Shown: in pieces, positions 1 through 38,059 of the stretch
Position numbering within the stretch: the stretch's first letter is position 1
Layout: each line of letters begins with the position of its first letter
Assembly: GCF_015207375.1 (NCBI RefSeq)
Contig: NZ_JADEWY010000060.1
Coordinates: 1-38,059, forward strand
Direction of reading: 5' to 3'
Source of the DNA: Coleofasciculus sp. LEGE 07092
Lineage (GTDB): Bacteria; Cyanobacteriota; Cyanobacteriia; Cyanobacteriales; Coleofasciculaceae
DNA: 38,059 nucleotides
Notes under the pieces: model-generated
What the model was told of the DNA's origin: nothing
Database searches by the model: none
Seen by the model: only the letters and a program-made list of their open reading frames with translations
Made by a program: the position numbers and the translations under genes

Positions 1-44
1 CTATGGATAATGATTATATGATTCGAGTTCTCACTTCTTGTTTT

Positions 45-80
45 CTTGACCACACATTAAATCTTGACCACACATTAAAT
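45..80. repeat. 18-bp tandem duplication upstream of the truncated kinase
   Basis: The unit cttgaccacacattaaat occurs twice head to tail (45-62 and 63-80) with no mismatch. It lies just upstream of the point (about 109-112) where kinase homology begins after an in-frame TGA. It may mark a rearrangement junction. The rest of 1-111 shows nothing I recognise. Confidence 0.8.
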
Positions 81-132
81 TCTTCTGATTCCTTTTGTCA
101 AGCCTGATTGAGATGCTCTTACCCTGGATGAA

Positions 133-3100
133 TTGCGCCGTCATCAAGCAACGATTAATCAGATTACCTTAGCACCTTTAGAACTAGAGCATATTAGTCA
201 TTTAATTGCTGATACGTTACACAGCGATACTGACTCGGTAAAACCAATAGCCGAATTGGTGAAGGGGAAAACTGAAGGGAATCCTTTCTTTGTAAATGAA
301 TTTCTGAAAACTCTATATGCTGAGAATTTACTTGTGTTTACCCCCCCAGCCCCCCTTGTTAAGGGGGGAGTAAGAGAGGACTCCCTGACTTTGGGGGGAG
401 TACAAGATGATGCACTTGCTTCGGGAGGAGTACAAGAGGGTTCACTCAATTCCCCCTCTTACCAAGGGGGGGCTAGGGGGGGTGAGAGTCTTTGGCAGTG
501 GGATATTGCTCAAATTGAAGCCAAAAACATTACTGATAACGTAGTGGAATTGACCATCACTAAGTTGAAGAAACTGCGAGAATCCACTCAGGAAGTTTTA
601 CGCTTGGCGGCTTGTATTGGTGCTAATTTTAACTTAAACACCCTCTCCATCATTTGCGAAAAATCGGAATCGGTAATTTTTCCAGACTTATTGATAGCAA
701 TTCATTCAGGATTAATTTTGCCTGTATCTGAGTTCAATACAGAACTGTTAATCCAAGATTATAAATTCCTGCACGACCGAGTTCAGCAAGCGGCTTATGC
801 CTTGATTGATGAAGCACAAAAACAAGTCGTTCACTTACAAATCGGTCGTCTGCTGTTGCAAAATACTCAGCCAGAGGTGTTATCAGAAGAGATATTTAAG
901 ATCATCGATCATCTTAATCTGGGTGTTGAACTTGTTACCCATCAACCAGAGCTAGATGAAATTGCTAAATTGAATTTGATGGCAGGAGAAAAAGCTAAAG
1001 CCGCAACCGCTTATGGTGCAGCAGTGGACTATTTTAATATGGGTATAAAACTGCTGAGTACCCAGAGTTGGCAGAGTGAGTATAACCTAACTTTAGCTCT
1101 CTATGAAGAAGCCGTAGAAGCCGCGTATCTCAATGGCGATTTTATAGCGATGGAGCAATTGGCAGAGGTGGTACTAAACCACGCCAAAACAACACTGGAC
1201 AAAGTTAAAGTTTACAATAGCAAAATTCAAGCGGCTGTGTCGCGGACAAAGCTCAAAGAAGCGATTAAAATTGGGCTGCAAGTGCTGGAGCAGTTGGGAG
1301 TAAGTTTACCAGAAAATCCCAGTCAATTAGATATTCAAAGAGCATTTGAGGAAACTGCTTCACTCTATGCTGGACGGGACATAGAAGATTTAATTAATCT
1401 GCCCCAAATGACAGAACCCGAATCACAAGCAGTTATTCATATCATGTCGAGTATATCTTTTGCTTCTTATATAACAGCTCCTGAACTGATGCTGCTCCTG
1501 ATCGTATCACAGACTAATCTATCTATAAAACATGGTAATGCCACCAGCTCAATCTTCGGTTATGTAGGTTACGGAGGATTTTTGTGTGGAGTCGTTCAAG
1601 ACATTAATTCAGGTTATAAATTTGGCAAACTTGCTTTAAATTTAATAGAACGTTTAAATGCTACAAAAAGTATAGCAAGGGCATTTGAAGTATTCAGTGT
1701 CCATGTAATTTTCTGGAAAAAACATCTCAGGGAAACACTACCAATATTGAGTGAAAGCTATCAAAGCGGAGTGGAAAATGGAGACTTGGAATTTGCTAGT
1801 GGGAGTGCATTTTATAAATGCAACGCTTTATATTTTATCGGTCGTGAACTTACGGAACTGCAACAAAAAATAGCAGCATATAGTAAGCTTATCAGCCAAC
1901 TCAGACGAGAAAACCACTTGAATTGGACTGCAACATTATGGCAGGTAGTCCTTAACTTATTGGGACAGGCTGAAAATCCTACAAGTTTAATGGGTGATGC
2001 CTACAATGAGGAGCGATCGCTACGCCGTGCTATTGCAGCAAATGACAGAACTGAACTGTATTTATTATATTTACATAAACTAATCTTATGTTACCTTTTT
2101 GGTGAGTATCATCAAGCCGTCGAAAACGCGGCAATGGCAGAACAGTATTTAGATGGTGTGATAGCACAGCTAGTTATACCTATCTTCTACTTTTATGATT
2201 CTCTGGCACGTTTGAGATTATTTATTAATGCTTCCAAGTCGGAACAAGAGGCTTGGCTTGAGCGCGTGAACTCCAACCAAGCAAAAATGCAGCACTGGGC
2301 GCATCATGCCCCGATGAATTTTCTACACAAATTTAATTTAGTTGAAGCAGAAAAAGCACGATTTTTAGGACAAGTTCTAACAGCAGAAGAGTATTACGAA
2401 CAAGCGATCGACACAGCCAAGGAGAATGGATATCTTCAAGAAGAAGCCTTAGCTTATGAGTTAGCTGCCAAGTTTTATTTAGAGCGTGGCAGGTTGAGGT
2501 TTGCCATAACCTATATGAAAGAGGCACACTACACCTACACAATCTGGGGGGCAAAGGCAAAGATCAACGATTTAGAAGCAAAATACCCACAATTACTGAC
2601 AAAATCATCGACGGCGAAAAGTTTGACTTCTACAAGTACGATACATTCTACAACTACCACTAACAGTCAGTCCGGCGAAACATTAGATTTAGCTACGGTG
2701 ATGAAAGCCTCCCAAACAATTTCCGGTGAGATTGTGCTGGATAACTTACTCGATTCTTTGATGAAGATTATCCTCGAAAATACTGGGGCGCAAAAAGGCT
2801 TTCTCCTTTTAGAAAAAGCGGGACAATGGGTTATTGAAGCTTCGGGTACTGTTAACTCAGAAAATACCCCCGTGTTGCAGTCACTCTCTCTTGAAAACTA
2901 CTTACCTGCATCCATCATCAACTATGTTGTCCGCACGAAGGAAACAGTCGTTTTCAACGATGCTGCCAGTGAAATCCCAAATCTAAATGACTCTTATATC
3001 AAAGCGCGTCAAACTAAATCTATCTTGTGTGCGCCGCTGATTAACCAAGGTCAATTAAGCGGTATTGTTTATTTAGAGAACAATCTCACCATTGGTGCTT

Positions 3101-4584
3101 TTACGCCTGACAGGTTGGAAATTTTACAACTATTATCCGGGCAAGCTGCGATCGCCATTACCAATGCCAAACTCTACGCTGAAGTCCGTGAAAGTGAGAG
3201 AAGGCTAAAGCAATTCCTAGAAGCCATACCCGTAGGCATCGGAGTGCTGGATGCTAGCGGGAAACCTTACTACGGCAATCGAACGGCTATAGAGTTACTT
3301 GGTAAAGGAGTCGTGCCATCAACTACAGCCGAGCAATTGGGAGAGGTTTATCAACTCTATATCGCAGGAACCGATCAACAATATCCGAGTGAGCAACTGC
3401 CAATCGTGCGAGCGTTGAGGGGGGAAAGTGCGATCGCAGATGATGTAGAAATCCACCAGCCGGATCGGGTGATTCCCATAGAGAGTCGGGGAACGCCCAT
3501 CTTTGATGATAAGGGTAACGTTGCTTATGCGCTTGTCGCCTTTCAAGACATCACCGATCGCAAACAAGCACAAAAACTTTTAACGGATTACAATCATATC
3601 CTCGAAGCTCAAGTTGCCGAACGGACAGAAGCATTACGCCAGCAAGCCCAAGAGCTAAAACAGACCCTAGAACGCTTGCAACGCACCCAAACCCAACTCA
3701 TTCAAGCCGAAAAAATGTCGAGTCTGGGGCAAATGGTAGCGGGTATTGCCCACGAAATCAACAATCCCACGAGCTTCATCTACGGCAATATCACTCCTGC
3801 AACAGGATACGCACAGGACTTGCTCCACCTCATTGCACTCTATCAGCAGTACTACCCCGAACCTGTTGCAGAGATTGTTGAACAAATCGACGCGATTGAA
3901 CCCGGTTTTATTGCAGAAGACTTTCCCAAACTGCTGGTATCAATCAGACAAGGTGCCGAACGGATTATGCAGATCGTGCTGTCTTTACGAAACTTTTCCC
4001 GTCTTGATGAAAAAGAGTGCAAGCGAGTCGATATTCATCAAGGCATCGATAACACCTTAGTCATCTTACAGCATCGCCTAAAACAACAATCCCATCGCCC
4101 GGAAATTCAAGTCATTAAAGAGTATGGCGAACTACCCGAAGTTGAGTGTTATGCTGCTCAACTCAATCAAGTTTTTATGAATATCTTGAATAATGCCATA
4201 GATGCTTTAGAAGATGTTCGTGATTCATCCTACTCCCTAGCGCAAGAAGCAGGCTACATCGTTGATAGCAAGGTTGCTGAACTTTGTCGAAGCAATGAAC
4301 AATCTCCCACAATTTGGATTCGCACTGAAGTAGCTGAACCCAACAGGGTAGTCATCCGCATGGCTAACAATGGTTCTGCGATCAGCCCAGAATTGCACTC
4401 TAAAATATTTGACCCATTTTTCACCACGAAACCTGTCGGTAGCGGTACGGGTTTGGGGTTATCTATTAGTTACCAAATTGTGGTAGAAAGACATGGTGGC
4501 GAACTGACGTGTCATTCAACTCCGGAGCAAACCACAGAGTTTGCGATCGCGCTGCCAATTACTCAAGCCAAAAAGCCTGGGTAA
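133..4584 (+). CDS. 5'-truncated multidomain sensor histidine kinase (AAA remnant-helical repeats-GAF-PAS-HisKA-HATPase)
   Basis: The product resembles the large cyanobacterial and myxobacterial proteins that join a Ser/Thr kinase, an AAA/STAND ATPase, a TPR-like superhelix, GAF, PAS and a histidine kinase. Only the end of the ATPase part remains (about 1-110); no kinase domain and no Walker A or B is present. A long helical repeat region covers about 200-830, GAF about 855-1010, PAS about 1030-1140 (ending in an ITDRKQ-type linker) and a coiled coil follows. The dimerisation domain has phospho-accepting H1207 in AHEINNP. The HATPase shows an N-box (NILNNAIDAL) and a GTGLGLS G-box. The start is a TTG without a clear ribosome site. 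Homology-like sequence (DALTLDE) continues upstream to 112, where an in-frame TGA at 109-111 stops it, so this is probably a decayed or 5'-deleted gene. A 142-bp palindromic element sits in frame at 341-482. It converges on the next kinase gene. Confidence 0.8.
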   Translation: MRRHQATINQITLAPLELEHISHLIADTLHSDTDSVKPIAELVKGKTEGNPFFVNEFLKTLYAENLLVFTPPAPLVKGGVREDSLTLGGVQDDALASGGVQEGSLNSPSYQGGARGGESLWQWDIAQIEAKNITDNVVELTITKLKKLRESTQEVLRLAACIGANFNLNTLSIICEKSESVIFPDLLIAIHSGLILPVSEFNTELLIQDYKFLHDRVQQAAYALIDEAQKQVVHLQIGRLLLQNTQPEVLSEEIFKIIDHLNLGVELVTHQPELDEIAKLNLMAGEKAKAATAYGAAVDYFNMGIKLLSTQSWQSEYNLTLALYEEAVEAAYLNGDFIAMEQLAEVVLNHAKTTLDKVKVYNSKIQAAVSRTKLKEAIKIGLQVLEQLGVSLPENPSQLDIQRAFEETASLYAGRDIEDLINLPQMTEPESQAVIHIMSSISFASYITAPELMLLLIVSQTNLSIKHGNATSSIFGYVGYGGFLCGVVQDINSGYKFGKLALNLIERLNATKSIARAFEVFSVHVIFWKKHLRETLPILSESYQSGVENGDLEFASGSAFYKCNALYFIGRELTELQQKIAAYSKLISQLRRENHLNWTATLWQVVLNLLGQAENPTSLMGDAYNEERSLRRAIAANDRTELYLLYLHKLILCYLFGEYHQAVENAAMAEQYLDGVIAQLVIPIFYFYDSLARLRLFINASKSEQEAWLERVNSNQAKMQHWAHHAPMNFLHKFNLVEAEKARFLGQVLTAEEYYEQAIDTAKENGYLQEEALAYELAAKFYLERGRLRFAITYMKEAHYTYTIWGAKAKINDLEAKYPQLLTKSSTAKSLTSTSTIHSTTTTNSQSGETLDLATVMKASQTISGEIVLDNLLDSLMKIILENTGAQKGFLLLEKAGQWVIEASGTVNSENTPVLQSLSLENYLPASIINYVVRTKETVVFNDAASEIPNLNDSYIKARQTKSILCAPLINQGQLSGIVYLENNLTIGAFTPDRLEILQLLSGQAAIAITNAKLYAEVRESERRLKQFLEAIPVGIGVLDASGKPYYGNRTAIELLGKGVVPSTTAEQLGEVYQLYIAGTDQQYPSEQLPIVRALRGESAIADDVEIHQPDRVIPIESRGTPIFDDKGNVAYALVAFQDITDRKQAQKLLTDYNHILEAQVAERTEALRQQAQELKQTLERLQRTQTQLIQAEKMSSLGQMVAGIAHEINNPTSFIYGNITPATGYAQDLLHLIALYQQYYPEPVAEIVEQIDAIEPGFIAEDFPKLLVSIRQGAERIMQIVLSLRNFSRLDEKECKRVDIHQGIDNTLVILQHRLKQQSHRPEIQVIKEYGELPEVECYAAQLNQVFMNILNNAIDALEDVRDSSYSLAQEAGYIVDSKVAELCRSNEQSPTIWIRTEVAEPNRVVIRMANNGSAISPELHSKIFDPFFTTKPVGSGTGLGLSISYQIVVERHGGELTCHSTPEQTTEFAIALPITQAKKPG
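341..482. repeat. palindromic G/C-run element inserted in frame in a kinase gene
   Basis: The ends are imperfect inverted repeats: ccccccagccccccttg near 342-358 against the complement of caaggggggctagggggg near 463-482. Between them lie three 30-bp tandem units (363-392, 393-422, 423-452) that each begin with a G-run and encode ten residues of the pattern GGVxxxxLxx. The arms match the kind of hairpin seen between genes at 25223-25243. The translated insert falls between an ATPase-end segment (VNEFLKTLYAENLL) and the following domain (WQWDIAQIEAKNI), which would otherwise be nearly continuous. It adds about 47 codons without a stop. Confidence 0.8.
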
Positions 4585-4679
4585 GGAATACCGATTCTCT
4601 ATCGGCAGTCGGGTCATTAAATCTATGACTGTCCCCATTTTCCCAGCTAATTGTCCCTTTGGCACATCAGCCAGGCTAC

Positions 4680-5861
4680 TTATTTACAGGGAGATGGTAT
4701 CGGAATGGTGAAGTAAACAGTTGTACCGATACCTGGAGAGGATTCTACCCAGATACAGCCGCCGTGGCACTCAATAATTTTCTTGCAAATGGCTAAACCG
4801 ATACCCGTACCGGGATATTCTTTCTCGGTGTGCAGACGTTGAAAAACTTGAAAGATGCGGTCAAAATAGGAAGATTCTATACCGATGCCGTTGTCATGCA
4901 CTCCAAATAGCCATTCCTCATTCTCTGCTTCTGTACCGATTAGATCCGAGTTTTTTTTTCTCGGTTCAACTGAAATTTTTATTTGAGGGGAAACTTGGGG
5001 ACGGTGGAATTTGATGGCATTACAAATCAAGTTTTGAAAGAGTTGGGTGAGTTGTGTTAAATTTCCCAGTACAGTTGGCAATTTCTGAGTGGTAATGACA
5101 GATTTAGTGGAGTCTAACTCCAGTTCTAAATTTTCTAATACCAATTCTAGAACTGTATTGCAGTCAATGGATTTAAACTCAATGGCATTGGCTTCAATGC
5201 GGGCATAGTTCAATAAATCTTGAATGAGCTGCTCCATCCGATCGCCCGCTTCTAAAATGCGACTTATGTAGTGATTCGCCTTTTTATCCAAATGGCTTTT
5301 ATACTTCTGGGTAAGTAACTGAGCGAACATCTTTAACGTTTGCAAAGGCGATCGCAAATCATGGGAAACGATAGAGGCAAACTGCTCTAAATCAGTATTA
5401 GAGCGCCTCAGTTTGGTATTGAGTTCCTGGAGATATAGATTTTGCTCAATAATTTGCTGCTGCTGCCGCACGATAGTCAGTTGATTTTTGACACGGGCTA
5501 ACACTTCTTGCACCTGAAAGGGCTTCGTAATGTAATCAGCCCCCCCCAACTCAAAGGCTTTTACTTTATCTAAGTCATTATCCAAGGCACTCAAAAAAAT
5601 GATCGGAATTTCCTGGGTTCGGGCATCAGCTTTTAACTGCTGACAGAGTTGATAGCCGTTGGTAGTCGGCATCATGATATCCAGCAAAATCAGTTCTGGC
5701 AGCGTCGTTTGGATACCAATTAACGCCATCTGAGCACTAATGGCATTTTTGACGTTATACCCAGCATCAATTAGGGTAATGGACAACAGGCGCAGGTTGT
5801 CCGGTTGATCATCAACCAGTAAAATATAGCCTTGGGATTTATCAGTATAGGAACTAGTCAT
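4680..5861 (-). CDS. response regulator-histidine kinase (REC-coiled coil-HisKA-HATPase)
   Basis: This 393-aa cytoplasmic protein has a receiver domain in front of a histidine kinase, an arrangement common in cyanobacteria. The receiver (about 11-130) has the acidic pair D17/D18, phospho-acceptor D61 in LLDIMMP, S91 and K113 in TKPF, so it looks functional. A coiled-coil linker leads to the H-box with H167 in SHDLRSPLQ. The N-box (NLICNAIKFH), G1 box (DNGIGI), F-box and G2 box (GTGIGLAI) are all present. There is no transmembrane segment or DNA-binding output. Its ATG overlaps the stop of the upstream 1574-aa kinase by four bases (ATGA, 5858-5861). The two are therefore one transcription unit and probably translationally coupled, which suggests this receiver takes phosphate from, or acts after, the upstream kinase. 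The kinase subtype cannot be named. Confidence 0.93.
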   Translation of the reverse strand: MTSSYTDKSQGYILLVDDQPDNLRLLSITLIDAGYNVKNAISAQMALIGIQTTLPELILLDIMMPTTNGYQLCQQLKADARTQEIPIIFLSALDNDLDKVKAFELGGADYITKPFQVQEVLARVKNQLTIVRQQQQIIEQNLYLQELNTKLRRSNTDLEQFASIVSHDLRSPLQTLKMFAQLLTQKYKSHLDKKANHYISRILEAGDRMEQLIQDLLNYARIEANAIEFKSIDCNTVLELVLENLELELDSTKSVITTQKLPTVLGNLTQLTQLFQNLICNAIKFHRPQVSPQIKISVEPRKKNSDLIGTEAENEEWLFGVHDNGIGIESSYFDRIFQVFQRLHTEKEYPGTGIGLAICKKIIECHGGCIWVESSPGIGTTVYFTIPIPSPCK

Positions 5862-8800
5862 AACCTATTCGATTGAGTTAAATCCATTATTCGGTCAAAC
5901 CGAAACTCATCCATTAAATTTGCCAGGGCAATTCCTAAGGGAGCATGAGACTCAGGAATTGCCTGGATGAGTCTTTTCATGCTCTCGGCATCAAGGTTTC
6001 GAGCTGCCTGGTGAAGTTGAGCGATCCATTCGACAGGCATCACGGTTAAATCGGTAGAGGTGAGGAACTGAAATGGTGTCGCTGAAATGTCTCTATCTGC
6101 GTAGGAAGGGGACACGTCGCAGAGGTAACGCACTCCTAAATGTTGCGCTATTTTTGCCAATATGACATCCTGTTGAACGGGTTTAATCACCACATCGTTG
6201 CAACCTGCGGCGAGAAACCCCTCGATTTCCTCTTTAAAGGCACTAGCCGTGATAGCAATAATAACGGTAGCTGGAAAATTCCCCTGACTATTACGCTCTT
6301 CCTTTGCCCGAATCAATTGAGTGGCTTCCTGCCCATCCATCACAGGCATTCGCATATCCATCCAAATTAAGTGAGGTTTCCAATTCTCCCACACCACTAC
6401 TCCTTGTTGCCCGTTTTGGGCAGTTTGCACCTCAAATCCTAGGGGTTGGAGTAAATCGAGTAGGAGTTGACGATGGGTGGTGTTATCCTCAACGATTAAG
6501 ATCCGATAGGCGGGTTGGTCTGAGGCGATCGCAATCCTTCCTAGTTGTGGTTGGGGTGATAAAATACTAACGGATGCGGCTAATCCCACTTTAACCTCAA
6601 ATTTAACAGTCGTTCCCTTTGCCACAACGCTTTCAATCGCCATATCTCCCCCCATCATGCGCACAAATCGGCGGCTAATGGCTAAACCCAAACCCGTTCC
6701 TGACTGCAAGTTTCTGCCTGTTTCGGTTTGCACAAAGGGTTCAAACAAGCTACTCATCTCTTCAGTTGCAATCCCCAAACCGGTATCCTTCACCGCAAAC
6801 ACCAGATACGATTGTGAATCCCCGCTCTCAACCTGGAGTGAAATGCCACCCTGCTCCGTAAATTTCATCGCATTATCCAATACATTAATTAAAACTTGGC
6901 GCAATTTGTTCTCATCGGTGCGCACGTATTGGGGAACATTAGGGCTGCGAGTGCAAGTAAGCTGTAAGCCCTTGTTTGCCGCTTTAAGTTGAAACATCTG
7001 TTCTAAGGTGTCGAGCAAGCGATACAAATCGAAGCTCTTTTCCTGCAACACCACCCGACCGGCTTCGATTTTAGACATGGACAAAATATCATTGATCAAT
7101 GCCAGTAAGTGCTCCCCAGAGCGAGTAATAATATTGAGATGGTTCTGGTGCTGGGTAGATAAAGAGCGATCGCGGCTCATGAGTTGAGTAAACCCTAAAA
7201 TAGCATTTAGGGGCGTTCTTAATTCGTGACTGATATTTGCCAAAAATTCACCCTTGGCACGATTAGCGGCGGCGCTTTCAGCCGCAGCAGTCAAGGCAGC
7301 GTCTTTTGCCTGTTGCAGGGCAACTTCTACCTGTTTGCGCTCGGTGATATCTTCGGCGATACCAGCAATACGGTACACCTCCTCGTGTTCGTTTTGAATG
7401 GGAAAAGCGCGATCGCAAATCCAGCGCATCTCCCCATCCGGTCGAATAATCCGGTATTCTTGAGTCGTCGATTGTCCAAAGCGCTGTTGGGTACTAGCAG
7501 CCCTTACCGCCTCTTGATCCTCTGGATAAATAGCATCGATCCAGCTTTGCGGTTGGGCATACAAGCTGTTGCAAGACAATCCCCAAATTGTTTCATAGGC
7601 TCGACTGACATAAAGCACGGTTTCGGTATCAGGGGAAATGAGCCAAAACACATCTTGAATCGTGTCTGCCAACTGACGGAACCGCTGCTCACTCTCCCGT
7701 AGCGCCTCTTCTGCCCGTCGTCGCTCGGTGATATCTCGTAAGGAAACCAGATAAACAGACTCTCCTTGCCATTCGGTTTCAACAATGCTCATTTCACCGA
7801 CACCCAATTCCCCACGACGGCGAATAATCCGTAATTCGGCAGTATCGCCAATGATGATCGGCAAGCCAAATTCGGCGTCGAGTAGATTGGTTAGGGTGCG
7901 GTTAAATAGCTTGGCGGCAGCAGGGTTAGCAAATCGCACGATTCCTTGGCAATCGACAATGAGGATACCATCGGAGGTACGATTGATAATCGTGTTGAGT
8001 TTTGCCTCACTTTTTAATAACTCAAGTTCAACCCGCTTCTTATCGGTAATATCAATAGCTGTGCCGAGAGCGAGTTGGGGAGAACCACTAACATTGCGAG
8101 TAAACACCACATCCCGCGAATTCAGCCAGCGCCAAGAACCATCGGCGTGTTTGACTCGGTACTCCGTTTCTATCGCTTCACCATCCGACAGTGCCGCAAA
8201 TTTTTGGGGCAGATTTTCAAGCAGGTGCAAGTCATCTGGGTGCAGATTTTCACGGAAAAAGTGATCGCCGGCTTGCTGAATTTCGGTCGGCGTGTAGCCT
8301 AATATCTCAGTACTTTGACGATTCACATAGATATTTTTCCCAGTGGTGAGATCGTAGATATATAAAAGTTGCGGCGACGCATCGGCAATTGTTTCAATAA
8401 ACAGCTTGCTTTGGCGTAGCTCTGTCTCTACCTGCTTGAGTGGGGTAATATCTGCGGCAGCACCGAGGATTTGTTGGGGTTTGCCATCGGCGGTGCGGGC
8501 AAATAAGGTTTCATGGCATTGGAGATAGTGCCACTCCCCAGAAACGTGCCGCATCCGCAGCTCGGCATAGAGGATATCGCCGTCTTGGGCTGTATCCCAG
8601 CGTTGGTGTCGGGCGGGTGCTGTCGCTAAATCCTCGGGATGCAAGAGCGTGGGTATTAATGCTGCTCCCATTGCCTCGATTTGTTGGGGGGTATAGCCGA
8701 GAAATTCAGCCACTTCCCGGTTGACGTAAACATTGCGCTGTTCGATAAAGTCGAAAATGTATAAGATAACGGGTGTGGTATCGGCAATTTTTTGAATAAA

Positions 8801-10582
8801 GCGCTGCTTCTCCTGCAAGGTGATTTGGGCTTGTTTGCGATCGCTAATATTCCGATAGGCACTCAAAAAACATAGATTCCCTTGAAGCTTTAACACAGAA
8901 GTGGAGATGAGAAGGGTACGGCTTGTGCCATCTTTAGCGCGAATGGTAGTTTCAACATTGCGGCGATTGCTAATCTGCATTACCTCCAAGATGCCCGCCT
9001 CAGCCTGTTGGTACTTCTCGACGTCCGGATAAAGCACTGCTAGAAAATTGCCGCAGGCGTTGGCTTCCTCGGCAGTGTAGCCCGTAATTTCTTGCATTTT
9101 CTGGTTAAAGATGGTAAAATTACCATGCTCATCGCTGAGGGTAATGCCTTCATCTACTGTGTCAATGACTGTTAGCAATCGCTCGGCTAACGCTTGAATA
9201 GCGGCTTCTGCTTGCTGGCGTAAGCGAAGCTCCTCGGAGAGATCGCTAATATCTCGGATCAGCCAGCGTAACCCAACGAGGCGATCCGATGAGTTTTGAA
9301 TAGCAGAAATAGCGATCGCTACTGTGATCGGTTCTCGCTTTCTCGGTTGCAGGCGCAATTCGCAAAGATAGTTAGTTGGCGGTGTTTTACAAGAGAGTCG
9401 GGTAAAGCGATGCAGTTGAGTGAGAAAGGTGTGCCGATCAGCTTTCGTCACATAGAGAATGAGAGGTTTACCAACTAATAAACCTTGAGGCACGTTGAGC
9501 AGAGTGCCAGCGGCTTGGTTAGCCTCTTGGATAACACCGCGAGTATCCGTGACAAAATAGCCGTCGGGGGCAAATTCAAATAACTCTTGGTAGCGATGGC
9601 GTTCTAATGCTACGGTTTGACGAGTAACCAGCAAGTCCTGATTCTGCTGGTGCAAGTTTTCCAGGGTGATTGAGAGTTGTTGCTCTACATATTGACGTTC
9701 TTGGATTTCAGCGGTTAATTGGTCGTTTAGCCGTTGTAAATCGGCGGTACGTTCCCTCACCCGTTGATCGAGTTGAGCGTTTAAAGATTGCAGAGCCGCT
9801 TCTGCCTGTTTGCGCTCGGTAATATCGTGGCAGGTGTAAAGCCGTGTTCCCCCCTGAATAGCAACACTTTTGACATTAACCAGTAACGAGTGGGTTCTGC
9901 CAAATTTGTCAGTAATTTGCCGCTCGATATTAGAGAGTTCGCCGCAGGTTTGCAGTTGAGTTTCATCAACAATCATGTCTCCCAAGAGGTGATGAATCGT
10001 GCCGAATTCCTGGACTTCTGGGTAGGAGTAGCTAAAAATTACGCTGACATTGGGACAAATGAAGGTAAAGAAGCCGTCATTATCGGTGATGAAGACAGCA
10101 TCGGAAATGGCACCGAGGATAATTTGGTGCAATTCTTCAGATTGTCGTCGCACGTCTGCTTCGACTTGAACGCGCTCGTAAACTTCACAGCTTCGGCATT
10201 GAGCTTGGCTTTGGGCAAGGGCATAGGTTAAACGCAGCGATCGCTCTAGTAAGGGGGCGCTTAACTGATTGAGCGGTAAGTAATCGGCAGCCCCCGCCGC
10301 CAGTGCCGAGATGCCAGCCTCTGGGGTATCAACCAGCCAAATAACTGGGGTAGGAAAATTGGGTTCTAGCAACGCTGAGAGCCAAGTCTGGCTGATTTCC
10401 TCAAAACACTGGGTATGAATTAAATAAATATCACTGGTTCGAGGAGCTTGATCACCTGAGTGGGGAGTTACCCAATCTAGTTCAACTTGAAGGGTTTCAA
10501 GCGATCGCAATAAATTATTAATAAGGTCATAGTCCCCTTTGTCGTCATCAACGAGAAGGACACGGAACGCTTGAGAATTCAT
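5858..10582 (-). CDS. hybrid sensor histidine kinase with degenerate N-terminal receiver, seven PAS domains and a C-terminal receiver
   Basis: This is a soluble 1574-aa signalling protein. An N-terminal receiver-like fold (about 7-125) starts with LLVDDD, but the acceptor position reads YLIHTQ and the usual KP is replaced by ADYLPLN. It is probably a pseudo-receiver. PAS or PAC units follow at about 150-260, 330-450, 465-585, 595-715, 730-850, 860-965 and 970-1090, most ending in an ITERKQ-like linker; a coiled coil separates the first two. HisKA has H1119 (SHELRTPLNA). HATPase shows VLDNAMKF, DTGLGI and GTGLGLAI. A second receiver carries D1409 in WMDMRMP and KP near 1468, so it is likely active. 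A roughly 90-residue helical tail follows with no obvious Hpt histidine. It is the first gene of a two-gene operon with the REC-kinase downstream. Input ligands cannot be read from sequence; one PAS may bind haem or flavin. Confidence 0.93.
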   Translation of the reverse strand: MNSQAFRVLLVDDDKGDYDLINNLLRSLETLQVELDWVTPHSGDQAPRTSDIYLIHTQCFEEISQTWLSALLEPNFPTPVIWLVDTPEAGISALAAGAADYLPLNQLSAPLLERSLRLTYALAQSQAQCRSCEVYERVQVEADVRRQSEELHQIILGAISDAVFITDNDGFFTFICPNVSVIFSYSYPEVQEFGTIHHLLGDMIVDETQLQTCGELSNIERQITDKFGRTHSLLVNVKSVAIQGGTRLYTCHDITERKQAEAALQSLNAQLDQRVRERTADLQRLNDQLTAEIQERQYVEQQLSITLENLHQQNQDLLVTRQTVALERHRYQELFEFAPDGYFVTDTRGVIQEANQAAGTLLNVPQGLLVGKPLILYVTKADRHTFLTQLHRFTRLSCKTPPTNYLCELRLQPRKREPITVAIAISAIQNSSDRLVGLRWLIRDISDLSEELRLRQQAEAAIQALAERLLTVIDTVDEGITLSDEHGNFTIFNQKMQEITGYTAEEANACGNFLAVLYPDVEKYQQAEAGILEVMQISNRRNVETTIRAKDGTSRTLLISTSVLKLQGNLCFLSAYRNISDRKQAQITLQEKQRFIQKIADTTPVILYIFDFIEQRNVYVNREVAEFLGYTPQQIEAMGAALIPTLLHPEDLATAPARHQRWDTAQDGDILYAELRMRHVSGEWHYLQCHETLFARTADGKPQQILGAAADITPLKQVETELRQSKLFIETIADASPQLLYIYDLTTGKNIYVNRQSTEILGYTPTEIQQAGDHFFRENLHPDDLHLLENLPQKFAALSDGEAIETEYRVKHADGSWRWLNSRDVVFTRNVSGSPQLALGTAIDITDKKRVELELLKSEAKLNTIINRTSDGILIVDCQGIVRFANPAAAKLFNRTLTNLLDAEFGLPIIIGDTAELRIIRRRGELGVGEMSIVETEWQGESVYLVSLRDITERRRAEEALRESEQRFRQLADTIQDVFWLISPDTETVLYVSRAYETIWGLSCNSLYAQPQSWIDAIYPEDQEAVRAASTQQRFGQSTTQEYRIIRPDGEMRWICDRAFPIQNEHEEVYRIAGIAEDITERKQVEVALQQAKDAALTAAAESAAANRAKGEFLANISHELRTPLNAILGFTQLMSRDRSLSTQHQNHLNIITRSGEHLLALINDILSMSKIEAGRVVLQEKSFDLYRLLDTLEQMFQLKAANKGLQLTCTRSPNVPQYVRTDENKLRQVLINVLDNAMKFTEQGGISLQVESGDSQSYLVFAVKDTGLGIATEEMSSLFEPFVQTETGRNLQSGTGLGLAISRRFVRMMGGDMAIESVVAKGTTVKFEVKVGLAASVSILSPQPQLGRIAIASDQPAYRILIVEDNTTHRQLLLDLLQPLGFEVQTAQNGQQGVVVWENWKPHLIWMDMRMPVMDGQEATQLIRAKEERNSQGNFPATVIIAITASAFKEEIEGFLAAGCNDVVIKPVQQDVILAKIAQHLGVRYLCDVSPSYADRDISATPFQFLTSTDLTVMPVEWIAQLHQAARNLDAESMKRLIQAIPESHAPLGIALANLMDEFRFDRIMDLTQSNRL

Positions 10583-10849
10583 GGCTTAAAACCTCAAAGC
10601 GTGATGAAATCAGACAATCACCTCAATAAGAGAACCGTTATCATAACGTGAGGAGAAAGGGGTAGCTATAAGACCCAAGCTAAACCAAATATTATAGCGT
10701 GGGATACATAGACTGCTCCCTAACTTAACTTTAGAGGACTCAATGTCCTGAAACTTATTAAGAAAGGCAACGTAGTACTGGAGACTGATTTCAAACCTAA
10801 AAAACTGTTGCATTATCAAAATTAGGTTTATCCTTTGTCGCCCTAAAAA

Positions 10850-12508
10850 ATGTTTTCTTTGACTCAGAACAGTTCTCGGCAGCGTGAAATCCTGGAAGTC
10901 GTCTTCCGCAACGGCTGGGACTATATGCGGAGACTCCTCACCGGTGGCAAAACAGACGAACCCCAACTCCCACCTCCGGCTGTCTTGCGTAATGTGCTAA
11001 CTGAATTGGGCCCCGTCTACGTGAAGCTGGGGCAGTTATTGAGTACTCGTCCCGACTTATTACCCGCCGATTACATTGATGAACTCTCAGAACTCCAAGC
11101 GAACGTACCACCCGTAGCCTGGAGTGAAATCGAAATTCTGCTTCGGAAACAACTGCGACAGCCTTTAGAGGAAGTATTTTCCTACATCAACCCGCAATCG
11201 GTGGCGGCGGGTTCAATCGCTCAAACTCACCGTGCTACCTTAAGTAATGGTCAAGATGTGGCGCTAAAGGTACAGCGTCCCGGCATTGATAATGTTGTTC
11301 CTCAAGATATTTCTCTCATTAAAGGGTTGGCAGAGTTAGTCTCTCGCACAGAGTTTGGACAAGATTATGATGTAGTCGCATTAGCCGAGGAGTTTACCAC
11401 CGCTCTAGAAGCTGAACTTGATTTTACCCAAGAAGCCACTTATGCTGACCAGTTGCGGCGCAATTTATCCGTCAGCCGCTGGTTTGACCCCACTCAGATT
11501 GTAGTCCCCCGCATCTATTGGGATGTCACAACCCGAAAGCTAATCGTGATGGAATGGCTGGAGGGGATACCCATTTTGCAAGCAGAGTTTTCAGCCTTGC
11601 AAAACAGAAACATAAACGAGGAGGGCAAGATTCGGCAGCAAGAGATTACTACGCTACTGTTTCGTGCCTTTTTCCAGCAGATTTATATTAACGGTTTCTT
11701 CCACGCCGACCCCCATCCTGGCAATTTATTCTATCTCAATGACGGTCGTGTCGCCATTTTGGATTGTGGGATGGTCGGACGGTTAGACCCCCGCACCCAG
11801 CAGATTTTAACAGAAATGCTGTTGGCAATTGTAGATCTAGACGCCCAGCGCTGCGCTCAACTCACCCTGCAACTGTCTGAGGCAGGTCAACCCGTGAGTA
11901 TGTCGCGCCTGGAAAACGACTACGATACCATGCTCAGAAAATACTACAACCTGAGCTTATCGCAAATCAACTTTAGTGAGGTATTCTACGAAGTCCTTGA
12001 GCTTGCCCGGAATAATAAAATTCGGTTGCCCAGTAATATGGGATTGTACTCGAAATGTTTGGCTAACTTGGAGGGTGTTGCTCGTACCTTTAACCCAGAG
12101 GTTAACCTCCTCAACGAAGTTAAACCTCTAATGACTGATTTGTTCCGGCGTCAGTTACTCGGAGACAATCCTGTACAAACCTTTCTGAGAACGGCTCTAG
12201 ACATTAAAAGTCTTTCATTGCAATCCCCGCGCCAAGTCGAGTTGTTTTTAGACCGAGTGACTTCCGAAACCCTGAAGTGGAATCTTTCAATTCGAGACAT
12301 CGAACCCTTGCGTCGCAGTCTAGACGATTCGGCAAATCGACTCTCCTTTAGCATTGTAGTCGGTTCCTTGATTATGGGAGCCGCGATTATTTCTAGGGGA
12401 GCCCAGGCAAACCAGTTATCCGTGATTAGTAATGTCCTGTTTACGAGTGCCAGTCTTTTAGGGTTGTGGCTGATTGTCAGTATTCTGAGGTCGGGGCGGT
12501 TAAAGTAA
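10850..12508 (+). CDS. AarF/UbiB (ABC1) family atypical kinase
   Basis: This 552-aa member of the ABC1/ADCK/UbiB family belongs to the group linked to quinone or prenyl-lipid metabolism in bacteria and plastids. The KxGQ signature is at K59-Q62 (YVKLGQLLSTRPDLLP). The nucleotide-binding lysine is K140 in VALKVQRPG. The catalytic-loop equivalent HADPHPGN and the metal-binding LDCGMVG follow. The family's A-rich loop is visible as VAAGSIAQTH. Two hydrophobic segments at the C terminus (about 500-548) suggest membrane anchoring, as in other UbiB proteins. The start is an ATG with only A-rich sequence before it. It is divergent from the hybrid kinase operon across a 267-bp gap. Cyanobacteria carry several paralogues, so the substrate (plastoquinone, tocopherol or other) is not assigned. 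Confidence 0.95.
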   Translation: MFSLTQNSSRQREILEVVFRNGWDYMRRLLTGGKTDEPQLPPPAVLRNVLTELGPVYVKLGQLLSTRPDLLPADYIDELSELQANVPPVAWSEIEILLRKQLRQPLEEVFSYINPQSVAAGSIAQTHRATLSNGQDVALKVQRPGIDNVVPQDISLIKGLAELVSRTEFGQDYDVVALAEEFTTALEAELDFTQEATYADQLRRNLSVSRWFDPTQIVVPRIYWDVTTRKLIVMEWLEGIPILQAEFSALQNRNINEEGKIRQQEITTLLFRAFFQQIYINGFFHADPHPGNLFYLNDGRVAILDCGMVGRLDPRTQQILTEMLLAIVDLDAQRCAQLTLQLSEAGQPVSMSRLENDYDTMLRKYYNLSLSQINFSEVFYEVLELARNNKIRLPSNMGLYSKCLANLEGVARTFNPEVNLLNEVKPLMTDLFRRQLLGDNPVQTFLRTALDIKSLSLQSPRQVELFLDRVTSETLKWNLSIRDIEPLRRSLDDSANRLSFSIVVGSLIMGAAIISRGAQANQLSVISNVLFTSASLLGLWLIVSILRSGRLK

Positions 12509-12658
12509 ATGTGGAAACTGTGGGGAGTGGGGAGTAAAATGCGATCGCTCTCAACCACCAATTATCGCCCTCTTTAACTCTGGAGAGAGTATAATCGGCA
12601 CTCAGCCTTGTATCCTATGACCCCGTCAGAGCGATCGCATCTGGAAAAATCACCCTTG

Positions 12659-14854
12659 TTACTGGGGTATCACGGGTTGAGCCGTAGAATACTTCCGTAA
12701 TAACTCAGCAACCTCTGGATTGTACAACCGCAAATAGTTCCAGTAATTCTCAAAAACAGCCTCTACATATCCCTTCGTTTCAGGAAATGGAATCTTTTCA
12801 ATAAAGGCATCCGGATCAGTAAACCCATACTGCCTGACCCATTTCGCCACATTACCAGGACCGGCATTGTAACTAGCAACCGCCAATAGGGAATGGTTAC
12901 TGTATTCCTGGTGAGTGTGATCCAGATACCAAGTGCCTAATTTGACGTTATCATCTGGATTTTTCAAATTGTAGTCTTTCAAAGAAATTTTCTCAGCAAT
13001 CCACTCACCTGTTCCTGGCATAACCTGCATCAAACCTGTTGCACCCGCAACCGAACGAATTTCCGGTTCAAACCGCGACTCTTGGCGAATTAGACCGGCA
13101 ACTAGTAAGGGATTGAGTTGGCGTTGTCCAGACCAATTGACAATTTGCTCCTGAAATGGTAATGGGAATAAAGTATACCAGTAAGCGGGTTCAGAGCGCA
13201 GTGCTTGCCATTGCTCCCGTTCTTCCGGTGTGTCTCGCAGGCTTAGATTCCAAACTTGATTGATGCCTTTGAGATTCTCTCCAATTCCCAACCGAATCAA
13301 ACCATCAGTAAATTGTTCGGTAACGGTTGGCTCTTGGCGGTTCTGAAATTCGGTTTGCCAAACTGCCCAAGCATCTCGTTTTTGACCAAGCTTGTGGAGT
13401 TCTTTTAATGTATCAGAACCCGCAGGAAGAACCGCTCGCGTTGGTGGTTGAACCACGCTTGGGTTCATATTGCGCACAGTGGTAAAGTCGCCGACATCCC
13501 AGCCTAACAATAGGGCAGACCGCCACGCATAGTAAGATTCTGGATACTGAGCTAATACGTGTTCAAATGATTCCTTGGCTTCCTTCTGGCGTCCCAGCTT
13601 AGTCGCCCATCTCCCCACCCAAAAGGCGGCTTCTGGTGCTAAGGGACTATCGGGGCTGTCGATAGTAATCGGTTGCGCCCACTGCCAAGCTTCGACTGAC
13701 TTGCCTTCTGCTGCCTTAGCTTTCGCTATCTTCCACCGATACTCAGCGGCGGTGTCAGAACTGGCATATTGGGTTAACACTGACTGACGCGCTTCGGCGG
13801 CGGATTTAGAACTGCCCACCGCATCCAAAATTTCGGCTTTGGTGAGTAAGGCTTCTGCTGCTTCATCAGGAAACTTGCTGATGACTAGATCGAGGTAGGG
13901 CAGTGCTTCCTTTGAGGGTAAAAGACTAGCCAGACGCCGCAACCCCAGTCCGGTTTCCTTGGCATCTGGGAATTCGCGAATAAGCTGTTGGTATGCCGCT
14001 TTCGCTTCAGTTCTCTGCCCTTGCAGGTGATAGCCTCGACCTGCTCGATAGGCATTACGGGGAGTTCGGGGGGCTTTGGCGTAGGCTTTCCCCGCTTTAC
14101 CATACTCCCAGGTTTCCCAATAGCCAAAGGCGATCGCTTCCCAGTCTTCTGATTTCAGTTGAGAGGCATACTCATTCACCAGGCGATCACGTATTGCCCC
14201 CGTGTCTGGAGTATCTGGGGTATACTTTGCCAAAATTAACAGTAAATTCAGTTGTTTGGGATTTTCTTTCAACCGCTGGCGAATAATTTCCTGGGTACTC
14301 GGATGAGAGGGAAATTGTGCGATCGCTTGATTCCAGTATTCAGGATTCGATTTCCCCAGCACGTACAGCGCTTGAGCGGCAGCGGGTTCATTCGGATAAG
14401 TTGTGAGAATATCTTGCCAAGCTTGTTGAGCTTTGGCAGTATCGCCCATCACTTCATAGGCTTGGGCGCGTTTGAGGGCAACTTGAGATGCCAGTATCGG
14501 ATAGTCTGTCTCCAGTCCTTCCAGCCATTTGAGCGCGGCTTCTCCCTGCTGTTGTTGAATTAAATCCGATGCCAACAGGTAGCGGGCGCGATGCTGATCG
14601 AAAGATTTGCCGCCAGAGGCAATTTCTTCTAGTTTGGCTGCCCTAGCTTCAGGGGACAGGGATACCAGCGGCAGAACGGCTGATTTGGCGTCTTTTTCAG
14701 TCGGGCTTAATAGATTTTGAGTGGTTTCGCCACCAATCCATTTCTCTAGTAAACCTGTCTTTTTAATCATGAGCAGTGATGAGCCAAGCAGGGTAAATAC
14801 CAGCAGCCCTGCCCCAACTGCCACAGGAATTGTATGTTTCCGTACCTTTAGCAT
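12659..14854 (-). CDS. Slt-type lytic transglycosylase with TPR-like helical domain
   Basis: This 731-aa protein has one N-terminal membrane anchor or uncleaved signal segment (about 8-30), a long region of tandem helical TPR-like repeats (about 60-480) and a C-terminal SLT lysozyme-like domain. Catalytic E592 lies in IRQESRF, followed by GATGLMQVMPGT and the conserved ASYNAGPGNVAKW motif. The family cleaves the MurNAc-GlcNAc bond of peptidoglycan to leave 1,6-anhydro ends, so it acts in the periplasm in wall turnover. The architecture matches Slt70-like proteins of cyanobacteria, with TPRs in place of the alpha-superhelix of the enterobacterial enzyme. It converges with the AarF gene across a 150-bp gap holding HIP1 sites. 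The ATG start is supported by the positive MLKVRKH stretch before the hydrophobic core. Confidence 0.95.
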   Translation of the reverse strand: MLKVRKHTIPVAVGAGLLVFTLLGSSLLMIKKTGLLEKWIGGETTQNLLSPTEKDAKSAVLPLVSLSPEARAAKLEEIASGGKSFDQHRARYLLASDLIQQQQGEAALKWLEGLETDYPILASQVALKRAQAYEVMGDTAKAQQAWQDILTTYPNEPAAAQALYVLGKSNPEYWNQAIAQFPSHPSTQEIIRQRLKENPKQLNLLLILAKYTPDTPDTGAIRDRLVNEYASQLKSEDWEAIAFGYWETWEYGKAGKAYAKAPRTPRNAYRAGRGYHLQGQRTEAKAAYQQLIREFPDAKETGLGLRRLASLLPSKEALPYLDLVISKFPDEAAEALLTKAEILDAVGSSKSAAEARQSVLTQYASSDTAAEYRWKIAKAKAAEGKSVEAWQWAQPITIDSPDSPLAPEAAFWVGRWATKLGRQKEAKESFEHVLAQYPESYYAWRSALLLGWDVGDFTTVRNMNPSVVQPPTRAVLPAGSDTLKELHKLGQKRDAWAVWQTEFQNRQEPTVTEQFTDGLIRLGIGENLKGINQVWNLSLRDTPEEREQWQALRSEPAYWYTLFPLPFQEQIVNWSGQRQLNPLLVAGLIRQESRFEPEIRSVAGATGLMQVMPGTGEWIAEKISLKDYNLKNPDDNVKLGTWYLDHTHQEYSNHSLLAVASYNAGPGNVAKWVRQYGFTDPDAFIEKIPFPETKGYVEAVFENYWNYLRLYNPEVAELLRKYSTAQPVIPQ

Positions 14855-15309
14855 TTATCCTCGTTCGCCCAATACGAATACAACATAACTGTTTTATATT
14901 TTGACTGTCTATTACCGAGTTAGTGCCAGATCAGTGTAGATGAAAGAATTTTTTCCATTCCCGCTACCCAAGTCGTAGAGACTATCATCCGAACTCACCC
15001 CTGCTAAAGCAAGCATGGCGGCGACAACTTCCCCAGATGTCGGGAGGAAGCCTATATTGGGAGGGATACCCTTTGTCGATAGGTTTCTTTTAGGCGATTT
15101 TACCCAGTTCAACCTAACCTACAGCCGCGATCGCACCGATGTTACAGTTACCGCCAGAGGAGTTGACTCGCCTGCTGTTTAACCTTTCCCGTGAAGAACT
15201 GTTGGTTTGGGGATGTGTCTTGGCGAGAAGAATAGCATCTAGCTTGTTCCTTTAGTAAATGGCGCTTTAGAGTATAGAGTGTGGCTGGGATATTGAAAAC
15301 ACTGAATCT
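14855..15309. other. 455-bp gap between genes with gene debris
   Basis: This holds a 97-bp copy of the start of the methyltransferase gene (14961-15057) and an isolated 38-codon open frame on + (15139-15255, ATG to TAG, beginning MLQLPPEELTRLL). That frame could be a remnant or a tiny gene. No promoter, tRNA or terminator was recognised. Confidence 0.5.
14961..15057 (-). pseudogene. 5' fragment of the methyltransferase gene at 24659-25159
   Basis: These 97 bp align without gaps to 25044-25140 with five mismatches (about 95% identity) and the same orientation. The copy encodes the N terminus IGFLPTSGEVVAAM through YDLGSGNGK, where motif I of the intact enzyme is DLGSGDG. Homology ends abruptly on both sides. 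A 66-codon frame (14912-15112) passes through it, but the rest of that frame has no methyltransferase sequence, so no enzyme is made. The C-terminal piece of the same gene has its own separate copy at 21262-21313. Confidence 0.85.
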
Positions 15310-15627
15310 ATGCAGAAAAATCTCATCAAGATTGATTTCGGACAAGTTGATTTGTCGTCTTTGGAAACGGAAGAGGACTTTCGCAAAGAAGCAAAAAGAT
15401 TGCTGCCAGAGGCTCTCGTTCAGGTAGGCGAAGCAATGGGTGAAGAGACATGGAACGCATTGCAACAAGGACAAAAAGGTTCAGGTTTGAAAGTAAGCAC
15501 CTCGTCTAGCGAGAAGCGCAAGTTTGTAAAAGACGCGGGGAGAAATTACCAAAGAGGGGCGACTGCTAGAGATAGAAAAGAAATTGAGGACTATATCGTG
15601 CAGCAATTACGCAGTTATGAAGAATAA
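15310..15627 (+). CDS. hypothetical protein, 105 aa, charged
   Basis: Not recognised. The ORF encodes a hydrophilic protein with no signal peptide or membrane segment. The N-terminal part is acidic (IDFGQVDLSSLETEEDF), a likely amphipathic helix follows (about 25-50), then a Ser/Lys-rich linker and a basic-acidic helix ending EIEDYIVQQLRSYEE. The ATG has no strong ribosome site. An antisense frame of similar size (15148-15474) exists but reads as Cys/Phe/Arg-rich shadow sequence, so the + frame is preferred on composition. It is the first gene of the accessory stretch and lies next to the HigA-like antitoxin without sharing its strand. Confidence 0.5.
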   Translation: MQKNLIKIDFGQVDLSSLETEEDFRKEAKRLLPEALVQVGEAMGEETWNALQQGQKGSGLKVSTSSSEKRKFVKDAGRNYQRGATARDRKEIEDYIVQQLRSYEE

Positions 15628-15773
15628 CGCTAGCTGAGGCAGAATTAGGGTTTTAGCTCCTTCCTGGGCTTAAGACCCTAGACTTATTCTTGCTTTTTGG
15701 CGCATCCATTTCTTGCTTGATGACGCTGACTGTGAAAATCGAGAGCGCAATCCCGAATTTGGCGATCGCCCTT

Positions 15774-16091
15774 TCATTTACCTGGAGCAATTGCTTCTGC
15801 AAGATCTTGAGCTGTAGCACCTGTGGAGAGCAAGGCTCGAACTAGCAGATCTAGTGAAACAGACGGATCGCCTGCTTCCATTTTGGCAACCCTCGATTGA
15901 CTGGACTTAATCCGCTGGGCGAGAGCCTCCTGAGAAAGCTGTTTGCTGAGCCGAAGCTGCTTAAGACGCTTACTCAGTGCCAGCTTCAATTCTATGTAGG
16001 TGGCTTCTTCGGGCGAAAGTCCGAGAAAGTCTGAGGCATCTCCAATGCTCCAGCCTGCCGCTTCTAGACGTTGACGTTTAGCTGCATCCAT
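15774..16091 (-). CDS. HigA-like XRE-family antitoxin
   Basis: This is a small helix-turn-helix protein (105 aa from the ATG at 16091). An N-terminal segment (MDAAKRQRLEAAGW) leads into an XRE/Cro HTH at about 36-90, with LSQEALAQRIKSSQSRVAKME carrying the turn and recognition helix. This family serves as DNA-binding antitoxin and autorepressor in HigBA-type modules. It lies directly downstream of the toxin-like gene, the usual toxin-first order for this group. A TTG at 16118 would overlap the toxin stop (TTGA) and add nine residues; the ATG is preferred because it begins the conserved family segment. Neither start has a clear ribosome site. Since the toxin partner looks truncated, this may be an orphaned antitoxin kept as a repressor or through decay. 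Confidence 0.8.
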   Translation of the reverse strand: MDAAKRQRLEAAGWSIGDASDFLGLSPEEATYIELKLALSKRLKQLRLSKQLSQEALAQRIKSSQSRVAKMEAGDPSVSLDLLVRALLSTGATAQDLAEAIAPGK

Positions 16092-16114
16092 AACCAGAGT
16101 GACTTTATTGAACC

Positions 16115-16306
16115 TCAAAGTTCGTCATACTGCTTTAGCCGTTTTTTACAGTTCTCAATGACTTGAGATGGGGTTTTGTTGGTGGTTTTGTTGAATACAT
16201 CTAAGATGACAATAGCATCTTCGTCAATTCGGTAGATGATTCGCCAACTCTTGTCCTTGTCGTTGATGCGTAAAGAAAATGAGCCATTAGAAAACCAATG
16301 GCTCAT
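16115..16306 (-). CDS. N-terminally truncated HigB/RelE-like toxin (Gp49-type)
   Basis: The 63-aa product matches only the C-terminal half of phage-derived Gp49/HigB-like toxins: LRINDKDKSWRIIYRIDEDAIVILDVFNKTT, then a KTPSQVIENCKKRLKQYDE tail. Full members are usually about 110-120 aa. The N-terminal helices expected before the GSFSLRI segment are absent and upstream DNA does not restore them in any frame. These toxins are ribosome-dependent mRNA nucleases; with half the fold missing this product is probably inactive. Its first 28 bases form a perfect inverted repeat (16279-16306), which may be the rearrangement scar. The gene pairs with the XRE antitoxin downstream. Confidence 0.6.
   Translation of the reverse strand: MSHWFSNGSFSLRINDKDKSWRIIYRIDEDAIVILDVFNKTTNKTPSQVIENCKKRLKQYDEL
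16279..16306. repeat. 10-bp perfect inverted repeat at the toxin start
   Basis: Arms atgagccatt (16279-16288) and aatggctcat (16297-16306) flank an 8-base loop. The right arm contains the ATG of the truncated toxin frame. This could be an autoregulatory operator for the XRE protein, a hairpin hiding the start codon, or a scar of the truncation; sequence alone does not decide. Confidence 0.6.
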
Positions 16307-16342
16307 GAAGAGATTGTCTAAGCTGAGTAATTGTCTTCAGCA

Positions 16343-16552
16343 CTAAAAGCAAAACTTGCCCACAATCACACCGCCAACGGCAATCATGACGATACCAGCC
16401 AACATTCCCATGCCAACAACAGAACCAATTGCTGCAAGTGCAGAGGTGATGCCAGCAGCGCTTAATCCAGGAACCCCAAGGAAATTAATTAGCGTACCAA
16501 CACCAGCAATAACCTTGATAATTGCCCAACCCAAACCAGAAATTTCTATCAT
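16343..16552 (-). CDS. small glycine-zipper hydrophobic protein A (69 aa)
   Basis: Apart from a short start and end, the whole protein is hydrophobic and glycine/alanine-rich, enough for two membrane-crossing helices. The core has the pattern GLSAAGITSALAAIGSVVG followed by GMLAGIVM, and it ends in KFCF. A near-identical core occurs in protein B next door, so the two are paralogues. The pattern resembles the glycine-rich repeat of the Ifi-6-16/ISG12 family and also class-II-bacteriocin-like or holin-like peptides; family assignment is inference. There is no double-glycine leader or signal peptide. An excellent ribosome site (AGGAG, complement of 16559-16563) lies seven bases before the ATG, which supports real translation. 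It is the last of three same-strand small genes spaced by short gaps. Confidence 0.7.
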   Translation of the reverse strand: MIEISGLGWAIIKVIAGVGTLINFLGVPGLSAAGITSALAAIGSVVGMGMLAGIVMIAVGGVIVGKFCF

Positions 16553-16669
16553 GTTTATCTCCTAAACTTCAGATTTCCAGTACAAATTGCATTCAGCAGC
16601 TAGCTCTTACTAAGTAGTAAAATACTTGAGCTTGCTGTTACTTGGATCGAATCATGAACGCTTGACTAA

Positions 16670-16945
16670 TTACTTATTACCGCCCGTTAGCCAATTCCAT
16701 GCATGGTAAACAGCAACACCACCAGCTACAGCTCCTGCGACAGGCGCTGCTGCTGTCATAGCGATTCCCGCTGCCATACCACCACCAACTACCGAGCCAA
16801 TTGCAGCTAAGCCGGAAGTCATTCCTGCTGCACTCAGACCAGCCACACTTCCAGCAGCGGAAACCGCTCCAAGAGCTGCTGCGCTGCCTGCGACAGTACC
16901 ACTAACAATACCTGTTCCAGCCGCTAAGACTTCTTCTGGTTTCAT
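16670..16945 (-). CDS. small glycine-zipper hydrophobic protein B (91 aa)
   Basis: This protein is dominated by Gly/Ala/Ser/Val. A short polar head (MKPEEVLAAG) is followed by GxxxG-rich helices (about 11-80) and a polar tail ending NWLTGGNK. The segment GLSAAGMTSGLAAIGSVVG then GMAAGIAM nearly repeats the core of protein A. Such small-residue patterns favour tight helix packing in a membrane, and Ifi-6-16/ISG12-like and bacteriocin-like proteins share the style. The length is typical of small membrane-active proteins. It lies between proteins A and C on the same strand, 117 bp from A and 48 bp from C. A weak AAGG sits upstream of the ATG. The function is unknown; candidates are a pore-forming effector, a bacteriocin or a membrane-stress protein. 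Confidence 0.75.
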   Translation of the reverse strand: MKPEEVLAAGTGIVSGTVAGSAAALGAVSAAGSVAGLSAAGMTSGLAAIGSVVGGGMAAGIAMTAAAPVAGAVAGGVAVYHAWNWLTGGNK

Positions 16946-16993
16946 GTTCTTATTTTCTACCTTTGCAAAAGTAATTGAACTTAATTTTGTGGA

Positions 16994-17218
16994 CTATTGA
17001 AACACTCCCAAGCCTTTGCCGACTCCAAAGCCAAACAAACAACCAGCAACTACGATGCCTGCAACTGGCAACGCAACAGTTGTTGTTGTGGTAAACCCTA
17101 CAACACCTAAAATCCCAGCAGCCGGAGCTGTAATCGTAGCTACGGTTATTGAGCCTGTACCTGCGGCTGTAGCCGTGCCTGCAATAGTGGCTAGAGCCTT
17201 CACATCATCTTCTGACAT
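16994..17218 (-). CDS. small Ala/Thr/Gly-rich hydrophobic protein C (74 aa)
   Basis: The acidic head MSEDDVKALATIAG leads into two hydrophobic stretches rich in Thr, Ala, Val and Gly (about 15-45 and 46-70), with a TTTTT run and a terminal GFGVGKGLGVF. It lacks the GLSAAG core of A and B but shares size, composition and strand, so it is probably the first gene of the same operon. The ribosome site AAGGA lies about seven bases before the ATG. There is no signal peptide or double-glycine leader. It could be a diverged member of the same membrane-active family; the role is unknown. The 477 bp upstream separate it from the divergent HNH gene, and a shared regulatory region is possible. Confidence 0.7.
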   Translation of the reverse strand: MSEDDVKALATIAGTATAAGTGSITVATITAPAAGILGVVGFTTTTTVALPVAGIVVAGCLFGFGVGKGLGVFQ

Positions 17219-17696
17219 GGTTATTCCTTTTTGTGAAATTACTTTGCTGGTAGCTTCATCCCTTGAACCTCAGTGTATGTCGTGCTGTTTGACTGAGGTT
17301 TGTGTGTCACTTATTATCATACGCCACTGGAATGTAAAGTAGGTTTGCAAAAGTACGAAATCGCATGAAGAGTTTGCGATCGCATCTACAGACATTTTGA
17401 CTCAGGAATACTTACCAAAATTTTTGCGCTATTTTGCCGATGCCAGATAGGTGTTATAAGGTTAGTAAGAACACATCGAATAACGTAGCTTCAATGGTTG
17501 TGAAGCTTGATTGAAGATTTAGCGAGACTCTCCTGATAGCTGTGGAACATACAGAAAACGTTAGCTAGATATCAATGACCCGCATGATTGGCTTCACCCC
17601 TGGCAGTACGGTGATGTGTCTAATGGGCAACCCTGTATATTTAGTCAAAGGAAGCTACTTATGTTCAGCCAACGTTTTTAAAACAGAGGAAGGTTA
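17219..17696. other. 478-bp divergent intergenic region
   Basis: This lies between the small hydrophobic protein operon (leaving on -) and the HNH gene (leaving on +). It contains one HIP1 site and a 7-bp stem hairpin (agcttca 17487-17493, tgaagct 17501-17507). Short open frames are present, but none resembles a gene. Promoters for both directions must lie here or nearby; I could not identify convincing boxes. Confidence 0.5.
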
Positions 17697-18425
17697 ATGG
17701 GATTTTCAGCGGATGTTGCAGAGAAAGCGTTATTGGACTGTGGAAGAAGCTGCTGTATATGCCATAGATTCCGTGGTATGAAAACGGAATTGCACCACAT
17801 TATTCAAAAATCAGAGGGAGGTGCTGATACTTATGACAACTGCATACCCCTTTGTTTTGATTGCCATGCCGAGGTAAAAGCTTATAATCCAAAACACCCT
17901 AAAGGAAGGCAATACACTAACTCAGAGTTAAAACAACATAGAGATAGATGGTACAACAAAGTAAGAAATAATCAGTTTATTACAACAACTCCAGAGCATA
18001 TGGAGTTAGACCGGAAATTATTCATTACAATCCGGAAAATGCTGCCAAGTAATAACTCTATTCTCTTTCTTAGGAAACATGATTTTGCTGGCTCTTCGTT
18101 TGCGTTAGAGTACCTCGAAGACTTAAAGAATTTTAACAACGTTTGTGAATTTCCAGAATTTGAGTTTATAGATGCAGACCTGGAAACACTTAGGGCAAAT
18201 CTTGACCATTGCATCTTTAGTTTTTTGATTGAAATTGGTCGTAATACTTTTCCTGAGGATTCAAACGATGGTAAAGTTCGCAATAGAATTCCTCAAGAGT
18301 GGAAACATAAACAGTGGGAGCGTTTTTGGGACGCGGCAGACAAAATTAATGAGTTAGCTAAGGAAGTAGTCTCCAGTTACAATCAACTCATACAGCAGGG
18401 TCGTAGAAAGCTAGGAGTAGAATAA
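17697..18425 (+). CDS. HNH endonuclease with unnamed C-terminal domain
   Basis: The N-terminal domain (about 8-75) is an HNH nuclease with zinc-ribbon cysteines C19/C22 and C53/C56, HH at 33-34, N48 and H57, so the beta-beta-alpha metal site looks complete. Such domains nick or cut DNA, in restriction, phage defence and homing. Residues about 100-242 form a second, mostly helical domain with LPSNNSILFLRKHDFAGSSF, a NTFPE motif and a PQEWKHKQWERFW segment. The pattern looks like a conserved domain, but I cannot name it. There is no membrane segment. A strong AGGAAGG precedes the ATG and fixes the start. The gene is alone on its strand, divergent from the three small hydrophobic proteins and upstream of a toxin-antitoxin-like pair, so a defence role is plausible but inferred. 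Confidence 0.85.
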   Translation: MGFSADVAEKALLDCGRSCCICHRFRGMKTELHHIIQKSEGGADTYDNCIPLCFDCHAEVKAYNPKHPKGRQYTNSELKQHRDRWYNKVRNNQFITTTPEHMELDRKLFITIRKMLPSNNSILFLRKHDFAGSSFALEYLEDLKNFNNVCEFPEFEFIDADLETLRANLDHCIFSFLIEIGRNTFPEDSNDGKVRNRIPQEWKHKQWERFWDAADKINELAKEVVSSYNQLIQQGRRKLGVE

Positions 18426-18621
18426 AAATTAGTGTTGAGAGGTAGTTGTGCAAGAGTTAAGGAAATGGTTCTATAATCCTTGCTTTTGTGTGACTTGTTT
18501 AACTGGTAGATGCAAGCCATAGCAAACAGAGGTGAGCAATAGGATACTCTCAATCACGCCAGAAGTCAGCGCAGATAGCACTTGAGAAGGGAAAAGGGCG
18601 ATAACCCTATTGGGATGCTGG

Positions 18622-18817
18622 GCGATCAGCTTGGTGCTAGCCACGCTTCGCTCTACGCATTAGCGAAGCGGTAGCGATAGCTCTCGCGTTAGCGACGAAG
18701 GAGCGTCGAAACGAACGTCAGCTATGCCGAAGGCTTTACGCTGGTACTCTCATGCGATCGCTTTTTCCCAACTATGCTCGCCGAGCGATTGCTTACGGCA
18801 CCAGCGTAGCTGATCGC
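18622..18817. repeat. imperfect palindromic repeat block (MITE-like)
   Basis: The ends carry a 10-bp terminal inverted repeat, gcgatcagct at 18622-18631 against agctgatcgc at 18808-18817. Inside is a perfect 9-bp inverted repeat (cgcttcgct 18644-18652, agcgaagcg 18662-18670) and several TAGCG/GCTTCG-type motifs of the kind scattered through filamentous cyanobacterial genomes. No coding capacity was seen. It fills most of the gap between the HNH gene and the DUF433 gene; the rest (18426-18621, 18818-18895) shows nothing recognisable. Confidence 0.7.
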
Positions 18818-18895
18818 TAAAGATACCATTGAGTAGAGAAGTGCAATCCAACTAACAGAAGTGACATTTAAAGAAAACTATCCCAAGAGCCACCC

Positions 18896-19255
18896 ATGTC
18901 AACCAAGCAACTTACTGATTATTTCAACTTTCTTACCCCTGGCGATATTCGACTCAAAGGCTCAAGAATCGGCATTGAAACTATCCTTTATGAGTACATC
19001 GATCGCGGTCACACTCCAGAGGAAATTGCTCAAACCTACACAACATTGACCCTCGAACAAGTCTACGCCACAATTCTTTACTATTTACAAAACAAAGAAA
19101 CCATCAGTGCTTACATGAAAAACTGGATAGAACACGGTCACAGAATGAGAGAACAACAGCGACTTAATTCCCCACCAGTTTCCGAAAAATTACGGCAACT
19201 GAGAGCGGAAAGAAAAGCCAAAAAACAAGCTAATGACTCTAAAATATCTGATTGA
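18896..19255 (+). CDS. DUF433 family protein (putative antitoxin)
   Basis: The 119-aa product matches the DUF433 family: a short strand region with DIRLKGSRIGIETILYEYIDRGHTPEEIAQTYTTLTLEQVYATILYYLQN, a winged-helix-like DNA-binding fold. In cyanobacteria DUF433 genes commonly sit just before a DUF5615 PIN-like gene and are regarded as antitoxin partners. The C-terminal tail (about 85-119) is basic and probably disordered, and may be the part that contacts the toxin. The ATG start is typical for the family. Its 3' end overlaps the next gene by 23 bp, consistent with coupled translation. Confidence 0.85.
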   Translation: MSTKQLTDYFNFLTPGDIRLKGSRIGIETILYEYIDRGHTPEEIAQTYTTLTLEQVYATILYYLQNKETISAYMKNWIEHGHRMREQQRLNSPPVSEKLRQLRAERKAKKQANDSKISD

Positions 19256-19595
19256 TGAGAATGTGAACCCTATCTATCCCAATCAAATTAGACGACGAGA
19301 ACCTGATCTAGTCATCAAGGTAGTAGGAGAGCCAGAAACGCCTCCGAAAAGCACACTCGATCCAGAAATTCTCTACTGGTGTGAAGAGAATAATTTTGTG
19401 CTGGTAACCAATAACCGCACCTCTATGCCAGTACACTTGGTTGAGCACATGGCGCTAGGTCGTCATGTGCCAGGTATTTTTATTCTGAATCCTAATTTAA
19501 GCGTCGGCGAAAATCTTGAAGAATTGATATTAGCTGCTCTTGCCTCTGAAGAGGATGAATATCAAGACCGCATTGTTTACCTGCCTTTGCCGTAA
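19233..19595 (+). CDS. DUF5615 PIN-like protein (putative toxin)
   Basis: The 120-aa protein has the DUF5615 layout of a Mut7-C/PIN-like nuclease fold: an acidic start LIDENV (D8, E9), LDPEILYWCEENNFVLVTNN with the second acidic residue and the TNN turn, then LGRHVPGIFIL. PIN-like domains use clustered acidic residues to bind metal and cleave RNA; DUF5615 toxicity is inferred from its pairing with DUF433. It overlaps the DUF433 gene by 23 bp in a different frame. A 37-bp piece of this gene (19348-19384) reappears at 24614-24650 with one mismatch. Confidence 0.85.
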   Translation: MTLKYLIDENVNPIYPNQIRRREPDLVIKVVGEPETPPKSTLDPEILYWCEENNFVLVTNNRTSMPVHLVEHMALGRHVPGIFILNPNLSVGENLEELILAALASEEDEYQDRIVYLPLP

Positions 19596-19660
19596 TATCT
19601 GTGTAGGGCGCGATCGCTTTTAAGCTGATATGCCCTAAAGCGCGATCGCATATCACCCAG

Positions 19661-19786
19661 TCTGTGTTAGCTCTATTCATAACGTACCAACTCAACTCGA
19701 ACATCTCACGCCTCACCCTCAAAGAAGCCATTCACCGTGTCAACAAAATCGACTGGCGCATAACTCCACCCATCTGGAAAAATTAA
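19661..19786 (+). pseudogene. possible C-terminal remnant of an unidentified protein
   Basis: One + frame reads through to a TAA at 19784-19786 with protein-like sequence (ISRLTLKEAIHRVNKIDW and a PPIWKN end) and no start codon or upstream continuation. The tail loosely recalls the ends of DGQHR/DndB-like proteins, but that is memory of a pattern, not an alignment. It lies in the 264-bp gap between DUF5615 and DoxX, with two HIP1 sites upstream. Confidence 0.3.
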
Positions 19787-19859
19787 GAGCTAACTCCCGA
19801 TAGACGCACAATGGCGATCGCACGCTCTACCCTGTAATAGCACCTTTCGTCTTTTCCCT

Positions 19860-20309
19860 ATGCATCAAGCACCTCACAACACCTATCGCCGCAAAGAAAT
19901 TCTCCGGGGTATTCTTGCCGTGTGTATCATCATCGTCGGCATCACCCACTTCCTCAAACCAGAGCAATATGCACGTATCGTCCCGCCCCCCTTTCCCCCC
20001 TTAACCTCCGTCTACCTGAGCGGGTTCTTCGAGATTCTCGGCGGCATTGGCTTAATGATTCCCTTTGTCAGCGTGACAGCAGCATGGGGACTCATCGCCC
20101 TGTTTATCGCCGTGTTTCCTGCCAACATCTACATGACGTTGCACAACATCAACATTGATGGAATTCCCCAAAATCAATTACTGTATTGGGCAAGACTACC
20201 CTTTCAAGCCGTATTTATTGCCTGGGCTTACTGGTACACTCGCCACCCTGAAACACAACGCGGCGCATCCCAAGTCGCTGAAGAGGCAGAGCCTTTAATT
20301 CATCAATAG
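19860..20309 (+). CDS. DoxX-like integral membrane protein
   Basis: This is a 149-aa membrane protein with four predicted hydrophobic helices (about 13-32, 47-70, 72-92, 108-125). The arrangement GILAVCIIIVGITHFLKPE, then a FFEILGGIGLMIPF segment, fits the DoxX/DoxD-related superfamily. Members occur in the cytoplasmic membrane and have been linked to redox or thiol stress and quinone-linked oxidation, but the role here is not determined. The C-terminal tail (about 128-149) is hydrophilic and likely cytoplasmic. The ATG is preceded by pyrimidine-rich sequence without a clear ribosome site. It converges with the next gene on -. Confidence 0.85.
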   Translation: MHQAPHNTYRRKEILRGILAVCIIIVGITHFLKPEQYARIVPPPFPPLTSVYLSGFFEILGGIGLMIPFVSVTAAWGLIALFIAVFPANIYMTLHNINIDGIPQNQLLYWARLPFQAVFIAWAYWYTRHPETQRGASQVAEEAEPLIHQ

Positions 20310-20383
20310 ATTCTAGAAAACCACCCGTTCCCCCTACAAGTAAGGCTGCATCGAGAATGCCAAGAAAGTTAGCGGCTTGAGTA

Positions 20384-21142
20384 TTAAGGAGCCAAGGTGG
20401 TGTAGTTGAATTCTACAGATGTGAACCCCTCGGCTTCCACCGTTACAATTTGTTCCTCATGACCCGATAGCGAGAACTCACCCCGACGAGATTTGGGGAA
20501 ATCCGGTTGAAGCGTGTAGGTTCCCGGCTTCAGGGTAATGCGGAAGTTTCCCTCTGTATCGGGTTGAATGCTGCTCACTTTACGCCCTGTCTCATCAAAT
20601 ACGCTAATTGTGACCCGACTCGGATGAACTATCGGTGTAACCCACTCAACTCCGACTGGTATAGCCCCTGGCATTGTTGTTGATATTGAACGTCCCTCTA
20701 CCCCCGTTGATAACTCACTCTCCTGGGAACGAGAATTATCTTCTTGCTCTGAAGAGTCTACTGGTGGTTGCGTCGCCACCCACTCTCTGATGCGATCGTT
20801 ATACCCATCCCTGCGTCCCAAAATGGAATCATCAACAATACAACCCGCGATCGCAACAACTGGCAACCCCGTTTCCTGATCAACGGCTGTACCACCGGGT
20901 TCCCGCAAACCCACCGTATAGATGCTGGGTTTGCCATTAGCAATATTCGCTTCAGCTTCACGCCGACCGTTTTGATAAGCACTTTGATAGTCTTTAGGCT
21001 TCACACTCTCTGCTATCGCTTCATCGGAGGAAGTTGGGGGTAAAGGAGTGGTAGTTTGATTAGATGTCTCTCCCGGCACAGGGGTAGTTATTGCTAATAC
21101 CAGTCCGGCACAGAATACGATGTTACGCCAATAGGTTTTCAT
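20384..21142 (-). CDS. secreted protein with Cna-B/carboxypeptidase-regulatory-like domain
   Basis: The 252-aa product begins with a signal peptide (basic MKTYWRN, hydrophobic core to about 20, then TPVPG). A low-complexity Thr/Pro/Ser segment follows. A middle region has a KPDYQSAYQNGRREAEANIANG-like helix, a TVGLREPGG segment and a lone Cys pair region (AGCIVDD). The C-terminal 75 residues (about 175-250) form a beta-sandwich of the carboxypeptidase-regulatory or Cna-B type: VTISVFDETGRKVSSIQPD, then FRITLKPGTYTLQPDF and SVEFNY. Such domains are structural or adhesive in extracytoplasmic proteins. The gene is monocistronic between DoxX and a repeat-rich gap. No enzyme motif was found and the specific role is unknown. 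Confidence 0.75.
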   Translation of the reverse strand: MKTYWRNIVFCAGLVLAITTPVPGETSNQTTTPLPPTSSDEAIAESVKPKDYQSAYQNGRREAEANIANGKPSIYTVGLREPGGTAVDQETGLPVVAIAGCIVDDSILGRRDGYNDRIREWVATQPPVDSSEQEDNSRSQESELSTGVEGRSISTTMPGAIPVGVEWVTPIVHPSRVTISVFDETGRKVSSIQPDTEGNFRITLKPGTYTLQPDFPKSRRGEFSLSGHEEQIVTVEAEGFTSVEFNYTTLAP

Positions 21143-21261
21143 CTTGGAACTGTTCTCTACTTCTTACACTCCGGTTATACAAGCTCACTCCCAGGAATGT
21201 TGACCCTGTATCGGAAACGGCAACGGCTATGTTTGCCAACCCTGTTGCAAAAGGTTGAATC

Positions 21262-21313
21262 GTGATGCACTACCCACGCAAATAATCTGGAATCTCCTCG
21301 GGAATTACCCAAT
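21262..21313 (-). pseudogene. 3' fragment copy of the methyltransferase gene
   Basis: These 52 bp match 24651-24702 with three mismatches, in the same orientation, and cover the last codons and stop region of the intact methyltransferase. The match begins at exactly the base where the fragment of DUF5615 joins the intact gene (24651), so that base is a reusable breakpoint or repeat boundary. It has no coding capacity of its own. Confidence 0.8.
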
Positions 21314-21388
21314 GAGAAAGCCAACAGACATCAGGAGAAACCCTTTTACCTTTTTGCTTGCGGAAATTACTGAAATGATCAGAGCTAG

Positions 21389-21503
21389 GCGGTTAAAACC
21401 GCAGCTACACAAACAAAACCCGCCTGCGCGGGTTTCAGCAACCTTAATTTTTCGTTAGTCCGCGCAGGCGGACTTAGTTTTTATAGCCGCGACTTCCAGT
21501 CGC
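21389..21503. repeat. cluster of four short hairpins
   Basis: Perfect inverted repeats lie at 21389-21402 (gcggtt/aaccgc), 21416-21435 (aaacccgc/gcgggttt, 4-base loop), 21457-21474 (agtccgc/gcggact, 4-base loop) and 21489-21503 (gcgact/agtcgc). The second and third share the inverted core ccgcctgcgc/gcgcaggcgg, so they could also pair with each other. This looks like a dispersed cyanobacterial palindromic repeat. It lies downstream of the TPR gene and could act in transcription ending, though no T-run follows. Confidence 0.75.
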
Positions 21504-21630
21504 TAGGGCTTAAATTGACACTGATGAAGCCTTGCGCCCAACATATAACCCAGAACCCGGACTTCTTGGTTGAAATCCTGATTGCGGAATGAAGTTTATT
21601 CAAAAGTGGGGTATCTGCCGGAAATCAGGA

Positions 21631-23223
21631 CTAATTTTCAGAATTGTCTGGTAGTTGTTCTAATACTTCCGGTGCAATGCCAGCCAAATACTCATCCTTA
21701 AACTCAACATATATCTCCAAGGCTTTCTGCAAATTTGCCCTTGCCTCGGCATAGTCTTCTTGTGCTTCTGCCAGCAATCCTAAACAGTGGTAGGTGCCAG
21801 CACTCCCGTAGCGATCGCCAAATTCGAGATAGATATCCAAGGCTTGTTGGTAGTAAACCCTTGCCTGTTCATACTCTCGCAATTGTTGGGCAACGATTCC
21901 CAACTGGTGGTAGGTACTGGCACAATTGTAGCGATCGCAAAATTCGAGAGTGATATCCAAGGCTTGTTGGTAGTAAACCCTTGCCTGTTCATACTCTCGC
22001 AATTGTTGGGCAACCATTCCCAATTGGTGGTAGGTACTGGCACAATTGTAGCGATCGCCAAATTCGAGCTTGATATCCAAGGCTTGTTGGTAGTAAACCC
22101 TTGCCTGTTCATACTCTCGCAATTGTTGGGCCACGATTCCCAATTGGTGGTAGGTGCTGGCACACTCGTAGCGATCGCCGATTTGTTGCTCAATCTCTAA
22201 ACACTGCTGATAGAAGTCTCGTGCCTGTTGAAATTGCCTCAATTCGAGGTAAGTATTGCCCAGGTTAAACAAAGAAACATCTTCGCCGCGACGGTTCTCT
22301 AGCTTCTGGGAAATCCTTAATGATTTTTGATAACAATCAATTGCTTTATCAAATTCTCGTTGCTGGTAATACGCTTGTCCTAATGAGTTGAGAACTTCAG
22401 CGTAAAAGGCTGACTCTTCGCCATTCAGTAGTTTGACCGCTTCTGCTAAATAATCTCTTGCTTTTCCCGGATTCTTCTGATTTAAATAAGCAACCCCTAG
22501 CTGATGCAAGATATTACTACATTGGCGGAGATTGTCGCCTGTTGCCTGATGTCCTGTGGGGTTATAGTCCATTAACAGGCGGTGTAATAGATCGATGCGC
22601 TCTTGCTCTGCGGGAGTCGCTAATCGAGTAATTCCTCTTGCGTTCTCAGCCTTTGCCGTTTGAGCGATCGCATAATCTTTTGTGGCTGGAGTGGTTTTAA
22701 ACCGAAAAATTCCCGACTTCCACGCCCAAAAATCAGGCGCAAATTTGGCTAACCGAGTGATGGCATAGTCGGGCAAAATAAATAATATGGGATGGGGAAC
22801 GGTTCTTTTATAAGCATCGCGGACAAAGTTGAGGTCTTGTAAAACGGGAGGATAGTCTCCAAAGACACCAATCGACTTTTCTAGTCCGCCCACGATCAGA
22901 ACTAACTTTTTGTCATGTTCTCTCTCAATCGTTGGTAAAATTTTTATAATTTCATCCCGGATAAAGCGCAAATTCGGGTCGAATAGATTCAGGGTAACGA
23001 ACTGAATATTGCGGCATTCTGGACTAATCTTTAGTGCCTCAATTAATAACTCAGCATCTGGTGGAAAATTCACCTCCACCAAACCCAGGGTAAACTTTTC
23101 AGCAAAGTCTACAAACGTGAGCAACTCAGCAAATTCCTGTTGATTCGCTGCGATGAAGTGTCCGATTTCTGCATTAAGGTTGCCCGGAAATAGCTGACTC
23201 GGTAGCTTTTTGGAAGAATTCAT
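21631..23223 (-). CDS. TPR protein with N-terminal ATPase-like domain lacking a P-loop
   Basis: The 530-aa protein has two halves. Residues 1-195 look like an inactive P-loop fold: a strand reading KLVLIVGGLEKS resembles Walker B and a HPILFILPDYAI strand follows, but no Walker A is present. Residues about 225-520 are tandem 40-residue TPRs of the TPR_12 type. Four of them share the core YHQLGxVAQQLREYEQARVY with almost no divergence (about 352-472), mirrored by 120-bp DNA repeats. The protein probably serves as a binding scaffold. Its ATG lies inside the 3' end of the upstream ATPase gene (50-bp overlap, different frame), so the two products are likely made together and interact. The pair recalls STAND-type switch proteins split into two genes. 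The partner or trigger is unknown. Confidence 0.85.
   Translation of the reverse strand: MNSSKKLPSQLFPGNLNAEIGHFIAANQQEFAELLTFVDFAEKFTLGLVEVNFPPDAELLIEALKISPECRNIQFVTLNLFDPNLRFIRDEIIKILPTIEREHDKKLVLIVGGLEKSIGVFGDYPPVLQDLNFVRDAYKRTVPHPILFILPDYAITRLAKFAPDFWAWKSGIFRFKTTPATKDYAIAQTAKAENARGITRLATPAEQERIDLLHRLLMDYNPTGHQATGDNLRQCSNILHQLGVAYLNQKNPGKARDYLAEAVKLLNGEESAFYAEVLNSLGQAYYQQREFDKAIDCYQKSLRISQKLENRRGEDVSLFNLGNTYLELRQFQQARDFYQQCLEIEQQIGDRYECASTYHQLGIVAQQLREYEQARVYYQQALDIKLEFGDRYNCASTYHQLGMVAQQLREYEQARVYYQQALDITLEFCDRYNCASTYHQLGIVAQQLREYEQARVYYQQALDIYLEFGDRYGSAGTYHCLGLLAEAQEDYAEARANLQKALEIYVEFKDEYLAGIAPEVLEQLPDNSEN
21808..22167. repeat. three 120-bp near-identical tandem repeats in the TPR gene
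   Basis: The period is exactly 120 bp (units start at 21808, 21928, 22048; a diverged fourth begins at 22168), one TPR_12-type unit each. Units differ at only a few positions even at third codon bases. That level of identity points to recent duplication or gene conversion, not to constraint on protein sequence alone. A long open frame therefore also exists on the opposite strand (21787-22200), which is a by-product. Confidence 0.92.
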
Positions 23224-24526
23224 TTCGCTTCACCACAGGGTTAGGATAATTCCATCGTTTGTCGCCGTTGTATTCCAAAACCGAGGTATTAAAGAGCATC
23301 AACTGACCAATCTCATCTTTGCTCACATTCTTAGTCAGGCATACTTGGGCTAATAAAGGATAATGTTCTTCAGGAATAAAGCGTTCAAAGCTAAATTGCT
23401 GTTGTTTAATTGCATAGGTAACATCATCAGCGTCAATTTTGGGATGCTTTTGTGTACTCGCTCGTTGGCAAGCGGTTCGCATCATCTGCATTAATTGTCG
23501 AACATGTCCCCCACTCGCTTTTGCCATCTTCAGCAACACGTCACGAGATGCAAATACAGCATCAATATCTACGCGCTTTTCAATCAGACTAGCAACCGCA
23601 TCGAGTCCAGCTTGGTTATAGTTTAAGTCACAGCGATCGCGTTCAAATTCATAAATATTCACCATAGGTACGATATGGGGGTCGCTTTCCCACTGTTTCA
23701 ACGGGTTTTTAGGTGAGCAAAGGACGGAAATGGGGACAGTATAAATCAGAGTACAGTGCAGTTCTTGTAACTGAGCCGCATAGTCAAGAAATAAATGATC
23801 GGCAACAGCCAGAGGAACCCGATCCAAGTTGTCAAAAATAATCAGCAATCCCTTACATTGAGGAAATTTACTTCTAATTTTAATGTAAGCATCCCCCAAC
23901 AAAAGGTTAATATCAGCCTTCAGACGTGATAAATCTTTTTCTAAGGTTTGACGAATCGTAGTTTTTTGCTTTTCCGACCCTTTGATTTGGGCAAGTAACT
24001 TGACGAGCAACTTGGCGATAAATGGAGCTTGGGGTCCGAGTGTCGCTTCTCCCTCGATACTGACAGACTTTTCAACGCTTTGCTCATCTTCTTTGGTAAT
24101 GTCCTTAAACCAAGATTCAAAGTTTTTCAGCAATTGAGCATCAAAACTTAATCCTAATTGACGAAGCTCAAACTCGACTTGCTTGATAACAATTAAATAT
24201 AAATCTGTATACCGAGCATCATTAATATCGGTTTCTTCATTAACTTCTAGATAAATAACGCGGTAATTTTCTTCCCATAGCTTCTGAATGCGTTTCAACT
24301 CTGTACTTTTGCCACACCCTCGATGTCCGGTAAACAAAATCGTACAAAAATCTGCGGGTTCTTGAAAGTCTAAAATCGTACTCACGCTATCAATTGCTGA
24401 GGTTTTACGGGCTGCTGATAAGTCCACATAGTACCGCTCCATTTCTTCAGGCTCTAGCGGCTCAACGCTACAAACTTGAAAGGCAGCTTTTAGGGTATTA
24501 GCAAGTGGATAATTAGATGAGGTCAT
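23174..24526 (-). CDS. AAA/P-loop ATPase, partner of the TPR protein
   Basis: The 450-aa ATPase has Walker A at 67-75 (GHRGCGKST) and Walker B at about 226-235 (GLLIIFDNLD). Between them lies a helical insertion (about 130-205) rich in Lys and Glu. Residues 300-395 form the lid-type helical region with ASGGHVRQLMQMMRTAC, resembling the sensor-2 area of ORC/Cdc6- or KAP-like ATPases. The C-terminal part (about 395-450) looks like a winged helix (VSKDEIGQLMLFNTSVLEYNG). It is probably a cytoplasmic molecular switch. The TPR gene follows with a 50-bp overlap, so they form an operon. A defence or signalling role is suggested by architecture only. The ATG at 24526 gives the expected N-terminal helix before the ATPase core. 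Confidence 0.85.
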   Translation of the reverse strand: MTSSNYPLANTLKAAFQVCSVEPLEPEEMERYYVDLSAARKTSAIDSVSTILDFQEPADFCTILFTGHRGCGKSTELKRIQKLWEENYRVIYLEVNEETDINDARYTDLYLIVIKQVEFELRQLGLSFDAQLLKNFESWFKDITKEDEQSVEKSVSIEGEATLGPQAPFIAKLLVKLLAQIKGSEKQKTTIRQTLEKDLSRLKADINLLLGDAYIKIRSKFPQCKGLLIIFDNLDRVPLAVADHLFLDYAAQLQELHCTLIYTVPISVLCSPKNPLKQWESDPHIVPMVNIYEFERDRCDLNYNQAGLDAVASLIEKRVDIDAVFASRDVLLKMAKASGGHVRQLMQMMRTACQRASTQKHPKIDADDVTYAIKQQQFSFERFIPEEHYPLLAQVCLTKNVSKDEIGQLMLFNTSVLEYNGDKRWNYPNPVVKRNEFFQKATESAISGQP

Positions 24527-24613
24527 TGAATTTTGGACTAACTTTATCGATAGAACTTAGTCAAAACTAAATTTTAGGCGATCGCCGTACTACATTTATA
24601 TAGTAAAAACAGT

Positions 24614-24650
24614 AAAGCACACTCGACCCAGAAATTCTCTACTGGTGTGA
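24614..24650 (+). pseudogene. 37-bp fragment of the DUF5615 gene
   Basis: It matches 19348-19384 at 36 of 37 positions, same orientation, and stops exactly where the methyltransferase-linked repeat begins (24651). It encodes the LDPEILYWCE part of the PIN-like protein without start or stop context. It shows that two unrelated accessory genes have exchanged ends here. Confidence 0.8.
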
Positions 24651-24658
24651 GTGATGCA

Positions 24659-25159
24659 CTACCCACGCAAAGAGTCTGGAATCTCCTCGGGAATCACCCA
24701 ATAATAAAGCGTGGATTCTTCAAACGTCTTTATTTCTATCACCTGTTCTGGCTGCCAATCCCCCATATCAAAATCATGGGACACCACCCGCGTTCCCGGT
24801 TTGAGCTGGTGAAATAGCTTGGGTCGCAACTTGAGATTAAGATGAGGTAGCAGGTAGAGAGTAACAACAGTAGCCTCGCTGAAATCACTCTCGAACAAGT
24901 CCTGCTGGCGAAACTCCACGCGATAGCTTACTCCCGCCTGTTTAGCATTCTTCTTGGCTTGCCGGATGCGTACTGGATCGATATCAATACCAACACCACG
25001 AGTACCGAACTCTTTCGCTGCTGCGATCGCAATTCGTCCGTCACCGCTACCCAAGTCGTAGAGAATATCATCCGAACTCACCCCTGCTAAAGCAAGCATA
25101 GCGGCAACAACTTCCCCAGAAGTTGGGAGGAAGCCTATATCCGGTTTGGGCTGGGTCAT
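24659..25159 (-). CDS. class I SAM-dependent methyltransferase
   Basis: This 166-aa Rossmann-fold methyltransferase has motif I DLGSGDG at 35-41, the acidic residue after beta-2 in GIDIDP (about 57-62), a motif II-like FRQQDLF and a TLYLLPHLNLKLRP segment in the position of motif III/IV. Short enzymes with the opening GFLPTSGEVVAAML are common in cyanobacteria and are usually of unknown substrate. The ATG at 25159 is in good family position. The gene is single, with repeats on both sides: a hairpin element upstream (25213-25243) and the DUF5615 fragment downstream. Pieces of its two ends are found at 14961-15057 and 21262-21313. The copy here appears complete. Confidence 0.88.
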   Translation of the reverse strand: MTQPKPDIGFLPTSGEVVAAMLALAGVSSDDILYDLGSGDGRIAIAAAKEFGTRGVGIDIDPVRIRQAKKNAKQAGVSYRVEFRQQDLFESDFSEATVVTLYLLPHLNLKLRPKLFHQLKPGTRVVSHDFDMGDWQPEQVIEIKTFEESTLYYWVIPEEIPDSLRG

Positions 25160-25212
25160 AAGGTGTTAATTTTGTTCTTGGTTGAGGTTTCGGGTTTACT
25201 CGTATCTTGCAC

Positions 25213-25243
25213 TACCCCCCTAACCCCCCTTGCCAAGGGGGGT
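25213..25243. repeat. G/C-run hairpin repeat
   Basis: A perfect 9-bp inverted repeat accccccctt-type stem is seen (arms 25223-25231 and 25235-25243, 3-base loop), preceded by another C-run from 25213. It is the same style as the arms of the element inside the first kinase gene (341-482). It lies 54 bp upstream of the methyltransferase start on -, where it might influence expression. Confidence 0.75.
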
Positions 25244-25284
25244 AAAGGACAATTGAGAACATCAGGTGCAAGAGCTGAATTTGC

Positions 25285-26082
25285 TTATTCCTGAAGTTTT
25301 GACACATCAAACACGGCATTTGTCAAGTCAGCGCCTTTAAACGAAGTTCCCGAAAAACTTCTAATGTCTCTGGCAACGAAGGTAAGGGAGTTCATCGTCA
25401 GTCTGAGAAAACCTAAAGATAGGATGCCCCAGACAACTCCCCCTACCAGTTTTTGCACACTTAAAAACGCGATCGCTATTGTTCCAACTAAAAATGCAAA
25501 CCCATACCCCGCTACAGCCCCAGCAACTGAAACGGCAACGGCGACTAACCTATTTCTAGCTCTAAAACTGATAACCGCCATTACCATTCCACCCAGCACC
25601 GCCGCCGCAGTTGCGATTTGTGGGTTGTTCCCTGTGGTGCTTCCTCCATAGAAGAAACCGAGTAAAGCGCCGGACGCCGTTCCAGACATCACCGTTGCTA
25701 TCCGTCCGGCAATAGACTTGGTGCCAGTGATACCCCTAATTCCTGAGCCTACCCCGGCAATACCCATACTTATATATAAAGCTAGAATATAAGCCCAAGC
25801 GGGTTCTCCGGGAGTCCGACCCAAAGAACCGAAAATCATACGAGCGATCGCATCTACTGCTAATAACGCCACGACGACTGCAACCCCTACTACAGTTATG
25901 AACTGTCGGGGCGTTTGACCGACTTTGACTCGCTCAAAGTTAGCTCCCTGCAATGAAGCATAGCTAAAATCACAACCTCGAATATCCGAACCACTGAAGT
26001 CTGCACCGTTGAGGTTTTGACCTTTGAACGAGTGGTTGCGTAAGTCTTGGTTAGCAAACTTGAGAGGGTGCGAATGGAGCAT
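25285..26082 (-). CDS. pentapeptide-repeat membrane protein
   Basis: The protein (265 aa from the ATG at 26082) begins with a pentapeptide-repeat stretch (about 8-55: FANQDLRNHSFKGQNLNGAD and on), then several hydrophobic segments (about 65-225, glycine-rich) and ends with a second short pentapeptide stretch (FKGADLTNAVFD). Pentapeptide repeats fold as a quadrilateral beta-helix; here they seem to cap a membrane domain on both sides. No catalytic motif is visible. A GTG at 26118 would add 12 residues; neither start has a ribosome site, and the ATG is closer to family style. The chosen ATG overlaps the start of the glycosidase pseudogene on the other strand. Function unknown. Confidence 0.85.
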   Translation of the reverse strand: MLHSHPLKFANQDLRNHSFKGQNLNGADFSGSDIRGCDFSYASLQGANFERVKVGQTPRQFITVVGVAVVVALLAVDAIARMIFGSLGRTPGEPAWAYILALYISMGIAGVGSGIRGITGTKSIAGRIATVMSGTASGALLGFFYGGSTTGNNPQIATAAAVLGGMVMAVISFRARNRLVAVAVSVAGAVAGYGFAFLVGTIAIAFLSVQKLVGGVVWGILSLGFLRLTMNSLTFVARDIRSFSGTSFKGADLTNAVFDVSKLQE

Positions 26083-26851
26083 GAGTACAGGAAAATGAAT
26101 CACCGATACCGGATTCACTGGAAGCGATTTTTGGTCATTGCTGGAATGGGCGTATTGGCAGTACCACTGATACTCTACAGCAGGCTACATATCCTACGTC
26201 CACTCCAGACGAATGTAGAGCAAGTGCTGTTTCAAGGGATTGTTTACAAACGGGATATCCGGTTATCATCCCGCCCAATTGCGATTCATATCGTCACCGT
26301 TGACTTGACGACACCGGGAGTTAAAGCGTTCGTCACCCCAGGAACGCCAACTCCAGACGAGATGGAAACGACTGCACGGACTACATCAGAATTTGTCAGG
26401 GAGTTTAAACTGCAATTGGCAATCAATGGTAACTTCTTCTATCCCTTCCGCGAACAGACTCCTTGGGACTACTATCCTCACAGTGGCGATCGCACAAATG
26501 TGGTAGGACAAGCTATCTCGAATGGATACCGTTACTCGCCGCCTCAAGCGAACTGGCCCGTGTTGTGCTTTTTAGAGAGCGATCGCGCCCAAATCGTTGA
26601 ACGGGGAGAATGTCCAGAGGGTACAATGCAAGCGGTTGCAGGTAACAGTATTTTTATTAACCGTGGCGATCGGGTAACTGCAAGTTTCTCCGGGCATGGC
26701 AATGATAAACCCTATTCACGGATAGCAGTAGCCCTTGATAAAGAGGGGCAGAAATTGTGACTCCTTCGCTGTAGATGGTAAGCAACCCCTCTACAGCGAA
26801 GGAGTCACTCTGGCTGAGTTAGCGGAGATTGTACTTGAATTAGGCGCTTAT
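26074..26851 (+). pseudogene. phosphodiester glycosidase family protein, frameshifted and 3'-truncated
   Basis: The intact part (26074-26760, about 228 aa) has an N-terminal membrane anchor (about 12-32) and a NAGPA/phosphodiester glycosidase domain (IHIVTVDLTTPGVKAFVTP, AINGNFFYPF). The frame ends at TGA 26758-26760. Family-like sequence resumes in the +1 frame from 26771 ([27 protein letters not shown]) and stops being recognisable at about 26851, where the queA 3' end begins. The conserved C-terminal LDGGGS segment is missing. One shift and a deletion therefore both affect it. An ATG at 26074 with GAGAGG before it is preferred over a TTG at 26047. The protein may still be made in truncated form, but is unlikely to be active. 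Confidence 0.85.
26758..26807. repeat. perfect 18-bp inverted repeat at the frameshift
   Basis: Arms 26758-26775 (tgactccttcgctgtaga) and 26790-26807 (tctacagcgaaggagtca) flank a 14-base loop. The left arm starts on the stop codon that ends the glycosidase frame. The right arm encodes conserved YSEGVT-type residues in the shifted frame, so the left arm is likely the new sequence. No T-run follows, though it could act as a bidirectional barrier between converging genes. Confidence 0.95.
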
Positions 26852-28056
26852 ATAGCATTTCCTAGGCGAGCTTCTGGCAAAATTAACATAGCATCACCAA
26901 AAGAATAAAAACGATAATCGCAAGCGATCGCTTCTCGATACAAATCCAGCAAGCGCTGACGCCCAATTAAGGCACTAACCAGCATCAACAAGGTAGAGCG
27001 CGGTAAATGGAAGTTAGTAATCAACCCCTCCACCACTCGCCACTGATAGCCTGGATAGATAAACAATTCCGTCTTGCCACAATACGGCTGTAATTCTCCA
27101 CCCGCAGCAGCTCCCTCCAAAGCTCGTACCACCGTTGTTCCTACCGCAATCACTCGTCCTCCCGACGCTTGAGTTGCCCGAATTTTTTCTACTGTTGATG
27201 GAGGAACTTCTAGCCACTCGCTATGCATTTGGTGATGGGTAACATCCTCTATCTCCACCGGTCGAAACGTACCGACACCAACGTGCAACGTTACTGACGC
27301 CTGCTGAATTCCCCGTTCGCGGCACTCTTTTAATAACTCTGGCGTGAAATGGAGTCCAGCCGTGGGAGCTGCAACTGCGCCCGGTACTTGAGCGTACACT
27401 GTTTGATACTGTTCCGGGGTGGCTTGCGTGTTAGTAATGTAGGGGGGTAAGGGAATTTGCCCGTAGTGTGCTAACAACGTTGTTAGAGACAAGCCGATGG
27501 GTATGTCGAACTGCAACAGACGCCCGCTCGTCGCTTCATCTCGTGCCACAACCGTCGCTGTGATGGGGAGGGGTGAAGAAGTTTCCTGATTCCCTAATGG
27601 GGAAGATTCAACGGGTTGGTGCGGTTCAAATAAAATCGTCGAACCGACTTTGAGACGCCTACCCGGTTTCACAAGAGCCAGCCAACAATTGGGTTGTCGT
27701 TCCTCTAACAGCAGTACTTCTACTGGCACACCCGTCGATTTGCGACCATAGAGTCGAGCTGGAATAACGCGGGTGTTATTGAGAACGAGCAAGTCCTTTG
27801 GCTTGAGTAGCTGTAGTAGATCCCGAAAAATACAGTGCTGGTGATGAGTTGGGGAATCTATGACCAATAAACGAGAGCTATCTCGGTGCAAGAGTGGGGT
27901 TTGAGCAATCTGCTCTTCTGGTAATTCATAGTCGTAGCTCGAGAGCAAGCGATCTATCTGCGAATTCGGGTTTCCCAGCGCTTCCGAGTCTTTACCAGTT
28001 TCTAAACTACCGGCTACTGCTATAGAGAGTTCTGAGTTTTGAGATTGGGCATCCAT
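26848..28056 (-). CDS. queA: S-adenosylmethionine:tRNA ribosyltransferase-isomerase
   Basis: QueA transfers and isomerises the ribosyl part of SAM onto 7-aminomethyl-7-deazaguanine in tRNA to give epoxyqueuosine, a step of queuosine synthesis in the cytoplasm. Signatures are clear: [73 protein letters not shown] and [30 protein letters not shown]. The first 35 or so residues before LSSYDYEL are extra and polar, and the C terminus has a short extension (PEARLGNAI) that lies where the decayed glycosidase gene used to continue. A TTG at 28077 is possible; the ATG at 28056 is preferred. Neighbours are unrelated to queuosine, as is usual in cyanobacteria. Confidence 0.96.
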
Positions 28057-28273
28057 TGGCTCACAGTCTGGGTTCAATTCCTGTCATCCCGCTATTCTAC
28101 TGGGCAAGCCTTGACTCAACTGACTGAAAAAAGTGTTCCACATATTAGCTCTGAAGATTAAATATGGGTATATCCCCTATTCCACATCGGGGGCTTCTCC
28201 CCTAACACTCAGGGGTATAGTCTTGCCACAATGAAGGTATAGCACTTCCTTGGACTCCACCCCAAGCATCTCT

Positions 28274-28663
28274 ATGGATTACCTCTACTTTTTAGCCAAT
28301 GCTAGCTTGACTCTGCGAGTGGTTGAGTACCTCCACTCCACGTCCCAGCTACCTGTTCAATTTATGACGGTGATTCATCAAATTGACGGCTGGGTCATTA
28401 AAGTCAAAATGAACCGTCCTATTACTCCTCAGCAGCACGGGGACTTCCGGGCATTCATGAGTGAATTAGGCATTCCCTACGAACCCGAAATTCGCCTGCA
28501 AATGGCTCTTTGGAGTCTGGAAACGGGACAATCCCCCATTGATGTGATGCGCCGCTATCAAGTTGCTGTGGTTTCCCATGGAAGCCCCGATAAGAGCGAC
28601 ATCGAAGCGTTTCGCCAACAGTTCACGATGGGATTGGGATATTGCCCAGAAACTTTGGCTTAA
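28274..28663 (+). CDS. conserved cyanobacterial hypothetical protein
   Basis: The 129-aa soluble protein has no name I can attach. It has a helical start (MDYLYFLANASLTLRVVEYLH), a beta-like stretch (FMTVIHQIDGWVIKVKMNRPITPQQ) and a helical C-terminal half ending FTMGLGYCPETLA. There is no membrane segment, metal site or known motif. A TTG at 28250 gives eight more residues; the ATG is preferred. It is divergent from queA over about 215 bp, with A/T boxes that might be promoters (for instance tatagt near 28216) but none firm. Its balanced composition and long open frame make it a convincing gene, and it has the look of a protein kept across cyanobacteria. Confidence 0.75.
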   Translation: MDYLYFLANASLTLRVVEYLHSTSQLPVQFMTVIHQIDGWVIKVKMNRPITPQQHGDFRAFMSELGIPYEPEIRLQMALWSLETGQSPIDVMRRYQVAVVSHGSPDKSDIEAFRQQFTMGLGYCPETLA

Positions 28664-28723
28664 TTAGCTTACACCGATTTAACGTCCTCAGTCAAAGTCA
28701 TGGGCAGACAAAATAACAGTCAG

Positions 28724-29275
28724 TCAACTAAAGGCTGACTGTATATAGTCTTTTAAGATGAGCTGGTATCCTGCTGCTACGATTGGTTGACCTAACTCAA
28801 GAGGTGGAACTTGTACAGCTTCATCAGTAGCAGCGTGGGATGAAGGTTGGGAAAGACGTTGGCAGCTAACTAGAGCAACATCAAACCGACAGGGAAAGTC
28901 AGCTAAATCTGAGCGTGCCGCTAGAAATAGCTCGGCTGTCTGCCGGAGTTTAGCTTGCTTAGATGGCGTTATCGCTAGCCGTCCACCTTCATCCCAGTTT
29001 CCTGGCTTGCGGGTTTTGACTTCAACGAATGCCAATAGGGAAGAGTTGAGGGAATTGAGTGGGCGGTTCGTTTCCGAAGGGGTTGTATAATCCGCCCTTG
29101 CTCCAACTTCAGAGCAGGTAATTAAGTCTATCTCTCCCCAGCGACAACGCCAGCGATGATGCAATATAACCCAACCTTGAGCTTGCAACCACTCAGCGAC
29201 GAGCTGTTCTCCTAATTTGCCAATATCAGGCGTTTGATTCTGAAAAGTGGCGGTAGGGTCAGGGAAAATATTCAC
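28724..29275 (-). CDS. YraN/UPF0102 family nuclease-fold protein
   Basis: The 183-aa protein belongs to the UPF0102 (YraN) family, which has a restriction-endonuclease-like (PD-(D/E)XK) fold. The motifs are LGEQLVAEWLQAQGWVILHHRWRCRWGEIDLIT with GEIDLI holding the catalytic-type Asp, then FVEVKTRK with the E-x-K pair, and RFDVALV. Members are cytoplasmic and of uncertain role. An insert between GEIDLIT and FVEVKTR (about 55-85, rich in polar residues) is longer than in E. coli YraN. The gene follows the 29296 pentapeptide gene on the same strand with a 20-bp gap, so they are likely cotranscribed. The ATG is standard. Confidence 0.9.
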   Translation of the reverse strand: MNIFPDPTATFQNQTPDIGKLGEQLVAEWLQAQGWVILHHRWRCRWGEIDLITCSEVGARADYTTPSETNRPLNSLNSSLLAFVEVKTRKPGNWDEGGRLAITPSKQAKLRQTAELFLAARSDLADFPCRFDVALVSCQRLSQPSSHAATDEAVQVPPLELGQPIVAAGYQLILKDYIQSAFS

Positions 29276-29295
29276 TAGGCTTGCAATAGTTTATC

Positions 29296-30069
29296 TCAAA
29301 AGTCCTGGTTGGGTGCCGCGATCGCTTTAATTGTCTCCACTCCCCATTCTGCTAGGGGATGATTAAGATGTAGCAAAAACTCCCAACCTTGACGATAGTA
29401 AAGGATTAATTCCGCAATTTTGTGTTTATTTTCTTCTTTCCCAGCCCCTTGCTGCAAAATTTCTGCCAATAACTCTGGTGAATTTAAGTTCAAATAGGCA
29501 TCCTTGAACTTAACCCCACTTAGATTAGTGCCGCTGAAGTTAGCACCTGTTAGATTAGCGCAAGTTAGATCCGCTCCACTTAAGTTAGCCCCCACTAACC
29601 GCGAATGACTTAGATCTGCTTCAATCAAATTCGCATCACTCAAATTGCTACGACTCAAATCACTCCCACTGAGATTAGCCTTAAACAAGTTAGTATTCCT
29701 GAAGTCAGCCCGAATGAGATTAGCATTGCTCAGATTAACCCCTACCGCTGTATTGCCAGTTAATTTAGCGCTGATTAATTGAGCGCCCATTAATTGAGTG
29801 CCACTCAAGTTGGCATCAATCAAATTTGCATCAATTAGGATGGCATCAGTCAGATTGGTGGCAACCAGAATCGCACTACTCAAGTTGGCATCCAGTAAAA
29901 GGGTATTGCTTAAGTCAGAACCAAATAACAAGGCATTACTCAGATCAGCGTTACTAAAGTTAGCACCCTTGAGCTGTTCAGTGATCAGCATTGCCCCCTT
30001 CAAATTAATCCCAGAAAAATTTCGTTGATTCTGGTTGTATTGCTCAATCAGTTGGTTTTCCCTGTCCAT
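29296..30069 (-). CDS. pentapeptide-repeat protein (cytoplasmic)
   Basis: This protein of about 257 aa from the ATG at 30069 has a short helical head (MDRENQLIEQYNQNQRNF) and then about 34 tandem pentapeptide units of the A(D/N)LxX type (about 20-200), interrupted only by small variations (FSNADLSNALLFGSDL, ILIDANLIDANL). A C-terminal helical tail (about 205-257) contains KHKIAELILYYRQGWEFLLHLNH. There is no signal peptide. The family forms rod-like beta-helices; a few bind gyrase, but most cyanobacterial members are unexplained. A TTG at 30156 would add 29 residues; the ATG is preferred because the head starts there. It is probably cotranscribed with the YraN-like gene. Confidence 0.85.
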   Translation of the reverse strand: MDRENQLIEQYNQNQRNFSGINLKGAMLITEQLKGANFSNADLSNALLFGSDLSNTLLLDANLSSAILVATNLTDAILIDANLIDANLSGTQLMGAQLISAKLTGNTAVGVNLSNANLIRADFRNTNLFKANLSGSDLSRSNLSDANLIEADLSHSRLVGANLSGADLTCANLTGANFSGTNLSGVKFKDAYLNLNSPELLAEILQQGAGKEENKHKIAELILYYRQGWEFLLHLNHPLAEWGVETIKAIAAPNQDF

Positions 30070-30227
30070 TTGTTTGTGTATACCAGAGTTTTCAAGCGGT
30101 GGGTATTGCCCACCCTCTATAGAATCAATATCCAAGGCGATTTTTCCGGTTGTCAATCCCGATTCTATGGCTTAATGAGCATTAGCTGCTTCGGACAGGG
30201 AAATGTTTGACTTGACGGTTTTCAGCA

Positions 30228-30255
30228 GGGTGTGGGGTGTAGGGTGCAGGGTGTA
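30228..30255. repeat. heptamer short tandem repeat (STRR-like)
   Basis: Four adjacent 7-bp units (gggtgtg, gggtgta, gggtgca, gggtgta) followed by a partial fifth. Such heptamer repeats are common between genes of filamentous cyanobacteria. It lies in the region between two divergent pentapeptide genes (30070-30364). That region also contains G/A-rich purine tracts and no recognised gene. Confidence 0.85.
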
Positions 30256-30364
30256 GGGTAATATTATCGAAGAAAGGACGTGATCCAACCCATCATCACT
30301 TGTACTGAAGGATGGAATGGTTCATTGCTAGTTTTTGTACGGTTATTTGGTGGCTTGAAACAAT

Positions 30365-30874
30365 ATGACTCGTCGGCAGCACCTGCATATTCCAGTTACT
30401 GTGTTCAGTTTACTTCTCGTCTTCGTTACTGCTGCATGGAGTTTCGGGGCGATCGCTACGCCTGCCCTAGCTGACAACTACGACAAAGAATATCTCGTAA
30501 ATGCTGACTTCTCAGGTCGCACGCTGACGGATGCTAGCTTTACCAAAACCAATCTCCGCAACAGTAACTTTAGCAATGCCGATTTGCAAGGCGTCAGTTT
30601 CTTTGGCGCGAATCTCGAATCAGCGAACTTAGAGGGCGCTAACCTAAGTAACGCCACCTTAGATGCCGCTCGTTTAAGCCGTGCGAATTTGAAGAATGCT
30701 GTACTGGAAGGGGCATTTGCCTTTAATACCAAATTTAATGGTGCAATAATTGAAGGCGCTGATTTTACCGACGTTTTCCTGCGTCAGGACGAGCAAGAAA
30801 AGCTCTGTGAATCTGCCAGTGGCACTAACCCAATAACGGATCGCAGTACCCGTGATACCTTATTTTGCCCGTGA
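30365..30874 (+). CDS. exported pentapeptide-repeat protein (thylakoid-lumen type)
   Basis: The 169-aa protein begins with an export signal: a basic start (MTRRQH), a hydrophobic core (about 10-30) and an ALA site before D37 ([11 protein letters not shown]). The mature part is almost wholly pentapeptide repeats (about 42-135: [33 protein letters not shown]), and ends with a short tail that contains two cysteines (about 150 and 168). This resembles plant and cyanobacterial lumenal pentapeptide proteins (TL15/TL17-like), so it probably sits in the thylakoid lumen or periplasm. It is divergent from the cytoplasmic pentapeptide gene. Its function is unknown. Confidence 0.88.
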
Positions 30875-31010
30875 TGGGGTGCAGGGGAGATGGGGGAGAC
30901 TTCGGCTTCGCTCAGCTTGAAAGTTCAGCTCGTAGCTGGGGAGATAGGGGAGATAGTCAGTGAGTCATACAGCCAAGAATTTTTAGAAAAAGTTGAATGT
31001 TGAATAGCTT
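30875..31010. other. short gap with purine-rich repeats
   Basis: Between the lumenal pentapeptide gene and the VOC gene lie several ggggagat-type runs and a short gcttcgctc segment. Nothing gene-like was seen. Confidence 0.5.
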
Positions 31011-31475
31011 ATGGTAACGACTAACGATTCCCTCAACACTACCCTTACCCCAGGAAGTTTGCGTCGAGTCCATCACATTGCTTTAAATGTGCGCGATATG
31101 CAGGCATCTCGTCACTTCTACGGTAATATTCTCGGTCTTCATGAACTCAAGGGGGAAGAGGTTCCCGCCACGCTGCGTGATTTAGTTGCAACGAGAAAAG
31201 TTGCTAATTTTGTTACTCCAGATGGCACCGTTCTTGATCTATTTTGGGAACCAGAGCTTACCCCTCCCGATCCCAATCCCCACCGCGCTTTTACCCGCGC
31301 CAATCATTTAGCCTTCGATATCGATCCGCAGTTGTTTGACCAAGCCGTTGAGGTACTTCAGCAGCATCGAGTGCCGATTGATCATGGACCTGTTAGCCGC
31401 CCGACAGGACGAGGAATTTATTTCTACGATCCAGATGGCTTTATGGTAGAAATTCGCTGCGATCCGCTCGATTAA
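31011..31475 (+). CDS. VOC family protein (glyoxalase/dioxygenase fold)
   Basis: The 154-aa protein has two beta-alpha-beta-beta-beta motifs of the vicinal oxygen chelate fold. The metal-site positions look occupied: H22 (HHIALNVRD), a second His in ANHLAFDID and Glu in MVEIRCD, with a YDPDGF turn before it. The family includes glyoxalase I, fosfomycin-resistance enzymes and extradiol dioxygenases; the short form with this spacing is a common generic VOC type, so the substrate is not assigned. The first 16 residues are polar and probably disordered. The gene stands alone, converging with the hybrid kinase gene on -. The ATG has a weak upstream A-rich stretch. Confidence 0.88.
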   Translation: MVTTNDSLNTTLTPGSLRRVHHIALNVRDMQASRHFYGNILGLHELKGEEVPATLRDLVATRKVANFVTPDGTVLDLFWEPELTPPDPNPHRAFTRANHLAFDIDPQLFDQAVEVLQQHRVPIDHGPVSRPTGRGIYFYDPDGFMVEIRCDPLD

Positions 31476-31569
31476 TAGAAGGGAAGGGAGCGATCGCACT
31501 TATGAATGTACTATAGGGTTTTCTGAAAGTAGTGAGGTACATTTATAGTTCTTACCCACTCCCTATTCC

Positions 31570-34500
31570 CTATTCCCTTAGCAACATTTTCATCGTAGCC
31601 AGCAATTGTTTCAAACTGACCGGCTTCGTCATATAAGAGGAAGCTCCAGCCGCCAAGCATTTCTCTTCATCTCCAGGCATAGCCAGAGCTGTCAGAGCAA
31701 TAATGGGAATAGTAGCAGTTTGTTTATGGGCTCGAATCCTTTGAGTAGCCGTTAAACCATCCATTTCCGGCATCTGAATATCCATCAAGATTAAAGAAGG
31801 TTGATACTCTTGCGCCATCTTCACGGCTTCCCTGCCCTGCTTGGCAACAATTACCTGATAGCCAGCTTCGCTTAAGTAATCAAACAGAGTGACAACGTTT
31901 GTTTCATTGTCCTCTGCAATCAGGATTAGGGGGGTGTCTGAGTGTTTCGGGTTTGTTGCCCTTTCCAGGGGTAGAATTTGAGGGGGTAACTGGTAGTTTG
32001 TCGTCTCTTGTAGTCGTTTACTCCTTCGCCAGGGAAGCCTAACCGTAAAACAACTGCCCTTACCAACTTCACTCTTAACGGCGACGCTGCCGCCATGTAG
32101 TTCAACCAGCCGCCGCACTAACGACAAACCCAACCCGGTTCCCTCGTGGCGGCGGGAGAGGCTGCTGTCAATCTGCACAAAGGATTGAAACAGTTTCTCC
32201 ATGTCTTCTTTGGCAATACCAATGCCTGTATCAATGATGCTGATACTGATAATGTCTGCGTTCTGAGAGTTTAGAGAGTTAGAGTCGGTATTGTCTGAGG
32301 TTTCAACTTGGACTGCAACCGTTACGCTTCCCCCTTCTGGCGTAAATTTCACCGCATTACTGAGTAAATTAATCAGCACTTGGCGCATTCGTCGCTCGTC
32401 TAATTCAATGGGTTCAAGTCCCTCTAGTAATTGGGAATTGAGCTTTATCCTTTTCTTGAAGGCTTGCTGTTTGACAAAGGTCAAGCTAGACTCGCAGAGT
32501 CGTGGAATGGAAACAGGGACAAATTGGAGTTCCAATTTCCCCGATTCAATTTTTGCCAAATCGAGAATATCGTTAATCAATTCCAGCAGGTGCTTGCCAC
32601 TTTTTTCAATAGTTGCCAGGGACTTGCGCTGCTTTGGAGTTAGTGAACCGTAGACTTCCTCTTGTAAGCTTTCCGACAAGCCCAAAATGGCATTAAGCGG
32701 TGTTCGCAACTCATGGCTCATGTTGGCGAGAAACTCGTCTTTGAGGCGGGTGGCGCGAGCGAGTTCTGCATTTGTACTAGCGAGGATTTCGTTATTTTGA
32801 CGCAGTTGCTCGTAAAGTTGGCATTGCTTGATTGCGATCGCTAATTGTGTAGCTAAAGAGGAGAGTAACTCAATTTCCCACGGCTGCCACTCTCTAGGGT
32901 GAGAACACTGGTGAGCAATCAGCAATCCCCATAGGATATCATGCTGCACGATTGGCACGACCAGTTCTGCCTGGATGTCAAACTGCTCCATAAACTCTAC
33001 CATGCAAGGCAGAATGTGATCGCGATTGGTAACGGCGTATACCCGCCCCTGGACATAAGCTTGATAGCACGTTTCTGGAAACGCTTCGGGTGGGAAGGAT
33101 AATCCAGGAGTCACCCCTTCTGCAATGACGCATCCCGTACCCTCTGCAAAAAGCTGATAGACTAAAACCCGATCCGTTGCCAGCAGTTGTTGCACCTCTT
33201 CTACCGTTGTCTTGAGAATCCTATTCAGATCAAAAGACTGGCGAATGCGCTGGGACATTGCCCCCATCAATCGTTCCCGCTCAATCTGTTGCCGTAGTGC
33301 TTCTTCTGCCTGCTTGCGAGCGGTAATATCAGATGCCGTACCGAGAATCTGCTTAGGTTTACCCTCGTCGGTGCGACTGAACACAGTATCCCAACTGTAA
33401 AGCCAACGCCACTGACCGTTAGTATGCTTCATCCTGTACTCTCCCTCAATGATGTCGCCATCGTCGGCAGCGTTGAGGCGTTGTAGGTTATTCGGAAGTT
33501 GCGCTAAATCGTCGGGGTGCATCAAGTTTTGAAAGAGCTGCGAACCCATTTCTTGAATGGCTGCTGGGGTATAGCCCAGAATCGTACCAATCTCACGATT
33601 GGCGTAAACGTTGCGCTGTTCTCCCAGGTCGTAAATATAGATAATATTGGGGTTAGACTCGGCAATTCGCTGCACAAAGCGTTGACTTTCCTGCAATGCC
33701 AGTTCCGCTTCTTTGCGATCGCTAATGTCACGAAAATAGACTGAAAGTCCTTCCTTAGACGGATAGACACGCACTTCAAACCAAACATTAACAGGAGGAT
33801 AACAGGCTTCAAAGGCAACGGGTTTTTGCTCCTCTGCCGCTTGGTGATAAGCGCGATCAAACTGCGTCCCTACAGATTCGGGAAATACCTCCCAAATATT
33901 CCTGCCGATGAGTTCCGATACCGGACGTTGCAAGAGTGGCTCTAACATGGAATTGAAGTGGGTAAAATTCCACTGACGGTCTAGGGCAAAGAACCCCTCC
34001 GTAATGCTTTCTAAAATGTCGTTGATTTTGCGGTGAGATTCTTGCAGGGCTCGTTCGGTGTACTCACGTTCGGTAATTTCTCGATGCAGTTGTTCAACGG
34101 TTTTTTCTAACTCATTTGTTCGTTGTCGTACTCGGTTTTCTAGCTGTTCGTTCAAACGCTGCAACGCCTCTTCTGCCTGTTTGCGATCGCTAATATCTCG
34201 ATAGGCACTTAGAAAGAGTTCTTGATCATCTTGATGAATCACGGATAGAGAAACAAGCAGGGTTTTCCGATTTCCGTTTTTTCCTTGAATCGTCGTCTCA
34301 ATATTCCGCAGTTTCTTTTTTTTCCCCAATTGCTTTTGCCACTGCTTCACCATTTGGTACAGAACTGGATCGGGATAAAGTAGGGTTAAAAAATCCTCAT
34401 ATCGGTTAGCCTCCTGCCGAGTATAACCTGTAATTTTTTGCATTTGGTAGTTGAAGATACTGAAATACCCGCGTTCATCACTGAGAGTAATCCCTTCACT

Positions 34501-36819
34501 CACCGTTTCAATAATGGTTGACAAGCGCTCCGCCATGGATTGAATCGCTTGTCCGACTTTTTTCTGTTCTGTTATATCAGTAATAGTGATGACGCGGAAA
34601 TAGCGTCCAGCTTGTTGAATTGTGCTGCCGTTGGCGATGGTAAGATCGAGAACAGTTCCATCTGGACGCCGTACCTGCCACTCACCCGGACTATCAGGCG
34701 GCAGCAAATCTGTAAAGGCTTGCCCTAACAATTCCTCAGCCTGATAGCCGCTCAGTTTGCAGAAGGCTGGATTAACTCGCACAAACCGCCATTGCTCATC
34801 GGCAATACACAAACCAACGGGGGCAGATTCATAAAATGACGTTAAAAGTTTTTCGCTCGTTTGGGCTTGTTTTTGAGCGTTTACCCGATGAGAAATATCA
34901 ATGCAAGAGCCAACTATTTCAAGAATATTCCCCTTTTCGTCTCGTACCAATCTTAGGCTATCTTGTACCCAGATATAAGCTTGATTCTGATGCTGAAAGC
35001 GATATTCTAAGGTCGTATATCCCTGTTGAAATAATTGCTCTAATCCGACAAAAATAGCTGAGTTATCATCAGGATGAATGTGGGTTATCCAGAAATCTGC
35101 TTGGTTGCAAAAATCTTGACGGGTATAACCCGTTAATGCTCTAATATTTTCACTAATAAATGTAGTTGGGTACGGAATAGTAGCTTGGCAGCTATAGAGA
35201 ACCGTAGGACTTGCAGATAGCAGATATTGCAAGCGCTCTTGAGTTGCTTTCGCCACGGCTTCTGCCTTCTGACGTTCTGCCAGTTCGGTTTGAATTTTCT
35301 GAAAGGCTCTAGCTTGCTGAATAGCGATCGCAATTTGCACACTGAGTTGCTCTAATAAGTCGAGTTCCTCAGGCTGCCACTGTCGGGGGGTGGCGCAGTG
35401 ATGGGCGACTAACAATCCCCACAATTGCTCATCAATGATAATGGGAACGGTAAGAATAGCTTTAACTTCAAAACGCTTTAACAACTCCAAATGGCAAGGG
35501 TGCAATCCTGCGTGATAGATATCCGCTGTAACTTGCCGGCGTCCCTCCAAATATTCAGCACCTCGAGTATCTTGAAAGTAGGTATCACGAAGTTGAGTCC
35601 CTTTGACGGAGGTGAAGTTTTCAACAGATTCAGCGACAATAGTTCCATTCCAGTCGGATTCAATCTGATACACCAAAACGCGATCGCAATGGAGTAGTTG
35701 TCGTACCTCATTCACCGTTACCTCAAAAATTTCTTGGAGGTTGAGGAATTGACGAATGCGTTGAGCGATCGCACTTAACAGTCGTTCTCGCTCCCCTTGC
35801 CGTTGCAGCTCTCCAGTACGGGATTGCACTAACCCTTCCAGCTCACTATTGCGGCTTTGTAACAGCTCCACCTTTTCTGCTTCTAACTGGCAGACAGTTT
35901 GCTGCAAACTCTCAATAATACTGTACATTTCCATCGGATCGAGGACTTGCAGCAAAGTGGTTTGAGTGACAATTCCCTGCAATTGTCCGGCAGTATCCGT
36001 TACCAATAAACGTCTGACATACCTGCGCTGCATTTCCTGATGCGCCACCCACAAGTTATCAGTTAGATTCAGGCAAAATAGGGGTTGACTCATCACCTCA
36101 GATGCCTGCAACTGAGCGAGGTTTAGTTCCAACACCTGGAACTGTACAATATCTCGCTCGGTAACAATTCCCACCGGTTTGAGTTGACGCTCAATGCCTG
36201 AACTCTCACAAACCACTACACAACTCACTCCCTGCTCTGCCATCAACTGGGCTAAACTCAGGACTGAGGCATCTGCCCGAGCGCAAACCACCTCCGTTTT
36301 CATCACCTCGTCTACGGTTCGCAATTTCAGCAAATTTGCCGGTTGCAGTACAGAACGTAGAGTTGACGGCGTAATGACGCCTAACAAATACCCTTGATCG
36401 TCCACAACCGGCAGATGGCGAATCTGATATTGCTTGAAACTGGAGAGAACGGTAAAGATATCTCGAAACTCATGGGATTTGAGAAGGTGTAGAGGTTCGC
36501 TCATCACCTGGCGAACTGTTACCCCAGCTAGATTTCCCCCCTGTGCCGTCAACCGCACCACATCCCGTTCAGTGAACACTCCCACCAGTTGCCCTGCTTC
36601 TGTTACCAACACGCAGCTACTGGCAATAGTTCGGACTGACACGGAGTCACCCAGTTGGCAGTGACTGCCCCACGCTTGGCTCATTTGCGCCAGAACGTTT
36701 GCGATCGCAGTATCAGGTGCCACGGTTAACGGATGGCGATCAACAATATCAGATAAAGCGGGGGAATAGATAGACAAGGGACTGGCAGCTCTGTCCGGTG
36801 TCTGTGATAATGATTGCAT
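31570..36819 (-). CDS. hybrid histidine kinase: 4 CBS, GAF, 5 PAS, GAF, HisKA, HATPase, REC
   Basis: About 1749 aa from the ATG at 36819. Four CBS motifs (two Bateman modules, about 10-290) suggest binding of adenosine nucleotides. A GAF (about 385-510) contains C442-H in HPCHLELLKRF, a place where cyanobacteriochromes attach bilin. Five PAS domains follow at about 525-645, 660-760, 770-890, 930-1040 and 1045-1165. A second GAF (about 1185-1330) has C1272 but no following His. HisKA H1369 is in MSHELRTPLNA. HATPase has NLLSNAVKFT, DTGIGI and GTGLGLSL; REC has D1680 (LMDIQMP) and MTKP. A GTG/ATG option at 36915 would add 32 residues of doubtful coding character, including a HIP1 site; 36819 is preferred. 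It is cytoplasmic and monocistronic. Its partner and ligands are unknown. Confidence 0.93.
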   Translation of the reverse strand: MQSLSQTPDRAASPLSIYSPALSDIVDRHPLTVAPDTAIANVLAQMSQAWGSHCQLGDSVSVRTIASSCVLVTEAGQLVGVFTERDVVRLTAQGGNLAGVTVRQVMSEPLHLLKSHEFRDIFTVLSSFKQYQIRHLPVVDDQGYLLGVITPSTLRSVLQPANLLKLRTVDEVMKTEVVCARADASVLSLAQLMAEQGVSCVVVCESSGIERQLKPVGIVTERDIVQFQVLELNLAQLQASEVMSQPLFCLNLTDNLWVAHQEMQRRYVRRLLVTDTAGQLQGIVTQTTLLQVLDPMEMYSIIESLQQTVCQLEAEKVELLQSRNSELEGLVQSRTGELQRQGERERLLSAIAQRIRQFLNLQEIFEVTVNEVRQLLHCDRVLVYQIESDWNGTIVAESVENFTSVKGTQLRDTYFQDTRGAEYLEGRRQVTADIYHAGLHPCHLELLKRFEVKAILTVPIIIDEQLWGLLVAHHCATPRQWQPEELDLLEQLSVQIAIAIQQARAFQKIQTELAERQKAEAVAKATQERLQYLLSASPTVLYSCQATIPYPTTFISENIRALTGYTRQDFCNQADFWITHIHPDDNSAIFVGLEQLFQQGYTTLEYRFQHQNQAYIWVQDSLRLVRDEKGNILEIVGSCIDISHRVNAQKQAQTSEKLLTSFYESAPVGLCIADEQWRFVRVNPAFCKLSGYQAEELLGQAFTDLLPPDSPGEWQVRRPDGTVLDLTIANGSTIQQAGRYFRVITITDITEQKKVGQAIQSMAERLSTIIETVSEGITLSDERGYFSIFNYQMQKITGYTRQEANRYEDFLTLLYPDPVLYQMVKQWQKQLGKKKKLRNIETTIQGKNGNRKTLLVSLSVIHQDDQELFLSAYRDISDRKQAEEALQRLNEQLENRVRQRTNELEKTVEQLHREITEREYTERALQESHRKINDILESITEGFFALDRQWNFTHFNSMLEPLLQRPVSELIGRNIWEVFPESVGTQFDRAYHQAAEEQKPVAFEACYPPVNVWFEVRVYPSKEGLSVYFRDISDRKEAELALQESQRFVQRIAESNPNIIYIYDLGEQRNVYANREIGTILGYTPAAIQEMGSQLFQNLMHPDDLAQLPNNLQRLNAADDGDIIEGEYRMKHTNGQWRWLYSWDTVFSRTDEGKPKQILGTASDITARKQAEEALRQQIERERLMGAMSQRIRQSFDLNRILKTTVEEVQQLLATDRVLVYQLFAEGTGCVIAEGVTPGLSFPPEAFPETCYQAYVQGRVYAVTNRDHILPCMVEFMEQFDIQAELVVPIVQHDILWGLLIAHQCSHPREWQPWEIELLSSLATQLAIAIKQCQLYEQLRQNNEILASTNAELARATRLKDEFLANMSHELRTPLNAILGLSESLQEEVYGSLTPKQRKSLATIEKSGKHLLELINDILDLAKIESGKLELQFVPVSIPRLCESSLTFVKQQAFKKRIKLNSQLLEGLEPIELDERRMRQVLINLLSNAVKFTPEGGSVTVAVQVETSDNTDSNSLNSQNADIISISIIDTGIGIAKEDMEKLFQSFVQIDSSLSRRHEGTGLGLSLVRRLVELHGGSVAVKSEVGKGSCFTVRLPWRRSKRLQETTNYQLPPQILPLERATNPKHSDTPLILIAEDNETNVVTLFDYLSEAGYQVIVAKQGREAVKMAQEYQPSLILMDIQMPEMDGLTATQRIRAHKQTATIPIIALTALAMPGDEEKCLAAGASSYMTKPVSLKQLLATMKMLLRE

Positions 36820-37157
36820 AGTTTGGAGTAAAACGCGATCGTTTGAATATCGGCTAGTTTGAGAGCGATCGCCTGTTCCGAGTGTGGTAATTGCTATCCA
36901 TCTGAAATGCGGCAATTTCCCTACCTCTATAGTAGCAGACTTAACTAGCAGCGTTAATGCTGGCTCAATTTACAAATTGAGTACTAGTCTATGCTTATTT
37001 TTTGATATAATTTTATTAATATAATTAAGTTAATTCTGTTAAATTAGCCCTATAAAATTGACCTAGCAAAAATACTAAAAAAGCCGATATTTTATTGATA
37101 AAAACTTTTGTGACGTTCCCCTATTATGTAGAATACCAGAAAAAAGGAGAAAAGTCC
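36820..37157. other. A/T-rich divergent intergenic region
   Basis: This 338-bp stretch separates the hybrid kinase (-) from the DUF3153 lipoprotein (+). Its middle (about 36990-37095) is strongly A/T-rich and is likely to hold promoters for one or both genes, but no definite box is named. A TTG-initiated open frame begins at 37095; the real start is judged to be the GTG at 37158. Confidence 0.5.
37145..37149 (+). promoter_or_regulatory. ribosome binding site AGGAG deciding the DUF3153 start
   Basis: AGGAG at 37145-37149 lies eight bases before GTG 37158. The translation from there begins with a basic head directly before the hydrophobic lipoprotein signal. This makes the GTG a better start than the upstream TTG at 37095 or the downstream ATG at 37182. 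Confidence 0.75.
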
Positions 37158-37985
37158 GTGAAACCAGCTCGTATCAAAAAAATGCCACTGATACCTCGCT
37201 TGCTAAAATCCTGGCGGGTTGTTTGGGTCGTTTTATTAGCATCTTTACTCCTTTCTGGCTGCGTTAAATATGATGTCTCAGTCAATTTTAAGGATGAAAA
37301 CCACGGCGCGATCGTGCAGCAAATCCGGTTGGGAGAACAACTAACCAGTTTTAGCAATGCTCAAGCGACCGAATGGTTAAAAAGTATCCAGCGTCGGGCG
37401 CGGCAACTCCAAGGGAAAGCCCAAAACCTTTCTAATCAGGCAGTTGTTGTGACTATTCCTTTTAGCAACGGTGAGGAATTAGTCGGCAAATATAACCAAT
37501 TTTTCAATCCAGTTGATCCAATAGGTTCTCGCTCTAAGGTAGGGGAAAGTGTGGATTTACCTAGTCTCGACTCTAATTTAAGTCTGGATCGCCGCAATTT
37601 TTTTGTTGTACAGCGGAATCGATTACGCTACGAGCTAGATTTGCGATCGCTCGCTGTCCTCTCATCCAATGGCAACGTCATTGTTAGTCCAGGTTCGCTA
37701 TTGGATTTGCAGTTTAACGTGAAGACACCTTGGGGCGCTAAAATTGCCAATCAAGGAGTGAATACGATCGCACCAGAAGTTTATGACGATGGACGCCAGT
37801 TGGTGTGGAAGCTTGTCCCCGGTCAGTTCAACCGTCTGGAAGTCGTTTTTTGGCTTCCTAGTCCTTTGGGAATCGGAACGATCATTATTGTCCTGTTAGT
37901 GTTGGTTGGTTTTTACGTGAAATATAAATCTTTCCCTTGGACACCCGTTCAACCCGTTGCATCTGAGGCAGTGTCTGACATTTAG
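37158..37985 (+). CDS. DUF3153 family lipoprotein with C-terminal membrane helix
   Basis: The 275-aa protein (from GTG) has a basic head and hydrophobic core (about 19-32), then lipobox LLSGC with C35 as the lipidation site. The mature domain begins YDVSVNFKDENHGAIVQQIRLG and matches the cyanobacterial DUF3153 family. A second hydrophobic helix near the C terminus (about 240-262, IGTIIIVLLVLVGFYV) ends with a short basic tail, so both ends are held at the membrane. The soluble part faces the periplasm or lumen. No enzymatic motif is known. The gene stands alone at the end of the window, and a palindromic repeat follows at 38029. Confidence 0.88.
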   Translation: MKPARIKKMPLIPRLLKSWRVVWVVLLASLLLSGCVKYDVSVNFKDENHGAIVQQIRLGEQLTSFSNAQATEWLKSIQRRARQLQGKAQNLSNQAVVVTIPFSNGEELVGKYNQFFNPVDPIGSRSKVGESVDLPSLDSNLSLDRRNFFVVQRNRLRYELDLRSLAVLSSNGNVIVSPGSLLDLQFNVKTPWGAKIANQGVNTIAPEVYDDGRQLVWKLVPGQFNRLEVVFWLPSPLGIGTIIIVLLVLVGFYVKYKSFPWTPVQPVASEAVSDI

Positions 37986-38028
37986 TAGCTGATTGACTGA
38001 CAATCACTTCATGCCCCCTCACCCCCAA

Positions 38029-38051
38029 CCCCTCTCCCCAGGGGAGAGGGG
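38029..38051. repeat. 11-bp C/G palindrome after the lipoprotein gene
   Basis: Arms cccctctcccc (38029-38039) and ggggagagggg (38041-38051) are perfect complements with one base at the centre, preceded by further C-runs from 38014. This is a frequent dispersed cyanobacterial repeat. It may help end transcription of the lipoprotein gene, although the window ends before a T-run could be seen. Confidence 0.85.
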
Positions 38052-38059
38052 AGCTGATT

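Follow-up and report, generated by a model that had tools for sequence, protein, structure and literature searches.

In the 38,059-nucleotide stretch of the Coleofasciculus sp. LEGE 07092 genome analysed here (the window), the reading frame of a phosphodiester glycosidase gene ends at a TGA (26758-26760, + strand) that begins at the second base of the left arm of a perfect inverted repeat, and beyond this stop the coding sequence carries on in the +1 frame. A single quasipalindrome template switch is very probably the best account of this arrangement, explaining the stop, the frameshift and the palindrome together. Comparison with homologues suggests that it was one event, that the right arm of the repeat templated the left, and where along the sequence the polymerase would have switched.

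The inverted repeat in the glycosidase remnant

The broken gene is a member of the NAGPA family (phosphodiester glycosidase, PF09992). Its 5' part occupies 26095..26757 on the + strand and stays open until the TGA, the mechanically called open reading frame starting at a TTG at 26047. The region 26083-26757 matches the Pfam NAGPA/PF09992 profile with 27.2 bits, just above the gathering score of 25, and NCBIfam returned no match for this part, nor for the Trichocoleus protein (L019) to which it is 61% identical over 223 residues; the solved structures 3ohg (DUF2233) and 6ozd are relatives by sequence. The 3' part follows in the +1 frame at 26768..26859 (+ strand) and ends in ...ELGAYIA, where homology ceases, a limit that was set by eye and is good to a few bases. 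The last ~50 codons are missing, with the loss located at the junction with the neighboring queA gene, and they include the DGGGS motif found near the C-terminus of the NAGPA/DUF2233 family, which we take to have a catalytic role. Judged from its sequence, the locus is a remnant rather than a working family member, and a complete glycosidase is no longer encoded there. What is left of the gene is well preserved, in that the 5' and 3' parts together keep 48 of 49 conserved columns, a single deviation where 35 homologues show 0-5 deviations in 47-51 columns, and no further stop or frameshift occurs in the remaining 750 sites. An orphan 3' end was not found elsewhere in the genome at E values up to 10, the only matches being the remnant itself and a paralogue on contig C248, with an open frame of 674 codons, which is the sole other genomic match for the tail. 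Translocation of the 3' end instead of its loss was dropped as an explanation, the tail being found nowhere except in this paralogue.

In the assembled sequence of the window, the inverted repeat has 19-bp arms, a 14-nt loop and 19/19 pairs. The left arm, GTGACTCCTTCGCTGTAGA (26757-26775, + strand), is the exact reverse complement of the right arm (26790-26808, + strand), which reads L-Y-S-E-G-V-T in the +1 frame and is the putative template. The distal 11 nt of the left arm (26757-26767, + strand) would be the copied tract, while its loop-proximal part, GCTGTAGA (26768-26775, + strand), is native and identical in the homologues L004 and L019. The loop, TGGTAAGCAACCCC (26776-26789, + strand), is also native coding sequence and supplies, in the +1 frame, the last base of D, then G-K-Q-P, then the first base of L. 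We searched the window together with 20 other stretches, 345,486 bases or ~5% of the 6.71-Mb genome, for perfect inverted repeats with loops of up to 30 nt, and none was longer than this one. Since the window was selected for this repeat, the other stretches are the comparison that counts, and in their 307,427 bases the longest perfect inverted repeat has 17 bp and six have at least 14 bp. The 19-mer arm has no second copy in the 6.71-Mb genome at up to 3 mismatches (a backwards control pattern gave one match), so the repeat is not dispersed. As a separate observation, two perfect inverted repeats elsewhere in this genome (L081:3726-3762 and L070:767-795) have a common core like ATCCC(C)GACTTCT and perhaps belong to a dispersed palindromic repeat family.

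Homologues were used to establish what the site looks like in other genomes. At the DNA level the matches in relatives have 66-86% identity and differ widely in length, and at the site itself the comparison is with homologues ~70% identical in DNA that are not of the same genus. We compiled 37 distinct homologous segments with a search pattern that left the stop position free; an earlier set of 35 segments had been collected with a pattern that allowed only W or M there. Duplicate DNA segments were collapsed, loci of the window's own genome (the paralogue locus L085 among them) were excluded from both counts, and chance matches in two own-genome stretches (L076, L083) were discarded from the 35-segment count. 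The segment pattern required DGGGS, and copies without an in-frame DGGGS would escape these counts; L016 (genome G050) and L093 (G190) were left out for want of a DGGGS segment, and the 37 segments include two from loci L092 and L094.

All 37 segments have one open frame across the site, typically KLWL(I/V)(A/V)(V/I)DGKQP(L/F)YSEGV. Opposite the window's TGA, 36 of them carry TGG and the remaining one ATG, and neither a palindrome nor a stop was found at the site in any of the 37, the longest inverted repeat in the 60 bases being 8 bp. The right-arm residues Y, S and G are present in every one of the 35 segments of the earlier set and E in 34, although the pattern did not require them. At the next-but-one codon after the stop site, ATT predominates (28/37), followed by GTT (6/37), CTT (2/37) and TTC (1/37), and among the six rows nearest in the tree L004, L019, L005, L008 and L010 have ATT and L042 has GTT. 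The nearest relatives are L004 and L019, a placement with modest tree support (83/67) within a six-row fork that is weakly supported. Both read CTC TGG CTA ATT GCT GTA GAT at the site, where GCT GTA GAT is the same in the window and most bases before GCTGTAGA differ. Set against the family, the left arm has a G to A change in the Trp codon, an A to C change in the Ile codon and an additional C, its distal 11 nt standing for ~10 nt in the homologues. All three changes bring the left arm into complementarity with the right, a pattern characteristic of template-switch correction at quasipalindromes, and the net gain is one base.

These comparisons sustain much of what a first-pass annotation, made from the window's sequence alone, had proposed for the site. 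The glycosidase frame does end at the TGA at 26758, in a place where each of the 37 homologous segments is open, and the right arm does encode family-conserved residues in the +1 frame. The inverted repeat at the TGA is real, but its exact arms are 19 bp long and not 18 as claimed. The statement that the left arm has no family counterpart is true of the distal 11 nt and wrong for GCTGTAGA, which L004 and L019 share. The further idea that one strand switch could explain both the stop and the frameshift agrees with the templated differences of the left arm and their net one-base gain. It had also been predicted that intact relatives would have about one base less across the left arm, with only the loop-proximal part ancestral, and the alignment with homologues ~70% identical is consistent with this, with ~10 nt in the family for the window's 11 and GCTGTAGA common to the nearest relatives. 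At the divergence available, no intact relative with the same left arm occurs among the 37 segments.

Template switching and separate mutations

If a template switch gave rise to the repeat, the prior state would have been a short inverted repeat, GCTGTAGA...TCTACAGC, whose two halves encode A-V-D and L-Y-S. A polymerase replicating this region would then have switched templates and synthesised the left-arm position as a copy of the right arm. In an intramolecular version of this step, the nascent minus strand would fold back on its own TCTACAGC and extend along the right-arm copy, and an inter-strand version would lead to the same product. With a return to the normal template at or near the GTG at 26757-26759, about 10 native bases would have been swapped for 11 copied ones, so that the TGA, the +1 frameshift and the perfect 19-bp palindrome would all have appeared together. 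We infer the ancestral bases at the site, because the homologues are only ~70% identical in DNA, and the right arm is taken as ancestral because the conserved residues are still encoded there. The exact TCTACAGC partner of GCTGTAGA is absent from L004 and L019, the latter having CTTTATAGC, and since the right arm of these nearest relatives mismatches GCTGTAGA, the native 8-bp stem is proposed for the window's lineage only.

The strength of this case can be put in numbers only under assumed rates. With indels assumed to be 10 to 30 times rarer than substitutions, the 750 sites bound the neutral divergence since the death of the gene at ~0.03-0.06 substitutions per site. In a conditional model that takes the stem as ancestral, the point-event route has a likelihood of 4.5e-11 to 3.6e-8, and switching wins if the hairpin switch rate is greater than 9e-9 to 1e-6 of the substitution rate of one site; the codon weights of this model were set by hand after the homologue comparison, and its result is to be read as a conditional threshold. 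Independent hits are improbable because two or three of them fall within ten bases and all match the other arm. A wider model drew the ancestor from all 35 segments and used undirected switching, with equal weight on each of 3,000 geometries. Depending on the rates and the divergence assumed, its Bayes factor varies between 0.002 and ~1,000; for the two lower divergences the bottom of this range rises to 0.08. Given this range, the conclusion rests on hairpin-directed switching being frequent, as well as on ATT, the codon that five of the six nearest rows have, being ancestral. Hotspots at quasipalindromes are described in general terms in the E. coli papers, and no rate was taken from them.

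The main competing explanation is that two or three independent point events (TGG to TGA, insertion of a C and perhaps a third substitution) happened to perfect the palindrome. If the ancestor had CTT or TTC, the rarest codons among the 37 segments, then just one substitution and one insertion would be needed, and the wider model does favor point events where undirected switching is combined with high divergence, the setting in which the Bayes factor falls to 0.002. On the other hand, with ATT in five of the six nearest rows the route needs three events, every one of them matching the right arm, in a remnant whose other 750 sites have acquired no stop or frameshift, and under the conditional model it wins only if the hairpin switches at a rate below roughly one millionth of that at which a single site is substituted. 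We consider it improbable that separate mutations made the repeat. A palindrome could also arise if a small mobile palindromic element inserted at the site. Such elements typically have perfect inverted repeats with a small loop between them, and the common core of the L081 and L070 repeats hints that this genome may hold some, but the right arm and the loop are native coding sequence in the homologues and the arm is single-copy. A dispersed palindromic element was rejected on these two grounds, and an insertion has next to no chance of being the right explanation. A quasipalindrome template switch remains the reading that we prefer.

Relation to known quasipalindrome mutations

Work in E. coli describes quasipalindromes as mutational hotspots at which the changes universally make the palindrome perfect (PMC6357072), and loss-of-function cases of template switching are given for T4 rII, E. 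coli rpsL and thyA, and yeast CYC1 (PMC8604942). The event proposed here resembles the quasipalindrome template switches of the Ripley model, such as the E. coli thyA hotspot and lacZ QP5/QP6, in that one arm templates the other and the palindrome is perfected, and it resembles Ripley-model cases again in joining a frameshift and clustered changes in one event (PMC7202029, PMC6357072). Unlike the E. coli reporters, it concerns a natural difference in a cyanobacterium, deduced from homologues and not observed as it happened, and its native stem would have had 8 bp, as against the 18 bp of the laboratory quasipalindrome. Homogenisation of arms within coding sequence has likewise been read from phylogeny among S. 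cerevisiae strains (39 genes), although the changes there are nonsynonymous, whereas here they comprise a stop and a frameshift in a pseudogene (PMC8604942). The perfect stem from a single event is shared with the cases of Monttinen and Loytynoja (2022), which are hairpins in RNA genes (PMC8794818), while a role of the present hairpin in the queA transcript is conjecture. The short-range template switches of great apes (four-point model) have the same event geometry, but that work offers genome-wide primate statistics and the present one a single bacterial pseudogene; conversions from near-perfect to perfect repeats are often classed as non-significant by the great-ape method (PMC7954356).

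Judged by titles and the starts of abstracts, the few papers found on quasipalindromes and pseudogenes include no report of a template-switch pseudogene. Knowledge of quasipalindrome switching comes mainly from E. coli, phage and yeast, where it has been studied with reporters and at hotspots. Mutations of this type are familiar, and the case leaves the general view of the template-switch mechanism unchanged; what the window adds is a clean natural example in a cyanobacterium. It illustrates how a gene can be broken by one event that resembles three mutations, which suggests that counts of "independent" lesions in pseudogenes may be inflated, and it suggests further that a conserved protein motif (A-V-D...L-Y-S) is able to carry the seed stem.

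The queA junction and the neighboring genes

Downstream of the repeat, queA (26848..28077, - strand; PF02547 match) is convergent with the glycosidase remnant and abuts it (26840-26870), its stop codon TAA (26848-26850) lying inside the antisense of the remnant. The last codons of queA are unlike those of 11 relatives, whose own ends vary too, and a fusion may have supplied queA with its last codons and stop from the antisense of the remnant. In genomes G006 and G005 a TPR gene comes after queA, and its best match in the window's genome is intact on another contig (C138:14721-15827; 55% identity, with the query from G006); neither queA nor a glycosidase tail was found in the 1.5 kb before this gene.

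The loss at this junction bears on the time at which the palindrome was formed. Its description in the first-pass annotation as the "killer mutation" of the gene is not supported, since the 3' loss, which took the last ~50 codons and DGGGS with it, is a second lesion that may have been the earlier one. Either lesion alone, the palindrome event or the 3' loss, is enough to break the gene. We therefore give about even chances to a history in which the template switch was real but came after death, the 3' end having been lost first at the queA junction, a history that competes with the "killer mutation" label alone. It would fit with a 3' end that is missing from the locus and has only the C248 paralogue as another match in the genome, and with deletion-type losses elsewhere; the sequence, however, gives no order of lesions, and the clean remainder fits both orders. 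Within the order, the glycosidase has a match at E 1e-20 in 63 of 243 genomes, the window's own included, and among the matches listed stops lie inside the copies of G000, G190 and G178. Deletion or truncation breaks the copies in G190 and G178 and the second copy in G015 (L093, L092 and L094, respectively), all without a palindrome. Because broken copies occur in other genomes of the order, the gene appears to be lost now and then, and it seems to be dispensable.

The palindrome may also be considered from the side of queA, in whose transcript the repeat starts 39 nt past the stop codon. The hairpin there has a predicted folding energy of -40.7 kcal/mol for 66 nt (z -9.5). When hairpins of up to 60 nt were sought in the 150 nt that follow queA in 10 relatives, the best of each lay between -8.6 and -27.0 kcal/mol. 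If queA lost its own 3' end in the fusion, then the hairpin could have been retained for serving queA, by ending or protecting its mRNA, and a fold stronger than the best post-queA hairpins of those relatives would be in keeping with such a role. The stability, however, follows from the palindrome itself, there is no T run past the stem, and the hairpin is missing from the output of the terminator scan, which with its loop limit of 8 would probably have passed over it in any case; on balance, retention for this purpose is unlikely. There is a slim chance that the whole history was of this kind, with a rearrangement that fused queA to the glycosidase tail and removed the 3' end of queA, followed by one template switch in the already dead gene that made a new 3'-end hairpin. 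If true, a replication error would have built a regulatory RNA element in one step.

On the upstream side, a divergent pentapeptide-repeat gene (25285..26118, - strand; an open frame with an ATG at 26082) adjoins the glycosidase, as it does in relatives too. The gap between the start codons of the two genes is 12 bp in the window versus 245 bp in Trichocoleus. A lost promoter region was considered as a third lesion and rejected, since the same-family loci L008 and L010 also have only 27 bp. The divergent pair of a pentapeptide-repeat gene and a NAGPA-family gene recurs in relatives, at a spacing of 12-27 bp in the window and in two genomes of the same family, and a functional link between the pentapeptide-repeat protein and the NAGPA-family protein is possible.
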